Origin: Rhizobium sp. Root708
GTDB lineage: Bacteria > Pseudomonadota > Alphaproteobacteria > Rhizobiales > Rhizobiaceae
NCBI RefSeq assembly: GCF_001429725.1
Contig: NZ_LMHV01000034.1
Span: 614 to 64,613, forward strand
DNA length: 64,000 nt
Direction: 5' to 3'
In this document: positions 1 through 64,000 of the stretch, in pieces
Position numbering within the stretch: position 1 is the first letter of the stretch
Layout: every line of letters starts with the position of its first letter
Translations under genes and position numbers: made by a program
The notes under the pieces: model-generated
Database searches by the model: none
Seen by the model: the letters and a program-made list of their open reading frames with translations, nothing else
Told to the model about the DNA's origin: nothing

Positions 1-99
1 CCGGTCATGCTGTCGGTCGTCTGGATCGTGAACCGCAGCAAGGGCTGGTACGAGACCGCTCCGGCCGTCTCCAAGAACATTGCAACCGAAAGGCCATGA
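1..99 (+). CDS. ACR3-type arsenite efflux permease, C-terminal end only
   Basis: The window opens inside a reading frame that runs from base 1 to the TGA at 97-99. The visible 32 residues begin with a hydrophobic stretch (PVMLSVVWIVN) followed by a short charged cytoplasmic tail. This matches the last membrane segment of ACR3/ArsB-type arsenite permeases, which export arsenite from the cytoplasm. The stop overlaps the arsC start (ATGA at 96-99), so the two are translationally coupled, which supports the assignment. Only the end is seen, so the family call rests on the tail and the context. Confidence 0.65.
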   Translation, partial: PVMLSVVWIVNRSKGWYETAPAVSKNIATERP

Positions 100-524
100 C
101 CATGGACGTCACCATCTATCACAACCCCGAATGCGGGACCTCGCGCAACACGCTGGAGATGATCCGCAACGCCGGCATCGAACCGACCGTGATCGAATAT
201 CTGAAGACGCCGCCTTCGCGCGCCGAGCTGGCCAAGATGATCGCCGACGCCGGTCTGACCGTCCGGCAGGCGATGCGCGAGAAGGGAACGCCCTACGCGG
301 AACTCGGCCTCGGCGATCCCGAGCTGACCGACGATCAGTTGCTCGACGCCATGCTGAAGGATCCGATCCTCATCAACCGGCCGTTCGTCGTAACGCCGCT
401 CGGCACGAGACTGAGCCGCCCTTCCGAAGTCGTGCTCGACATCCTCTCCGACACCCACAAGGGCGCCTTCACGAAGGAGGACGGCGAGCACGTCCTCGAC
501 GAGGAGGGAAAGCGCATTGTCTGA
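96..524 (+). CDS. arsC: Arsenate reductase, glutaredoxin-dependent type
   Basis: 142 residues, the usual length for the E. coli plasmid-type ArsC. It reduces arsenate to arsenite with glutathione and glutaredoxin so that the permease can export it. The N-terminus carries the active-site loop NPECGTSRN with the catalytic cysteine at about residue 13, and the NRPFVVTP segment near residue 91 supplies an arginine expected in the oxyanion pocket. The start overlaps the permease stop; a second ATG two codons later (102) is an alternative. The frame looks intact, unlike the arsH downstream. Confidence 0.93.
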
Positions 525-1187
525 AGGATTCCCCGCACTCGATGAAAGCCATCTCGCCCAGCCCGACCTCGACGCCCTTCGTCCGTCGTTCTCGGCGCAT
601 AAGCCCCGGATTCTGATCCTCTACGGATCGATCCGCGAGGTCTCGTACAGCCGGCTGCTCGCCCACGAGTCCCGTAGACTGCTTGAGCGCCTCGGATGCG
701 AGGTTCGCGTCTTCGATCCCAAGGGGCTTCCCTTGCCCGACGACGCGCCGGTTACGCATCCGAAGGTGCAGGAACTAAGGGAGCTGTCGCAGTGGTCGGA
801 GGGGCAGGTCTGGATCAGCCCGGAACGTCACGGCGCGATGACAGGCGTGATGAAGTCCCAGATCGACTGGATCCCTCTGGCGGTCGGCTCCGTCCGGCCG
901 ACGCAGGGCAAGACGCTCGCGGTGATGCAGGTGTCAGGCGGCAGCCAGTCGTTCAACGCGATCGGCCAGCTTCGAAGCCTCGGCCGCTGGATGCGTTTCA
1001 GGAGTTCGACGCCGAAGGACGAATGAATCCGTCGTCCTACTACGACCGTGTCGTCGACGTCTGCGAGGAACTCGTGAAATTCACGCTGCTGACCCGCGAT
1101 GTCTCGTCCTATCTGACCGACCGCTACAGCGAGCGGAAGGAGGACGCCGCCAAGCTCGAGCAGCGGGTGCAGTTGAAGTCGATCTGA
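517..1187 (+). pseudogene. arsH: arsH, NADPH-dependent FMN reductase / organoarsenical oxidase, frameshifted by a deletion
   Basis: ArsH is a flavoprotein of about 235-240 residues that oxidises trivalent organoarsenicals. Translation can start at the TTG at 517, behind a GAGGAGGGA ribosome site and overlapping arsC. The first about 160 residues are a good ArsH ([11 protein letters not shown] flavin loop, [17 protein letters not shown]). After base 995 the frame runs into an unrelated tail and stops at 1024-1026. The proper C-terminus ([32 protein letters not shown]) continues in another frame to 1187. The family segment with the TIPNQSS motif is missing, which fits loss of about 40 nt. Recorded as a pseudogene; a sequencing or assembly error is the alternative. 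Confidence 0.85.
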
Positions 1188-1197
1188 CGGCCGGCGT

Positions 1198-1674
1198 CTA
1201 TTCGGCGGCGACGAGATCCCGTCTCGTCGTCATCGCCACGGTCGCGAACGCAGCAATTCCCACGACGCCGAGCGCGGCCGTGGCGAACAGGGACAATCCG
1301 ATCCCGAAGCTCTGCATCGCCGCCGAAAAGGTAAACGGGGCGGCCGCGCCCAGCGCCAGCCTAGCGGCGGCCATCTTGCCGGTGATCGTTCCGTAGCCGT
1401 CGCTTCCGAACAGGTAGAGCGGCAGACTGCCCTGCGCGATGGAATTGATGCCGGACCCGAGGCCAAGGCAGATGGCGAATGCGACGGCCCCCGGCAGCCA
1501 GTTCCCGCTCACGCCCAGGATGACGATGCCGACGACCATGAGCGCCGCCGAGATCACCGCGAGGATCGGTGGGGACAACCGCGTGCCGAAGATCATGTTG
1601 ATCAGACGGCTGAGCACCTGGGCAGGGCCGAACAACGAGCCGACGGAGAGGCACGTCCAGAGGGATACTGTTTC
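1198..1674 (-). pseudogene. MFS transporter, C-terminal fragment
   Basis: Reading leftward, the frame encodes about 155 residues with four or five hydrophobic helices and the motif SLFGPAQVLSR, typical of the middle of a 12-helix major facilitator of the kind often found in rhizobial ars operons. MFS proteins are about 400 residues, so the N-terminal half is missing. Homology-like sequence starts at about 1674; beyond it the frame only translates the repeats at 1683-1722 and then stops. It has no credible start (a TTG at 1635 is internal). It is convergent with arsH. I infer a remnant of an arsenic-linked exporter truncated by recombination. Confidence 0.7.
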
Positions 1675-1682
1675 AGCGAAAC

Positions 1683-1722
1683 GTTTCCGTATTTCGGCAA
1701 TAGTTTTCCGTTTTTCGGCAAT
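1683..1722. promoter_or_regulatory. Two tandem CCG-N5-CGG operator-like repeats upstream of the XRE regulator
   Basis: Two near-identical units of 19 and 20 bases (1683-1701 and 1703-1722) lie head to tail, with starts 20 bases apart, close to two helical turns. Each holds the dyad CCG, five A/T bases, CGG followed by CAAT. They sit about 60-100 bases before the XRE gene start at 1784 and directly abut the truncated MFS frame. I infer autoregulatory binding sites. Confidence 0.45.
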
Positions 1723-1783
1723 GTGTCAACAATTTTCTCAGGTTCGTTTTGCATGGATTCGAGTGTCGTGAGATTTGTTGCGA

Positions 1784-2032
1784 ATGGCGACGAAGCACCT
1801 CATCGTGAAGGCCGCACGCACGGCGTTGGGCCTCTCCAGGAAAGACTTGGCGGAGCTCGCCGGCCTTTCTGATCGGACGATCTACAACATTGAAACCGCC
1901 CAAGATTACGTGCTTCTTGATACCCTGATGAAGGTCAGGTCCGTTTTCCGTGAACGAGGCGTCGAGCTTGTCGAACCCAACGAGCATAGCGGATGGGGCT
2001 TGTTCTTCGTGGCGGACGATGGCGATCGCTGA
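1784..2032 (+). CDS. Small XRE-family helix-turn-helix regulator
   Basis: 82 residues. A Cro/C1-type helix-turn-helix occupies about residues 8-45 (AARTALGLSRKDLAELAG, then LSDRTIYNIE), and the protein ends with a GVELVEPNEHSGWGLFFV tail seen in stand-alone single-domain XRE regulators. A TTG at 1775 would add three residues; the ATG at 1784 is preferred although no strong ribosome site is visible. No toxin-like partner follows: the downstream region has no convincing frame. The tandem repeats upstream suggest autoregulation. Target genes are unknown. Confidence 0.75.
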   Translation: MATKHLIVKAARTALGLSRKDLAELAGLSDRTIYNIETAQDYVLLDTLMKVRSVFRERGVELVEPNEHSGWGLFFVADDGDR

Positions 2033-2452
2033 GGCCGACATAGGCGACCTTGTGCGCTCGTTTCATTCAACTAAAAACGCAACATTCAAATCGCAACGCT
2101 TTCGGGCGTGTTGCGAAACACCTCGAGAAGTCAACTCACAACGAAATACGCTGCCTTTTGGAGAAAATTCGCAGGCTAGGCATCTGCGATTCCAGCCGTT
2201 TTCGTTACTCACTCACTCAGCAATGAAATCGAAATGGCAGTATTTGGAACAATTGGATTGATCTCAGCGAGCCTGAAGCTTCGTCATGATGACTTTGTCG
2301 CTATGGAAAGGTCTTGTCTTTCACACTGTTAGCAACCGTTTCTGATGCTGCGCGATAAACTCATTCGCCCTTCACGGTCGCGAAGACGATACTCGTGTTG
2401 CCGACGATGTCCAGTATATAGCATCGGCTTCTGACGGCCAGTGATTTGCGCG
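2033..2452. other. Gene-free stretch of 420 bases between the XRE regulator and the MBL gene
   Basis: No frame here looks coding on either strand. An ATG at 2021 overlapping the XRE stop opens a frame to 2261 whose translation lacks recognisable motifs. Base composition is lower in G+C than the flanks. The two flanking genes are convergent, but I see no clear terminator hairpin. It may hold the edge of the ars/XRE insertion, though I find no att-like repeat. Confidence 0.5.
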
Positions 2453-3295
2453 CTACGATGCCGCAACCACCGCGTCAACTTCTTCGAACTCGACATCAAA
2501 GCTCATCTGGTCATAAGCAGGTACGACATGTTCAGGCGTCTCGCCCATGACAGTGTCGTAGTCGAGCGGCGTGTGCATGTGGGTCAAAATCGCCCGCTTC
2601 GGATTCAGGCGACCGATCCAATCCAACGACTGCTCGAGCGACAGATGGCTCGGATGGTATCGGTACTGCAACGCATCGATGATCAGCACGTCGAGATCTT
2701 GAAGTTTTACGACGGTTTCCGGCGGAAAGTCGCTGATGTCGCTGCAATAAGCGACATCGCCGATACGAAATCCCAATGAGGTTACGTCACCGTGCTGCTG
2801 CGTGTGCGGCTGGAAGGAAATCGTACCTCCGGCGCCACTGACCCGCACCGGGACGTCTATGCTCTCGATAACCCTGGGTTCGACGATCGGCGGGTAATTG
2901 CTGCCCGGCGGCGTCTCCATGCAATAGCCGAATCCCTGGCGGATGCGGTCCATGGTTTCGCTGTTCGCGTGGATCGGGACGCGCTGCTGGGACTCGTAGA
3001 AATAGCCACGCAGGTCGTCCAGGCCATGGATGTGGTCTGCGTGCGGGTGCGTGTAGAGAACCGCGTCGATGTGGGTCACGCCGGCCGCGATCATCTGTTC
3101 GCGAAAATCCGGTCCGGTGTCGATGACGACAGTCGTCGCGCCACCGTTGTCGTCGAACTGCTGCACCATGAAGGCCGCGCGGGTACGTCGGTTCTTCGGG
3201 TTATCAGGATTGCAAGCACCCCAGTCACCGGTAATGCGGGGAACGCCTGGAGACGACGAACAGCCGAGAATGGTGAAGCGCCGCCTATATCCCAC
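2453..3295 (-). CDS. MBL-fold metallo-hydrolase, PhnP-like
   Basis: 280 residues, cytoplasmic. The metal-binding motif THPHADHIHG (HxHxDH) lies near residue 83; later ligands are visible as QHGD, YCSDIS and LTHMHTPLDY. The order and length match the PhnP / cyclic-phosphate phosphodiesterase branch of metallo-beta-lactamase hydrolases, but there is no phn operon here, so the substrate is not assigned. The start is a GTG at 3293-3295, only four bases after the tatD stop, making this the last gene of a metG-tatD-MBL operon. Confidence 0.85.
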   Translation of the reverse strand: MGYRRRFTILGCSSSPGVPRITGDWGACNPDNPKNRRTRAAFMVQQFDDNGGATTVVIDTGPDFREQMIAAGVTHIDAVLYTHPHADHIHGLDDLRGYFYESQQRVPIHANSETMDRIRQGFGYCMETPPGSNYPPIVEPRVIESIDVPVRVSGAGGTISFQPHTQQHGDVTSLGFRIGDVAYCSDISDFPPETVVKLQDLDVLIIDALQYRYHPSHLSLEQSLDWIGRLNPKRAILTHMHTPLDYDTVMGETPEHVVPAYDQMSFDVEFEEVDAVVAAS

Positions 3296-3299
3296 GCTG

Positions 3300-4082
3300 C
3301 TAGATCCTTGGCATCTTTGAGAAAATGCGGAACGCGTTGTCGGTCGTGATCTTTGCCATGTCGGCGTAGCTGAGTCCGAGTGTTTCGGCTAGGACCTCGG
3401 CAGTGTTCACCACGTAGGAGGGTTCGTTGCGCTTGCCACGCCAACGCTTCGGCGCGAGGTATGGCGCGTCCGTCTCGACGAGCAAGCGATCGTGCGGGAC
3501 GGTCTTGGCGATCTCACGCAACTCTTCCGATTTCGGGAACGTCAGAATGCCGGAGAAGGAAATATAGCCGCCGAGTTCGACGCCGACCCTTGCGAGCTCC
3601 GCGCCCGCGGAGAAGCAGTGCAGAATGAAGGGGAATGCGCCCCTACCCGTTTCCTCGGTCAGGATCGCCGCCATGTCCACGTCGGCGCTGCGGCTATGAA
3701 TGACGAGCGGCAGCTGGGTCTCACGCGACGCATCGATATGGCGACGCAATCCGGTCTGCTGGTCTTCCGGCTTCTGCGTGTCGTAGAAATAGTCGAGACC
3801 CGCCTCGCCGATCGCGACGATCTTCTCATGGGCGTTGGCAAGCCGCACCAGCTCTTCGGTCTGGATGTCCAGCTCATCGCCTGCGTTGTTCGGATGCGTG
3901 CCGACCGAGCAGAAAACCGATGGATATTTTTCAGTGATCGCGAGAAGACCGTCGAGCTTGCGTACACGCGTCGAGATCGTCACCATCTGCTTGACGCCGG
4001 AATCGTGAGCGCGCTTGACGATCTCGTCCCGCTCCTCTTCGAAGTCGGCGAAATCCAGATGGCAATGCGTATCGATCAGCAT
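3300..4082 (-). CDS. tatD: TatD-family metal-dependent DNase
   Basis: 260 residues, the family's usual length. TatD proteins are TIM-barrel metallohydrolases with 3'-5' DNase activity. Metal ligands are visible as DTHCHLDF at the N-terminus, GEAGLDYFYD, HSR, HCFSAG and TDAPYLAP. I start at the ATG at 4080-4082 with a GAGGA ribosome site; a longer upstream extension lacks family sequence. Seven bases separate it from the metG stop, so it belongs to the same transcript. Confidence 0.93.
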   Translation of the reverse strand: MLIDTHCHLDFADFEEERDEIVKRAHDSGVKQMVTISTRVRKLDGLLAITEKYPSVFCSVGTHPNNAGDELDIQTEELVRLANAHEKIVAIGEAGLDYFYDTQKPEDQQTGLRRHIDASRETQLPLVIHSRSADVDMAAILTEETGRGAFPFILHCFSAGAELARVGVELGGYISFSGILTFPKSEELREIAKTVPHDRLLVETDAPYLAPKRWRGKRNEPSYVVNTAEVLAETLGLSYADMAKITTDNAFRIFSKMPRI

Positions 4083-4089
4083 GACGTCC

Positions 4090-5640
4090 TCACGCTTCCG
4101 GCGCGACGTAACGCGGGAAGACCGGCGTCGGCGCTTCAAGCTGCGTGCCTACGACAAGGCGGCCGGCTTCACCGAGTGCTGCAAAGTCACGCTTGTCGGC
4201 GGCGGCAGCAACGAGATCTAGCAGCTTGCCGGCCGATTCCGGCACGAAAGGCTGCAGCAGGATGGCGATCTGGCGGACGACTTCGGCCGTGACATAGAGC
4301 ACGGTGCCCATGCGCGCTGGATCGGTTTTTTTCAAAGCCCAAGGCTGCTGACCGGCGAAATAGCGGTCCGTTTCCGAAACAACAGCAATGATCGAGGCCA
4401 GGGCGCGGTGAATGAGCTGCTTCCCCATATCGTCGCGGGTGGAGGCGAGCAGCGCGTCGGCGGCCGCCAACATCGCCTTGTCCTCGTCGGTCAGCGGGCC
4501 GCATTCCGGAATCTTGCCATCGCAGTTCTTGACGATCATCGACAGCGAGCGGCTGGCAAGGTTGCCGATACCGTTGGCAAGGTCGGAATTGATGCGGGTG
4601 CCGATCGCCTCTTCGCTGTAGCTGCCGTCCTGGCCGAACGATACTTCGCGCAGGAAGAAGTACCGCACCTGATCGAGACCGAAATGGTTCACCAGGTTGA
4701 CGGGATCGACGACGTTGCCGAGCGACTTCGACATCTTCTCGCCCTTGTTGAGCAAGAAGCCGTGCGCAAAGACGCGCTTGGGCAGCGGCAGCTTCGCCGA
4801 CATCAGGAAGGCAGGCCAGTAAACCGCGTGGAAGCGGATGATGTCCTTGCCGATGATGTGAACGTCGGCCGGCCAGTACTTGGCACGAGGGCCGTTCTGG
4901 TCTTCGATGTAGCCGGTCGCGGTGATGTAGTTGGTCAGTGCGTCGACCCAGACATACATGACGTGGGCAGGGTCGTTCGGTACCTTGATGCCCCAATCGA
5001 ACGTCGTGCGCGAGATCGACAGATCCTTCAGCCCCGACTTCACGAACGAGATGACCTCGTTGCGACGTTCGGCCGGGCCGATGAAGTCCGGATTGGCCTC
5101 GTAGAGCGCGAGCAGCTTGTCCTGGTATTCGGAGAGCTTGAAGAAGTAGCTTGCCTCTTCAACCCATTCGACCGGTGTACCCTGGGGACCATAGCGCACG
5201 CCGTCGGCACGCAGCTCAGTTTCATTTTCCTGATAGTAGGCTTCATCGCGAACCGAATACCAGCCGGCGTAGGAATCCTTGTAGATATCGCCGTTGTCGG
5301 CCATCAGGTTCCAGATGTTTCTGGACGTCTCGTGGTGACGCTCCTGCGTCGTGCGAATGAAATCGTCATTCGAGGCGTTCAGCAGCGTCGCCATTGCCTG
5401 GAACTCGCCGGAATTGCGGTCGGCAAGTTCGTGCGGCGAGATGCCTTCGGCACGCGCCGTCTGCTGCATCTTCTGACCGTGCTCATCCGTGCCTGTCAGG
5501 AAGAAGACATCCTTGCCGTCGAGGCGCTGGTAGCGCGCCATGGCATCCGTCGCGATCAGTTCGTAGGCGTGGCCGATATGCGGCTTGCCGTTCGGGTAGG
5601 AAATCGCGGTGGTGATGTAGAAGGGTGTCTTGTCTGTCAT
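4090..5640 (-). CDS. metG: Methionyl-tRNA synthetase
   Basis: 516 residues. It charges tRNA-Met with methionine. The class I signatures are clear: KPHIGH (HIGH motif) near residue 19 and [10 protein letters not shown] (KMSKS) near residue 300. It is the short form without the C-terminal dimerisation domain, common in Alphaproteobacteria. The ATG at 5640 is chosen; one at 5649 would add three residues. In rhizobia metG usually follows tmk and holB on one transcript. Here a TauE gene on the opposite strand lies between holB and metG, so metG probably has its own promoter. Confidence 0.97.
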
Positions 5641-5877
5641 GGCGGCCATTCGTGTCCGGCTTACTCTATAAAATTTATCAGCCGCTCTTAGCGCATGTGG
5701 CCAGGAAGCGAAACACTAAGTTTCATACCGGCCGGGGATTTGAGCCTGAAACGCGCCCTGCGCTTGACTCGTTTTTTTCATGGCTCTAGGCAGGAGAGAA
5801 AGAAGACAGGGCAACAGCAACGTGACATCTAAAGCACCCCGCAGCGGCGTTTTTGGCGCAGGCCCGAGGGCCACGGC

Positions 5878-6678
5878 TTGACCTTGGCCAGTTTTGATCC
5901 GCTTTACTCCCTTTCCGGGCTGGTTGTCGGGGCGCTTGTGGGCATCACGGGCGTTGGTGGCGGGTCGTTGATGACACCGCTTCTCGTTCTTCTGTTCGGC
6001 GTTCATCCGGCAACCGCCGTCGGTACCGATCTCCTCTATGCCGCAGTCACAAAAAGTGCGGGTACCGCCGTTCACGGCATTCATGGCCGTATCAATTGGC
6101 GCGTCGTCGGCTGTCTGGCGGCGGGCAGTGTGCCGGCCGCGCTCCTGACGCTCTGGTTTATGGCGGGCGTCGACCGCAAAAGCATCGAAGTCGCCCATAC
6201 GATCACAACGGCGCTCGGCTGGCTGCTCGTCATGACGGCCTTCATGCTGATTTTCCGCAAGCAGGTTCTCGCCATAGCGCAGCGCTCCATCGGCGAGCGT
6301 CGCCGCCCCCTCCGTCCGGCTACCATCATGGTGCTGACGACCGTGCTCGGGCTGGCGCTGGGCATTCTCGTTACCCTCACATCAGTCGGCGCCGGCGCGC
6401 TCGGCGTCACGGTGCTGTTGATCCTCTACCCTCGCCTCGATGTTCGGGAAATCGTGGGCTCGGATATTGTTCATGCAGTCCCCCTCACCTTCATCGGCGG
6501 CATGGGGTACTGGATGATCGGTGAGATCGACTGGGGCATGTTGCTCGCTCTGCTTGTCGGCTCTATTCCCGGGATTATCGCAGGCAGCCTGCTTGCACCC
6601 AAACTTCACGAGCGAACGATCCGGCTCGTGCTTGCGGCGACGCTCGCCGTAGTCGCCGGGAAGCTGCTTACCGGTTGA
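5878..6678 (+). CDS. TauE/SafE-family membrane permease
   Basis: 266 residues with about eight hydrophobic segments arranged as two repeats, each opening with a glycine-rich loop (GALVGITGVGGGSLMTPLL and LVTLTSVGAGALG). This is the TauE/SafE (DUF81) fold, a family of inner-membrane permeases some of which export sulfite or organosulfonates; the substrate here is not inferable. The start is a TTG at 5878, as no better ATG fits. It is inserted, on the opposite strand, between metG and holB, and ends flush against the holB stop (TGA then TCA). Confidence 0.85.
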   Translation: MTLASFDPLYSLSGLVVGALVGITGVGGGSLMTPLLVLLFGVHPATAVGTDLLYAAVTKSAGTAVHGIHGRINWRVVGCLAAGSVPAALLTLWFMAGVDRKSIEVAHTITTALGWLLVMTAFMLIFRKQVLAIAQRSIGERRRPLRPATIMVLTTVLGLALGILVTLTSVGAGALGVTVLLILYPRLDVREIVGSDIVHAVPLTFIGGMGYWMIGEIDWGMLLALLVGSIPGIIAGSLLAPKLHERTIRLVLAATLAVVAGKLLTG

Positions 6679-7701
6679 TCAGCTCGGCTGCTTGATATCG
6701 CCAAGGATGCTCATGATCGTTTGCTTGCGATCGAGATTGTAGGCGTCCGATATCGTCAACCGGTTCACGATATCCGAATAGAGCCGTGAAAACCGCTCCG
6801 CGGCCACGACCTCCCCAGCGATGGCGGCCGACCGCGCGCGGCTCATCAGGTCGTCCCCTACGTGGCTGGTGAAGAACTCGAATATTGTCTCGCTTTCCTT
6901 GCCGGAGAGCGCATCAGCCAACCGGTGCATCGCGCGCCGTGCGGCGGGGCCTTGCGACGAGAGAACCTCGTTGTAGGCGCTGATGATATCACCGCCGCCA
7001 TAGTTGATGAGCTTCAGCGCCTCGCCGACGCTGCCGTTGGCGGACGAAAGCAGCGTTCTGTCTCCAGCATCGATACCAAGGTGGTCCAGAGCGCCGGCAA
7101 GCGCCTCATCGTTCAGCGGCGCGAGCTTCAGCGGAAGGCAGCGCGAGCGGATGGTCGGCAGCAGCTTGCCGGGCGCGTGTGAAATCAACAGGAAGAGTGC
7201 CCGTTTCGGCGGCTCCTCCAATATCTTCAAGATCGCATTGGCCGCATTTTGGTTCATGTCGTCGGCGGGATCGATGATCACGATGCGCCAGTTGCCGGTG
7301 CCCGATGTCTGCGAGAAAAATCGACCAGCCTTGCGCACCTCATCGACGGTAATCGCGGACTTTATCTTTCCCGTCTTCTCGTCGACCGGTCTCGCCAGGT
7401 AGAGCAGGTTGTGAGACGCACCTGACGCTATCTGTCTGCTGACCGCCGAATTCAGGTCCGGGTCGGCCATCGTCGCCGGTGCGCTTGCCGGATCGGGATG
7501 GGACAGGACGTGATTGGCAAATCGAAAGGCAAGCGTTGACTTACCGATGCCTTCAGGTCCTTCGATGAGCATCGCGTGATGCCCTTTGCCGGACCGGTAG
7601 GATTGCGCAAGGAAGGCTTCCGCTTCCCCGTGGCCGAACAGTTTCGTGTTCTCGGGCTGCCATATGGCGCCATCGAGAAGCCCGGGACGTTCCTCACTCA
7701 T
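6679..7701 (-). CDS. holB: DNA polymerase III subunit delta'
   Basis: 340 residues. A clamp-loader AAA+ subunit that helps open the sliding clamp. The P-loop GPEGIGKST is at about residue 50 and the SRC motif ([11 protein letters not shown]) near residue 188; the protein ends with the helical collar domain. The zinc-binding cysteines of E. coli HolB are not present, as is common in Alphaproteobacteria. The ATG at 7699-7701 overlaps the tmk stop by eight bases, indicating coupled translation; a start at 7716 is possible but less likely. Confidence 0.93.
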
Positions 7702-8371
7702 GAACCGTCTCCGCAATCTTTGTTTTGAGTGGCAGTCGCCGTTCGACGATGGTCAACACGTCGTCGGCGATGACATCCTCGGGGCGCAGCGCGTCCAGCA
7801 CATGGCAGCGCTCCGGTTCGCGGGCGGCGATATCAAGAAAGGCTTCGCGCCGCTTTTCGTGGGTTTCCAGTTCTTCTCTCTCGAAACGATCGGGAGCGAT
7901 GGCCACCGCAGCGCCGCGCCGCGAAGCGCGTTCCAGACCGGCTTTGGCCGGCAGATCGAGAATCAAGGTGCAATCCGGCATGACGCCGTTGATAGCCACG
8001 CGCTGCAGCGTCTCGATGAAATCCGGTTCGAGGTTGCCGGTAATTCCCTGATAGACGCGGGACGAATCCATGAAACGATCGCAGAGGACGACCCTCCCTG
8101 CATTCAGGGCGGGACGAATGACGCCTTCGACGTGATCGTTGCGCGCGGCCGCGAAAAGAATCGCTTCCATTCGCGTGCCCAATGCCTGCGCGGCACCTGA
8201 CAGGAGGACGTGACGAACTGCCTCCGCGCCGGGAGAGCCTCCTGGCTCGCGCGTCAGCAAAACATCGAAACCACGCGACCGCAGCGATTCCGCCAACTTG
8301 CGGATCTGCGTGGACTTCCCGGCACCTTCGCCGCCCTCAAATGTAACAAACAATCCTGTGCCGGACGACAA
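7694..8371 (-). CDS. tmk: Thymidylate kinase
   Basis: 225 residues. It phosphorylates dTMP to dTDP. It shows the P-loop [11 protein letters not shown] near the N-terminus, the DRF motif ([13 protein letters not shown]) near residue 97 and a LID region with the arginine pair ASRRGAA. I start at the TTG at 8369-8371 because an AGGAAG ribosome site lies six bases upstream and the P-loop is then at the usual distance from the N-terminus. It overlaps holB. Confidence 0.93.
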
Positions 8372-8499
8372 TGATAACTTCCTGCATGTTCGCGCCCGCA
8401 TCGCGCTATCGGCGTACATCTACAGGAAGATTCTGGCCAGCGGAACCGCGTTGCGAAGATCTCCCTGCTTTCCCGCAGGATTGACCATCAATATGGCGA

Positions 8500-9714
8500 T
8501 CACGTGGGCTGGGGCTTATCCCACAGCCAGGAAAACAGCAGCGATTCAGCAAGCTCCAGGATAGCGTCGATCGCGCGGCTGCTGAGCGAGCCGGTGACGA
8601 CCTCGGCCTTGGTGTAAAGCGGAACCTCGCGAAGAAGCCGACTGCCGGCAGAGATCCGCAAGGTCCCGACTTCCTGATTTGCGGCAACCGGCGCCATCAA
8701 GGGCCAGTGGTAAACGATACGAGCGGCCAGGCGGTCAGGATTATTGACAGGGATATAGACGCTCACGCCCTTATGCGCGACCAGGTCCACGTTCCGTTCA
8801 GCGCCGCCATAGACGCCGGCTGCTCCAATGACCTCGCCATCGGCGAAGAGCTGGCGGATTTCAAATGCGCCCAACCCCCACTCGAGAACCCGCTTCGCCT
8901 CGTCCGTGCGTTCCTTGTCGGACGGAAGACCACCGAGCGCCATGAAAAGGCGCCGGCCGTTCCGCTCCGCCGATGCGACGATCGAATAGCCCTCACCCTC
9001 CGCGAAACCCGTCGCCAGACCGTCGACACCGAGGCCGAGGCCGAGGCCGAGCAGCGGATTTCGGTTCCGCTGGAAGATTTTATTCCACTGGAAATCCGGA
9101 AGCGCGAAATAGGAATAGTAGGTCGGGTAGCTCTGCTGGAGATCCAAAGCCAGGGTGACCATGTCGTAGACGGTCGTCTTGCTCTTCCCGTCGGGCAATC
9201 CGGTCGAGTTGCCGAAGACGGAGCGCTGCATGCCGAGGGTCTTCGCCTTGCGCGTCATCGCCTCGGCGAAGGCGGGCTCTCCGCCACTCATGCCTTCCGC
9301 CAGGATGATGCAGCTATCGTTCGCGCCCTGAATGGCGATACCCTTCAACAGGTCCTCGACACGAACGTTCGATTTGAGGGCGGCGAACATTGTGGCCGTC
9401 CGCGACGGTGCCCCGCCCGTTCGCCAGGCATATTCCGACACGAGATATTGCGTATCGAGGGTGATCTGGTTTTTTGAAAGGGCTTCGAAAACAAGGTCCG
9501 CGGTCGCGAGCTTTGCCAGCGATGCGGGAGAAAAGGTCTGGTTCTCATTCTTCGCAAGCAGAACCGTGCCGGTCGATGCTTCGACCATGTAGGCCTGTAG
9601 GGCCTTCGTCTCAAAGCCGGCGTTCGGCTCAGCCGCCGCTACCGGTCCGGTCAGGCCGGCAGGCAACAGCAAGAAGCATGTCAGGAGAGCGCGTCGCCAA
9701 GGCAAAACCTTCAT
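8500..9714 (-). CDS. D-alanyl-D-alanine carboxypeptidase family protein with altered catalytic motifs
   Basis: 404 residues with a signal peptide (cleavage near AAA-EP at residue 28), so it acts in the periplasm on peptidoglycan stem peptides if active. The penicillin-binding SxxK tetrad S65-L-A-K68 is present. The SxN motif reads G130-A-N132, without the serine, and the KTG triad reads A234-T-G236, without the lysine. A C-terminal beta domain follows, ending with an amphipathic helix (ILELAESLLFSWLW) as in PBP5 anchors. A short hexanucleotide repeat lies just before the KTG-like motif. It precedes tmk by 128 bases and follows rlpA on the same strand. It could be a low-activity or binding-only paralogue; a canonical copy exists at 60.5 kb. 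Confidence 0.85.
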   Translation of the reverse strand: MKVLPWRRALLTCFLLLPAGLTGPVAAAEPNAGFETKALQAYMVEASTGTVLLAKNENQTFSPASLAKLATADLVFEALSKNQITLDTQYLVSEYAWRTGGAPSRTATMFAALKSNVRVEDLLKGIAIQGANDSCIILAEGMSGGEPAFAEAMTRKAKTLGMQRSVFGNSTGLPDGKSKTTVYDMVTLALDLQQSYPTYYSYFALPDFQWNKIFQRNRNPLLGLGLGLGVDGLATGFAEGEGYSIVASAERNGRRLFMALGGLPSDKERTDEAKRVLEWGLGAFEIRQLFADGEVIGAAGVYGGAERNVDLVAHKGVSVYIPVNNPDRLAARIVYHWPLMAPVAANQEVGTLRISAGSRLLREVPLYTKAEVVTGSLSSRAIDAILELAESLLFSWLWDKPQPT

Positions 9715-9743
9715 TTTCCCGCCTCCGCCAACGGCTTCTGCAA

Positions 9744-10841
9744 TTATCGCGCGGACTGTCCGGCCGATTTCTGGCGTTTGAACGAGGCAAGGATCGACTC
9801 CTCGGTCAGGCCGTCATTACGCACCATCACGGCGTCGAAGGCGAGAGCAACGGTTACGGTCTTGACCGCCTCATCCTGGTAGCCCATGGCGAGCGAACTG
9901 CCCTGCCAACCGTTCGGGCGCTCGTATGGGACGGGGCCAATTTCAGGCAGAACGACCATCTGATCGAACGGCTGTGCGCTTGCGCCGAACGACGGAGAAG
10001 GAATAGGTGTCGGGACCGGAGCGGCATTGTAAGGCGCGCTCGGCGTCGAGCCTGCATAGGACGTCGCGGACATCGGCACAGGAACATTCTCCGCACGCGG
10101 CGGTGTAAAGCCGCCGAAGCTCTGGATTTCGTCAGCCGTTATGCGCTTGCTGTTGGAGGCGACCATGACACCCGTTGCGATCTGTCCGCCACCGGGATTG
10201 ACGCCCGGAATGCGACTGCCCTTTGGAACGTAGGATGCCATCAGGTACGGCATGTCGTGACCGTCCATGCGGGCGCGGCCAACGTATTGAACACGAACGT
10301 TGCCGGTGCCGCTATGCTGCAGGTCGAGCATATCGGCCGTCTTGTTCGAGAGATCGATGATGCGCCCTTCGTGATAGGGACCGCGGTCGTTAACGCGCAC
10401 GATGACCGACGAGCCGGTTTCAACATTGGTAACGCGGGCATAGCTTGGAAGCGGAAACGTCGGATGCGCGGCGGAAAGATGCATCTGGTCGTAGACTTCG
10501 CCATTTGCCGTCAAGCGGCCATGGAAGGCCGAACCGTACCACGACGCAATCCCGACCTTGCTATAGGAGAAGTCTTCCTTCGGATAATACCACTTGCCTT
10601 TGACGACATAGGGATTGCCGACGATGTAACGACCGCCGCCCTTCGGGATATTGTCACCGGTCGCAACGCGCGGACTGGCCTTTACGCCATATTCCTTTTC
10701 CGAGAAATATTCCTTGCCGTGCTTCGCCTTTGCAGGCGCAGTCGGGGCCGTGCCGCATGCCGTGACCGTTGCACAAACCAGCGATAGACCTACCCATCGC
10801 ACTGCCGTTGCGAATGACGCCGCCCCGAAGTCTCGTCTCAT
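9744..10841 (-). CDS. rlpA: RlpA-like septal-ring lipoprotein
   Basis: 365 residues. The N-terminus has a hydrophobic segment ending in the lipobox VTAC with Cys29, so it should be a lipoprotein. The double-psi beta-barrel of RlpA covers about residues 100-195, with GIASWYGSAFHGRLTANGE and VNDRGPY containing the expected catalytic glutamate and aspartate. RlpA proteins cleave denuded glycan strands at the septum. No C-terminal SPOR domain is evident; the tail is low-complexity, rich in Pro, Ala and Ser. It is followed 29 bases later by the carboxypeptidase gene, a sensible cell-wall pair. Confidence 0.88.
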   Translation of the reverse strand: MRRDFGAASFATAVRWVGLSLVCATVTACGTAPTAPAKAKHGKEYFSEKEYGVKASPRVATGDNIPKGGGRYIVGNPYVVKGKWYYPKEDFSYSKVGIASWYGSAFHGRLTANGEVYDQMHLSAAHPTFPLPSYARVTNVETGSSVIVRVNDRGPYHEGRIIDLSNKTADMLDLQHSGTGNVRVQYVGRARMDGHDMPYLMASYVPKGSRIPGVNPGGGQIATGVMVASNSKRITADEIQSFGGFTPPRAENVPVPMSATSYAGSTPSAPYNAAPVPTPIPSPSFGASAQPFDQMVVLPEIGPVPYERPNGWQGSSLAMGYQDEAVKTVTVALAFDAVMVRNDGLTEESILASFKRQKSAGQSAR

Positions 10842-10985
10842 ATGTCCCACGCCGCTCAAGACCGTTATGGTTAAGAAATCCGCCCTACGGGCAAGACACC
10901 CCTAATCCCATCAACCTAACGAGACTTTAATCATGCTGCTTTCGTGGCAAATTTGCGAAGACTTTCGACGTATTAGCTACAATTC

Positions 10986-11004
10986 TAATTAACATGGTTA
11001 ATTA
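10986..11004. repeat. Perfect 8-bp inverted repeat in an AT-rich gap
   Basis: The arms TAATTAAC (10986-10993) and GTTAATTA (10997-11004) are separated by three bases. They sit in the 236-base AT-rich gap between the rlpA start and the end of the opp cluster. The symmetry resembles a regulator site more than a terminator. No other feature is visible in the gap. Confidence 0.35.
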
Positions 11005-11077
11005 AATGCTAATTTAACAATTGTAACTGCGCTTAAGGTCCCGGAAGCCACACGCGAAGCCCTGCCCTGCCAGAGGT

Positions 11078-12676
11078 TCAGACAGTGAACGCGGCACCTA
11101 TCAGCGCTTTCGTGTAATCTTCGCGGGGTTTCTGGAAGATAGCTTCCGTATCCCCCTGCTCGACAATCCGCCCATCTTTCATCACGACAACGTAGTCCGA
11201 CATTGCCTTCACGACCGAAAGATCGTGGCTGATGAAGATATAGGAAAGCTTGTGACTGTCCTGAAGCAACCGCAGAAGATCGATCACCTGTCCCTGTACC
11301 GAACGATCAAGCGCCGACGTCGGTTCGTCAAGAATTACCACCTGTGGCTTGAGGATCATCGCGCGGGCAATCGCAACGCGCTGTCGCTGACCGCCTGAGA
11401 ATTCATGCGGGTACCGGTTGCGCGCATCGGGATCCAGTCCGACTTCCTTCAGTGCGGCGATGGCGCGGCGGTCGCGCTCGACCTTGCTCAATCCGGGCTC
11501 GTGAACGAGAAGGCCTTCGGTGATGACCTCTCCGACTGTCTGGCGTGGAGACAACGAACCGTAGGGGTCCTGGAAGACAAGCTGCATCTCCTTGCGGAGC
11601 GGCCGCATGCGCTTCCTGTCATAGTTGGAGATATCGATTGCACCAAAGCGGTAACGGCCGGCGCTTTTGACAAGACGCAGGAGTGCGCGTCCGAGCGTCG
11701 ATTTGCCCGAACCGGATTCGCCGACGATCCCGATCGTCTGCCCTTCCCGCAGCTTGACGGTCACGCCGTCCACGCCGCGAAACAGCCGGCGACCGCCGGA
11801 AAAGAGGCCGCCTCCGATCTCGAAGTCCACGGTAACGTCCCGGCCCTCCAAGATGACAGGTGCGCCATCCTCCGGAGATAATTTTCGCCCACGCGGCTCG
11901 GCGGCCAGTAGCATGCGGGTATAGTCCGCGGTTGGCCGTTCGAAGATATCTGCCGTGGTGCCCTGCTCGACTACCTCGCCGCGTCGCATGACCACGACGC
12001 GCTCGGCGAAATGCCTGACGATGCCGAGATCGTGCGTAATCAGCACGATCGCCATCCCGAAGCGCTGCTGAAGCGACGCCAGGAGCGACAGGATCTGAGC
12101 CTGGATTGTGACATCGAGCGCTGTCGTCGGCTCGTCGGCAATGAGGATGTCCGGCTCGTTCGCCAAGGCCATTGCGATCATCACGCGCTGGCGTTGCCCG
12201 CCCGAGAGTTCGTGCGGATAGCTGTCGATGCGACGGCCCGGGTCAGGAATGCCGACAAGCTCCAGCAGTTCCAGAACGCGTTTGCGCGCTTCCTTGTGGG
12301 TTCCGCCCCGGTGATGGACGATCGGCTCCGCGATCTGACGACCGATCGGATAGAGCGGATCGAGAGATGTCATCGGTTCCTGAAAGATCATGGTGATCTT
12401 GGCACCACGAATGTCATTCAGTTCTCTCGGCGCAAGCCCGACAATCTCCTTGCCGCGGTACTTGGCAGAGCCGCTTGCCGTCCCGTTCTTGGCGAGCAGT
12501 CCCATCAGCCCCATCATGGTCTGGCTCTTGCCGGAACCGGACTCCCCCACGATCGCGAGCGTCTCGCCTGCCCGCACGTCGAGGTCGATGCCCTTGACCG
12601 CATTCACCTGCCCGTCCGGCGTCTCGAAATCGACCTTGAGGCCGCGAATGGCAAGAATCGTATCTTCGGCTGCCAT
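11078..12676 (-). CDS. Peptide ABC transporter ATPase with two fused nucleotide-binding domains (OppDF)
   Basis: 532 residues with two complete ATPase domains: Walker [11 protein letters not shown] near residue 38 and [11 protein letters not shown] near residue 320, each followed by an LSGGQRQR signature and a DEPT Walker B. It is therefore OppD and OppF in one chain, as in YejF-type proteins, and powers an oligopeptide importer at the inner membrane. The start is the ATG at 12676, one base after the OppC stop. It is the last gene of oppA-B-C-DF. Confidence 0.92.
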
Positions 12677-12677
12677 G

Positions 12678-13811
12678 TCAGCGGTCCTTCGGGTCGAGTG
12701 CGTCACGCAGGCCGTCGCCGATGAAATTCAGCGAGAAGAGCGTTGCGACGAAGAAGATGGATGGAAAGATCAGCAGCCACGGCGCCGACTGGATGTTGTT
12801 CGCACCCTCGGAGATCAGTGCGCCCCAGCTGGTCAGCGGCGCCTGGACGCCAAGCCCCAGGAACGACAGGAAGCTTTCCAGAAGGATAACCTTCGGCACG
12901 ACGACGGTGACAAAGACGATGACCGGGCCGATCGTATTCGGAATAATGTGGCGGCGTATGATCTGCCAATCCGTCAAGCCGAGTGCCTGAGCGGCCCCGA
13001 CGAATTCCCTGCGTTTCAACGCCAACGTCTGTCCCCGCACGATACGGGCCATATCAAGCCATTCGACCGCGCCGATGACGAGGAAGATCAGGATGAAACT
13101 CCGGCCGAAGAAGACCACCAGAACGACGACGAGAAACACGAAGGGCAACGAATAGAGAATCTCGACAAGCCGCATCATGACATTGTCGACCCGACCACCG
13201 AGATAGCCTGACGTTGCGCCGTAAAACACACCGATGCCAAGCGACACGAAGCTGGCAAGCAGGCCGACGGCGATGGATATCTGCCCGCCGAGCATGACGC
13301 GCGCCAGCAGATCGCGACCGTTCAGGTCCGTTCCGAACGGAAAATACTCTCTGTTGACCTTGCCTGTTATGACCAATGTCCGCCCGTCGTTCTGCGTGGC
13401 GCCGAGGCTAGTCTCACGAAACTCATTCGCTCGGTCGAAATAGCGCGTGGCGCGTGGGTCGATAGGGTTTTCAGAGCTGACGGTGGCGGTGAAGGCCTCG
13501 CCCTCGACCTTGAAGCTATCGAGCTTTACACGCGCCCGGGTCGCCACGCCTTCCGCAACGTCCTGCAACGCGGAAACGTCAGGGCGCGGCTTCAGGCTCG
13601 GCGGCACCGTCACGTAGGACGAGAAGACCTGATCGTAGGTGTGGGACACGAAGAGCGGCCCGACGAACGCAAAAAGGCTGATCAGGACCATCATCACGCA
13701 ACCCGCCATCGCGGCTCGATTGCGTCGGAAGCGAATAAGAGCCAGCTGGAACAGGCTGCGGCCGGCTTTGCCGGAAACGGCCTGCGATGAACCCGCGACA
13801 TGATCAGTCAT
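12678..13811 (-). CDS. Peptide ABC transporter permease, OppC type
   Basis: 377 residues. It has an N-terminal membrane helix (about residues 32-55), a long periplasmic insert of roughly 100 residues, then five helices and the EAA loop (VGAAQALGLTDWQIIRRHI) that contacts the ATPase. The insert makes it longer than a typical OppC of about 300 residues; rhizobial OppC proteins often have this. The start overlaps the end of oppB by eight bases. Confidence 0.9.
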   Translation of the reverse strand: MTDHVAGSSQAVSGKAGRSLFQLALIRFRRNRAAMAGCVMMVLISLFAFVGPLFVSHTYDQVFSSYVTVPPSLKPRPDVSALQDVAEGVATRARVKLDSFKVEGEAFTATVSSENPIDPRATRYFDRANEFRETSLGATQNDGRTLVITGKVNREYFPFGTDLNGRDLLARVMLGGQISIAVGLLASFVSLGIGVFYGATSGYLGGRVDNVMMRLVEILYSLPFVFLVVVLVVFFGRSFILIFLVIGAVEWLDMARIVRGQTLALKRREFVGAAQALGLTDWQIIRRHIIPNTIGPVIVFVTVVVPKVILLESFLSFLGLGVQAPLTSWGALISEGANNIQSAPWLLIFPSIFFVATLFSLNFIGDGLRDALDPKDR

Positions 13812-14727
13812 GACGGACCCTCGGATCGAGAAGGCCGTAGAGGATATCGACCATCAGATTGAAAATGATCACGAAAATGGCGACCAGGATCACGGTTCCC
13901 ATAACCAGGGTGTAGTCGCGATTGAGGGCGCCAAGAACGAAATAGCGGCCGACGCCGGGGATTGTGAAGATCGTCTCCACGACGGCGGAACCCGTCAACA
14001 GGGCCGCTGCGCATGGAGCAAGATAGGAAACCACCGGCAGCATGGCTCCGCGCATCGCATGGGTCACGACGACCACGCGCGCAGGCAAGCCATAGGCTCG
14101 GGCCGTGCGGATATGGTCGGCGTGCAATGCCTCGATCATCGAACCGCGCGTCAGCCGGGCAAAGACCGCGAGCTGCGGCAGCGCCAGGGCGATCATCGGC
14201 AGGATGAGGAAACGCAAGGACCCGTCTCCCCAGCCACCGGCCGGAAGGAGCGATAACGAGACGGCGAAGATAAGCGTGAGCACCGGACCGACGACGAAAT
14301 TCGGCACGGTTGTTCCGATGGTCGCCAGCGACATGATCGAAAAATCGAAGGCACTGTTTTGCCTGAGTGCCGCCACCGTGCCCATCAGAACACCGCCGAC
14401 AAGCGCCAGCAGAAGCGCGTAGAAGCCGAGTTCCATCGAATAAGGCAGGCCCTTGCCGATCAGTTCGGCCACGCTGTTGTCCTTATAGACATAGCTCGGA
14501 CCAAAATCTCCACGAACGGCATTGCCGATATAGGTTGCGTACTGGCGCCATAGCGGCTGATCGAGCTGATACGTTCGCATCAGGTTCTCCATCGTCGCCG
14601 GTGGCAGCGGTCGCTCGAGATTGAAGGGACCGCCTGGAGCGAACCGCATCAAGAAAAATGAAATCGTCACGACGATGAAAAGCGTCGGCACCGCGCTCGC
14701 GAGACGGCGCAAAACGAAGGCAATCAT
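13804..14727 (-). CDS. Peptide ABC transporter permease, OppB type
   Basis: 307 residues, the normal OppB length, with six predicted membrane helices starting at residue 9. The EAA loop is visible as RTARAYGLPARVVVVTHAM, and the conserved N-terminal segment PGGPFNLERPLP follows helix 1. It forms the inner-membrane channel with OppC. It follows oppA by 60 bases. Confidence 0.92.
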   Translation of the reverse strand: MIAFVLRRLASAVPTLFIVVTISFFLMRFAPGGPFNLERPLPPATMENLMRTYQLDQPLWRQYATYIGNAVRGDFGPSYVYKDNSVAELIGKGLPYSMELGFYALLLALVGGVLMGTVAALRQNSAFDFSIMSLATIGTTVPNFVVGPVLTLIFAVSLSLLPAGGWGDGSLRFLILPMIALALPQLAVFARLTRGSMIEALHADHIRTARAYGLPARVVVVTHAMRGAMLPVVSYLAPCAAALLTGSAVVETIFTIPGVGRYFVLGALNRDYTLVMGTVILVAIFVIIFNLMVDILYGLLDPRVRHD

Positions 14728-14787
14728 ACCCGTCCTCCTGTGCTACGGCGCACGGGCTCTCGCTCGTGCGCCGCTTGCGCCAGTCTA

Positions 14788-16386
14788 TTACTGGGAAACG
14801 CTCAGGAAACGGCTCAGGTGCTGATTGGCGGCATTGTCATGCCAGCCCTGCACGCGGCTCGAGACAAGCCAAAGGTCAGCCTGGGTCAGGAGCGGCGCGA
14901 CCGGCTGGTCGGCCATCAGATGCGTCTCGGCCTCATGCAGCAGCTTCGAACGCGCGGCCGGGTCGGTCTCCGCATAGGACTTCGCCATCAAGGCGTCGAA
15001 CTCCGGGCTTTCGTAATGACCGTAATTGAACGTCTTGTTGGTGCTGAGATTGAGCGCCAGGAAGTTCTCGGCATCCGCATAGTCGGCAACCCAGCCGGCT
15101 CGTGCGACGTTGAACTTGCCGCCTTCCTGCAGATACGCGTAGTGCGAGGAAACATCCAGGTTCACCAGCGACACCTTGGCTTTGAAGGTGTTCTTCCACA
15201 TGTCGGCAACGGCAGTGGCAACTCGCTCGTGGTTCGGATTGGTATTGTAGCGGATTTCGATGTTCAGCGGCTTGCCGCCGTCACCGTAGCCCGCCTCCTT
15301 CATCAGCTCGATTGCCTTGTCCTCGCGATCGAGCTGCGAAACATCGGCGAAATCGGCCTTGGCCGGAGCGCCATAGGTATCGATACCGGGCGGAACTAGC
15401 GAATAGGCCGGAATCTGCGACCCGCTATAGATTTCCTTTGCCAGGAAATCGCGGTCGACCGCCATGGAAAGAGCGCGGCGCACGCGAACGTCGCTGTATG
15501 GCTCCTGGCGGCTGTCGAAAGCATAGTAGTAAGTGGCAAGGGTCGGCGAGACGTGCACCTGGTCCGAATAGGATGTGCGCAGGCGATCGATCTGGTCTGC
15601 CGAGAAGTTATAGACGAGATCCATTTCCTTCGCTTCGAAGCGACGAACCGATGCTGCCTGATCGTCGATCGGATAGAAGACGACCTTGTCGAGCTTCACA
15701 TTGGCCGCGTCCCAATAGCTGGGGTTCTTCTCGACGACGAGGTTGTCGTTCGGAACGTGGCTCACGAGCTTGAAGGCACCGTTCGAGACCATCACGCCGG
15801 GCTTCACAAAGTCGGCGCCGTTCTTCTCGACACTGGCCTTGGAAACCGGCAGTGCCGTCTGGTGCGCCAGAAGCTCGAGGAAGAACGGCGTCGGCCGCTC
15901 GACCTTGATCTCCAAAGTCTTCGCATCAACGGCCTTGACGCCGAGTTCCGCGGCAGCAAGCCCGCCCTTGTTCACCTTCTCTCCGTTTTTGATCGGATAG
16001 AGAATGTTGGCATATTCGGCCGCGGTCTTCGGATCCTCGACGCGCTGGAACGAGAAGACGAAATCGTCAGCCGTGACCGGCGAGCCGTCGGACCACTTCG
16101 CGTCCTGGCGCAGCTTAAACGTGTAGGTTAGCGCATCGTCGGACAACGTCCACGATTCGGCAGCGCCCGGCACGATCTTGCCGGATGCATCGTAGATGGT
16201 CAGCCCCTCGTACAGATCCTTCAGAATGAACTCTTCGATATTGATCGAAGTATGCGCCTGGTCGAGCGTCTGAGGTTCGCCGGCATTGCCGCGATGGAGG
16301 ACCGTTTCGGCCAAGGCGGGCGTGCTTCCAAGAAGGACGGCGCCGAGCAAAAAGGCGGTGTGAAGCTTGAGTATTCTGGATCCCAT
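14788..16386 (-). CDS. oppA: Periplasmic oligopeptide-binding protein (OppA family)
   Basis: 532 residues. A signal peptide ends near ALA-ET at about residue 26. The SBP_bac_5 fold is visible from features such as NAGEPQTLDQAH, LKDLYEGL and RQDAKWSDGSPVTADDFVFS. It binds short peptides and delivers them to OppBC. The ATG at 16386 is chosen because an AGGGGAA ribosome site precedes it and the signal peptide then starts correctly; a longer upstream frame lacks family sequence. It heads the opp operon. Confidence 0.92.
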   Translation of the reverse strand: MGSRILKLHTAFLLGAVLLGSTPALAETVLHRGNAGEPQTLDQAHTSINIEEFILKDLYEGLTIYDASGKIVPGAAESWTLSDDALTYTFKLRQDAKWSDGSPVTADDFVFSFQRVEDPKTAAEYANILYPIKNGEKVNKGGLAAAELGVKAVDAKTLEIKVERPTPFFLELLAHQTALPVSKASVEKNGADFVKPGVMVSNGAFKLVSHVPNDNLVVEKNPSYWDAANVKLDKVVFYPIDDQAASVRRFEAKEMDLVYNFSADQIDRLRTSYSDQVHVSPTLATYYYAFDSRQEPYSDVRVRRALSMAVDRDFLAKEIYSGSQIPAYSLVPPGIDTYGAPAKADFADVSQLDREDKAIELMKEAGYGDGGKPLNIEIRYNTNPNHERVATAVADMWKNTFKAKVSLVNLDVSSHYAYLQEGGKFNVARAGWVADYADAENFLALNLSTNKTFNYGHYESPEFDALMAKSYAETDPAARSKLLHEAETHLMADQPVAPLLTQADLWLVSSRVQGWHDNAANQHLSRFLSVSQ

Positions 16387-16863
16387 TTTTGTTTTCCCCT
16401 TTTGTTGTTCTACATAGAGTTGCCGGAGTGAAAGCCATAAAATTCGAGAAATCAAGGCATTTTGCGCGCCGCCTTCTCTCGCCTCGACGTCGGCGACGGG
16501 AATACAACCCTTGATCTCCCTCAAGAATGGCACCCCTTACATCTGTGTCAGCGACGGCGGCCAAGCAACTTTTCGCCGTTTAAAAAGTCCTCGGCGCAAT
16601 GTCCGTAATGCGACGCGCGTACTTCTTTTCCGCTTATGAGAATTGAGCTGATCTGGCACTATTGGTTTTGGTAGTACGGAAGCGGTGAGCTGGACACACC
16701 GCCGAACGGTCAGCGCAACCTCTGGGCGTCGTTCCTCCACCAGTGGAAAACTACGATCGCGCCCACATCCAGATAAAACAGTAAGGTTCGAACCGACTGC
16801 GCTGCGATAGATTTCAGCGACGCGAATCTGAAAGCCCGGCGCGGAGGGACCGGCACCGGGCTT

Positions 16864-17005
16864 ATTAGTTCCAACCGACGATTTGAGGTTGATCACCGAT
16901 TGGGCGACACTACAGGAAAGCGCCGCTACGGTTTCAATGGCGGAAACGCCAGATGGTTCCATGAACGAGAAAGCCCGGCGCTTGGGCTATGCGCCGGGCC
17001 TTTTT
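16864..17005 (+). ncRNA. Possible small RNA between two GC-rich hairpins
   Basis: The stretch lies after one stem-loop (arms AAGCCCGG 16832-16839 and CCGGGCTT 16856-16863) and ends in a stronger one with a T5 run (16973-17005). No coding frame explains that terminator. Promoter elements are weak: a TTGAGG near 16885 has no good -10 partner. The alternative is that both hairpins are repeats or terminators left from duplication. Confidence 0.25.
16973..17005 (+). terminator. Rho-independent terminator
   Basis: Stem GCCCGGCGC (16973-16981) with GCGCCGGGC (16991-16999), nine-base loop, then TTTTT at 17001-17005 on the plus strand. There is no plus-strand gene immediately upstream. Confidence 0.6.
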
Positions 17006-17218
17006 GGACTGCTGGGATGGGTTCCAACCAGTCCGCGCAACGTTCAAATGTGGGGCGTTGCGTATATGAAACGGACGCCGCACCCAAAAGTTCCTGAGCG
17101 ACAAGCAACGCGTGTTGATTCTTCGGCGGCGTTATCCAGCCGAATGATTGCATCGGAGAACTTGGCTGGAGACCCGCGATGCAAAGCGCTCGTGAGAACT
17201 TGTTGTGAGATCGATTTG

Positions 17219-17308
17219 TGGCGGAAGAGGTGGGATTCGAACCCACGGTACGGTCTCCCGCACGCCGGTTTTCAAGACCGGTTCCTTAAACCACTCGGAC
17301 ACTCTTCC
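17219..17308 (-). tRNA. tRNA-Ser, anticodon TGA
   Basis: The complementary strand folds into a 90-base type II tRNA. The acceptor is GGAAGAG with CTCTTCC, a G discriminator and an encoded CCA (17219-17221). The anticodon loop CTTGAAAA gives TGA, read as serine UCA/UCN. The long variable arm (GTGCGGGAGACCGTAC) and the T arm GTGGGTTCGAATCCCAC are typical of serine tRNAs. Confidence 0.97.
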
Positions 17309-17437
17309 TGACCTGCAACCGCACTCGATGTGGAGCAACGGTCGCGAACGATGTCAGGCTTTATAGTGACCCATGCGCGTCGTCAACAGCTGCCGTGGGT
17401 TGGCAACGGCAGCTGTCTGAGTGAACTCGACGCCGGA

Positions 17438-17644
17438 TCAGTGAGCTGTGGTCTTTCGCGTCGCGAGAAGCAGAATGAAATCGTCGGCGGCGTCCGCTAT
17501 CGCCATCGCGACTTCCGCTGGAGCCCAGCCCTGCTGCTGAGCATCTTCAATGATGCGGTGCAGCGCGGGTTCGACCTCGGCGCGGCAATCCAGCAGGCGT
17601 TGATCATGGGCAGCGTGCTTATCGGCAGACTGAAGATTAATCAT
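17438..17644 (-). CDS. Small conserved hypothetical protein
   Basis: 68 residues, acidic and mostly helical, with the pattern LLDCRAEVEPALHRIIEDA then GWAPAEVAMAIADAADDFILLL. I remember similar short proteins in other Rhizobiaceae, but no function. A GAGGGG ribosome site lies nine bases before the ATG at 17644, which supports it being a real gene. It is downstream of the serine tRNA in genome order but transcribed on the same strand toward it. No signal peptide or membrane segment is seen. Confidence 0.65.
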   Translation of the reverse strand: MINLQSADKHAAHDQRLLDCRAEVEPALHRIIEDAQQQGWAPAEVAMAIADAADDFILLLATRKTTAH

Positions 17645-18192
17645 GACTGATACCCCTCATTTCCAGATAGCTACCATGACATAGATTAAAGGTTGAGCAA
17701 GAGGTTGCTGAAATAAAGATTCATTTCAATGGGGGGTGCGCCATTTTGACTACACTCACGTGCTCGTAACCGAGCCCTAAAACCGCCATGCGAAAGGCAA
17801 GAGCCTACGAAATTCAAGGAGATTGGCCTCCGGCGCCTTTCCGCGTTTAGACGGCTCATCAGTGCTTTCGCTGCGCGCTGATTGTCTGCCAGACTCTCGC
17901 GTCGTGATTACTCGACATAACGTCGAGTAATTTCATAAAATCCCCACAAGGTTGCATTTTGCGGAAAGGACGCGAGATCGGGTCGTTTGCTGCCGGCGAA
18001 TGCCGCACTGCAGCATTCAGAGCCTGTTTTGCGCGACCCTTGCTGCAGTCAAGCTCGTGCCTATCTACTTAGATACGGCAATGATTGCGGCGAAAGCCTG
18101 AGTATAGTCAGAAATCTCTACTGTTCATCGCCGCACCTTCATGCCGCATATTCTCGACATTGATGTCTCTTTCTTCGAAAAGGATATACATT
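17645..18192. other. 548-base gap without protein genes
   Basis: The gap separates divergently transcribed small genes. It contains a perfect 10-bp inverted repeat (17907-17931) and no frame longer than about 20 codons with a plausible start and ribosome site. It must carry the promoters of the 17438-17644 gene and of the small membrane protein at 18193. Confidence 0.5.
17907..17931. repeat. Perfect 10-bp inverted repeat
   Basis: ATTACTCGAC (17907-17916) and GTCGAGTAAT (17922-17931) flank a five-base loop. There is no T-run after it. The shape fits a dimeric regulator site or an RNA hairpin. Confidence 0.4.
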
Positions 18193-18444
18193 ATGGAAAG
18201 CGCAGGCGTCGGCTGGTTTGCAGCCATTATCATCGGCGGTATAGCCGGGTGGCTCGCCGAGAAATTCATGAACAGCAACATGGGTATTCTGATGAATATC
18301 CTGCTCGGCATTGTCGGCGCGATCATCGCCAATGCCATCCTCGCGGGATTTGGCGTGGCGCTCGGGGGCTGGATTGGTTATTTGATCGCGGGGTTTGTCG
18401 GCGCCTGCCTGCTGATTGCGCTCGGGCGCATCATACGACGTTAA
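18193..18444 (+). CDS. GlsB/YeaQ/YmgE-family small membrane protein
   Basis: 83 residues with three hydrophobic, glycine-rich segments (GWFAAIIIGGIAGWLAEKFM, LLGIVGAIIANAIL, IGYLIAGFVGACLLIALG). This is the transglycosylase-associated protein family, often induced by stress, of unknown biochemical role. The ATG at 18193 has an AAAAGGA ribosome site. Its mRNA ends in the bidirectional terminator at 18459. The convergent neighbour is a DUF883-like stress protein, so both may be envelope stress genes. Confidence 0.88.
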   Translation: MESAGVGWFAAIIIGGIAGWLAEKFMNSNMGILMNILLGIVGAIIANAILAGFGVALGGWIGYLIAGFVGACLLIALGRIIRR

Positions 18445-18458
18445 TTTTCCAGACCACA

Positions 18459-18488
18459 AAGGGCCGAACGGTTATCCGTTCGGCCCTT
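18459..18488. terminator. Bidirectional terminator hairpin
   Basis: A perfect 13-bp stem (AAGGGCCGAACGG with CCGTTCGGCCCTT, loop TTAT) lies between two convergent small genes and serves both strands. Confidence 0.8.
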
Positions 18489-18510
18489 CCAGTGCGACTA
18501 TTTCAAAAAA

Positions 18511-18792
18511 TTATCGACGGCTCATAAGTCCGAACAAATAGGCTACGCCTGCCGTCACCGCGAGCGCGAAGAGGGGCTCTTCGCGAACCTTGTCGCGCAC
18601 GCGCTCCGTCATGACAGAGGCCTCGTCCGCGACAGCGGTCTTGGCGCCCTGCCCCAGCGCAACCACGCTTTCGGACAGCCGAGCAAGATCCTCACGCAAC
18701 GCGGCGACCTGTGCCGAAAGGTCGTCCGCTGCGATTTCCGCCTTCACGCGCGCTGCTGTAGACTGGGTGGAGGCGGTTTTCAAATCGGCCAT
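18511..18792 (-). CDS. DUF883 / ElaB-YqjD-like small membrane-anchored protein
   Basis: 93 residues. A long amphipathic, probably coiled-coil N-terminal part (about residues 15-65, LSAQVAALREDLARLSESVV) is followed by a single C-terminal membrane helix (PLFALAVTAGVAYLFGLM) and a terminal RR. This layout matches ElaB/YqjD-type proteins, which in E. coli are inner-membrane, stationary-phase ribosome-associated proteins. The start is the ATG at 18792 with an AGGAG site. Confidence 0.8.
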   Translation of the reverse strand: MADLKTASTQSTAARVKAEIAADDLSAQVAALREDLARLSESVVALGQGAKTAVADEASVMTERVRDKVREEPLFALAVTAGVAYLFGLMSRR

Positions 18793-19010
18793 TGTCTGCT
18801 CCTCTTTGTTCGGGATGCTGTTCAACGTGGTAGCCGCACCAAAGGTTCCGAAAGGCGAGCCATTTGTTGCGACCGGGATGCCGGAGGCAGCCGCTGATAT
18901 AGCGCAGATGTTTTCACGCGATAACCCTTCATTTCCTCAGAGGTTTGTTCTAAGGAACGTCGATTGCTTTGCCCGAAAGCGGGTAAAAAGAATGCGAGGT
19001 TTGCGTTTCG

Positions 19011-20903
19011 ATGTTCGATATTCTGCGAAGAGCCGCCCACACCTGGGTCGCCAAGCTCCTCATGCTGCTTCTGGTCGCCTCTTTCGGCATCTGGGGCGTT
19101 TCCCGTTCCTTGATTAGCGGCGGCAACAGCACGACTGTCGTATCGGTTGGTGATCAGCACGTCGACGTGAACGAGTTCCGCCTCGCCTATCAGCGGCAGG
19201 TCGCAAACCTCAGCCAACAGTTCGGCATGCGCCTGACACCCGATCAGGCGCGGGCGTTCGGTGTGGAACAGCAGGTGTTGGCACAGCTCGTTGCCGGCGC
19301 ATCGCTTGACCAGCTGGCCGACGACATGAATCTCGGCCTGTCCCAGGATCGTCTTGCAAAGCTCATCGGCGACGATCCGGCCTTCAAGGCCGTCAACGGC
19401 CAGTTCGACCGCACGCTGTTTACGTCGCGCCTGCGCAACGCCGGCATTCGCGAAGAGGACTATATCAAGGAGCGCAGCAAGGTTGCGGTTCGGAGCCAGA
19501 TCGTCGATGCGATCTCCAACGGCTTCACGGCACCGAAGACGCTGGTCGACGCGCTGAAGCTCTATCGCCAGGAAAGCCGTGGCGTGGACTATCTGCTGCT
19601 CACCAACGCCAACATAGAACCGATCAAGGCGCCCGCAGACGACGTTCTCAACAAGTGGTTCGAAGGTGCGAAGCCGCACTATCGCGCGCCTGAATACCGC
19701 AAGATCGCCTATCTGAAACTTCAGCCGGAAGATATCGCCGACGCTGCATCGGTTACCGACGATCAAATCCGCGAAGAGTTCGACAAGCACAAGGACAGCT
19801 ATCGCATTCCTGAGACGCGGACCGTCGAGCAACTGACGTTCCAGAACAAAGACCTGGCGAACGCCGCATCAAACGCGCTGAAGATCGGGACAACGTTCGA
19901 TCAGCTGGTTACCGATCAGGGCAAGACGGCCAGCGACGTGATGCTTGGAGAGTTTTCCAAGGACAAGGTTCCCGATCAGGCGGTCGCGGACGCCGCCTTT
20001 GCCGTCACCAGAAATGGCGGCACGACACCCGTCATCGACGGCACGTTCGGTCCGGTAATCCTGCGCATCAGCAATATCAAGCCCGAGAACGCCAAGACGC
20101 TCGACGAGGTCAAGGACGAAATCCGCAAGCAGCTTGCGGTCTCCAACGCGTCGCAGGAGCTGATCAACGTGCATGACCAGATCGAAGACATGCGCGGCTC
20201 TGGTTCGACGCTGGAGCAGATCGCCGATCAGTTGAAGCTCAAGGCCGTTGTCGTCGATGCCGTGGATTCGGCCGGGCTCGACAAGGGCGGCAACGAGGTG
20301 AAGGACATTCCGTCGAAGCAGCAGGTACTTGCTGCCGCCTTCCGCGCGGAAGCCGGTGCCGACGTGCCGTCGCTGTCGATCGGAACCGATGGCTACCTCT
20401 GGTTCGACGTCCGCGACGTCACGCCAGAGCGCGACCGCCCGCTCGCCGAAGTGCATGACAAGGCTGTCGCCGAGTGGACCGCCGAACAGCAGAAGGCAGA
20501 ACTCGCCAAGAAGGCCGAGGAACTGAAGCAGCAAGCCCAGAAGGGTACTTCGCTTGCCGATATCGCGGCCCCGCTCGGAATTTCCGTCGAGACCAAGAGC
20601 GGCATCACGCGGGGTTCCGATGACCCGGTTCTCGGAAACGGCGGCGTCAATGCTGCCTTCACCGGCCCGGTCGATACCGTTGCCAACGCCGTCGGTGCCG
20701 ATGCGACGACGCAGATTCTGCTGAAGGTTACGGAAGTGAACACCGAGCCGACGGGCGACGTGCTTGCCAACCAGGACCAGCAGATCACCGCAATGGCGAA
20801 CGCCGCCGGCGATGACATTCTCGATCAGATGGTCAACCTGTTGCAGACGCAGTACGGCGCCACGGTCAACCAGGCACTCGCAGAACAGGCATCCGTCCGC
20901 TAA
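19011..20903 (+). CDS. ppiD: Peptidyl-prolyl cis-trans isomerase, SurA/PpiD type
   Basis: 630 residues. One N-terminal membrane helix (KLLMLLLVASFGIWGVSRSL) anchors the protein with its bulk in the periplasm. A SurA-N-like helical domain (about 38-190) is followed by a parvulin-like PPIC region (about 240-360) and a C-terminal SurA-like segment. It is an inner-membrane chaperone for exported proteins. It lies 15 bases before trpD and may be co-transcribed with it. Confidence 0.92.
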   Translation: MFDILRRAAHTWVAKLLMLLLVASFGIWGVSRSLISGGNSTTVVSVGDQHVDVNEFRLAYQRQVANLSQQFGMRLTPDQARAFGVEQQVLAQLVAGASLDQLADDMNLGLSQDRLAKLIGDDPAFKAVNGQFDRTLFTSRLRNAGIREEDYIKERSKVAVRSQIVDAISNGFTAPKTLVDALKLYRQESRGVDYLLLTNANIEPIKAPADDVLNKWFEGAKPHYRAPEYRKIAYLKLQPEDIADAASVTDDQIREEFDKHKDSYRIPETRTVEQLTFQNKDLANAASNALKIGTTFDQLVTDQGKTASDVMLGEFSKDKVPDQAVADAAFAVTRNGGTTPVIDGTFGPVILRISNIKPENAKTLDEVKDEIRKQLAVSNASQELINVHDQIEDMRGSGSTLEQIADQLKLKAVVVDAVDSAGLDKGGNEVKDIPSKQQVLAAAFRAEAGADVPSLSIGTDGYLWFDVRDVTPERDRPLAEVHDKAVAEWTAEQQKAELAKKAEELKQQAQKGTSLADIAAPLGISVETKSGITRGSDDPVLGNGGVNAAFTGPVDTVANAVGADATTQILLKVTEVNTEPTGDVLANQDQQITAMANAAGDDILDQMVNLLQTQYGATVNQALAEQASVR

Positions 20904-20918
20904 GGGAGAGCGCAACGC

Positions 20919-21935
20919 ATGAGCGATCTGAAACCGCTTTTGGCGAAGGCCGCGAGCCGCGAACCATTGACGCGTGAGGAGGCGCGGCAGGCGTTCGACA
21001 TTCTGATGTCGGGGCAGGCAACGCCTTCGCAGATTGGCGGCTTTCTGATGGCTCTGCGCGTTCGCGGCGAGACGGTCGATGAGATCGTCGGCGCCGTGAC
21101 GACGATGCGCTCGAAGATGCTCACCGTCGAAGCGCCTGCCGATGCCATCGACATCGTCGGAACGGGCGGCGACGCAAGCGGGACCTATAACATTTCGACG
21201 CTTGCCGCCTTGATCGTGGCCGGCGCCGGCGTGCCGGTAGCAAAGCACGGCAACCGCGCACTGAGCTCCAAGTCGGGCGCGGCCGATAGTCTTGCCGCGC
21301 TCGGTGTAAAGCTCGACGTCACGCCCGAGATCATTTCCCGGTGCATCCATGAAGCCGGTGTCGGCTTCATGTTCGCGCAGCAGCACCATTCCGCAATGCG
21401 CCATGTCGGCCCGTCGCGGGTCGAACTCGGTACGCGGACCATCTTCAACCTGCTCGGTCCGCTGTCCAATCCGGCCGGAGTCCGTCGGCAGTTGCTCGGG
21501 GTCTTTGCGCCACAATGGGTCGTGCCGATCGCCGAAGTCATGCGGGACCTCGGTTCGGAGAGCGTTTGGGTCGTTCATGGCAACGGTCTCGATGAAATCA
21601 CGACGACGGGAACGACGAGCGTCGCGGCTCTGGAGAACGGCAAAATCAGAACGTTCGAGCTGTCGCCAGCCGATTTCGGCGTCGAGCAATGCCAGCTCGA
21701 AGCAATCAAGGGCGGCGATGGTGTGGTCAATGCGGCTGCGCTGCGCGATGTTCTCGGTGGGGCACGAAATGCCTATCGCGATATCGCGCTCGCCAACGCG
21801 GCGGCGTCGCTCGTCATTTCCGGCAAGACGGAATTGCTCAGCGACGGGATGCGACTTGCCACGCAGTCGCTCGACAGCGGCGCCACGGCAGTGGCCCTCG
21901 ATAAACTGATCGCCGTGTCGAATGATATCGACTAG
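20919..21935 (+). CDS. trpD: Anthranilate phosphoribosyltransferase
   Basis: 338 residues. Second committed step of tryptophan synthesis, joining anthranilate and PRPP. Diagnostic motifs are GTGGD at about residue 80, [15 protein letters not shown] near 107 and the [23 protein letters not shown] stretch. A GGAGAG site precedes the ATG. It is the first trp gene here; trpE(G) is not in the window. Confidence 0.97.
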
Positions 21936-21944
21936 GATGAACCG

Positions 21945-22757
21945 ATGACCGATATTCTGAAGAAGATCGAACTTTACAAGCGCGAAGAGATCGCGGCTGC
22001 GAAGTCCAAGGTGACGCTGGCCGATCTCAAGGCGATGCAGGCTGGACAGTCCGCGCCGCGCGGCTTCTACCGGTCGCTGGTCGCAAAGCGCGACGCCGGC
22101 AAATATGGTTTGATCGCGGAAATCAAGAAGGCCAGCCCCTCCAAGGGGTTGATCCGGCCGGATTTCGATCCGCCGTCCCTGGCTTCCGCCTACGAACTTG
22201 GCGGCGCCGCCTGTCTGTCGGTGCTGACAGATACGCCGAGCTTCCAGGGCGCGCCAGAGTTTCTGACGGCTGCGCGCGAGGCCTGCTTCCTGCCCGCGCT
22301 CCGCAAGGACTTCATGTTTGACACCTATCAGGTCCAGGAAGCCCGCGCCTGGGGCGCCGACTGCATTCTCCTGATCATGGCCTCGCTCTCGGATGCCGAT
22401 GCGCAGCGCCTTGAGGATGAGGCCTTCGGCCTCGGCATGGATGTGCTGGTCGAGGTTCATGACGCCGAGGAGACGGAGCGGGCTCTGAAGCTCAGTTCTC
22501 CGATGATCGGCATCAACAACCGAAACCTCCGGACGTTCGAAGTCAGCCTTGGCGTCAGTGAAGAACTTGCGGCGACGGTTCCCGCGGAGCGTCTTCTGGT
22601 CGGCGAAAGCGGTATCTTTACCCATGCCGATTGTCAGCGGCTGCAGAATGTCGGCATCAACACCTTCCTGGTCGGCGAGAGCCTGATGCGCAAGGATGAC
22701 GTTACCGCTGCCACGCGCAGCCTGCTGTTCGGTGACGCAGCCCAGGCGGCGGAGTAA
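21945..22757 (+). CDS. trpC: Indole-3-glycerol phosphate synthase
   Basis: 270 residues, stand-alone (no TrpF fusion). It closes the indole ring in tryptophan synthesis. Motifs: [11 protein letters not shown] near residue 62, [22 protein letters not shown] and [10 protein letters not shown]. It starts nine bases after trpD and ends one base before moaC, in one operon. Confidence 0.97.
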
Positions 22758-22758
22758 C

Positions 22759-23262
22759 ATGAGCAGCGGTGGGAATGGCGGACTGACGCATATCGACTCG
22801 TCCGGCCAGGCTCACATGGTCGACGTGGGAGCGAAGGACGATACCGTTCGCGTTGCGACGGCCGAAGGTCACGTGACGATGGCTGCGGCAACGCTGGAGC
22901 TTATCCGTCAGGGCAACGCCAAGAAGGGTGACGTCATCGGCACGGCACGCCTAGCGGGCATCATGGCCGCGAAGCAGACGAGCAATCTCATTCCGCTTTG
23001 CCATCCGCTGATGCTGACGAAAGTTTCGGTCGACATCAGCGAGGATCCTGCACTGCCGGGACTGCGCGTCGAAGCGACGGCCAAGCTGACCGGCAAGACG
23101 GGCGTTGAGATGGAAGCGCTTACGGCCGTCTCGGTCGCATGTCTGACCATCTACGACATGGCGAAGGCCGCCGACCGGACAATGGAGATTGGCGGCATCC
23201 GGCTCCTTGAGAAGTCAGGCGGAAAGTCCGGCGACTTTCGGCATCCGGAGCACAAGAAATGA
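22759..23262 (+). CDS. moaC: Cyclic pyranopterin monophosphate synthase
   Basis: 167 residues. With MoaA it makes the first intermediate of molybdenum cofactor. Motifs: [14 protein letters not shown] near the N-terminus, [12 protein letters not shown] and [24 protein letters not shown]. It is coupled to trpC upstream and overlaps moeA by four bases (ATGA), so tryptophan and molybdopterin genes share a transcript. Confidence 0.97.
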
Positions 23263-24476
23263 GCCTCCTGCCCGTCTCCGACGCTCTGGAGCGTTTGCTC
23301 TCACGCGCCTTGCCGATCGATCGACGCGAGTCCGTTCCGCTGGCAGAGGCTGACGGGCGTGTGCTTGCGACCGATGTGTCGGCGTGTCTGACGCAACCGC
23401 CATTCGACGCCTCGGCGATGGACGGATACGCAGTGCGAAGCGCCGATGCGCCGCAGCCGGGCGCGAAGCTCACGGTCATTGGCACCTCTTCCGCCGGCCA
23501 CGCCTTCGAGGGCGCGATCGGGGAAGGCCAGGCGGTTCGAATCTTCACAGGGGCTCCTGTTCCCGGTGGAGCCGATAGTGTGTTGCTCCAGGAAGACGCT
23601 CTTCGCGTGGGCGATGAGATCGAGACGACCTATCCGGTTCGCCACAACCAGCATGTACGTCCGAGGGGCCAGGATTTCCTCGATGGCGAAACGGTGCTGA
23701 AAGCCGGCACTGTCCTCGACTTCTCTCGCCTGACCGTTGCCGCCGGAATGAACCATGCGACGCTTGACGTATGGCGCAAACCTTTGATCGCGTTGCTTGC
23801 GACGGGCGACGAGCTGCTTTCTCCCGGAAGCGCGCCGGGGCCAGCGCAGATCATCGCCTCGAGCACGTTCGGTATCGCGGCCCTCGCGCGCAAGGCCGGT
23901 GCTGAAGTTCTCGATCTCGGGATCGTTCCTGATGACCGCGCGGCCATCAGCGCCGCGGTCGAAGAAGCGCAGCAGGCGAAAGCCGATGTCATCGTGACGC
24001 TCGGTGGCGCTTCGGTCGGGGATCATGATCTTGTCCAGTCCACGCTTCTGTCCGTTGGAATGGAGCTTGATTTCTGGCGGATCGCGATGCGCCCCGGAAA
24101 GCCGCTCATGGTCGGCAGCCTTGGCACCACGCACGTGCTCGGCCTGCCGGGGAACCCTGTGTCCAGCCTAGTTTGCGGCCTGCTCTTTCTCGAGCCTCTG
24201 ATCCGCAAGCTTGCGGCCCTGCCCGCTGTTGCGCGCAATGCGATGGCGGAAACGACAGTAGCGCTCCGGGCAAATGATCACCGCCAGGATTACGTGCGCG
24301 CGAGGCTTCAGCGTGATGCCGCCGGCAAGGTCACGGCAGAGCCTTTCGGCAAGCAGGACTCATCGATGATGAAGATCTTTGCCCAGTCGGATTGCCTGAT
24401 CGTTCGCCCACCCCATGCACCAGAACTGCCGGTCGGTGGTCAATGCCCGATCATCATGCTTCGGGATCTGGTCTAG
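23259..24476 (+). CDS. moeA: Molybdopterin molybdenumtransferase
   Basis: 405 residues. It inserts molybdate into adenylylated molybdopterin. Features: [13 protein letters not shown] near residue 47, [11 protein letters not shown], the GDEL motif in the MoCF domain, [10 protein letters not shown] and [10 protein letters not shown]. Its end overlaps the convergent methyltransferase gene by 23 bases. Confidence 0.96.
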
Positions 24477-25134
24477 TCGAGACCGCTGCCAGCCTGCCTG
24501 CGTCGAGCGAAATAGAGAACACCCCTGCCCGACATTCATCCCCGGGCGGCCCGCCGAAATCCGGAACGGTATGTTCGGCAATGAGTATCAGCTGATCTGA
24601 CGGAAGAGACCGGCGAAACGGGTCGCCGATCAGGACATCAATGCCGACCGCTTGGCACTTTACCAGAAACGGCAGGGTATCCGCGGCAACGTCGGTATCG
24701 TAGAACACATCGCCCGCGAGAATGACGTCGACGGCCGGCGGTGTCATTGGCAGAACGTTGGCCACAAGCACTTCGACGTCAACACCGTTTGCTGCGGCGT
24801 TGAGGCGGATCGCCGTTGCGGCATTCTCGTCAATCTCGGCCGCGGTCACCGCCGCAGCTCCGCATTTTGCTGCTGCGATCGCGACAACGCCGGAACCGGC
24901 GCCAAGATCAAGCACGCGCCGGCCGAAGACAATGTGAGGATACTTCAGGATATGCCGGGCCAATACCGTGCCGCCCGCCCAGCCATAGGCCCAGTACGGC
25001 GGTTTGGCATCGGCGGTGTTTCCCTGCAGCCGTGAGAGCCGACTGCCGGGATGCGCCGTGTACAGAAGGATGTCAAGCGATGCCGGTGACGGCTCGAGCC
25101 GTAGATTGGTTGTGATGAAGGAAGCAATGTCCAT
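24454..25134 (-). CDS. ETF-beta lysine methyltransferase homologue (METTL20-like)
   Basis: 226 residues. A seven-beta-strand SAM methyltransferase: motif I is VLDLGAGSGVVAIAAA near residue 77, followed by AAEID and the hallmark AGDVFYD (DVFY) near residue 140. This combination marks the METTL20/EtfBKMT group; an Agrobacterium member is known to methylate the beta subunit of electron-transfer flavoprotein. No etfAB genes are in the window. The ATG at 25134 is used. A general PrmA-like methyltransferase is the fallback call. Confidence 0.75.
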   Translation of the reverse strand: MDIASFITTNLRLEPSPASLDILLYTAHPGSRLSRLQGNTADAKPPYWAYGWAGGTVLARHILKYPHIVFGRRVLDLGAGSGVVAIAAAKCGAAAVTAAEIDENAATAIRLNAAANGVDVEVLVANVLPMTPPAVDVILAGDVFYDTDVAADTLPFLVKCQAVGIDVLIGDPFRRSLPSDQLILIAEHTVPDFGGPPGDECRAGVFSISLDAGRLAAVSTRPDPEA

Positions 25135-25171
25135 CAAACAACGCCCACGTCTCGACCGCTACCAGCAGGGC

Positions 25172-27064
25172 TCAGCCCTTATTCTTTGCGAACTTCGGCT
25201 TGCCACCCTTCGGAGGCTTTCCGTCGAATTTCGGCTTATCCTGGAACTTCGCAGCGCCTTCCGGCTTCGGCTTCCCGGGCTTCTTGCTCCACGGCTTCGC
25301 ATCGCGGTCCGCGGCAGCCCCCTCGGGCTTGCCTTTCTTGAAGTCGCCGCGCGGACGATCGTCGCGGCGACTGTCGAAAGTCTTCTTTCCCTCGTAGGAC
25401 TTTGGAGCGGCCGGGCGGCTGAAATCCGGAACGCCGCTCAGGCGTGTCACGCGGATGCCCCGCTCCATGGTCTTGTTCGGACCTGTTGCGTGCAGGAAGG
25501 CCTCGGCGTTATCGGCCGCGATCTCGACGAAGGTCTCGTCCTGCTGCATCTTGATGGCGCCGATTTCGCGCTTCGTCAAATCGCCGTGTCGGCAGATCAT
25601 CGGAATGAGCCAGCGAGGCTCGGCATTCTGCTTGCGTCCAACAGACAATGAGAACCAGACGCTCGGACCGAATTCGCCACGGGGAGCCTTCTCGATACGC
25701 TCGCGCGGAGCATCGGAATTGGCGCGGGGGCGGCGACGGTCGTCCTGGACGCTGACATCGATCAGGTCTTCTGGCGCAGACTGGTTCGCGCGATAGAGGT
25801 TGACAAAAGCATTGGCCAATTTCTCAGGGCCGTGCGTTGCCAGAAGGCGATCGATCAGGCTCTTCTCTTCGTCCCGCGCAGGTTCCTGGAACACGGGGCT
25901 GGCAAGCAGGCGCTCCTCGTCACGTACGGTGACGTCCTCGGCTGACGGCGGCCGTGCCCACTCAGCGGCAAGGCCGGCATTGTCGAGCAAGCGTTCGGCC
26001 TTGCGACGAGCATTGAGCGGCACGATCAGTGCGCTCACACCCTTGCGCCCAGCGCGGCCAGTACGTCCGCTGCGATGAAGCAAGGTTTCGGGATTGGTCG
26101 GGAGATCCGCATGGATCACGAGGTCCAGGCCCGGCAGATCGATACCGCGTGCGGCAACGTCGGTCGCGATGCAGACCCGCGCCCGACCGTCGCGCATCGC
26201 CTGCAATGCATGGCTGCGCTCGTTCTGCGTGAGCTCCCCTGAAAGGGCAACGACATTGAAATTGCGATTGTGGAAGCGTGCCGTCAGATGATTGACCGCT
26301 GCACGGGTGGAGCAGAATACAATGGCGGTCGTCGCCTCGTAGTATCGGAGAACGTTGATGATCGCATTCTCGCGGTCACTCGGCGCAACGACCAGCGCCC
26401 GGTATTCGATATCACCGTGCTGCTTTTCTTCCGTAGCCATGGTGATGCGCACAGCGTTACGCTGGTAGCTCTTGGCGAGCTTCGCTATCGCTGCAGGCAC
26501 CGTCGCTGAGAACATCAGCGTGCGCCGGTCATCCGGCGATTCTTCCAGGATGAATTCAAGATCCTCGCGGAAACCGAGATCGAGCATTTCATCGGCTTCG
26601 TCGAGCACGACGGCTTTCAAGGCAGACATGTTCAGGGCTTTGCGACGGATATGGTCGCAGAGGCGTCCCGGCGTACCGACAACGATGTGCGCGCCGCGTT
26701 CAAGCGCCCGGCGCTCGTTGCGGATGTCCATGCCGCCAACGCAGCTGACGATCACGGCGCCGGTCATCTCGTACAGCCACTCGAGCTCTCGCTTGACCTG
26801 CAGAGCCAGTTCGCGCGTCGGTGCGATCACCAGCGCAAGCGGAGCGGCTGCGGAAGAAAAACGATCGGAATCGCCAAGCAGCGTCGGCGCCAGCGCAAGG
26901 CCGAACGCAACAGTCTTGCCCGAGCCCGTCCGGGCCGAAACGAGCGCGTCCGAAACGACCAGCTCGGGGTCAAGCATAGCATTCTGAACGGGTGTGAGCT
27001 CGGCGTAACCGCGTTTCGCCAACGCCTTGGCGATCGCCGGAACGACGCCGTTAAAATCTGTCAT
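25172..27064 (-). CDS. DEAD-box ATP-dependent RNA helicase with DbpA-like C-terminal domain
   Basis: 630 residues. RecA-like domains carry ARTGSGKT (motif I, near 50), PTRELA, GTPGR, DEAD (near 153), SAT and HRSGRTGRAG. A DbpA-type RNA-binding domain follows (about 455-535, WFSLSVGRKQNAEPRWLIP to VEIAADNAEAF), then a very basic Lys/Gly/Pro-rich tail of about 80 residues. Such proteins remodel RNA, often in ribosome assembly or cold adaptation. The start at 27064 gives an N-terminus like the family; 27094 is an alternative. Confidence 0.93.
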   Translation of the reverse strand: MTDFNGVVPAIAKALAKRGYAELTPVQNAMLDPELVVSDALVSARTGSGKTVAFGLALAPTLLGDSDRFSSAAAPLALVIAPTRELALQVKRELEWLYEMTGAVIVSCVGGMDIRNERRALERGAHIVVGTPGRLCDHIRRKALNMSALKAVVLDEADEMLDLGFREDLEFILEESPDDRRTLMFSATVPAAIAKLAKSYQRNAVRITMATEEKQHGDIEYRALVVAPSDRENAIINVLRYYEATTAIVFCSTRAAVNHLTARFHNRNFNVVALSGELTQNERSHALQAMRDGRARVCIATDVAARGIDLPGLDLVIHADLPTNPETLLHRSGRTGRAGRKGVSALIVPLNARRKAERLLDNAGLAAEWARPPSAEDVTVRDEERLLASPVFQEPARDEEKSLIDRLLATHGPEKLANAFVNLYRANQSAPEDLIDVSVQDDRRRPRANSDAPRERIEKAPRGEFGPSVWFSLSVGRKQNAEPRWLIPMICRHGDLTKREIGAIKMQQDETFVEIAADNAEAFLHATGPNKTMERGIRVTRLSGVPDFSRPAAPKSYEGKKTFDSRRDDRPRGDFKKGKPEGAAADRDAKPWSKKPGKPKPEGAAKFQDKPKFDGKPPKGGKPKFAKNKG

Positions 27065-27161
27065 CTGTCTGTCTTTCGGAGTTTTCAGGCGCATGGGACG
27101 CCAGTGCCAGATCTTGCCGGCAGAAAAGTTGTGCCGTTCCTACTTGGTCACGCGCCAAATG

Positions 27162-29021
27162 TCAAAGCGGATGTCCGCTCCACAACCACACATCGATTTC
27201 CTCGGTCCTTCCACGGATCGACGCGGATATCGGCTCCTGCAGTCGACCGGAGCGAAAAACAACGGCGCTACCACCTGCAGCTTCGACGACAGCGTTGCTC
27301 GCGGCGAGTTCCACACGGTTTGCCGCGGCTACTTCCATCAGCCGGCTGGCGACATTGACGGTATCTCCGGTTGCCGTGATCTGCTGCCGGTTGCCGGTGC
27401 CGAGCCTCGACGCAACGACGGGGCCGCAATGCACGCCGACCTTGAAGCCGGATTTACGGCCAGACAGCTTGGGGTGCGCGGAAAGCCACTGCCGAAGACG
27501 CTCGCAGAGCATGATCGCGCAGGCTGCCGCGCGTGCCGCGTCGTCGGCGGACGGGCGCGGCAGGCCGAACAGAATCATGGCGCCATCGCCCATGAAGCTC
27601 GTGATCGCGCCCCGGTGCGCGCGGGCCACCTCATCCACCAGCTCGAAGAAACCGCTTAGCAGTTCGCGGACGTCGGTAACGCCAATTGCTTCGCTCAACC
27701 CCGTAAAGCCGGAAAGATCGACGAAGACGACGGATGCCTCTTGCCGAACCGGCTTCGAAAGGAAGGAGGGATCGCGGGCCAGCCATTCTCCCATTCCGGG
27801 CGCTTCGATGCGCTGCAGCAGCTCGCTCTGCGCCGCGAAATGGATCGCACGCCGTCGATCGAACCAAAGTTCCAACGCACCGAACAAGAGAAGCGGCGGC
27901 AATGTCGCCGCGATCGGGAGTGCGGCGCTGAACCAGTAACCGTAATCGAATGCCAGCAAGTTTATCCCGACCCATAGCACCACGATCGTGGCGATCGCGG
28001 CATAACCCGGCGCGCTCCTTCGCCATGCAAGCAGCAGGATCAGCGATATCGGCAGTGCAAGAGCAATTACGCCATCGGTTGTCCGCGTGCTGCGATCCCG
28101 CACCATGTTATCGCCGACGATCAGGTGATTGATCGCCGTCGACATCACCTCGACGCCGGGCAATATCGGATCGAACGGCGTCGGAAAAACATCGCCGCCG
28201 CCCGTGACGGTGGATCCGATGACGACAACTTTGTCGGTCACGGCATCCGACGACAGCTTGCCGTCGAAGACGTCAGCCGCACTGAAGGTCGAGATCGTTC
28301 CCCGTGGTCCATAGAACGTCAACGGCAGGCGCTGCCCTCCATCGGTTGGCAGGTGTCGCTCACCCAAGGCGAGTTCGCCGGGCTCGAATGCCGGATTGAC
28401 GCCGACCGATAAGGACGCCGCCAGCAGCGAAAAAGACGGGTAAACCCGGTCTGACGCTCTCGAGATCAGGGGGACGTAGCGGGGCGTCCCGGCATCATCG
28501 GTCGAGACGTTCACGACACCGACGGCCGCGACGTCGGAGAACCGTGCGAGCGGCAGCAGGATCTTGTCGGCAACGGGGATGCCGGCAAGCGGATCGCCTG
28601 CGTCGGATGTCACCGTCTGGGTACTCTTCGAAAATATGCCGGCCGCGGCGATGACGCTTGGCGTCTCGGTCAAGGCTGTAACAAGGGCCGCGTCGCCCTC
28701 TTCTGGGCCGGGATCGACCAGCAGGAGATCAAGCGCGATGACCTTTGGCTTCATCTTGCCTACGGCATCGACGAGTCCGGCAAGTTTTGCCCGGGAAAGC
28801 GGATAGCCCTCAGCTGCCGCGGTGCGATCGTCGATTGCGATGATGCTGACGATCGGCCGCGGTTGCCGCGCACCCAGCATCGTACTCCTGAGGTCGGTCA
28901 GCGATGCCTCGATGCGATCGAGAAAGCTAAGCTTGCCCGCGATATGCAACGAGGTCAGCGATCCGGCCCAGAGCACGGCAACGACGAGGGAAATAGCGAC
29001 AAGAAGCCGTTTGGCGTGCAT
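27162..29021 (-). CDS. CHASE2-domain membrane nucleotide cyclase (class III)
   Basis: 619 residues. An N-terminal membrane helix, a periplasmic CHASE2 sensor (about 35-310), three more helices (about 315-385), then a cytoplasmic class III cyclase domain. Metal-binding aspartates are visible in FVDLSGFTG and SFMGDGAM, and the transition-state Asn and Arg in GDTVNVASRL. The lysine that usually selects purine in DKFIGD is a serine here (TSFMGD). It is preceded by a FecR-domain gene with a six-base gap, a pairing often seen in rhizobia, so an extracytoplasmic signal probably controls it. Confidence 0.92.
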   Translation of the reverse strand: MHAKRLLVAISLVVAVLWAGSLTSLHIAGKLSFLDRIEASLTDLRSTMLGARQPRPIVSIIAIDDRTAAAEGYPLSRAKLAGLVDAVGKMKPKVIALDLLLVDPGPEEGDAALVTALTETPSVIAAAGIFSKSTQTVTSDAGDPLAGIPVADKILLPLARFSDVAAVGVVNVSTDDAGTPRYVPLISRASDRVYPSFSLLAASLSVGVNPAFEPGELALGERHLPTDGGQRLPLTFYGPRGTISTFSAADVFDGKLSSDAVTDKVVVIGSTVTGGGDVFPTPFDPILPGVEVMSTAINHLIVGDNMVRDRSTRTTDGVIALALPISLILLLAWRRSAPGYAAIATIVVLWVGINLLAFDYGYWFSAALPIAATLPPLLLFGALELWFDRRRAIHFAAQSELLQRIEAPGMGEWLARDPSFLSKPVRQEASVVFVDLSGFTGLSEAIGVTDVRELLSGFFELVDEVARAHRGAITSFMGDGAMILFGLPRPSADDAARAAACAIMLCERLRQWLSAHPKLSGRKSGFKVGVHCGPVVASRLGTGNRQQITATGDTVNVASRLMEVAAANRVELAASNAVVEAAGGSAVVFRSGRLQEPISASIRGRTEEIDVWLWSGHPL

Positions 29022-29027
29022 GGGCGG

Positions 29028-29558
29028 CTATTGGCCGAGACGCGCCAGCAGGGCTGCAGCGCGTGCCGGCGGCCAGCGACGCACGGTCAGGACGTCGCTT
29101 CCTCGCGTTACGTCAACACCCTCGCCCACGGAGAGCACAACGCGCGCCCCCGAGGAAGGTCGCCCGACGGCGACGCGCCCTCGGACAACGAAGACGGAGG
29201 TCGTTCCATTCTTGACATCGACTGCCCAGCGCGTGCCTCGGACAGCGGCGATCGCCTGCGGCGTCACCACCTCAAATCCGCCTCGGCGCCTAGCGCTATC
29301 GACATCCACCAGCACCGCCTTGTTTCGCAGGGATACGGCATCGGGTCTGCCGTCCCGGTCGCGATCGATGACATTGAACCGGGCACCGCCCTCGGCGGTG
29401 ATCGTCGCGCCATCGCAGTGCATGATCTGTCGTGACGTTCCCGCCACGCGCTCCATGGTGCAACCCGGCACCTGTGCGGATGCTGTATCGTGCGCAAGCA
29501 GGCTCATGGCGCCGCTGGACGCGAAAACTGCCAAAAGCAATCGGGAGATAAAATGCAT
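29028..29558 (-). CDS. Secreted FecR-domain protein paired with the CHASE2 cyclase
   Basis: 176 residues with a signal peptide (LLLAVFASSGAMSLLAHDTASAQ is its hydrophobic part and end), so it is periplasmic. A FecR-like beta domain covers about residues 70-160 (VVTPQAIAAVRGTRWAVDV, TSVFVVRGRVAV, VVLSVGEGVDV). There is no sigma-factor or TonB receptor gene nearby, so this is not a classic FecR signalling cascade. The ATG at 29558 has the strong site GGAGGTGA. The tight gap to the cyclase suggests it is that enzyme's sensory partner. Confidence 0.85.
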   Translation of the reverse strand: MHFISRLLLAVFASSGAMSLLAHDTASAQVPGCTMERVAGTSRQIMHCDGATITAEGGARFNVIDRDRDGRPDAVSLRNKAVLVDVDSARRRGGFEVVTPQAIAAVRGTRWAVDVKNGTTSVFVVRGRVAVGRPSSGARVVLSVGEGVDVTRGSDVLTVRRWPPARAAALLARLGQ

Positions 29559-29655
29559 ACTCGTCACCTCCGTCAAAACCGCGATCGTATCGCTGCCTAT
29601 CTATGTCGATTGCTGAAGCACGCGCACGAAAACGTCAACGAATATCGGGAGCGAT

Positions 29656-30798
29656 CTACAGTTTAAGCGTCGCCTCTATCGCCGGACCTGTGTAGCGCGC
29701 CCTCGGGCGGATGAGATGACCACTCTCTACCTGCTCCATCGCGTGGGCAAGCCAACCGACCGACCGCGCGAGTGCGAAGAGCACGAGTGGCGCATTCTCG
29801 GGTAGATCGAAGGCCGCCGATATGGCTGTCAGAGCAAAATCGACATTCACCCCTTCCCCGACGAGCTCCTCTCCCGTTGCGGCAAGTTCCGCGTAACTTG
29901 CGGGCATGTTGAACCGGGAAACCAGCGCCTTGGCCCTGATGTCTCCATCCGGATACAACGGGTGGCCGAAGGCCGCGAGCGATCGCCCTTCAGCCAATGC
30001 TTTGCGCACAGCTACTCCGGCGCCAACGGCCTTGACCTCCTCGATCAACGACGCAACGCCCTGCCACGCACCGCCATGGAGCGGCCCGGTCAAGGTCGAA
30101 AGGCCCGATAGTACCGCAGCGGAGAGCGTCGCACCGGACGAGGCCGTCACCCGGGTCGCGAAGGTCGACGCGTTCAGCTCGTGATCGGCAAGAAGAACCA
30201 GCGCGCGTCGTATGCAATCAGCGGCGTCCGGCCTGTGCCAACTCATTGCCAAGCGCTGGTGCAATGGCAGGCTTGTCGAGCCTGGGGCAAGCGCGCCCGC
30301 CACGGTCGAGAGGACATCCTGCGCCTCGATCTTCAACACCTTAGGCGACCTGCCCAGTGTGGGAAGATCGCGGGTTGCCCTCTGCCCAAGCAGAAGGAAA
30401 GCCTGACCGAGCGACGGCACGCCTTCAGAAATTGCGGCGGGCGCCGTCTCAACGGCAGCAGAGCTCCAGAGAAGCGCTGCCGTCTCTTCCAGTGACGCGT
30501 GCTCGGCCCATACAGCCGCATCGCGCCCCCGATAGTAGAGCCGGCCATCCACGATCGTTGAGATGGCCGAGGGTAGCACCGGATCGCCCCATTGGATCGT
30601 ATCCGCCGCAACCGTCTCGGTTTTGCGCCGGCCGGCGTTTCGTTCCGCAAGCCGCATGACGTCAGCGGCGTTGTAGAGGCTGCGCCTGACGTCAGCGGCA
30701 TCAGGCTTCGCGCGAATGCGACCACGGCTCACATTTGCATAGAGCGTCTGTGGCTTCGTGCCGAGTTTTTCGAGCGCCTGTTCTGCCGTCAGCCACAC
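29656..30798 (-). CDS. Citrate synthase family protein with N-terminal helix-turn-helix
   Basis: 380 residues. The first about 50 residues form a MerR/excisionase-like DNA-binding motif (LTAEQALEKLGTKPQTLYANVSRGRI). The rest is a citrate synthase fold with all three catalytic positions: LADHELNASTF, FGHPLYPDGD and NVDF. Overall it is somewhat shorter than hexameric citrate synthases. It faces a second paralogue across an 87-base intergenic region containing a perfect palindrome, suggesting an enzyme that may also bind DNA. Whether it makes citrate or 2-methylcitrate cannot be read from sequence alone. Confidence 0.88.
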   Translation of the reverse strand: MWLTAEQALEKLGTKPQTLYANVSRGRIRAKPDAADVRRSLYNAADVMRLAERNAGRRKTETVAADTIQWGDPVLPSAISTIVDGRLYYRGRDAAVWAEHASLEETAALLWSSAAVETAPAAISEGVPSLGQAFLLLGQRATRDLPTLGRSPKVLKIEAQDVLSTVAGALAPGSTSLPLHQRLAMSWHRPDAADCIRRALVLLADHELNASTFATRVTASSGATLSAAVLSGLSTLTGPLHGGAWQGVASLIEEVKAVGAGVAVRKALAEGRSLAAFGHPLYPDGDIRAKALVSRFNMPASYAELAATGEELVGEGVNVDFALTAISAAFDLPENAPLVLFALARSVGWLAHAMEQVESGHLIRPRARYTGPAIEATLKL

Positions 30799-30831
30799 GA
30801 CCGCACCTCACACATTGATCTATTTCATCAA

Positions 30832-30845
30832 GATTGACGTCAATC
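30832..30845. promoter_or_regulatory. Perfect 14-bp palindrome between divergent citrate synthase genes
   Basis: GATTGACGTCAATC is fully symmetric and is followed by a further half site ATCAATCT. It lies 41 bases before the plus-strand ATG and 34 bases before the minus-strand start, where a regulator could control both. I infer an operator, perhaps for the HTH domain of the adjacent enzyme. Confidence 0.5.
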
Positions 30846-30885
30846 AATCTAGGCTCGATCCTTTTGAGCGTAAAGGAGAAACACC

Positions 30886-31974
30886 ATGAAAAACGGCTTG
30901 GAAGATGTCATCGCGGCTGAAACGCAGCTCTCGGATGTGGACGGGGAAGCTGGTCGCCTGATCATTCGCGGCATCTCACTCGATGAACTTGCATCGACCG
31001 CAACCTATGAAAGCGTTGCCGCTCTGTTGCTCGATGGCTTGACGGAGCGCCCGGTCAGCGAGGCGGAATTGCGCGGCCAACTGGGCTTGATGCGGACGCA
31101 GCTCTTCGCTCATGTGCAGTCGCTCGATCAGGATTTGCTCGCCCTGCCGCCTGTCGATGCGCTGCGCGCCCTTATCGCACGTTTGCCGGATGGCGAGGAT
31201 CTCGACGCGGCCCTGAGACTGCTTGCGGCCCCGGCAGTCTTCCTGCCGGCAATTCTCCGCCTACAGGCCGGTAGCGAGCCCACGGAGCCGGACGCTAAGC
31301 TGTCGCAATCGGCCGACATTCTGCGGATGCTCACCGGACGGCTGCCAAGCAAGGAACAGACGTCTGCACTCGACGCCTACCTCGTTGCGATCTCGGATCA
31401 CGGCCTGAACGCCTCGACCTTCGCCTCCCGCGTGATCGCCTCGACCCGTGCCGGTCTTACCTCTTCGGTGCTCGCCGCGATCAGCGCCCTCAAGGGCCCC
31501 CTGCATGGTGGAGCGCCCGGCCCCGTTCTCGATATGCTTGACGCTATCGGCAGCGGGGAAAACGCACGCGGCTGGCTGGCTGAGGCATTGGATCGGGGCG
31601 AACGCCTCATGGGCTTTGGTCATCGTATCTACAGGGTCCGCGATCCCCGCGCCGATGCGCTGAAACAGGCGCTGCGCCCACTCGTATCAGCAGGTCAGGT
31701 TGATCGACGGCGGATCGAGCTTGCGGAATCGGTCGAGCAGGCAGCGCTGGCGATCCTCCGCGAACGCAAGCCGGACAGGCCGCTCGACGTCAATGTCGAG
31801 TTCTACACGGCATTGCTGCTTGATGCGCTGGGCTTCCCGCGCGAGTCCTTCACAGGTGTCTTTGCAATCGGGCGGACCGTCGGGTGGATCGCCCATGCCC
31901 GCGAACAAGCCCTGGAAGGTCGATTGATCCGGCCGCGATCGGTCTATGTCGGCCCGCTGCCGCGCGCGGCCTGA
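30886..31974 (+). CDS. Citrate synthase-like enzyme, short form
   Basis: 362 residues. Catalytic positions are intact: SDHGLNASTF, GFGHRIYRVRDPR and DVNVEFY, with the binding loop GPLHGGAPG. It is shorter than the roughly 430-residue housekeeping citrate synthase, and lacks an HTH domain. An AAAGGAGAA ribosome site precedes the ATG. It diverges from the HTH-bearing paralogue, so the two are likely co-regulated; they may act together in citrate or methylcitrate formation. The terminator at 31989 ends the transcript. Confidence 0.88.
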   Translation: MKNGLEDVIAAETQLSDVDGEAGRLIIRGISLDELASTATYESVAALLLDGLTERPVSEAELRGQLGLMRTQLFAHVQSLDQDLLALPPVDALRALIARLPDGEDLDAALRLLAAPAVFLPAILRLQAGSEPTEPDAKLSQSADILRMLTGRLPSKEQTSALDAYLVAISDHGLNASTFASRVIASTRAGLTSSVLAAISALKGPLHGGAPGPVLDMLDAIGSGENARGWLAEALDRGERLMGFGHRIYRVRDPRADALKQALRPLVSAGQVDRRRIELAESVEQAALAILRERKPDRPLDVNVEFYTALLLDALGFPRESFTGVFAIGRTVGWIAHAREQALEGRLIRPRSVYVGPLPRAA

Positions 31975-31988
31975 CGGTTGCCCGCAAA

Positions 31989-32016
31989 GTGACCCGGCGA
32001 CTTATCGCCGGGTCAC
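31989..32016. terminator. Bidirectional terminator hairpin
   Basis: Perfect 12-bp stem GTGACCCGGCGA with TCGCCGGGTCAC and a four-base loop, between the convergent citrate synthase and ABC exporter genes. Confidence 0.75.
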
Positions 32017-32020
32017 CGTT

Positions 32021-33859
32021 TCAGCCTTCCACCTCCAGGCCGAGGAATCCGTCGGATTGGCGAGCCCAAAGGCGTGCGTAGATCCCGTTCATCTCCAGCA
32101 GATCGTGGTGGCTGCCCTCCTCGGCAATGCGACCATTGTCCAGCACAACGATCCGGTCCATTCGTGCGATCGTCGAGAGGCGGTGAGCGATCGCCATCAC
32201 GGTCTTGCCCTCCATGAAATCGTAGAGCGTGTCCTGGATCGCCGCCTCAACCTCCGAATCGAGCGCCGATGTCGCTTCGTCGAGAATCAGGATCGGTGCG
32301 TCCTTCAGGATTGCCCGGGCGAGCGCGATACGCTGCCTCTGTCCGCCTGACAGTTTCACGCCACGTTCGCCGACATGGGCATCATAGCCGCTGCGGCCCC
32401 CCTGATCGCGCAGGCCAGGAATGAAACCATCCGCATGGGCCTTTGCTGCGGCTGCCTCGACCATCGCCTGCGGTAGATCCTCACGCCCGTAGGCGATGTT
32501 GTCGCGAACCGAACGGTGCAGCAGCGCGACATTCTGCGCCACCATGCTGAAGCGTCCGCGCAGGCTCTCCTGTGTCACCGAGCGGATGTCCTGGCCATCG
32601 ACGGTAATCAGCCCGCTCTCCGCCTCGAAGAAGCGCAGCGCCAGATTGACGAGCGTCGATTTGCCCGCACCCGAGCGACCGACAAGGCCCACCTTCTCAC
32701 CCGCAGCGACATGCAGGCTGACATGATTGAGACCGCCCTGCCGCTTGCCGTAATGATGGCTGACGTTGTCGAAGAGAAGCGTCCCGCCGTCGAGCTGCAG
32801 CTCTCTGGCATTGGAAGCATCGGGAATGTCGATAGGCTGGGCGATGGTGCGCAGCTGGTCGCGCGCCGCGCCGGCATGGTTGAACAGCGACGCCACGGCA
32901 TCCAGCAGCCACTCGGCCATGGCTGTGATACGGAAGCCGAGGGCAATGGCGGCGGCGACCATGCCGAGCGGCGCGCTTCCCGTCTGCCAGAGCACGATCG
33001 AATAACCGATCAGGCTGACCATCAGCAGGCTACTCAGGAACACCATGCTGCTGTTGACCGTCACTTCCAGCACCTGCGATCGGATGAAGGCGCGGCGGCT
33101 TGTATCGAGATGACGCCTGCTGTCTCGGTCCTCGTCAGGACCACGTGAAAATAGCTTGATCGTGTCGATATTCGAGAAGGTGTCGACCAGCATGCCCGAT
33201 AGTGCCGATTCCGCTTCCTGGAAGCGCTGCGACGCCTGCCGGATCCTCGGGATCACATAGGCCATGAGCGCGAAATAAAGTGCCACCCAGATGAGTATCG
33301 GGATGACCAGCCTGATATCGACCGAAGCCATCAGCAAGAACGACCCCGCGATATAAATCGCAACGTAAGTGATGGTGTGGATGACGGAATAGGCCACGCC
33401 GGTGGCGCTGTTCCCAAGTTCCTGAACGCGCCAGGCTATGCGCCCGGAGAAATCATTCTGGAACCATCCGACCGATTGCCGCTTGACATGCCGGAGCGCC
33501 CGCCAGCGGATCATTGCCACCGCGTTCGGCCGAAAGATGATATCGTCGAGCCCCTCGTTTAGTACGGCCGCACCCGGGCGGACCACCAGCAGCAGGAAGG
33601 CGGCCAGCATCAGCTCGCTGCCATGGTGTTCCCAGAGTTGATCGGGGCGGATGGCGGCCAGCGTATCGACCAGGCGACCGGAATAACCGATCAGCCAGAC
33701 CTCGAGGACGGCGCCGATGGCGGTCAGCGCCAGGCTTGCGGCGACGATGCCGCCGAGCGGCTTCAGCGTGGAGAGGATAAACGGCCAGACGCGATCAGGC
33801 GGCGTATCATCGGCATGAGATTGGAAAGGATCAGTCAGCTCTTCGAAGCGACGAAACAT
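32021..33859 (-). CDS. ABC exporter, fused permease-ATPase half-transporter
   Basis: 612 residues. Six membrane helices in the first about 340 residues, then an ATPase domain with Walker A GRSGAGKST (near 405), Q-loop MVAQNVALLHRSVRDNI, signature KLSGGQRQR and Walker B ILILDEATSALD. This is the multidrug/lipid exporter (MsbA-like) architecture, working as a dimer in the inner membrane. Substrate is unknown; neighbours do not suggest one. Confidence 0.92.
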   Translation of the reverse strand: MFRRFEELTDPFQSHADDTPPDRVWPFILSTLKPLGGIVAASLALTAIGAVLEVWLIGYSGRLVDTLAAIRPDQLWEHHGSELMLAAFLLLVVRPGAAVLNEGLDDIIFRPNAVAMIRWRALRHVKRQSVGWFQNDFSGRIAWRVQELGNSATGVAYSVIHTITYVAIYIAGSFLLMASVDIRLVIPILIWVALYFALMAYVIPRIRQASQRFQEAESALSGMLVDTFSNIDTIKLFSRGPDEDRDSRRHLDTSRRAFIRSQVLEVTVNSSMVFLSSLLMVSLIGYSIVLWQTGSAPLGMVAAAIALGFRITAMAEWLLDAVASLFNHAGAARDQLRTIAQPIDIPDASNARELQLDGGTLLFDNVSHHYGKRQGGLNHVSLHVAAGEKVGLVGRSGAGKSTLVNLALRFFEAESGLITVDGQDIRSVTQESLRGRFSMVAQNVALLHRSVRDNIAYGREDLPQAMVEAAAAKAHADGFIPGLRDQGGRSGYDAHVGERGVKLSGGQRQRIALARAILKDAPILILDEATSALDSEVEAAIQDTLYDFMEGKTVMAIAHRLSTIARMDRIVVLDNGRIAEEGSHHDLLEMNGIYARLWARQSDGFLGLEVEG

Positions 33860-34079
33860 GAAGGCCCTCCATGGGGCAGGATAATGTCATTTGATGATGG
33901 ACCGAACAGGCAGCCCAAACGGCAACGCTGTTCAGCGGTTGTTTCCGGTGCCGTTGGTTTTCATCAAACGATCTCCCCATGGGTCGCTTCGTGCCGGGAA
34001 AGCCCGGCGAATGCCGCAGTTTCTACCATTTCCGACTGTGTCTGTGAACCCCTCCACGCTCGCAGGCCGAATCCTCTCG

Positions 34080-34550
34080 TCACCCACCTAGATAGTCGGC
34101 GAGTTGCTGCAGCGTCTCCCGGCAGCCCATTTCGTTGTCTTCGAGCCGGATGCCCTGCGGAATGTTTTCCGTCACCATCGTCACTTCCGTGCCATTGCCA
34201 GCGGCAAGCAAGTGGGTGCTGACAATCATCTCGCCTGCGAAATCGGGATCGGGACTATCGAACGTCGTCGCCCAGACCACGAGCGCATCCGGGATGACCT
34301 TCGCAAATCGCCCGGAGAAGCGGTCCGTCTTTTCCGACGTCTTGCCAACCATCTCAGTCTCGTCTTCCGGATAGACCAGAGACATGGAAAACGCGCCGCC
34401 CTCCCGGCCTTCGAATTCGTGCACGATGCCGCGCATGCCGCCGGGCGGCAGCCAAGTGGCCACGGCTTGCGGATCAAGGAAGGCGGCGTAGACCGCACAT
34501 GGCGGGGCATAGATAACGCGGGAGACGGTTGTGCTGCGGGTCGGGCTCAT
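34080..34550 (-). CDS. SRPBCC / AHSA1-like ligand-binding protein
   Basis: 156 residues with the START-like pattern: VSRVIYAPPCAVYAAFLDP at the N-terminus, ATWLPPGGM, then alternating strands and a C-terminal helix (GCRETLQQLADYLGG). This is the activator-of-Hsp90-like branch of the SRPBCC superfamily; in bacteria most bind small hydrophobic ligands of unknown identity. The ATG at 34550 is preferred. It lies downstream of pyrG in the direction of transcription but beyond its terminator, so it has its own promoter position problem: only 69 bases separate it from pyrG. Confidence 0.8.
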   Translation of the reverse strand: MSPTRSTTVSRVIYAPPCAVYAAFLDPQAVATWLPPGGMRGIVHEFEGREGGAFSMSLVYPEDETEMVGKTSEKTDRFSGRFAKVIPDALVVWATTFDSPDPDFAGEMIVSTHLLAAGNGTEVTMVTENIPQGIRLEDNEMGCRETLQQLADYLGG

Positions 34551-34585
34551 CCGACCCAAAATAGCGGCTGCGGCCCAATTGCAAA

Positions 34586-34611
34586 GGCCGCCTCGAACTA
34601 ACGAGGCGGCC
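34586..34611 (-). terminator. Terminator hairpin after pyrG
   Basis: A 10-bp stem GGCCGCCTCG with CGAGGCGGCC and loop of six. On the minus strand it is followed by TTTG, nine bases after the pyrG stop. Confidence 0.65.
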
Positions 34612-34619
34612 CTTGGAAA

Positions 34620-36389
<1,770 letters not shown>

Positions 36390-36902
36390 TTACTGTCCGC
36401 TTGGGACGGTGGCGGGTGCCGGAGCGGCAGGCGTGGTTGCCTGCGGTGCTGCCGGAGCAGTTTGAGTGGACGGAGCCGTTTCAGCAGGTGCCGATGCAGC
36501 CGGAGCAGCAGGTGCTGCCGGAGCCGGAGCGGCCTCACCGCCGGTCGGAACGCCGTTGCTGCTCTGTGGTGCCGGAGCCGGCGCCGGAGTGGCGTTGCCG
36601 TTCTGGCCGCCCAGCGAATCGAGGATACCGCTACCCTGCCCGCTTGTTGCCGGGATCCGGTTCAGGATATCCGTCGGACGGCTTTCATAGCGCGTCAGGA
36701 TACCGAGAGCGAGTGACGTGATGAAGAACAGCGTCGCCAGGATCGCGGTGGTCCGCGTCAGGGCGTTGGCCGTGCCACGGGCGGACATGAAGCCCGAACC
36801 GCCGCCAATACCGAGGCCGCCGCCTTCCGAACGCTGGATAAGCACGACGCCGACAAGCGCCAGCACGATCATAAGATGAATAACAATCAAAACTGTCTGC
36901 AT
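36390..36902 (-). CDS. secG: Preprotein translocase subunit SecG
   Basis: 170 residues. Two membrane helices (residues 3-22 and about 52-72) flank the conserved loop LIQRSEGGGLGIGGGSGFMS; the protein sits in the SecYEG channel. Beyond residue 80 there is a long Ala/Pro/Thr-rich tail that makes it about 60 residues longer than E. coli SecG, as in many Alphaproteobacteria. The ATG at 36902 is used. It follows tpiA by 107 bases on the same strand. Confidence 0.93.
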   Translation of the reverse strand: MQTVLIVIHLMIVLALVGVVLIQRSEGGGLGIGGGSGFMSARGTANALTRTTAILATLFFITSLALGILTRYESRPTDILNRIPATSGQGSGILDSLGGQNGNATPAPAPAPQSSNGVPTGGEAAPAPAAPAAPAASAPAETAPSTQTAPAAPQATTPAAPAPATVPSGQ

Positions 36903-37009
36903 GGGTCCAGTCCTGCCCACACACACGGCGGGCACAAAGCAAAATTCTGGCGCTCTTTACATGAGGTAATCGGCTATTCCAAGCCCTTCAGCTCGGAATA
37001 TACACGTCT

Positions 37010-37780
37010 CTAAGCAAGCAACGCCTCGTATGCGCCGTAGATGGCGAGGAAATCAGTGGCTTTCAAGCTTGCGCCGCCGATCAGCGCGCCATCGACGTTC
37101 GCGACGCCCATGAGCTCCTTGGCGTTGCTCGGCTTGACGGATCCGCCATAGAGGATGCGCATCTTCTTGCCCGCATCGCCGAATCGGGAAACGAGCTCGG
37201 AACGCATGAAGGCATGCGCCTTCTCAACGTCGTCCACAGTTGGCGTGAGGCCGGTGCCGATCGCCCAGACGGGCTCATAGGCGATAACCGTGTTCTCAGG
37301 CGTCGCGCTGTCGGGCACAGAGGCCGAAAGCTGGCGCTTGATGATATCAAGGGTCTGGCCGGCCTTGCGCTCGTCGGCGGTTTCGCCGATGCAGACGATC
37401 GCAGTCAGTTCAGCCGCGAAGGCAGCTTCGGCCTTGGCACGAACGAGATGGTCGGTCTCGGCATGGTCGGTACGGCGCTCCGAATGCCCAACGATGACGT
37501 AGGTGCCAAAGCAATCCGCGATCATTTCAGCCGAAATGTCGCCGGTATGGGCGCCAGACGGGTTCTGGTGGCAATCCTGCGCACCGATCGCAAGCGGGCT
37601 GTCGGTGCAAAGCGCGGTGGCGACATAAAGCAGCGTCGCCGGCGGGCAGATCAGTGCTTCTACCTTCGCAGAAAGTGGGCTTTGAACCCCTTCGGCGATC
37701 GCCTTGATCTGGTCGAGTGAGGCACGTGTGCCGTTCATTTTCCAGTTTCCCGCCACGAGCGGACGCACGTCAGGTGTCAT
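37010..37780 (-). CDS. tpiA: Triosephosphate isomerase
   Basis: 256 residues, standard length. Interconverts dihydroxyacetone phosphate and glyceraldehyde 3-phosphate. Catalytic residues are visible: AGNWKMNG (Asn, Lys), VIVGHSERR (His) and [12 protein letters not shown] (Glu), with the phosphate loop GGSVKPSN near the end. Confidence 0.97.
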
Positions 37781-37965
37781 GCCAGCCTTCCCAAACTTTC
37801 AAGTACCGAGCGGCCTTAGCAAAAGCAGCCGCCAATGAAAAGGTTTCGGACCCTTACGTAAGGGAAATATCGGGTTTTTGTCGCGTAAATGCTTAAAATT
37901 GGCGGACGATGGTGCCGAAAGTCGTACAGCGGGCCACCCCCACCCCGGTCGTCACACCAAGTCCA

Positions 37966-38856
37966 TCAGGATCCCAGAATCCAGTTCAGCGTACGCCGCC
38001 AATCGATCATACGAATCGGCGTGCCGTGGTTGCCGGTCTGGTAAAGTGTGAAATGCGCCGGATAACCTGATTTCAGAAGCTTTTCGAAGAGCGCTTGTTG
38101 GTCGGTGGCCGCATAAACAGGATCGCGGCTGCCATGCGCGAACCAGATCGGCAACCTTGCCTTGAACAGCGGACTCTTGGCGAAGTCCGGATCGGTTACA
38201 CCGCTCATGATCACCATTCCCGTCAGCCGTTTCACGCTATCCGCATCACGGCTGACGCCCCAGCAGATCTGGGTTCCCATCGAGGCGCATGCGAGAACGA
38301 CCGGTGTGCCGGGAGACTGCGCCGAAGCGTACCGGATCAGTCCCTCGATTGCCGTCACACCATCACTGTCGAAGCTCTTCACCGATGGCGCATAGTAGAC
38401 GCCACCGTTGCCCGCGACGAGGTTTTTCAGTCGATTGAAGTTTCCGCCGAAGGTGTAGTCGTTCGCGCCGAGCCGGCGGTCGCCGTTCCGACCGTGGATG
38501 AAGATGACCGTGAATGCCGCCCCCTTCGCAGGTCCCACCCTGGTGACATCGAGCTTTTGGGCGCCGAACTGCAGGGTTTCGTCGGATTGCTGTTTTTTCA
38601 CGCCGAGTGAGACGTATTTCTGCTGGGCGCGCTTTTCCGGGATCTGATCGCGGCCATTGATGTCGCGCATCTCGTTGTAGTCGATGATGTCGAAGGCACC
38701 GTCGCTCGAGGTCTGTAGCACCGTCTGCGCGGAGAAAAGATCATCCTTGAAGGGCGGCAGATCGCCTGCTGCGCCTGCTCCGGCGCCGATCGCCAGGAAA
38801 AAGGCCGCAATTGCAGTGACAATTGTGCAATGACTTGTGGACATTCGCATGCGCAT
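37966..38856 (-). CDS. Secreted alpha/beta-hydrolase
   Basis: 296 residues with a signal peptide (TIVTAIAAFFLAIGAGAGAAG). The alpha/beta-hydrolase order is readable: oxyanion strand FTVIFIHGRNGDRR, nucleophile elbow LACASMGTQ (Ala in place of the first Gly of GxSxG), acid in HGSRDPVY and histidine in TGNHGTP. The substrate is not clear; carboxylesterases and phospholipases share this layout. The start is uncertain among several ATG codons at 38844-38856. It diverges from parE. Confidence 0.78.
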   Translation of the reverse strand: MRMRMSTSHCTIVTAIAAFFLAIGAGAGAAGDLPPFKDDLFSAQTVLQTSSDGAFDIIDYNEMRDINGRDQIPEKRAQQKYVSLGVKKQQSDETLQFGAQKLDVTRVGPAKGAAFTVIFIHGRNGDRRLGANDYTFGGNFNRLKNLVAGNGGVYYAPSVKSFDSDGVTAIEGLIRYASAQSPGTPVVLACASMGTQICWGVSRDADSVKRLTGMVIMSGVTDPDFAKSPLFKARLPIWFAHGSRDPVYAATDQQALFEKLLKSGYPAHFTLYQTGNHGTPIRMIDWRRTLNWILGS

Positions 38857-39061
38857 GGTTCCCTGATGTGTCTGGGCGCTTGCCATTCCGCGCCCATCAA
38901 CGCAAACCATTTCTGAATAGATCCGCCCGGAGCGGCGGCGTCGCGTGTGAAAGTGCTTTCTGGCACAATCTCTGTGATTCGTAAGCGTGACATCAAATGC
39001 GGTGAATTTGGGTCAGGCCCGATTGATGGCCGCCCACCAACGATAAAGTTCTGAACGGCTC

Positions 39062-41131
39062 ATGGACGATAGCAACGATCTCTTTTCCGGAATGCCTTCG
39101 ACGTCCAAGCGCGAAGACGCGCCAAAGGCGGAACCAGCGACAAATGCCGTCGCGGAAACTGCGCCCGCCCCGGCGCCACCGGTACGCCCCACGGCGACTA
39201 CCGAAGAATATGGCGCATCGTCGATCCGGGTTCTTGAAGGCCTAGAGCCGGTTCGCATGCGCCCTGGCATGTATATCGGCGGCACGGACGAAAAGGCGCT
39301 TCATCACCTCTTCGCCGAAGTCATCGACAACTCGATGGACGAGGCCGTCGCCGGCCATGCGAACTTCATCGAAGTTCATCTCGACATTCACGGCTACCTG
39401 ACGGTCACCGACAACGGGCGCGGCATTCCAGTCGAGAACCATCCACAGGTTCCCGGAAAATCGACGCTCGAAGTGATCATGACGAAGCTGCACGCGGGCG
39501 GCAAATTCGACGGCAAGGCATATGAGACCTCTGGCGGTCTGCACGGCGTCGGTGTGTCGGTCGTCAACGCCCTCTCCGACGTCCTCGAAGTCGAAGTGGC
39601 CCGCAACCGCAAGCTCTACCGTCAGCGCTTCTCCCGCGGCATTCCGCAGGGCGGACTTGAGGATCTCGGCGACGTTCACAACCGCCGGGGCACACGCGTT
39701 CGTTTCCATCCTGATCCGCAGATCTTCGGCGATCACGCCAAGTTCGATGCCGGCCGGGTGTTCCGGATGGCACGCTCCAAGGCCTATCTGTTCGGCGGCG
39801 TCGAAATCCGGTGGAGCTGCGACCCGGGCATCGTACCCGAGGGTGGCGAGATCCCTGACAAGGCGGTTTTCCATTTCCCTGGCGGTCTGAAAGACTACCT
39901 CCAGGCGACGATGGGAAAAGAGTTCACCGTCACCCGCGAAATCTTCGCCGGCAAGACGGAGAAGACTAGCGGCCACGGCTCGCTCGAATGGGCGATCACC
40001 TGGTATGGCGGCGATCCGCAGGTTCACTCCTACTGCAACACGATTCCGACACCCGAAGGCGGCACGCATGAGGCCGGGCTTCGCATCGCGCTGACCAAGG
40101 GCCTCAAGGCCTATGGCGAGCTGACGCAAAACAAGCGCGTCGCGCAGATCACCACCGATGACGTGATGATCTCGGCCGTCGGCATGCTTTCGGTCTTCAT
40201 CCGCGAGCCCGAATTCGTCGGCCAGACGAAGGACAAGCTTGCGACCGTCGAAGCCCAGCGCATTGTCGAAAACGCGCTGCGCGACCCCTTCGACCACTAT
40301 CTTGCCGACAATCCGAACGAGACGGCCAAGCTTCTCGACTGGGTGATCGAGCGCGCGGAAGAGCGCCTTCGTCGACGCAAGGAAAAGGAAGTCAGCCGCA
40401 AGACCGCCGTGCGCAAGCTGCGACTGCCCGGCAAGCTCGCGGATTGCGCGCAGAACACCGCGCAAGGCGCCGAACTGTTCATCGTCGAAGGCGATTCGGC
40501 AGGCGGCTCGGCCAAGCAAGCCAGAAACCGCGCGAATCAGGCAATCCTTCCGCTTCGCGGCAAGATCCTGAACGTCGCCAGCGCCGGCCGCGAGAAGCTC
40601 GGCGCCAACCAGCAGCTCACCGATCTCGGCCAGGCGCTCGGTTGCGGTACCCGCTCGAAATATCGCGAGGAAGATCTCCGTTACGAGCGCGTCATCGTCA
40701 TGACCGATGCCGACGTCGACGGAGCTCACATCGCCTCCCTGCTGATTACCTTCTTCTATCAGGAGATGCCCGAGCTCGTTCGCGGCGGACATCTCTTCCT
40801 TGCCGTGCCGCCGCTCTACAAAATCACGCAGGGTGCGAAGTCCATCTATGCTCGCGACGACGCGCATCGCGCCGAGCTGATGGAGACGGAGTTCAAGGGC
40901 AAGGCGAAGATCGAAATCAGCCGATTCAAAGGCCTCGGCGAAATGCTGCCGGCGCAGCTCAAGGAAACCACGATGGACCCCCGCAAGCGTACGCTGCTCC
41001 GGGTACTGATCGACGAGGTGGATTTCGAAGGCACGCGGACCGCAGTCGACGATCTGATGGGAACGAAGCCGGAAGCACGCTTCCGCTTCATTCAGGATCG
41101 TGCCGCCTTCGCGGAAAATCTCGACATCTGA
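39062..41131 (+). CDS. parE: DNA topoisomerase IV subunit B
   Basis: 689 residues. GHKL ATPase motifs: EVIDNSMDEA near 90, DNGRGIPV and GGLHGVGVSVVNALS. The TOPRIM domain shows FIVEGDSAGGSAKQARN and MTDADVDGAHIASLL. With ParC it decatenates chromosomes. The N-terminal about 40 residues are a disordered Ala/Pro-rich extension. The DE[AG]VAGH region and the length fit ParE rather than GyrB, which is longer (about 810). Confidence 0.93.
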   Translation: MDDSNDLFSGMPSTSKREDAPKAEPATNAVAETAPAPAPPVRPTATTEEYGASSIRVLEGLEPVRMRPGMYIGGTDEKALHHLFAEVIDNSMDEAVAGHANFIEVHLDIHGYLTVTDNGRGIPVENHPQVPGKSTLEVIMTKLHAGGKFDGKAYETSGGLHGVGVSVVNALSDVLEVEVARNRKLYRQRFSRGIPQGGLEDLGDVHNRRGTRVRFHPDPQIFGDHAKFDAGRVFRMARSKAYLFGGVEIRWSCDPGIVPEGGEIPDKAVFHFPGGLKDYLQATMGKEFTVTREIFAGKTEKTSGHGSLEWAITWYGGDPQVHSYCNTIPTPEGGTHEAGLRIALTKGLKAYGELTQNKRVAQITTDDVMISAVGMLSVFIREPEFVGQTKDKLATVEAQRIVENALRDPFDHYLADNPNETAKLLDWVIERAEERLRRRKEKEVSRKTAVRKLRLPGKLADCAQNTAQGAELFIVEGDSAGGSAKQARNRANQAILPLRGKILNVASAGREKLGANQQLTDLGQALGCGTRSKYREEDLRYERVIVMTDADVDGAHIASLLITFFYQEMPELVRGGHLFLAVPPLYKITQGAKSIYARDDAHRAELMETEFKGKAKIEISRFKGLGEMLPAQLKETTMDPRKRTLLRVLIDEVDFEGTRTAVDDLMGTKPEARFRFIQDRAAFAENLDI

Positions 41132-41139
41132 TCTGAGGC

Positions 41140-41595
41140 TCAATCGAGCCTGATATCGATCTCCGTCTTGATCGAGTTTGCGATGAAGCAGAGGTCATGC
41201 GCCTGATGGTGCATCTTCTCTTCTTCCTCGCGGCTCGGCGCTAGGGCCGTATACAGAACTTGTGGCCGCAGTTCGATGCGACTGACCATCGTGCGCCCTT
41301 CGACCGTCTCCATTTTCCCGATCGCATCATCGATGTAGCTCTCGACACCGATGCGCTTCTTCGACGCCAGCCAAAGATAAAACAGCATATGGCAGCTTGA
41401 CACCGCCGCGACGAACGCCTCTTCCGGGTCGACGTTCTCGGCAATGGAGAAAGGCAAAGGCACATTGTGCGGAGATGCCGATGCCGGAATAGTCAACCCG
41501 CCATCGAAGGACCAACTATGGCCCCGGCTGTAGCGCCCGTCGACGAAGCTGTCGTCACCGCGTTGCCACGCAATCTTGGCTGAAAACGATGTCAT
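41140..41595 (-). CDS. OsmC-family peroxide-detoxifying protein
   Basis: 151 residues. The two redox cysteines are visible in AVSSCHMLFYLWLA and DLCFIANS, with the conserved glutamate in NVDPEEAFVAA. OsmC/Ohr proteins reduce organic hydroperoxides with their paired thiols. It overlaps the upstream GntR gene by four bases (ATGA), so the regulator and this enzyme are co-translated. Confidence 0.9.
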   Translation of the reverse strand: MTSFSAKIAWQRGDDSFVDGRYSRGHSWSFDGGLTIPASASPHNVPLPFSIAENVDPEEAFVAAVSSCHMLFYLWLASKKRIGVESYIDDAIGKMETVEGRTMVSRIELRPQVLYTALAPSREEEEKMHHQAHDLCFIANSIKTEIDIRLD

Positions 41596-42215
41596 GTCTT
41601 GCTCTCCTTCATCACAAGCGGTGCCGTGGTCTGCCGCAGGTGTCGGTCCAACGCATCGCTTGCCGCGGCAGCGTCTCCTCGCGCGCAGGCATCAATGATC
41701 GCATTATGGTCGGCATAAAGGATCGGACGCTCCGCTGAGCCCTTGGGCTGGCGTGAATAGGCGCGCCGCGATTCGCGCCTGAGATCGTCGATCATGCCGA
41801 GAAGGCGTGCGTTTCCGCCGCGACCGTAGAGCGTTCGATGAAAGGCCAGATCCAGCTCTTCCAGAATAGCCGGCTCGTCCTCTTCGATCAGATCCTCGTT
41901 CAAGCGGCGAGCCTTGCGGAGATCGCTTTCCGTCATCGCTGCAATCGCGCTGCGCAAGGCCGCGCATTCAAGAAGCGAACGAACCTCGACAAGTTCGCGC
42001 ACCTGGTCGGCATCCAATCCCGCAACGGCGAGGCTCCGATCGGGTCGCCGATCGAGCAGGCCCGATTCCAAAAGCCTGTCCAGCGCCTGCCGCACCGGTT
42101 GCCGGCTGACCTTGAAACGTTCGGCCAAGGCCTCCTGCTTCAGGACCGCGCCAGGCGGCAGCAAGCCATTCTCTATTTCACGCCTCAGCGTGGCCAGCAC
42201 ATCATTTGTATCCAT
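41592..42215 (-). CDS. GntR-family regulator, FadR/FCD type
   Basis: 207 residues. Winged helix at residues 8-66 (LKQEALAERFKVSRQPVRQALDRLLESGLL) followed by a helical FCD ligand domain whose metal-binding positions appear as DLAFHRTLY, YADHNAII and the final DRHLRQT. It is the promoter-proximal gene of a two-gene unit with osmC, which it may regulate. The effector is unknown. Confidence 0.9.
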   Translation of the reverse strand: MDTNDVLATLRREIENGLLPPGAVLKQEALAERFKVSRQPVRQALDRLLESGLLDRRPDRSLAVAGLDADQVRELVEVRSLLECAALRSAIAAMTESDLRKARRLNEDLIEEDEPAILEELDLAFHRTLYGRGGNARLLGMIDDLRRESRRAYSRQPKGSAERPILYADHNAIIDACARGDAAAASDALDRHLRQTTAPLVMKESKT

Positions 42216-42415
42216 GGATCCAAACTATTGCCATTCATAAAACTTTGCAACGCTACTGCAGGGGTTTTGTCATACTCATTGCTGAAACTGCGCTTAGAAG
42301 AGCCTAGGCAAACCGTCGGGGAAGCTGCGGCGCCGGCCATTAATCGCACCCGCCGCTTGCGTCGGGGGCGTCCATGGCCCATATCCATAGTCAATAATCG
42401 GGGGAAAAAGACGAC

Positions 42416-43609
42416 GTGAGCCTTCAGAATCAAAATGCCCAGCGCGAGTCTCGGTGGATCGGCCCTTCAAGCCCGGCACGTACACCCTTGATACCTTCGA
42501 TCTCGGCTGCCCGTTGGCTCCTGATCCTGATTGTCGCCGCAGGCGTCTATTTCTTCTACGGTTTTCTCGTCCCCGTACTGGCTGCCCTTGTCATCGGTTT
42601 TGCAAGCTGGCCGCTTTACCGGCGACTGCTTGGCAATGTCGGCGGCAACACCACGGTCGCGGCCACGATTGCAATCATTCTCATCGTCACCTTTCTCGTT
42701 ATTCCGATCGTCATCGCAGTCAGTTACACGACGGGCGAAGTGCGCGAATGGGTCGGCTGGCTGATCCATGCCAACCGGTTCGGCGCCCCAACGCCGCAGT
42801 GGATCTCCGCCCTGCCCTTGGCAGGTCCTTATCTCGATGAGTTGTGGACGAAGTACATCGGCAGCCCCGGCACGATGGGAGAGTTCATCCAGGCCGTCAG
42901 CGGCGCCAATATCGGCAATATCTATCGTGCGGTTCTGGCCGCCGGCGGCGGAGCGTTTCATCTCCTGCTGACGCTGCTCTTCATGCTGATTGCGCTCTTC
43001 TTCGTCTATCGTGACGGCTCGGCGTTCTCGCGCCAGATCGACATGCTGGGCGAACGGATTCTGCCCAACCGTTGGGAGCGCATTTCCAGGGTCGTGCCGG
43101 CGACGATCAGTTCAACGGTCATGGGCATGACGCTGATCGCCATTGGTGAAGGCATCGTGCTCGGTGTCGCCTACTGGGTTGCCGGCGTTCCTTCGCCCGT
43201 GACTCTCGGCGTGCTCACCGGCGTCATGGCTCTGATCCCCGGCGGGGCGCCGTTGTCGTTCACGCTGGTATCGATCTATCTGCTCGCAAGCGGCTCACAT
43301 GTTGCCGGTATCGGGCTTTTCGTATGGGGCACGGTGGAGCTGTTCATCGTCGATAAGACGCTGCGCCCCAAGCTCGTTGGCGGTCCGATCAAGTTGCCGT
43401 TCCTGCCCACGTTTTTCGGCCTCGTCGGCGGCGTTAAGACCATGGGTTTCCTGGGTCTCTTCATCGGTCCCGTTCTGATGGCGCTGCTCGTCGCAATCTG
43501 GCGCGAATGGATGCATGAGGTGCGCACCTCCGACCAGAGCCAAGCGGGACCGCAGATCATTATCGATGAGCAGCCTCCGGCAACGCCGCCGCGCGCAGCG
43601 GAAGGCTGA
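42416..43609 (+). CDS. AI-2E family transporter (PerM/YdiK-like)
   Basis: 397 residues with about eight membrane helices in the DUF20/UPF0118 pattern, including YFFYGFLVPVLAALVIGFAS, IAIILIVTFLVIPIVIAVS and the C-terminal GLFIGPVLMALLVAIWREW. The family includes the putative AI-2 exporter TqsA, but most members have no proven substrate. The start is a GTG behind the site GGGGGAAAAAG. Its stop is adjacent to the convergent GNAT stop. Confidence 0.87.
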   Translation: MSLQNQNAQRESRWIGPSSPARTPLIPSISAARWLLILIVAAGVYFFYGFLVPVLAALVIGFASWPLYRRLLGNVGGNTTVAATIAIILIVTFLVIPIVIAVSYTTGEVREWVGWLIHANRFGAPTPQWISALPLAGPYLDELWTKYIGSPGTMGEFIQAVSGANIGNIYRAVLAAGGGAFHLLLTLLFMLIALFFVYRDGSAFSRQIDMLGERILPNRWERISRVVPATISSTVMGMTLIAIGEGIVLGVAYWVAGVPSPVTLGVLTGVMALIPGGAPLSFTLVSIYLLASGSHVAGIGLFVWGTVELFIVDKTLRPKLVGGPIKLPFLPTFFGLVGGVKTMGFLGLFIGPVLMALLVAIWREWMHEVRTSDQSQAGPQIIIDEQPPATPPRAAEG

Positions 43610-44068
43610 TTAGGCCAACCGCTTTTCCATGAAGATGCTGAGCGGATCTTGAAGATAGCTGCCGAACGGCTCGATCTCGACATAGCCGTACTTGCGGTAC
43701 AATCCGATCGCTTCCGGTTGATAGATGCCTGTTTCCAGCTGGATTGCAGCCAACTGTCTGTCAGCCGCGATCGCCTCAAGGGCATTCATCAGGCTGCTCG
43801 CGACCTTCAATCCGCGCGCTTGCGGATCGACGAACATCCGCTTGATCTCGGCCGTGCCGTCGCCGGCCTCCACCAGCGCACAGCAACCGACGATCGCACC
43901 GGCATTGCGGGCAACCAGAAAGTTGACCGTCGGCTTCTCGAGCGTCGATAGGTCGACAAGATGGTTGCTCTCCGGCGGGTATAGCGACTGCGCGTAGGCG
44001 TCGGACATCTCCAAAAGACGGATCACGCCTTCCTGTCGCGGCTGTTCGACGGCGATCGTTATTGTCAC
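43610..44068 (-). CDS. GNAT-family N-acetyltransferase
   Basis: 152 residues. The acetyl-CoA-binding pattern is clear: IKRMFVDPQARGLKVASSLMNALE (R/QxxGxG/A-type loop) near residue 80, and the C-terminal IGLYRKYGYVEIEPF. The start is taken as the GTG at 44068 with an AGGAAG site; an upstream frame extension lacks family sequence. The acetyl acceptor is unknown. Confidence 0.85.
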   Translation of the reverse strand: MTITIAVEQPRQEGVIRLLEMSDAYAQSLYPPESNHLVDLSTLEKPTVNFLVARNAGAIVGCCALVEAGDGTAEIKRMFVDPQARGLKVASSLMNALEAIAADRQLAAIQLETGIYQPEAIGLYRKYGYVEIEPFGSYLQDPLSIFMEKRLA

Positions 44069-44198
44069 GGCGCTTCCTGCTCTTGCTCTGCTAAGGCCTG
44101 CAGCACCGCATGACAAAACGTTAATGCGGCCAGCCATCTTTTGGTTGAAATTCCTGCCTCTAAGGCTTCATCGTTTTCATTATTGCAAAGGCGTGAAC

Positions 44199-44609
44199 AT
44201 GCAAGCTGTTCTGATCGCAATGACTATTCTCGGCTGCAACGACGCCGTCACGCAATGCAATTACGTTGCAACGGTGGAGAAGCATTGGGAGAGCGTCGCG
44301 CTTTGCGACGCAGAGTCGGAGCGGCAACTGAAGCACTACACCAATATCAGCTACCCGACCGTGATTGCCGTCTGCGAACCTCCGAAGCCGGAAGCCGCTC
44401 CTTCGAAGGAGGCGGCAGTCCCAGCGGTCCCTGCCCCTGGCAATACTGCGCCGGAGCCGGAGAAGGGCCTCTCAGCCTTTGCCAGCGATATCGCGGGGAA
44501 GGTCCGATCTCACCTGCCGTCCGGTCATTCGATGAAGTCCGCCATTACGGCGCCGGTGCACTTCGTGTCGGACAGCTATTCCTGGGTCGTCAAGAAGATC
44601 GGCGACTAG
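44199..44609 (+). CDS. Conserved hypothetical protein with four N-terminal cysteines
   Basis: 136 residues. Starts at the ATG at 44199 with an AAAGGCG site. The N-terminus is moderately hydrophobic (MQAVLIAMTILGCNDAV), and four cysteines lie in the first 60 residues, with a central Pro/Ala-rich linker (about 62-85) before a predicted helical end. I remember comparable rhizobial proteins but know of no function. It overlaps the convergent DUF2336 gene by four bases. Confidence 0.6.
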   Translation: MQAVLIAMTILGCNDAVTQCNYVATVEKHWESVALCDAESERQLKHYTNISYPTVIAVCEPPKPEAAPSKEAAVPAVPAPGNTAPEPEKGLSAFASDIAGKVRSHLPSGHSMKSAITAPVHFVSDSYSWVVKKIGD

Positions 44610-45745
44610 GCTGCAGCCAGGCAGGTCAGCTGCGCGTAGCCACGCGCGGTCTGCCGCTGCTCGGCAAGGTGCAGTCGTTCGACCATATCAAGCAGTTCCT
44701 GCACGGCGCCGTGCGATGTGCGGCGGTCGCGGAAAAGATCCAGCAGATGGCCGCATACGGTCGCAAGGATGGTTCCTGACGGCCGGCGCGATGCCTCGCG
44801 CCAAAGGAAGGTCGCCTCGACGAAGATCGTGCTGATCTCCCGCGTCAGGCCGGCGGACTCATACAAAGCACGAACCGCATGCATCCGTCCGGTCGCGAGA
44901 ATGGAACGGACGCGTCGCTCGTCGCAACCCGTCAGATCCACGATCGCGCAGGCAAATACCTCGACCTTGCCGGAGCAGAGAACATGCATGAGAAACGACG
45001 GCGTCATGCGCCCGCTTCTCCTGAGATGCTCGACGAGATCGGGAATATCCCTCGACGGAATGTCTCCGGCAATCGAGACGACAGCCGCCTCAGCGGCTTC
45101 ACGCACGACCGATTGCAGGCGTTGTTCGCCAACAACAGCCTGGGCAAAGGGCAACGAAACCAGAGCGGCGCTCACGTGCTGTGCCAGTAATTGCCGTGCG
45201 TCGGCCGGGAGATCCGTGCGCTCCAGCAACAGATTGCGAACTTCTGGTCGGTCACCCTGGCGCTCGGCTATGCGCTTCAGCGAATAGGATGCGATCGCCG
45301 CGCCTTCATTTTCCAGCAGGCACAGCAAGTCTTCCTCATCACCGATTTCAGCCAACGCGGCCGATACAGGTCGGGAAACGGTTGCGCGCGCGGCGATCAT
45401 CATGCGGGTCGCGATGCTGCCGCGGGCGGCCAGATCAACAAGGTCTCCGTCGGAAAGCAGTGGCGAACATGTGATCGCATGGCAGGCGACTTCGGGCTGG
45501 TCTCCAGCCAGTGACAGCACCACGGTCCGGGGCGCGTCAGCAGACCATGCAACGGCCTCTGCAAGGGCAAGGCGGACTTTCGGCGATGGGTCATCAAGCA
45601 GGAAGGTCATCGCCATCTCTGCGGCGGCCCGCTCTTCCCGCGACATGGCGGACTGAAGATAGGCTCGCCCGAGAGCGTTGGCCGCTCGGGCGCGATCTCC
45701 GGCCTTGGCGGTTTCAACCCAACGAAGAAAAGCCTCTACGATCAC
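44606..45745 (-). CDS. DUF2336-domain protein
   Basis: 379 residues, entirely helical, with HEAT-like repeats (FLLDDPSPKVRLALAEAVAW, ILATGRMHAVRALYESAGL). This matches the DUF2336 family, common and often multicopy in Alphaproteobacteria; some relatives contact cell-cycle or motility regulators, but no role is set for this one. The GTG at 45745 with a GGGG site is preferred over a TTG at 45757. Confidence 0.78.
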   Translation of the reverse strand: MIVEAFLRWVETAKAGDRARAANALGRAYLQSAMSREERAAAEMAMTFLLDDPSPKVRLALAEAVAWSADAPRTVVLSLAGDQPEVACHAITCSPLLSDGDLVDLAARGSIATRMMIAARATVSRPVSAALAEIGDEEDLLCLLENEGAAIASYSLKRIAERQGDRPEVRNLLLERTDLPADARQLLAQHVSAALVSLPFAQAVVGEQRLQSVVREAAEAAVVSIAGDIPSRDIPDLVEHLRRSGRMTPSFLMHVLCSGKVEVFACAIVDLTGCDERRVRSILATGRMHAVRALYESAGLTREISTIFVEATFLWREASRRPSGTILATVCGHLLDLFRDRRTSHGAVQELLDMVERLHLAEQRQTARGYAQLTCLAAA

Positions 45746-45845
45746 CGCGAACCCCAATTCTCAAGCGCGATTCCCTCACGCTCCAATCGTGACGATCAAG
45801 GTAGCGGCAAAAAGTTTATGATTGGTTCACCATATCCTTTAACGG

Positions 45846-46451
45846 TTACAGCTGCGGCCTGAACATCTCGAAGACGTCGCTGCCTTCGCTGTAATCCATA
45901 TAGCCCATGCGGGCGATGGGCCGCGCAATGGCCATATCCAGGCGGCCGTCGACGATGATTGCTTGATCGATGTGAATGCCGACCACCTCACCGAAAACCA
46001 TGACGTTCTCCGAGGCCTCACCGCTGAGTGACTTCGGCACGATGATCTCCGTCACCTTGCATTCAAGGACCGCAAATGCCTCCGCGACATAGGGCGCATC
46101 GACGATCTGCCCCTTCGTCGCCGTCAAACCCGACAGTTCGAACTCGTCGACGCCGTAAGGAACCGCTGCCGAAGAGATGTTCATCTTCTCGACCAGGTGG
46201 CGGCTGACGAAATTGCAAGTGAATTCACCCATCTCGGCAGCATTCCGCTGGCTGTGCTTGCGGCCGCTCGACGAGAACATCACAAGCTTCGGTCGATCCG
46301 ACACGGCGTTGAAGAACGAATAGGGAGCAAGGTTCATCGACCCATCCTCACCCCTGCTGCCGATCCAGCCGATCGGACGCGGCGACACGATCGCCTTGAA
46401 CGGATCGTGCGCCAGCCCGTGGTCGTTCGTCCGGGTGGTATAGAACATCAA
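45846..46451 (-). CDS. Flavin reductase-like domain protein
   Basis: 201 residues of the FMN-binding split-barrel type: [39 protein letters not shown] is the family core (positions about 17-55). Such proteins bind FMN, either as reductases supplying a monooxygenase or as flavoproteins in their own right. It follows the nitroreductase with a four-base overlap, so the two flavoproteins are made together. Confidence 0.88.
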
Positions 46452-47032
46452 GCCTCTCCGCCGACCCAGGTCACGGTCTCAGCTGTTTCGGGGCGCGGAC
46501 GTTCAACGGCGGGGAACGTCGTCGAGCCGATATGAATGAAGCCCGCGACCTTCTCGCCTGGCTGCACGCCGAGCACCGGATAGGCTCTCTCATCGTAGGC
46601 GAACCACTCGGTCAGCCAGTTGGCCACCCAGCCGTGAGCGTTGGCGGCGAAGATCGTGTTCAGGCATACGGCGCCAGCTGACATCAGCTGCTCCCATTCC
46701 GGGATCTTGATGTGCGGGCCGGCCTTGCTTACGACCGCAACGACGACGGGAGCGCGGGTCAGACGCGTACGCTCCACCTGCACCATTTCGTCGGACAGTT
46801 CAGGCTTGGCCTGCACTGCGAGCTTCAGCAACTCCTCGCTGATGCGAGCGCGCTCTTCGCCCCGATAGACGATGAAGCGCCAGGGGGCCAACTTGCCATG
46901 ATCGGGAACGCGCGATGCAACACGCAGGATTTCCTCGATCTCTGCCTTCTCCGGTCCCGGCTCGCACATCTGGAAAGCAGGAATGGAACGGCGAACGCCG
47001 AGATAGTCGATCAGCTTGATGTCGGATTTCAT
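46448..47032 (-). CDS. Nitroreductase family protein
   Basis: 194 residues. The FMN-binding elements are visible: RRSIPAF near residue 12, [22 protein letters not shown] and [15 protein letters not shown]. These enzymes reduce nitro-aromatics, quinones or flavins with NAD(P)H. I start at the ATG at 47032, because the family N-terminus begins there. It is coupled to the downstream flavin reductase. There is no adjacent bluB- or cobalamin-related gene, so a BluB role is not supported. Confidence 0.88.
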
Positions 47033-47143
47033 ACGGAAAAAACTCTCATTTTCACGGCAGAGCGAGATGGGTCTTGAATTTGCCATCCGGTTGGTTTTGA
47101 AGTGACCTCTGTGCTTCAAGATGTCAATCGGTTCACCAAACAC

Positions 47144-48235
47144 ATGCTCGGCATTTTGCGCTATGCGCGTCTGAGCCTTGCTGCCGGCCTGCTGGTTCTA
47201 TCGCCCCTGGCGATCCAGGCGCAGGAGGCATTCAAGGATTTCAAACAGCTGGACACAACGGCGAAGATGCCGAAGCTGAATGCGTTCATCGCGCCAGGTA
47301 CGGCGCCTGAAGGCTCCAAGCTTCATGCCGTCTCGCTGGAAGCGAAGCTGACCGCGAAGGGTGAGGCGGTTCAGGATGGATTGTCCTGGTATGTCTTCAG
47401 CCCCAACGCGGGTGCAGATGGCAAGCTACCTCTCATCGCCAGCTCCCAAGGCGGCTCGGCCGACTTTCAGCTCGCGGCTGGCGACTACTTCGTCAACGTT
47501 TCCTTCGGACGCGCGGGCGTGACGCGGAAGCTGACCGTTCCCGAAGAAGGCGAAGTCGACAAGCAGACGATGGTGCTCGAAGCCGGTGGCCTCGTGCTCA
47601 ACGCCGTCTCCGGCTCCGACATGCGCATTCGCCCCGACCAGTTGAGCTTCTCGATCTATTCGGCTGATGTGCGCGAGGACGGCGAACGCGGCCTGGTCAT
47701 GGCCGATGTAGCGCCGAATACCGTCGTCCGGCTGAACGCCGGCACGTACCATGTCGTTTCCGAGTATGGCGACATCAACGCGTCGGTTCGCGCGGATATC
47801 CAGGTGGAAGCAGGCAAACTGACGGAAGCAACGATCCAGCACAAGGCGGCGCAGATCACCTTCAAGCTTGTATCCGACGCCGGTGGTGAGGCGATCGCGG
47901 ATACGGCGTGGTCGATCCTGACAGCCGCCGGCGACAGCGTCGGCGAAAGCGTAAGCGCGTTTCCGACGATGGTGCTTGCGGAGGGCGAGTATTCGGCCGT
48001 CGCACGCAACAAGGACAAGATCTATCAGCGCGATTTCAAGGTCGAGGCGGGCAAGAATACCGACGTGGAAGTCCTCATGAAGGATGTCCAGCCGGAGCAG
48101 CCGGGCGCTGCGGCGGAGACGGTGCAGCAGCTGCCACCGGAGCAGACCGAACAGCCGACACAGAATCAGGCCACGCCGCTTCCGTCCTACGATCAGCTTC
48201 AGAATGGCGGAACGAGCGGGCAAGATTCCGACTGA
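47144..48235 (+). CDS. Secreted or periplasmic protein of unknown function
   Basis: 363 residues. A signal peptide ([19 protein letters not shown]) precedes a body of repeated beta-strand modules of about 90 residues, each ending in a pattern like [20 protein letters not shown] and [10 protein letters not shown] with a following K-V-E-A-G-K turn. This looks like three or four tandem Ig-like or carboxypeptidase-regulatory-like folds. The tail is Gln/Pro-rich. Start codons at 47102 (GTG) and 47144 (ATG) are both possible. The terminator at 48269 follows. I do not recognise a function. Confidence 0.7.
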
Positions 48236-48268
48236 CCACCCGGCCCTTCCCAATTGATATGCAATAAA

Positions 48269-48300
48269 AAACACCCGGCCTCGCGAGAGACCGGGTGTTT
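48269..48300. terminator. Bidirectional terminator hairpin
   Basis: Ten-base arms AAACACCCGG and CCGGGTGTTT with flanking A and T runs, between the convergent secreted-protein and thrS genes. Confidence 0.8.
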
Positions 48301-48323
48301 CATTTCATTCATCCATCGAAGGC

Positions 48324-50333
48324 TCAGGCTAGAGCTTTGGCCTTCTTGGCCTCCGCCTTGCGCTTCACGTCCGGCGGTGTTGCCTCGAGGGAAAGGGCAG
48401 CAATCGCGTCGTCCAGAGATAGCGACGTCTGCTCCTGGCTACCGAGACGACGGATGTTGACCGTGCGCTCCTCGGCTTCCTTCTTGCCGCAAACGATGAT
48501 GACGGGAACCTTCGTGACGGAATGTTCACGGACCTTGTAGTTGATCTTCTCGTTGCGGAAATCGGTCTCGACCACGAGGCCTGCATCGCGAAGTGCTTCC
48601 GCGACTTCCAGACCGTAGCCGTCCGCCTCGGAGGTGATCGTTGCAACGACCACCTGCAGCGGCGATATCCACAGCGGCAGATGACCTGCAAAGTTTTCGA
48701 TGAGAATGCCGAGGAAGCGTTCCATCGAACCGCAGATCGCGCGGTGGATCATCACCGGTTGGGTCTTTTCCGAGTTGCTGTCGATGTAGAAAGCGCCAAA
48801 TCTCTCCGGCAGATTGAAATCGACCTGCGTCGTTCCGCACTGCCATTCGCGACCGATGGCGTCCTTCAGGGTGTACTCGAACTTCGGGCCGTAGAATGCG
48901 CCCTCGCCCGGCAGGATGCCGGTCTTGATGCGGCCACCCGACTGCGCCTCGATCGTTTTCAAGACATCCATCATGACGGATTCGGCGCGATCCCACAGGG
49001 CATCGGAACCGACGCGCTTTTCAGGACGGGTCGACAGCTTGACGACGATCTCCTTGAAGCCGAAGTCTTCGTAGACCGACAGGATGAGATCGTTGATCTT
49101 CAGGCACTCGGCAGCCATCTGCTCGTCCGTGCAGAAGATGTGCGCGTCATCCTGGGTGAACCCGCGCACACGCATCAGACCATGCAGAGCGCCCGACGGT
49201 TCATAGCGATGTACATTCCCGAATTCCGCCAGTCTGATAGGCAGTTCGCGGTAAGATTTCAGGCCGTGCTTGAAAATCTGAATGTGACCCGGGCAGTTCA
49301 TCGGCTTGAGCGCGAAGACGCGGTTGTCGGCTTCCTTGTCCTCCGGATGCGTCAGCGCATGCGCCGACTTCACCGCGAACATGTTCTCCTGATACCAACC
49401 CCAGTGGCCCGAGGTTTCCCAGAGAGCCGTATCCAGAACCTGAGGCGCATTCACTTCCTGGTAGTCCATTTCAAGGCGACGGCGCATGTAGGAAACCAGG
49501 CTCTGGAAGATGCGCCAGCCCTTGCCGTGCCAGAACACCACGCCTGGACCTTCTTCCTGGAAATGGAACAGGTCCATCTCGCGGCCAAGCTTACGGTGGT
49601 CGCGCTTCTCCGCCTCAGCGAGAACGTGCAGGTAATTGTCGAGCTCGGACTGTTCCGCCCAGGCCGTTCCGTAGATACGGGTCAGCATAGGGTTGTTGGA
49701 ATCGCCGCGCCAATAGGCGCCTGCAACCTTCATCAGTTTGAAGGCAGTGCCGATCTGGCCGGTCGAGGCCATATGCGGGCCGCGGCAAAGGTCGAACCAG
49801 TCGCCCTGATAATAGATCTTCAGGTCCTGGCCCTCAGGAATCGCGTCAACGAGCTCGACCTTGTAACTCTCGCCTTTGGCGGCAAAGACTTCCTTTGCCT
49901 TGTCGCGAGACCAGATCTGCTTCGTGAAGGGTGCGTTGCGCGCGATGATTTCCTTCATCTTCTTCTCGATCTTCGGCAGATCGTCGGGCGTGAAGGGCTC
50001 GTTCTTGGCAAAGTCGTAATAGAAGCCGTTTTCAATCACCGGGCCGATCGTCACCTGGGTGCCGGGCCACAGTTCCTGAACGGCTTCGGCCATGACGTGT
50101 GCGGCGTCGTGGCGAATGAGCTCGAGCGCGCGGGGATCCGAGCGCGTCAGAATCTCGATCTTGCCGTCGGCAATCGGGTCCGACAGATCGCGAACCGTGC
50201 CGTCGATCGCGATCGCGACAGCCTTCTTGGCAAGGGATTTCGAGATGGATTCGGCAACATCCTTGCCGGTGGCCCCAGCATCGTAGCTGCGCACACTACC
50301 ATCTGGGAAAGTCAGGGAAACGGATTGGGACAT
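48324..50333 (-). CDS. thrS: Threonyl-tRNA synthetase
   Basis: 669 residues. TGS domain at the N-terminus ([16 protein letters not shown]), editing domain with [20 protein letters not shown], then the class II catalytic core. Zinc ligands are in PMNCPGHI (Cys), TQDDAHIFC (His) and [14 protein letters not shown] (His). A C-terminal anticodon-binding domain follows. The ATG at 50333 has the usual N-terminus. Long family members of this type are normal. Confidence 0.98.
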
Positions 50334-50457
50334 ATCGATATTCTCCTTGTCCAGTCCCGCCAACGAATGCGGGTGGTTTCAAATGAAGCGCTTCGTCCGC
50401 ACGAATACGCAGCCGCCTGATAGTAAAAAATTGTGCCCTAGTAAAGGAAAAGCCCGC

Positions 50458-50985
50458 CTAGACGAGCATTTCGGCGAGGCCACGAACCGTGTTCCAGTTC
50501 CGCAACGTGCCGACGCCCATGCGTTTGGTGGTCAGCGCCGACAAGAGCTTCCACTCACTTGGTTTGCCGGCGAAATCGATCCAGAGATTACCAGCCGTCA
50601 GCGCCAGACGCTGCTTTTCGTCGGCATATTTTCTGAGATCGGCAAGGACAGCGCTTTGCAGCGGTTCGCGCATGACGCGGACGATCACCTGGCTCCCCTC
50701 GCCGTCCGGAAACGGGTTTGATCGAGCGAGCGCCAGCCAGTTCGCGCCCTTCCGGACGATGATGTCCACGTGTTTCCCGAACCGTGACCTGAAGGCGGCC
50801 TCAAGGCGCTGCTCCATGTCACCAATCGGTGCATCGTCTGCCTCGAAGACAATATTGCCGGTGGAGACCAGCGTTCGAGGGCTGCGAAAGCCGATCGATA
50901 CGGCCATATCGCGCAGATCCGACATCACCACGCGCCGGCCCGGTGACAATACGATGCTATGTAGCAGACCGACGTAGACGGTCAT
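50458..50985 (-). CDS. DUF1697-family protein
   Basis: 175 residues. The N-terminus (TVYVGLLHSIVLSP, MSDLRDMAVSIGF) and the motif TLVSTGNIVFEAD fit the DUF1697 family, whose first residues normally read as a short alpha/beta sandwich. Biochemical role unknown. The ATG at 50985 is chosen because family homology starts there. It lies 83 bases downstream of yidD on the same strand. Confidence 0.8.
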   Translation of the reverse strand: MTVYVGLLHSIVLSPGRRVVMSDLRDMAVSIGFRSPRTLVSTGNIVFEADDAPIGDMEQRLEAAFRSRFGKHVDIIVRKGANWLALARSNPFPDGEGSQVIVRVMREPLQSAVLADLRKYADEKQRLALTAGNLWIDFAGKPSEWKLLSALTTKRMGVGTLRNWNTVRGLAEMLV

Positions 50986-51068
50986 GCTGCCCGGAACTCC
51001 GATGGGCAATCCGGCAGGGTCATGATGGCGCCCGCGAAAATTGCCCGATCCACACACAGCCACATCGC

Positions 51069-51461
51069 CTAGACTGCCTTCCTCCCCACGGTCCAGTACC
51101 TCCAGGGCGCCCACCAATGATATCGTTCCTCGAGCCGTTCGGGTACAGGATCCAGGCCGCTCGTTCCACCGGGTCCGCAGCGCGCTACCCGAAAAAGCGT
51201 CATCCAGCCGCCAGCCCACAGGCCGTGCCGGGCGATCGACTCGTAGCCATACTCAGAGCAGGTCGGAATGTGCCGGCAACTGTTCCCGATGAATCCCGAC
51301 AGCGTGGTTTGATAGACAAGGATCAGACCCATCCCCAACAGGCGGTCGGGCGTGCGGGAAAAATGACCGCTGAAATTGCGTGATCGCCGCTTTGGACGAG
51401 CGGCAGCCGCGCCGCCCTCGTCCTCGTCATGATCGTCACCGGCTGAACAAAACTGACACAT
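51069..51461 (-). CDS. yidD: Membrane protein insertion efficiency factor
   Basis: 130 residues. The core (LILVYQTTLSGFIGNSCRHIPTC, SEYGYESIARHGLWAGG, FRVARCGPGG) is the conserved YidD/DUF37 sequence, with its characteristic cysteines; it helps YidC insert inner-membrane proteins. Here it is not next to rnpA-yidC but is in a separate cluster after a NifU-like gene, as in other rhizobia. The N-terminal about 35 residues are charged and species-specific. Confidence 0.92.
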   Translation of the reverse strand: MCQFCSAGDDHDEDEGGAAAARPKRRSRNFSGHFSRTPDRLLGMGLILVYQTTLSGFIGNSCRHIPTCSEYGYESIARHGLWAGGWMTLFRVARCGPGGTSGLDPVPERLEERYHWWAPWRYWTVGRKAV

Positions 51462-51475
51462 AGCGTTGCCTGGAC

Positions 51476-51922
51476 CTACGCGGTGACCGTCTGTATTCGC
51501 TTGGCTTCCACCTGACCGATGGCATCGACCACGGCGTCGAATGTCAACATCGTTGAAGCGTGGCGTGCTTTATAGTCCTTTACCGGGCGAAGGAACCGCA
51601 TGTCCTCAAAACGCCCTTCCGGCCCGTCACCGTCGGCTTTCAGCATTGCGAGCATATCTTCGCGTGCCCGGCGAATTTCCTGCGCCGTCGCGCCGACCAC
51701 ATGCTGCGCCATGACGGAAGACGATGCCTGACCGAGCGCGCAAGCCTTGACGTCATGGGCAAAAGCAACGACGGTTTCGCCATCCATCTTGAGCCAGATT
51801 GTTACCTTCGAGCCGCAGAGTTTTGAATGCGCGTGCGCGCTTGCGTCGGCGTCCGAGAGAGTCCCGATCAAAGGGATATTGCCCGCGAATTCGAGAATCT
51901 TGCTGTTGTAGATGTCTTCCAT
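51476..51922 (-). CDS. NifU/IscU-like iron-sulfur scaffold homologue, incomplete ligand set
   Basis: 148 residues. The IscU fold is readable: LCGSKVTIWLKMD, HDVKACALGQASSSVM, DYKARHASTM. Cys36 and Cys61 match two of the three cluster ligands, but the third cysteine of IscU is Ala122 (RHAS), and the aspartate after the first Cys is Ser38. So it may carry an altered cluster or serve a different role. The ATG at 51922 is used. It is upstream of yidD on one strand with 14 bases between. Confidence 0.8.
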   Translation of the reverse strand: MEDIYNSKILEFAGNIPLIGTLSDADASAHAHSKLCGSKVTIWLKMDGETVVAFAHDVKACALGQASSSVMAQHVVGATAQEIRRAREDMLAMLKADGDGPEGRFEDMRFLRPVKDYKARHASTMLTFDAVVDAIGQVEAKRIQTVTA

Positions 51923-52085
51923 CTTGGATTTTGCTCCAAAACATGTGCCGAGCGCCATTCCTACTGTCATTGTAGCACAAACAAAAAACACACTGTGTCG
52001 CGCTGAAAGACTTACATAGGGGTGCCGTTTTCCTATATGTATGTCGTTCGAAGGCCATAAAAATGCAATGGCCTCGGGTAAGTTT

Positions 52086-52150
52086 GATTGGGAAACCGTG
52101 CCGGAAGGGCGGAATTACGCCCCGAAAGCCCCGGAGCCTGCCAAAGGTGC
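52086..52150 (+). promoter_or_regulatory. Structured folE leader, possible THF-II (folE motif) riboswitch
   Basis: Before folE there is a 302-base gap. Within it, GGGCG (52107-52111) pairs with CGCCC (52118-52122), enclosed by CCGG (52101-52104) and CCGG (52131-52134). A second perfect hairpin, GGTCCGC/GCGGACC (52192-52209), sits directly against the AGGAG ribosome site. THF-II riboswitches are known upstream of folE in Alphaproteobacteria and bind reduced folates. Position and a small hairpin core agree, but I cannot check the consensus. A cobalamin riboswitch was considered and does not fit well. Confidence 0.5.
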
Positions 52151-52224
52151 ATGAATTCCCTTGTGGGATTGCCAGTGGCTAGTCCGAAGACGGTCCGCCA
52201 ACGCGGACCAGGAGACAGTTGCAT

Positions 52225-52839
52225 ATGGACGCCATAGTCAAGAATTTTCCGCAGACCACGCCTGAATCCAGTCGCCCTACACAGAAAGAAGCCGAAGACG
52301 CTGTCCGGACTTTGCTTCGCTGGGCTGGCGATGATCCTGCCCGCGAAGGTCTGCTCGATACGCCGGCGCGTGTGGCAAAGGCCTATCGCGAGCTTTTTGC
52401 CGGCTACGAAATGGATGCCGAGGATGTGCTTGGCCGCACATTCGAGGAAGTGGCGGGCTATGACGACATGGTCCTGGTGAAGGACATTCCGTTCTTCTCC
52501 CACTGCGAGCATCACATGGTGCCGATCATCGGCAAGGCCCATGTGGCCTACATGCCGGAAGGACGCGTGCTCGGGCTCTCGAAGATCGCGCGCGTCGTGG
52601 AAATCTATGGACGTCGCCTGCAGACGCAGGAGACAATGACGGCTCAGATCGCCAAGGCGATCGACGAAACGTTGCGGCCGCGTGGCGTGGCAATCATGAT
52701 CGAAGCCGAACACATGTGCATGGCCATGCGCGGTGTTCAGAAGCAGGGATCGACCACGCTGACGACCACATTTACCGGAAGCTTCAAGACCGAGCCTGCC
52801 GATCAGGCGCGTTTCATGTCCATGGTGCGAGGCCGCTAA
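52225..52839 (+). CDS. folE: GTP cyclohydrolase I
   Basis: 204 residues. First step of folate (tetrahydrofolate) synthesis, opening GTP to 7,8-dihydroneopterin triphosphate. Zinc ligands are in [18 protein letters not shown] and in AEHMCMAM; other core motifs are [14 protein letters not shown] and [11 protein letters not shown]. The ATG at 52225 has an AGGAGA site that abuts the leader hairpin. A structured leader suggests folate-level control. hisI follows 27 bases later. Confidence 0.97.
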
Positions 52840-52866
52840 CCCGCCTTCGCTTGAGAGAGCCGCAAT

Positions 52867-53322
52867 ATGCCCTTCGCCTTCAATGCACCGTCCGACGACA
52901 AATCTGAACTCGAGGATGCTGGCGATTTCACGCCGCGGTTTGACGACCGCGGCCTGATCACGGCGATCGTGACCGACGCTCATGACGGCGAGCTTCTCAT
53001 GGTGGCTCATATGAACGCTCAAGCGCTCGCGTTGACGATCCAGACCCGCAAAGCGCACTATTTCAGCCGCTCGCGCGGCAAATTGTGGATCAAGGGCGAA
53101 ACCTCCGGCAACATCCAGATGGTGAAAGAGATCCGAACGGACTGCGATCAGGACGCCATCTGGCTCAAGGTCGAGGTGGCAGGCCACGACGCGACCTGTC
53201 ACACCGGCAGACGTTCCTGCTTCTACAGGACGGTCGATCTTGTCGAAGGGCGCCCCATGCTCGATATCGTCGACGACGAGCGCCAGTTCGATCCCAACGA
53301 AATTTACGGAAAACAGCCGTAA
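52867..53322 (+). CDS. hisI: Phosphoribosyl-AMP cyclohydrolase
   Basis: 151 residues, stand-alone (no HisE fusion). Third step of histidine synthesis. The metal-binding region reads [14 protein letters not shown] and [16 protein letters not shown], with the conserved [22 protein letters not shown] segment before it. It is close behind folE, so folate and histidine genes share a transcript. Confidence 0.97.
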
Positions 53323-53435
53323 AACAGCATCGCCGTCTCTTTTTGAGACGGAGAATGCGGCCATATACCAATTGGAAAGGGAAACGGGACACTAATGATC
53401 CGATACGGGTGTTCCGGCCATGAGGGAGGCGAAGG

Positions 53436-54401
53436 ATGTTGAGCTGGAGTTCGAACCGTCAAAGCGCTGAGGGCGGCGGTTCCGACATGGGTACTCCGGC
53501 GGACACCAAGGTTTTGCCTCCTGCCCCGCCTGCTCCGAAGAAATCCAAGCTGGCGCTTGCCCTCGGTGGAGGCGCTGCGCGCGGCTGGGCTCACATCGGG
53601 GTTCTGCGCGCGCTGGACGAAGCCGGCATCGAGATCGGCATGATTGCCGGCACATCGATAGGTGCCCTGGTCGGCGGCTGCTACCTTGCCGGAAAACTCG
53701 ACGAACTCGAATCATTCGCGCGCTCGCTTACCATGCGGCGCATCGCGAGCCTTCTCGACCTGACCATCGGCGGCAGCGGCCTCTTCGGCGGCATGCGGCT
53801 GACGAAGCGAATGCAGGAACACCTGGAAGGATTGAGCGTAGAAGATCTGGACCGTCCGTTCGTGGCGGTTGCTGCGGAGGTCAATACCGGGCACGAGGTA
53901 TGGATCGCGAATGGCTCGCTGATCACGGCGCTGCGCGCCTCCTACGCCCTGCCCGGAATTTTCGAGCCGATCCGCAGCAATCATCGAACACTTGTCGATG
54001 GCGCCCTGGTCAATCCTGTTCCGGTTTCCGTCTGCCGCGCCTACGAGCAGCCGCTGGTCGTTGCCGTGAACCTCAACTACGATCTGTACGGGCGTTCAGC
54101 CGTCGTGCGACACAGCGCCGGCCTGTCCCCGCTCGAAGTGCAGAAGCAGGAGCACGCACCATACGCGAAGCTCGGCATGACAGGCGTGATGGTGCAGGCC
54201 TTCAACATCATACAGGACCGGATCGCCCGCGCCCGTCTCGCCGGAGATCCGCCCGACATCTCGCTGCAACCCCGCATGAGCGACATCGGACTTTCCGAAT
54301 TCCACCGCGCCGGCGAAGCGATCGAGCGTGGATACGAGGAGGCGAAAGTTCGCCTTCCGGAACTCAAGAGAATGCAAGAGATGTATGCCGGCTCTATCTG
54401 A
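53436..54401 (+). CDS. Patatin-like phospholipase family protein (RssA-like)
   Basis: 321 residues. The glycine-rich oxyanion loop LALGGGAARGWAHIGVL is at about residue 40, the nucleophile in GTSIGALVGG near 73, and the catalytic aspartate in VDGALVNP near 187. Patatin-type enzymes hydrolyse acyl ester bonds in lipids. There is no signal peptide, so it is cytoplasmic or membrane-associated. Start at ATG 53436 (a second, 53487, is possible). Confidence 0.93.
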   Translation: MLSWSSNRQSAEGGGSDMGTPADTKVLPPAPPAPKKSKLALALGGGAARGWAHIGVLRALDEAGIEIGMIAGTSIGALVGGCYLAGKLDELESFARSLTMRRIASLLDLTIGGSGLFGGMRLTKRMQEHLEGLSVEDLDRPFVAVAAEVNTGHEVWIANGSLITALRASYALPGIFEPIRSNHRTLVDGALVNPVPVSVCRAYEQPLVVAVNLNYDLYGRSAVVRHSAGLSPLEVQKQEHAPYAKLGMTGVMVQAFNIIQDRIARARLAGDPPDISLQPRMSDIGLSEFHRAGEAIERGYEEAKVRLPELKRMQEMYAGSI

Positions 54402-54416
54402 CGAGCCGGCACGACT

Positions 54417-54851
54417 TCAGCCGGCGATGTAAGCCTTGATTTCTTCGGCTTCGCGCTCGACTTCGGCAATGCGCGTCTTCACGACGTCACCGATCGAGAT
54501 AATGCCCGCCAGTTTGCCGTTTGCCTCAACCGGTACGTGACGGAACCTGCGGCTCGTCATCAATTCCATCAGTTCGTTGACTGTCGTGCCTTCGTTGCAG
54601 CGATAGACCTTCGCCGTCATCAGTGTCGCCACGGGCTGTTCGAGACAGCCTGCACCGAGTTTGGCGATCGCATGGACGACGTCTCGTTCGGTGAATATGC
54701 CGGAGATCTTGTTTTCCATCCCGACGATAACGATCGCGCCGATCTTCTTCTTGCTGAGAATCACAGCGGCTTCGGAAACGGTCGTTTGCGGGCCGGCCGT
54801 CACCACATCCCTGCCCTTGGCCTCGAGTATGGCTCTGACTGTATTGGACAT
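54417..54851 (-). CDS. CBS-domain pair protein
   Basis: 144 residues with two CBS domains: GPQTTVSEAAVILSKKKIGAIVI (residues about 18-60) with FTERDVV, and CNEGTTVNELMELMTSRRFRHVPV (about 80-130) with IISIGDVV. Such pairs bind adenosine nucleotides and act as energy or redox sensors; nothing else is attached. An excellent GGAGG site precedes the ATG. It is convergent with the patatin gene. Confidence 0.9.
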   Translation of the reverse strand: MSNTVRAILEAKGRDVVTAGPQTTVSEAAVILSKKKIGAIVIVGMENKISGIFTERDVVHAIAKLGAGCLEQPVATLMTAKVYRCNEGTTVNELMELMTSRRFRHVPVEANGKLAGIISIGDVVKTRIAEVEREAEEIKAYIAG

Positions 54852-54951
54852 TTTTAACCTCCTATGTCGAAAGCGAAATACTTCTACTGATCACAGGTGC
54901 CCGCGGCGGTCTCTCCTCCCATCGCGGATCAGGTCAAATGGTGCACTCCTC

Positions 54952-55710
54952 TCAAGAGGATTGCAACACATCCGAATTATCTTGATCTTCCGACGGCGCG
55001 CGGTCGAAAAATGCAAAGAGCAGGAAGCCGAAAGCGAAGCCACCGATATGCGCATCCCATGCGATCGGCTGATCGCTGGTTCCGATCAGGGGTATCCCAA
55101 CTGCGATAAGGATATTTCCGGCGAACCAGAACAGGATAAACATCGCAACGGTGCGGCTGCGCAGCGCAAGAGGGATTGATAGGCGCGGATTGAGGTGCGC
55201 GGGGCCCGGCGGTCTGCGCTCGGGCGGGAAGGCGAAGCGGCACGCCGCTCCCATCAGCGCGGAGACGACGCCCGACGCACCGATAAGTACGGTGGCTCCG
55301 CCCCAGTTCAAGCCCGCATGCAGAGCAGCCGAGGCAATGGCTGAAAGAACCCAGAAGACCACGTAGCGCGCGACGCCTATCCTGCGGGCAACCGGGGCAC
55401 CGAAGGCCATCAGCCACAGTCCGTTGAAGACGATATGCTCGACACCGCCATGCAGCAGCGAATAGGTCACCGGCGTCCAGTAAAGCTGCGGCCCCTGCTC
55501 CGCCAATGCGGTGGCATAGCGCAACGGGATGAAGCCGAAATTGAAGAAAAGCCAGTCGGTGGCCGCTTCGGAAAGCAGCAGGGCCTGAACCGCGTATATC
55601 GCCACAAGTACGGCGATGCTCGCCAGCACGGGGCCGGGAAGATTGAAAATCGGGGTGCGCTGTGGCGACGGGGGTTCCGCTGTCGCTTGCGGTTCGACCG
55701 AATCGTCCAT
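54952..55710 (-). CDS. Rhomboid-family intramembrane serine protease
   Basis: 252 residues with six or seven membrane helices. The nucleophile is in LIGASGVVSALMGAA (GASG) near residue 148, and the catalytic histidine in WDAHIGGFAFGFLL near residue 220; the asparagine region (IVFNGLWLMAFG) is present. Rhomboids cleave single-pass membrane proteins. The ATG at 55710 has a GAGGG site. Between it and its likely promoter lies a strong terminator hairpin, which may attenuate it. Confidence 0.9.
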   Translation of the reverse strand: MDDSVEPQATAEPPSPQRTPIFNLPGPVLASIAVLVAIYAVQALLLSEAATDWLFFNFGFIPLRYATALAEQGPQLYWTPVTYSLLHGGVEHIVFNGLWLMAFGAPVARRIGVARYVVFWVLSAIASAALHAGLNWGGATVLIGASGVVSALMGAACRFAFPPERRPPGPAHLNPRLSIPLALRSRTVAMFILFWFAGNILIAVGIPLIGTSDQPIAWDAHIGGFAFGFLLFAFFDRAPSEDQDNSDVLQSS

Positions 55711-55758
55711 CAACAGCCCTCGCTTGCTTCGAAAGGCAGGCTTACAGGAGCGACAGAC

Positions 55759-55792
55759 AAAAAAAAAGCCGTTCGGCATGAAGCCGAACGGC
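55759..55792 (-). terminator. Strong rho-independent terminator upstream of the rhomboid gene
   Basis: A perfect 10-bp stem (GCCGTTCGGC 55768-55777 with GCCGAACGGC 55783-55792, loop of five) is followed on the minus strand by nine consecutive T (55767-55759). No gene is upstream of it on that strand. Confidence 0.85.
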
Positions 55793-55864
55793 CCGCTGGG
55801 CGCCCCTCCCCCGAGATGACCTGCGCACCAGCAATCTGTGCTGAACTTCCGCAACCGGAAGCGA
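55768..55864 (-). ncRNA. Candidate small RNA or rhomboid-gene leader with attenuator
   Basis: On the minus strand a promoter-like pair, TTGAGC (55900-55895) and AACTAT (55877-55872), with 17-base spacing, is followed by about 100 bases ending in the terminator at 55792-55759. No reading frame is visible inside. It may be a discrete small RNA, or the 5' part of the rhomboid transcript with premature termination 49 bases before its ATG. Rhizobial small-RNA families (such as the alpha-r groups) should be compared. Confidence 0.45.
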
Positions 55865-55995
55865 TGACTGGATAGTTGCATGCCGCGCCGCGCCGCTCAA
55901 CCGTAACCACTTCTTAACCTTAACCGCCGCGATCTGGCATGAAAAACGCATCGGACCTCTTATCGACGGCCATGAGGGCCGTGTTTTGAACCGGA

Positions 55996-56649
55996 ATGAA
56001 ACAGATCGGCCAATCCATGCGTCTCAGGGCAACCATCGACATTTTTGAGTATTGGAACCGCATTCGCGGCACGGAACTGGCGCCCTTGCGGTCTCAGATA
56101 GAGCCTCGGGAAGTCCGCCACATCCTCGCAAATCTCTTCATGCTGGAGAAGACGGAGGCCGGGCGGATCGTCTTCAGGCTGGCCGGAACGAAGATCTGCG
56201 ACCTTTTCGGTCGGGACCTTGGAGGTGGTGGCCTCGCCGAGCTCTGGGCACATGGCCAGGAAGACATCGAGAGCACGGCCGCCGGAATTATGGACCATGG
56301 CATACCGGCCCTGCTGAACGCCACGGGCTACAGCACCGCAGGACACCGTGCGACGTTCGAGATCATTCTCCTCCCGCTGCGTTCGGCAGACGGCGGCAAC
56401 GACAAGCTACTGGGCGCAATCGCACCTGCAACCGCCGCGAGCTGGCTCGAGGTGGTGCCGCTGCAGTTCCTGGCCCTTGACCGCAGCCGACTGCTTCACG
56501 AACCGCTGGCCCGCCAACTCGATACCCTGCAACCGCCTGCCCCGGCTCCGGCCACGCGCCCCGCGTCGATCTCGGCAACGCTGCAGCGTTTGATGTCTGG
56601 ACTCCTGCACCGTCCGTCGGACGGAGATGTGCCATTTCGGCACTACTGA
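55996..56649 (+). CDS. PAS domain-containing protein (PAS_5 / DUF1488-like sensor)
   Basis: 217 residues. A single PAS-type domain covers about residues 15-165: FEYWNRIRGTELAPLRSQIEP then RIVFRLAGTKICDLFGRDLGG and a strand-rich end. This matches the PAS_5 family of Alphaproteobacteria, which has no catalytic output domain. The Pro/Ala-rich tail (about 175-195) is a linker. It is 100 bases before the PilZ gene on the same strand, a sensory arrangement often repeated in rhizobia. Confidence 0.8.
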   Translation: MKQIGQSMRLRATIDIFEYWNRIRGTELAPLRSQIEPREVRHILANLFMLEKTEAGRIVFRLAGTKICDLFGRDLGGGGLAELWAHGQEDIESTAAGIMDHGIPALLNATGYSTAGHRATFEIILLPLRSADGGNDKLLGAIAPATAASWLEVVPLQFLALDRSRLLHEPLARQLDTLQPPAPAPATRPASISATLQRLMSGLLHRPSDGDVPFRHY

Positions 56650-56749
56650 TTGTGCCGCACCGAACGTGCATCCGTCGGGTTGGAACAACCTTCTGTTAAT
56701 GGATTGCGGATAAAGATCGCGTATAAGTTATTTGCAAAGAAGCCCTTTA

Positions 56750-57361
56750 ATGCACGCGTTCCAGCAAGCTCAGACGCAACGGCCTGCGCCTCGCCCTGAA
56801 CAAGGTGCTTTTCAGCGCGTCCCTATCAATATGCAGGGACGCTTGATGCTGGCCAATTACGAAGAATATGAGTGCCTCGTGATCGACATGTCACCGGGCG
56901 ATATGTACGTCACCTGCCAGGGACGTCCGCGCGCCGGTGAACGTGTGATTGCCTATATCGATCACCTCGGCCGCGTCGAAGGCTATGTCCAGACCATCGA
57001 CGGACGCGGCTTTACGATGTCGATCAACGCTACGGAGCGTAAGCGCGAGAAGCTTGCCGCTCAGTTGACCTGGCTCGCGAACAAGCACGAACTGGGCCTT
57101 CCGGAAGATCGCCGCCACGACCGATTGACGCCGAGAGAGACGAAGACCGAAATCACGCTCGAGGACGGCACCAAGTATCTGGGCCGCATCATGGACCTTT
57201 CCTTGTCCGGCGCTGCTGTCGATGTCGAAGTGCGGCCGGCGATCGGGACGCCCGTTCGGCTTGGCAACATGCGCGGCCGCGTCGTGCGCCACTTCGTGGA
57301 AGGCGTCGCCATCGAATTCCTTTCTGTGCAGTCGCGCGAAACGCTCCGCGAGTTTCTCTAA
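56750..57361 (+). CDS. Tandem PilZ-domain protein
   Basis: 203 residues. Two PilZ-like modules: an N-terminal one (RVPINMQGRLML, VIDMSPGDMYV) and a C-terminal one with the c-di-GMP signature DRRHDRLTPR followed by MDLSLSGAAVDVEV. The second has the arginine and D/NxSxxG residues that bind c-di-GMP; the first is divergent (DMSPGD). It probably senses c-di-GMP. The ATG at 56750 is chosen; an earlier TTG at 56732 gives six more residues. Confidence 0.85.
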   Translation: MHAFQQAQTQRPAPRPEQGAFQRVPINMQGRLMLANYEEYECLVIDMSPGDMYVTCQGRPRAGERVIAYIDHLGRVEGYVQTIDGRGFTMSINATERKREKLAAQLTWLANKHELGLPEDRRHDRLTPRETKTEITLEDGTKYLGRIMDLSLSGAAVDVEVRPAIGTPVRLGNMRGRVVRHFVEGVAIEFLSVQSRETLREFL

Positions 57362-57417
57362 GCCACGTCATCCCACTGTCATGAAGCGACGCCATCAAGG
57401 CCGCCGAAAGGTGACCG

Positions 57418-58386
57418 ATGACATTTCTTTATCCTGAGGCGACGCCCTACGACAGCGGCCTCCTCCCCGTGGGCGACGGACAGCAGATCTATTGGGAGAC
57501 TTACGGCAATCCTGATGGTGTGCCGGCGGTCTATCTCCATGGGGGGCCGGGGTCCGGCTCGACACCTTCGGCTACGCGATACTTCGATCCTTCCTTCTAT
57601 CGCATCATTCTCTTCGATCAGCGAAACTGCGGCCGCAGCTTGCCGAACGCAGCGGCAATGACGACCGATCTCGCGGCCAATACGACCTGGCATCTGGTCG
57701 ATGACATGGAGCGCTTGCGCGTCCACCTTGGAATACAAGGCTGGTTGCTCTTCGGAACCTCGTGGGGATCCACACTGGCGTTGGCGTATGCGCAGACCCA
57801 TCCGGCCGCCGTGACGGGCGTGATCCTCGGCGGGGTGACGACGACCCGCCGCTCCGAAATCGACTGGCTGACGCGCGGCCTGGCACATCTTTTTCCGGCT
57901 GAATGGCACCGGCTCGTCCAGGCGCTTCCAGAGGATCTGCGGACCATCGACGTGGTCGACGCCTATCGCCAGCTGCTCAATGCCCCTGATATCGCGACGC
58001 GACTGCAGGCCGCGCGGGACTGGCACGAATGGGAATCGGCTTCGATCCTGCACGCCAATCCGCAAGGATTGCCTCGGCGCTGGAAGGACCCGCTCTATCT
58101 CCTGACGCGGGCGCGTATCATCGCTCACTACTTCAGCCACAATGCCTGGCTCGAAGACGGTCAGCTTCTCAGCAGCGCGTGGAGACTCGATGGCATTCCC
58201 GGCACGCTGGTTCAGGGGCGCCTTGACCTAGAAGCGCCGCTTGTCACCGCCTGGGAGCTCTCGCGCGCCTGGAAGGACAGCGAGCTGATCGTGATCGAGA
58301 ATGCCGCACATTCGACTGATCACCACGACATGGCGACAGCGATCGTTGAATCCGCCAATCGTTTTCGTGAAAAAATCAAAAAATAA
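57418..58386 (+). CDS. pip: Proline iminopeptidase
   Basis: 322 residues. An alpha/beta-hydrolase of the S33 family that frees N-terminal proline. It shows the oxyanion HGGPGSGS near residue 43, the nucleophile FGTSWGSTLALAYAQTHP near residue 111, aspartate in VQGRLDLEAP and histidine in NAAHSTD near the end. The conserved DQRNCGRS segment (usually DQRGCGRS) is also seen. Confidence 0.92.
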   Translation: MTFLYPEATPYDSGLLPVGDGQQIYWETYGNPDGVPAVYLHGGPGSGSTPSATRYFDPSFYRIILFDQRNCGRSLPNAAAMTTDLAANTTWHLVDDMERLRVHLGIQGWLLFGTSWGSTLALAYAQTHPAAVTGVILGGVTTTRRSEIDWLTRGLAHLFPAEWHRLVQALPEDLRTIDVVDAYRQLLNAPDIATRLQAARDWHEWESASILHANPQGLPRRWKDPLYLLTRARIIAHYFSHNAWLEDGQLLSSAWRLDGIPGTLVQGRLDLEAPLVTAWELSRAWKDSELIVIENAAHSTDHHDMATAIVESANRFREKIKK

Positions 58387-58760
58387 TTTTTGGCGCGATG
58401 GCCGATTATTCTGCTGAATCTCGAGTTTGGGCGCCAAACGCCTGTCCAAACGGGCCATCACTGCGCTGTCCAGCCAGGATGGAGAAGGTTAATCCATTGC
58501 TACCAGAAGGCCGCTCGCAGTCCGCCACGTTAATACTTCGCGCCGAAATGATGCATTTTCGATCTTGGCCGCTTTCCCCGGACGCTAAAATTTGAATCAA
58601 ATTTATCGCAAAAGCCGTTCGAATTTTATTCGAATTAAGCGCGTGTTTTAGTCTAATTCGCCTCACGTTTGAATCAACTAAGCCTTTATTTTTACTTCGC
58701 AATTTTGCGGCGGATAAAAACGTCTGTGCGAATGTCTCCTCACGAACGGGGAGACGACAA
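58387..58760. other. 374-base AT-rich gap with multiple short repeats
   Basis: No convincing coding frame. The AT-rich part (about 58590-58700) holds two copies of TTTGAATCAA (58591-58600 and 58668-58677) and two copies of TTCGAATT (58618-58625, 58629-58636) eleven bases apart. The gap must hold the promoter of the peptidase gene at 58761. Confidence 0.55.
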
Positions 58761-59366
58761 ATGACAATAACAACTTTCATCAAGGGCGGTGTGGCCGCCG
58801 GAATGATGTTGATGGGCATGACGGGCGTTGGACAGAGCGCCTATCTGAGCATGACGGTTGTGGGCAATGCGAGCCCGCCGATCGGCGCCTATCAGTTCTG
58901 CAAGGAAATTCCCGCCGATTGCAACAATCCTGCCGGCGACCAGGGACCGCTTCTCCTCACCGAGGAGCGCTGGAAAGCCATTCTAAAGATCAACTACGAC
59001 GTAAACTCCTCAATCACGCCAATGACCGACATGGAAGTATACGGCGTGGAGGAACGCTGGGCCTATCCACGCACCGCAGGTGATTGTGAAGACTACGCGC
59101 TGCTCAAGCGCAAGAAGCTGATCGACGCCGGCTTCTCGCCGTCGGACCTCCTCATGACGGTCGTGCTACAACCGAATGGCGACGGTCATGCCGTCCTGAC
59201 CATCCGGACCGATCGCGGCGACTTCGTTCTCGACAACATGCGTAACAAGGTCATGCTCTGGGCCGATACCGAGTACACCTTCCTGAAGCGCCAATCCGCT
59301 GACGATCCGGCGCGCTGGGTCAAGCTCCAGGACGGCCGCGCGGTCGCCGTCGGCAGCGTCAAGTAA
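58761..59366 (+). CDS. Transglutaminase-like cysteine peptidase (BTLCP family)
   Basis: 201 residues with a signal-peptide-like N-terminus (GGVAAGMMLMGMTGVGQSAY). The catalytic triad is visible: Cys in RTAGDCEDYALLK near residue 110, His in GDGHAVLTI and Asp in DFVLDNM. LapG-type proteases of this family cut adhesins, but members also occur as periplasmic stand-alone enzymes; no adhesin gene is next to it. The AT-rich repeat-laden promoter region suggests regulation. Confidence 0.9.
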   Translation: MTITTFIKGGVAAGMMLMGMTGVGQSAYLSMTVVGNASPPIGAYQFCKEIPADCNNPAGDQGPLLLTEERWKAILKINYDVNSSITPMTDMEVYGVEERWAYPRTAGDCEDYALLKRKKLIDAGFSPSDLLMTVVLQPNGDGHAVLTIRTDRGDFVLDNMRNKVMLWADTEYTFLKRQSADDPARWVKLQDGRAVAVGSVK

Positions 59367-59443
59367 TTCTTCGCCGGACCATTCCGGCGACCACGTCCAA
59401 GCGACCGGTCTGTCCCCGCATCCCCGTCCCGACCGGCGCCTGA

Positions 59444-59480
59444 GAGCCGCTCCTGCTGTCCCAGGAGCGGCTCATCTTTT
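59444..59480 (+). terminator. Terminator after the transglutaminase-like gene
   Basis: Perfect 12-bp stem GAGCCGCTCCTG with CAGGAGCGGCTC (59444-59473), followed by ATCTTTT on the plus strand. Confidence 0.8.
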
Positions 59481-59589
59481 ATGGTGGCTTTACTGTTATT
59501 TAACCACACCAAACGGATCATTGCGGCAACAGAATCCCTGCCGGCGGCTCTTGTTCTTCGTGCCTCGGTCGTTCTCTCCGAGGACCGCA

Positions 59590-60342
59590 ATGCATCACTC
59601 CGCCGACACCGCACAGCCGCTTCATGAAACACCGCTGCTTTCGATGAGCCTGCTCTTCCGCGCCATGGCCGTCATTGCGACGCTGGCAGCATTGACCCTG
59701 GCGATCAGCATAGGCGGCCGCTGGATCGGTGAACGCATTTCGCTCGCCGGCAACACGGACAGCGTCGCACCGGTAACGCTCACAATCGGTCGCGACACGC
59801 TTGAGGTCCCCGCAAACACAATCCGCTTTTCCAGCCAGCGCAAGGACGGTGTCGCGGAGCGTGCGGATCTCTATCTCACCTGGCCGCAAATGCAGGGCTA
59901 TACGAAGGATAGCAGGGACCGTTTCGACGACATCGGCCAGTCCTCCGGCCTGATCTTCATGCAGATCACGCAAAGCACGATGTCGCGTGACATGTCCGGC
60001 AGGCTGGAGCCGATCTACAACCACCTGGTGGATGGTCAATCCGAAACCTTCGGCGCAGGCATGACGCTGCATCATTTTCGCGCGGATGCCGGCTATCCGA
60101 GCGAAGTGCTGCTGACGGCGCCGCGCGTCAGCGCGGACGATTATGTCGTTCGCTGCATGTTGCCTGCTGCGGCGGAAGCGGCAACCAGCGGCGACTGCCA
60201 AAGGGATATCAAGGTCGGACGTGATTTAAGTGTGCTTTACCGTTTCTCGAGTCGGCATTTGCCCGACTGGGACCATATTGATGCCGCTATTCGCCACTTT
60301 GTGGAGGCGCGGCTTGTGACCCGTTCCGAGGCGAGCCGCTAG
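59590..60342 (+). CDS. Conserved hypothetical membrane-anchored protein
   Basis: 250 residues. One membrane helix near residues 22-42 (LLFRAMAVIATLAALTLAIS) then a mostly beta C-terminal region outside the cytoplasm (PVTLTIGRDTLEVPANTIRF, RADLYLTWPQMQGY) with two cysteines near the end (VRCMLP, GDCQRD). I remember similar rhizobial proteins but know of no function. It is followed 136 bases later by dacA-like gene, and could be cell-envelope related. Confidence 0.65.
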   Translation: MHHSADTAQPLHETPLLSMSLLFRAMAVIATLAALTLAISIGGRWIGERISLAGNTDSVAPVTLTIGRDTLEVPANTIRFSSQRKDGVAERADLYLTWPQMQGYTKDSRDRFDDIGQSSGLIFMQITQSTMSRDMSGRLEPIYNHLVDGQSETFGAGMTLHHFRADAGYPSEVLLTAPRVSADDYVVRCMLPAAAEAATSGDCQRDIKVGRDLSVLYRFSSRHLPDWDHIDAAIRHFVEARLVTRSEASR

Positions 60343-60478
60343 AATGCCGGGAAACGCCGAAACAAACGATTAATCATAAACCGATTGGTAACCCTGCGCC
60401 GCTATCTTCAGCCGAGCTGATCGTGCGGGAGGGTGCGCGGTCCCGAGAAAATCTGAACTGCAAGCAAAGAGTGAAATA

Positions 60479-61936
60479 GTGTCAAGGTCAATTTCCTCCG
60501 TATTTCCGATCCGTTCGAGAAGCTTCCTGGTCAAGGCGATCGCTGCCTTCTCGATAGCATTCGGAATCGTAACGGCTGACTCGATTAATGCGGAGGCAGA
60601 GGCCGCCAATTCCAGATATGCCGGGATTGTCGTCGACGCCAACAGCGGAAACGTCCTCTATAGTGAGAATGCGGATCGCTTGCAGTATCCCGCATCGCTG
60701 ACCAAGATGATGACGCTTTACCTTACGTTCGAAGCCTTGGAACAGGGTCGTATTCGCCTCGATTCGGCGGTTCCCTTCTCGGCTCACGCTTCGGCACAAG
60801 CGCCGACCAAGCTTGGCGTTCGCCCAGGCGCAACGATCTCCGTCGAGCAGGCCATCCTTGGTCTCGTCACTCTCTCCGCCAATGATGCGTCGACCGCGCT
60901 TGGCGAGTTGCTCGGAGGCACCGAAGATCGCTTTGCCCAGATCATGACGGCAAAGGCTCATGCTCTCGGCATGACCCGCACGACCTACAGAAATGCCAAC
61001 GGCCTGCCGAACACGGCCCAGATGACCACGGCTCGCGATCAGGCTCGCCTTGGAATCGCGCTACGCCAGCATTTTCCGCAGTATTACGGTTATTTCTCCA
61101 CGCAGAGCTTCAAGTTCGGCAACCGCATCATCCGAAGCCATAACCGCCTGGTCGGCTCGGTCCGCGGCGTCGACGGCATCAAGACCGGTTACACCCGCGC
61201 TGCCGGCTTCAATCTCGTCAGTTCCGTCCAGGTTGATGGCAAGTCGATCGTGGGCGTCGTCCTTGGCGGCGCGTCCACTCCTGCGCGTGACACCCAGATG
61301 CGCAACCTGATCGCCAGCTACCTGCCGAAGGCTTCCACGCGCGGCGGTTCAGCCAATCTCGTTGCGCAGGCGCCGAAAATCTCGGCCGAACCGGTTATTC
61401 CGGTTACCGCTGCCAAGAGCGAAGTTGCCTCCGTCGGCGGCGTTGACCTGCCGCATAGCGGCCCGACACCCGACAGCCGCCAACAGGCTGCTTCGACACA
61501 GGTCGCCTACACGGCAACGTCTTCGACAAAATCCGACAATCCACTGCTGCAGGAGATGCCTGCTCCGACCAAGGTGAAGACCCAGCCGATCAAGCAGGCC
61601 GCGGTTGCTTCCGTCGCGCCGACGCAGGCCTATGTTCCGCCGGAGCAGGGTGACACTTCGATCGACACTCTGACGACCGCCTCGACCTCTTCCCCGCATC
61701 TGAGCGGCTGGGTCGTCCAGATCGGCGTATCGTCGACCAAGGACGGCGCCATGGACCTTCTTGACGGTGCCAAGACCAAGGGCGGCAAGGCATTGCGTTC
61801 GGCCAAGCCTCTCGCCGTCGCCTATTCCGGCGGCTACCGCGCTCGCTTCGGCGGTTTCGACGAACAGCGCGATGCCGTCAATGCCTGCAACGCCCTGAAG
61901 CGTTCCGGCGTAAAGTGCTGGGCTTCGGCTCAGTAA
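60479..61936 (+). CDS. D-alanyl-D-alanine carboxypeptidase with SPOR domain
   Basis: 485 residues. Signal peptide, then penicillin-binding protein domain with SLTK (S73-K76), S133-A-N135 and K235-T-G237 all intact, so it should trim pentapeptides to tetrapeptides in the periplasm. A disordered Pro/Ala/Thr-rich linker (about 280-400) leads to a C-terminal SPOR domain (about 405-485, SGWVVQIGVSS to GGFDEQRDAVNACNAL) which targets septal peptidoglycan. It starts at a GTG (60479). It contrasts with the degenerate copy at 8.5 kb. Confidence 0.93.
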   Translation: MSRSISSVFPIRSRSFLVKAIAAFSIAFGIVTADSINAEAEAANSRYAGIVVDANSGNVLYSENADRLQYPASLTKMMTLYLTFEALEQGRIRLDSAVPFSAHASAQAPTKLGVRPGATISVEQAILGLVTLSANDASTALGELLGGTEDRFAQIMTAKAHALGMTRTTYRNANGLPNTAQMTTARDQARLGIALRQHFPQYYGYFSTQSFKFGNRIIRSHNRLVGSVRGVDGIKTGYTRAAGFNLVSSVQVDGKSIVGVVLGGASTPARDTQMRNLIASYLPKASTRGGSANLVAQAPKISAEPVIPVTAAKSEVASVGGVDLPHSGPTPDSRQQAASTQVAYTATSSTKSDNPLLQEMPAPTKVKTQPIKQAAVASVAPTQAYVPPEQGDTSIDTLTTASTSSPHLSGWVVQIGVSSTKDGAMDLLDGAKTKGGKALRSAKPLAVAYSGGYRARFGGFDEQRDAVNACNALKRSGVKCWASAQ

Positions 61937-62048
61937 TGCCAATGGCTTGCCGCCCATCTGTTTCAGGCGGCTGCCGGACAAGGCGTGGATCGGTGTTTGC
62001 GATCCCGCCTAGTGACCTACTCGATGTGTATTGCGTACGGGGATGACA

Positions 62049-62327
62049 ATGGCGATCAATGAGAACACTCCAGAGTTTCCGCCTCATGGCAGATTGACGG
62101 GAAAGAATCCCCGTTCCGGACTGCACCCTCTGCACGAGGCGGCACTTCGCCTCGCCGAGATCGGCGTTCAACGGCAAAAGCCTAAGACGGCCAAGACCAA
62201 GGATCTGATCAACCTTCTGCTTTGCCACGGCGCACGCGCATGGCGCTATTCGCAGCCAGAGGCGATGATCCATCTGCACGTGACCTGCTCGGACGGCAGA
62301 TCGCCGGTGACGCTCCGACTGCGCTGA
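62049..62327 (+). CDS. Small conserved hypothetical protein
   Basis: 92 residues. Very basic; the pattern LHEAALRLAEIGVQRQKPKT and LLCHGARAWRYSQPEAMIHLHVTCS recurs in small rhizobial proteins of no known role. The ATG at 62049 has an ACGGGG site; one at 62043 is also possible. It converges on the DUF1489 gene, with nine bases between. Confidence 0.6.
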   Translation: MAINENTPEFPPHGRLTGKNPRSGLHPLHEAALRLAEIGVQRQKPKTAKTKDLINLLLCHGARAWRYSQPEAMIHLHVTCSDGRSPVTLRLR

Positions 62328-62335
62328 GGCGCTCC

Positions 62336-62773
62336 CTAAAGAAGCCCCAACTCCGAGAGCTCGCGGCGAAGGTCCGCGGGCATATCGGCTACGCCTTCTC
62401 CAAGGCTATGGAGATCGCGCGGAATGTCTTCATGAGGGTAGTAGCGCCAGCCCTGAAATGCGCGCTTCGGCTGCACGGCCGTCTCGATCACCTCCGGCCC
62501 GAGGATCAGTTGGCAGCGTGAGATGCCTTCACCATCGGTGAATGTCTGGATGTCGAGAAGGTTCTGCCGCGCCTGGACCTGCCCCTTGATCACCCAATAA
62601 AGCGAACCGCCATCGAGGAGTTCTTCGAGGCGTTTAGGGACCATCCTCGTGGTATGGATCGAGTGAGGTTCAAGGCCGGCAGCGATGGCGCTCATCGCGC
62701 GCTGCGCCACCCATTCACGCAGATCGTCGATCGAGTCCGCGCCAACACATAACTTGATAAGATGCAATGCCAT
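62336..62773 (-). CDS. DUF1489-family protein
   Basis: 145 residues. The N-terminus ALHLIKLCVGADSIDDL and the motif GGSLYWVIKGQVQARQNLLDI are characteristic of DUF1489, an alphaproteobacterial family of unknown function. It is 93 bases downstream of the L-serine dehydratase gene on the same strand, so co-transcription is possible. Confidence 0.88.
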   Translation of the reverse strand: MALHLIKLCVGADSIDDLREWVAQRAMSAIAAGLEPHSIHTTRMVPKRLEELLDGGSLYWVIKGQVQARQNLLDIQTFTDGEGISRCQLILGPEVIETAVQPKRAFQGWRYYPHEDIPRDLHSLGEGVADMPADLRRELSELGLL

Positions 62774-62866
62774 GCCGCCGTTGAAATCCTTTTGCGCGGC
62801 AGCGTCAAGCAGCGAATTGCGCGGCAGGTCGCCGCGCTGGAAATTTCGCCTTGGAGGTTGACGGTA

Positions 62867-64000
62867 TCAACATTCGACCACGTTGACGGCCAAGCCGCCC
62901 GTCGATGTTTCCTTGTACTTCTCACTCATATCGTGGCCCGTCTGCCGCATCGTCTCGATACAGGCGTCAAGCGGTACGAAATGTTTGCCATCGCCCTTGA
63001 TCGCCAAAGATGCCGCAGTCACCGCCTTGACTGCGCCAAGCGCGTTTCGCTCGATGCAGGGAACCTGAACGAGGCCGGCCACCGGGTCACAGCTCATGCC
63101 GAGATGATGTTCGAGGGCGATTTCGGCTGCATTTTCGATCTGTTCCGGGTTGCCGCCCATGACAGCGGCAAGGCCCGCAGCGGCCATCGCGGCGGCCGAG
63201 CCGACCTCGCCCTGACAGCCCACTTCGGCACCCGATATCGAAGCATTGTGCTTGATGATCCCGCCAACGGCGGCGGCGGTCAGGAGATAGTCCCTGATGC
63301 CGTTCTGGTCCCAATCGTCGTGGAAGTGCTCGTAGTAGCGGATGGTCGCCGGGATGACGCCAGCCGCTCCGTTTGTCGGCGCAGTGACGACCCGGCCGCC
63401 GGCGGCGTTCTCCTCGTTCACAGCCATCGCGTAAACACTCAGCCAGTCGTTGGCGAGCAGCGGGTTGATGCGGTTGCTGCGCCATTCCTCCTGAAGCTTG
63501 TCATGGATCGAACGGGCGCGACGGCGGACGTTGAGGCCGCCTGGCATGATGCCATCGACCTTCAGGCCTCGTTCGATACAGGAGCGCATAGCTTCCCATA
63601 TGCGATCGAGCCCCTCGTCAAGCTCCTCCCGGCTTCTCTGGCTTTCCTCGTTGGCGCGCTTCATTTGCGCGATGGACAATCCGGAACGAGCCGCCATGTC
63701 GAGCATCTGCTTCGCTGTCGAAAACGGATACGGAACCTTGGCAGACTCAGCGGACGCTTTCTTCTTCGAGCGCATTGCCTCGAGTTCGGTGTCCGTCACG
63801 ACGAAGCCGCCACCGACCGAGTAATAGATGCGCCTCACCAGCATGCGGCCGTCCTTGTCGAAGGCAGAGAACGACATGCCGTTCGCGTGCCCCGGCAGCG
63901 GCTGCTTCTTGTCGAAGACGAGATCGGTCTTCGGCTGGAACTGGTAGGCAGGATGTCCATCAGGGGTGATGCGGCCGGACCGTTCGACACGATCGATGAT
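62867..64000 (-). CDS. sdaA: L-serine dehydratase, single chain (5' end beyond the window)
   Basis: The visible 377 residues are the C-terminal part, and the frame is open to the right edge; the gene continues past base 64000. It is an iron-sulfur enzyme making pyruvate and ammonia from serine. Cluster-binding cysteines are visible in [31 protein letters not shown] and the terminal VVEC. The substrate loop [15 protein letters not shown] is also clear. Full-length members are about 460 residues, so about 85 are missing. Confidence 0.95.

What the first reader, a model, noticed from the sequence alone, without database searches (positions are those of the whole stretch)
55700..55920. Terminator with no upstream gene: small RNA or attenuated rhomboid leader
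A ten-pair stem with nine T residues on the minus strand lies 49 bases before the rhomboid ATG, and a plausible promoter (TTGAGC-N17-AACTAT) lies 100 bases further upstream with no reading frame between. Either a small RNA of about 100 nt is made here, or rhomboid expression depends on read-through of this terminator.
Basis: partly seen in the sequence, partly recalled or inferred. Interest (0 to 1): 0.5.

Follow-up and report, generated by a model that had tools for sequence, protein, structure and literature searches.

The report
Conserved small RNA beside cell-cycle gene
Between a membrane-protease gene and a likely cell-cycle gene, Rhizobium carries a stretch that appears to make a separate RNA of about 107 letters; it is kept in nearly every Rhizobium genome searched and in many relatives, and has no entry in the Rfam catalogue.

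Summary
In detail: a 10-bp stem with nine U on the minus strand, 48 nt before the rhomboid ATG, and the named promoter. The promoter is unremarkable alone; comparison supports it. Model R1 matches 144 of 148 Rhizobium genomes, all 144 directly upstream of rhomboid; three of the other four have a shorter version, one a deletion. Model R2 gives 60 hits of 34.6 bits or more in 121 family genomes, all 60 at that place. A block TTAAGGTTAA..TGGTTT..TTG(-35)..TGn(-10) lies at a near-fixed distance upstream in 43 of 43 genus loci. The stems covary. A -10-like hexamer for rhomboid follows the U-tract in 39 of 43, and a crude test finds no antiterminator. The RNA goes with the divergent neighbour, an orthologue of the CtrA-module gene mopJ: 58 of 88 loci with mopJ adjacent (65 by a looser call), 2 of 28 without. 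In Brucella melitensis the same gap holds BSR0739, seen on Northern blots and reported as transcribed independently (PMC4365724). So most likely a stand-alone sRNA gene, not a rhomboid attenuator. Targets unknown; a role beside MopJ/CtrA is inferred.

The parts
55759..55865 (-). predicted small RNA, about 107 nt; 5' end inferred 7 nt after the -10, 3' end at the U-tract
   Evidence: ends inferred, not mapped
55898..55923 (-). conserved upstream block TTAAGGTTAAGAAGTGGTTACGGTTG; holds GTTAA-N7-TTA (55918-55904), an exact reverse match to the S. meliloti CtrA consensus TAA-N7-TTAAC
   Evidence: consensus from a passage of PMC3616915; CtrA binding not shown; exact in only 1 of 43 genus loci
55895..55900 (-). 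-35 element TTGAGC
   Evidence: TTG in 43 of 43 genus and 56 of 57 family loci
55872..55880 (-). extended -10: TG-C-AACTAT
   Evidence: TG in 42 of 43 genus and 49 of 57 family loci; A at hexamer position 2 in 43 of 43 and 53 of 57; T at position 6 in 32 of 43 and 21 of 57
55845..55862 (-). 5' hairpin H1
   Evidence: fold; covariation
55838..55843 (-). unpaired motif CAGCAC, candidate seed
   Evidence: [CT][AG]GCAC in 31 of 43 genus (5.3 expected) and 37 of 61 family RNAs (7.5 expected)
55794..55833 (-). variable middle hairpin H2
   Evidence: single-sequence fold only; not in the consensus fold
55759..55794 (-). intrinsic terminator: 10-bp stem (12 with two outer G-U pairs), U9
55742..55747 (-). 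putative rhomboid -10 (CTGTAA) just after the terminator; no good -35 seen
   Evidence: CT[AG]TA[TA] at this offset in 39 of 43 genus loci; 0.036 expected per region
54952..55710 (-). rhomboid protease gene (by order, the orthologue of SMc01001)
   Evidence: Pfam Rhomboid 1.7e-20; SMc01001 = peptidase S54 in PMC8175422
55996..56649 (+). divergent single-PAS_5 protein, taken as the mopJ orthologue (SMc01000, Atu1754, BMEI0738)
   Evidence: Pfam PAS_5 2e-36, only family found; orthologues and single-domain description from PMC4432633
55935..55949 (+). conserved TGGCATGAAAAACGC on the mopJ strand (GG-N10-GC, sigma54-like spacing)
   Evidence: 43 of 43 genus loci at the same offset from the block, 49 of 57 family loci; the pattern occurs 4 times in the 64 kb, both strands; function unknown

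Best explanation
This is a gene for a stand-alone small RNA. Transcription starts near 55865 from its own extended -10 promoter, whose -35 abuts a TTAA block (CtrA-like), runs through a 5' hairpin, a CAGCAC linker and a variable hairpin, and stops at the terminator 48 nt before rhomboid. Rhomboid is transcribed from a promoter of its own just downstream. The RNA shares a divergent control region with the mopJ orthologue. Shown by sequence and comparison: conservation, the promoter-plus-terminator unit, covariation, association with mopJ adjacency. Shown by others for the Brucella positional homologue: transcript detected, no RT-PCR product joining it to its neighbours, more in exponential phase, level affected in an hfq mutant. 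Inferred: the transcript in Rhizobium, the rhomboid promoter, CtrA or cell-cycle control, and action by base pairing through the CAGCAC region on trans targets.
For: R1 matches 144 of 148 genus genomes, 144 of 144 best hits on the rhomboid strand 46-153 nt before the rhomboid match; three of the four misses hold a shorter diverged form. R2: 60 of 60 hits of 34.6 bits or more in 121 family genomes lie on the rhomboid strand 49-234 nt before it. Same gap in two genomes of another family. Block of 14 or more of 19 positions in 43 of 43 genus loci at a near-fixed offset and 57 of 61 family RNAs. Covariation score 0.285 against 0.140 shuffled, 0 of 500 as high. Rhomboid -10-like hexamer. RNA with mopJ adjacent 58 of 88 (R2 alone) or 65 of 88 (R1 or R2), without 2 of 28. 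BSR0739 lies between BMEI0738 and BMEI0739, orientation <- -> ->, Northern-verified (BMEI0738 as MopJ orthologue).
Against: No expression data from Rhizobium were available. The -10 is weak; outside the genus only TG and the A are well kept, T at position 6 in 21 of 57. The 5' part without the terminator folds no better than shuffles (median z -0.13 genus, -0.29 family). Two covariation measures are weaker: pairs changed on both sides 7 against 5.2 (15 of 500 as high), further pair types 19 against 16.2 (21 of 500). The rhomboid -10 pattern is missing in 3 of 43 genus loci and was found in only 17 of 76 family regions with a terminator, and its -35 is poor. 23 of 88 family loci with mopJ adjacent gave no RNA match. 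Sequence homology to BSR0739 was not tested. No pairing signal with mopJ or rhomboid start regions.
Confidence: 0.8

Rival explanations
1. Attenuated rhomboid leader: rhomboid is transcribed from the upstream promoter and its expression is set by read-through of the terminator.
For: Same strand, terminator 48 nt before the ATG; always next to rhomboid; G144 keeps the RNA with rhomboid although no mopJ was detected; the proposed rhomboid promoter lacks a good -35.
Against: -10-like hexamer after the U-tract in 39 of 43; longest complement to the terminator 5' arm equals shuffles (6.07 against 6.10 genus; 5.98 against 6.10 family, a crude test); 26 of 28 rhomboids without adjacent mopJ lack it (not corrected for ancestry); the G226/OV677 deletion leaves rhomboid and the hexamer; no RT-PCR product joining BSR0739 to its flanks in Brucella.
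Confidence: 0.1
2. The sRNA mainly acts in cis on its divergent neighbour mopJ, or its promoter only sets up the mopJ control region, the RNA being a by-product.
For: RNA presence goes with mopJ adjacency; a conserved block lies between the two divergent promoters.
Against: The RNA has covarying stems and a conserved motif, unlike a by-product; no pairing with the mopJ start region (median z 0.23 in 43 loci, 0 below -2); no antisense overlap.
Confidence: 0.15
3. The stretch encodes a small protein or leader peptide.
For: A frame is open through the hairpin from 55881 into rhomboid.
Against: An ATG frame of 10 aa or more lies inside the RNA in 1 of 43 loci; RNA lengths range from 92 to 125 nt.
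Confidence: 0.03

Closest known systems
BSR0739 of Brucella melitensis (PMC4365724)
   Same: Lies between the mopJ orthologue BMEI0738 and BMEI0739 with the same orientation; Northern-detected; reported as transcribed independently of its neighbours.
   Different: Predicted length 160 nt against about 107; the authors did not list it among their sRNAs conserved in other alphaproteobacteria; sequence identity was not tested here, and that BMEI0739 is the rhomboid is inferred from synteny.
Rhizobial trans-sRNA families (SmelC023, SmelC289, SmelC291, SmelC671; suhB/mmgR)
   Same: Short intergenic RNAs kept broadly in Rhizobiales, several with typical terminators (SmelC023, SmelC289, SmelC671) and extensive microsynteny (PMC3927594).
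   Different: Other neighbours where stated (DNA polymerase I for SmelC023, prolyl-tRNA synthetase for SmelC289); no Rfam match here. Whether SmelC165 or SmelC151 is this RNA could not be settled: their neighbours are in a supplement not readable here.
Candidates MH_s10 and MH_s13 of Mesorhizobium huakuii (PMC5596092, Table 1)
   Same: Their strand and the strands of their flanking genes fit the pattern seen here.
   Different: The identity of the flanking genes was not visible, so sameness is neither shown nor excluded.
BjrC68 (RF02353)
   Same: One sub-threshold hit at the RNA position in L189 (22 bits, cut-off 39).
   Different: The three genomes over the cut-off show no rhomboid or PAS_5 gene in the 3-kb stretch around it.

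Membership tests
Stand-alone bacterial sRNA gene | own promoter | tested here: met
   conserved block, -35 TTG and TG of an extended -10; activity not shown
Stand-alone bacterial sRNA gene | own intrinsic terminator, no conserved coding frame | tested here: met
Stand-alone bacterial sRNA gene | detected transcript of that size | not testable with these tools
   no Rhizobium expression data; BSR0739 Northern in Brucella only
Hfq-dependent trans-acting sRNA | Hfq dependence and pairing with trans mRNAs | not tested
BSR0739 | position and orientation between the mopJ orthologue and the downstream gene | tested here: met
   downstream gene as rhomboid inferred
BSR0739 | sequence homology | not tested
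   no named Brucella sequence was fetched
Transcription attenuator / riboswitch leader | downstream gene lacks another promoter | tested here: inconclusive
   -10-like hexamer after the U-tract in 39 of 43 genus loci but without a good -35; 17 of 76 family regions
Transcription attenuator / riboswitch leader | competing antiterminator | tested here: not met
   longest complement no better than shuffles (crude test)
Transcription attenuator / riboswitch leader | leader stays with the gene it controls | tested here: not met
   2 of 28 rhomboids without adjacent mopJ have it
Rfam families incl. suhB/mmgR | score at or above the gathering threshold | tested here: not met
   window: one tRNA only; region: suhB 12.5 bits against 41; 20 related loci: two sub-threshold hits
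BjrC68 | score above cut-off and the context of its members | tested here: not met

The most novel reading that the evidence does not exclude
An sRNA family kept in at least two families of the order is the RNA arm of the MopJ-CtrA cell-cycle module: one CtrA-type operator between divergent promoters makes both MopJ and an Hfq-linked RNA, giving these alphaproteobacteria a post-transcriptional output of the same switch.
Probability: 0.25. Interest if true: 0.75.

Novelty: new member of a known kind. Interest (0 to 1): 0.52.

Why it matters
It turns a single-window curiosity into a conserved RNA family that can be tested in standard rhizobial strains, gives an uncharacterised Brucella sRNA a family-wide positional homologue, and ties it to mopJ, whose product promotes CtrA accumulation in Caulobacter (PMC4432633). 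sRNAs that touch the rhizobial cell cycle have been described before (EcpR1, PMC4414408; the sRNA of PMC5928217, abstract in a search listing); this would be a further one with a wide spread, if the link holds.

Tried and rejected
Rfam gathering and permissive scans: no family at its threshold. BjrC68: followed and dropped. Attenuation: no antiterminator in a crude test. Coding: rejected. Pairing with mopJ or rhomboid start regions: no signal (median z 0.23 and 0.45). Folding energy of the 5' part: not unusual. Off-locus hits: R1 hits in G120, G132, G137, G151 (E 0.002-0.006), the second R1 hits in G222 and G016 (about 35 bits), and R2 hits in G046 and G051 (40.1 and 35.8 bits) are taken as chance terminators, so R2 scores up to about 40 bits outside the family are not safe. 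Four of 26 R1 matches are short antisense matches to the palindromic stem.

Literature: no paper on this RNA in Rhizobium was found. One search (rhomboid, sRNA, Sinorhizobium, intergenic) gave 0 papers; of 34 papers, the 15 listed do not hold the word rhomboid; some searches were the further searches. Locus-tag searches found PMC4432633 and PMC4365724. The S. meliloti, A. tumefaciens and R. etli surveys were seen only as passages or sections and their supplements could not be read, so a listing there is not excluded; M. huakuii MH_s10 and MH_s13 have a fitting strand pattern and are not excluded either.

Rows dropped before counts: A1 leaves out 4 of 53 distinct genus loci (L019, L077, L083 with an insert, L086 with a deletion). 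The 43-locus genus set leaves out 6 close relatives of other rows among the 49 (L003, L004, L058, L065, L066, L096). The 61 family RNAs are hits, non-hits left out; the 57 are those with a block of 14 of 19 or more. A3 holds 52 of 76 terminator-bearing family regions (24 doubtful ones left out), and the 76 come from 116 regions. R2 was trained on many of the loci it then finds; the absence of other hits as strong is the independent part. The whole-genome RNA searches score only pre-selected candidates with strict filters. mopJ adjacency was judged by eye; 'not adjacent' includes 'not detected at E 1e-8'. The test is not corrected for shared ancestry, and G145's contig starts about 300 bases before its RNA match.

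Full report
What is there. On the minus strand of a Rhizobium contig, between a divergent PAS_5 gene (55996-56649, +) and a rhomboid gene (55710-54952, -), lies a strong intrinsic terminator (10-bp stem, U9 at 55767-55759). Upstream of it is a TTGAGC-N17-AACTAT promoter with an extended -10 TG; a start 7 nt after the -10 (55865) would give an RNA of about 107 nt. The terminator stands out by itself; the promoter does not.

Conservation in the genus. The rhomboid-upstream DNA matched 24 of 61 genomes by BLAST, all in the genus. Aligning 53 distinct genus intergenic regions showed conserved islands: an upstream block, an RNA with a 5' hairpin and a GUUCAGCACA-like linker, and the terminator. A covariance model from 49 of these (R1) matched 144 of 148 genus genomes at E 0.01 or better. 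Rhomboid is in 148 of 148, and 144 of 144 best R1 hits lie on its strand, 46-153 nt before the rhomboid match. Second hits occur in four genomes: G253 and G272, where an insert splits the RNA, and two weak sites elsewhere in G222 and G016. Of the four genomes without a match, G229, G230 and G288 carry a shorter diverged form with block and terminator, and G226 a deletion. L086, R. rhizogenes OV677, shows the same deletion and may be the same genome. Counting the shorter forms, 147 of 148 keep the RNA.

Beyond the genus. Rhomboid is in 116 of 121 family genomes at E 1e-20. R1 gave 45 matches in 87 further rhomboid-upstream stretches at E 1 or better, all on the rhomboid strand, many of them weak. 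A second model from 52 deeper sequences (R2) gave 60 hits of 34.6 bits or more in 121 family genomes; 60 of 60 lie on the rhomboid strand 49-234 nt before it. Below that, general terminators appear. Two genomes of a different family of the order have it between rhomboid and a PAS_5 gene (42.8 and 41.3 bits), but two chance terminators reach 40.1 and 35.8 bits.

Structure. For H1 plus terminator stem, 92.3% of cells pair (84.8% shuffled), 68 cells are changed on both sides against 23.4, and the covariation score is 0.285 against 0.140, each with 0 of 500 shuffles as high; pairs with a double change (7 against 5.2, 15 of 500) and further pair types (19 against 16.2, 21 of 500) are weaker; sliding the partners lowers all measures. 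In a sub-clade the 5' hairpin seems to sit in another register (fold of L087), which fits the 12 to 13 sequences that break the outer H1 pairs. The energy of the 5' part is not unusual, so structure there rests on covariation. A CAGCAC-like motif is enriched (31 of 43 against 5.3 expected; 37 of 61 against 7.5).

Promoter. TTAAGGTTAA-N4-TGGTTT-N3-TTG is found at 14 or more of 19 positions in 43 of 43 genus and 57 of 61 family RNAs; in the genus its printed offset is -57 or -56 throughout. In the family the offset varies. The window scores 18, and elsewhere in the 64 kb the best is 14, once. TTG, TG and the A of the -10 are at fixed spacing (43, 42 and 43 of 43; 56, 49 and 53 of 57), the last T less so (32 of 43; 21 of 57). 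Within the block GTTAA-N7-TTA, the reverse of the S. meliloti CtrA consensus TAA-N7-TTAAC (PMC3616915, passage), is exact in the window and in 2 of 57 family loci; 7 of 8 positions match in 40 of 43 genus and 47 of 57 family loci. This is CtrA-like, not proof of CtrA.

Probably not a rhomboid leader. In the genus a CT[AG]TA[TA] hexamer follows the U-tract at one offset in 39 of 43 loci (0.036 expected per region; absent in L070, L081, L089); I saw no good -35 for it. In the wider family it was found in 17 of 76. L030-L032, which have no R1 match, keep a CTATAT or CTATAA before rhomboid. A crude search finds no antiterminator complement beyond shuffles. With R2 alone the RNA is present in 58 of 88 loci where the mopJ orthologue is adjacent, with R1 or R2 in 65 of 88; where mopJ is not adjacent or not detected it is in 2 of 28 either way (not corrected for phylogeny). 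The two are G144 and G145, the latter cut by a contig end.

Neighbour and literature. A single PAS_5 domain beside rhomboid fits the orthologues of MopJ: SMc01000, Atu1754, BMEI0738 (PMC4432633, passages); SMc01001 is a peptidase S54 (PMC8175422, passage). In Caulobacter MopJ promotes CtrA accumulation and is induced by (p)ppGpp and GcrA. B. melitensis BSR0739 lies between BMEI0738 and BMEI0739 with the orientation seen here; it was detected by Northern blot, gave no RT-PCR product with its neighbours, was abundant in exponential phase, and its level was affected in an hfq mutant (PMC4365724, section 19 and passages). The authors report no Rfam similarity and name three other sRNAs, not this one, as conserved in a related alphaproteobacterium. 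The review PMC9751625 (passages) adds no function. That sequence was not fetched, so homology is by position only.

Papers seen. PMC3927594: outline, section 12 part 1, section 17, passages. PMC4365724: section 19 and passages. PMC10469942: abstract and outline. PMC3738593: abstract, outline, passage. PMC2873474, PMC4432633, PMC4414408, PMC8175422, PMC4201532, PMC9751625, PMC2881028, PMC5596092, PMC3616915: passages only. PMC2573895 and PMC4433202: term look-ups without a hit. PMC5928217: abstract start in a search listing. Recalled, not from a call: the sigma54 consensus, the general -10/-35 consensus for alphaproteobacteria, and that alpha-r families are in Rfam.

Verdict. An ordinary kind of thing, an sRNA gene, but an unannotated, deeply kept one with a suggestive neighbour. 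Shown: conservation, unit architecture, covariation, association with mopJ adjacency. Inferred: expression in Rhizobium, a separate rhomboid promoter, CtrA control, trans pairing.

Noticed in passing
window 55935-55949 (+): TGGCATGAAAAACGC on the mopJ strand has GG-N10-GC spacing like a sigma54 site; the pattern sits at one offset from the TTAA block in 43 of 43 genus loci and is present in 49 of 57 family loci. The last bases differ from the recalled TTGC.
   Followed up: partly
window 56732-57361 (+): The PilZ gene after mopJ corresponds by order to SMc00999, which PMC4414408 lists among genes with a CtrA site upstream that change in an ecpR1 mutant.
   Followed up: no
L019, L077, L083, L284, L285: In one Rhizobium sub-clade a partly palindromic element of roughly 100 nt sits inside the middle of the RNA, with promoter block and terminator kept.
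   Followed up: partly
L086 and L289 (G226): A natural deletion removes the -10 and RNA body but leaves the TTAA block, the terminator and the rhomboid hexamer: a ready-made comparison strain.
   Followed up: partly
L162, L173, L191, L212, L213 and others: In 22 of 76 deeper family regions the RNA can form a GAGC-loop-GCUC hairpin shortly before the terminator, with a G-rich loop and GA/GA flanks in some.
   Followed up: partly
L056 (G144): RNA and block persist beside rhomboid although no mopJ was detected in the genome at E 1e-8.
   Followed up: no
L203, L213, L173, L179, L197: A GATTC (GANTC methylation-type) site follows the terminator in these family members.
   Followed up: no
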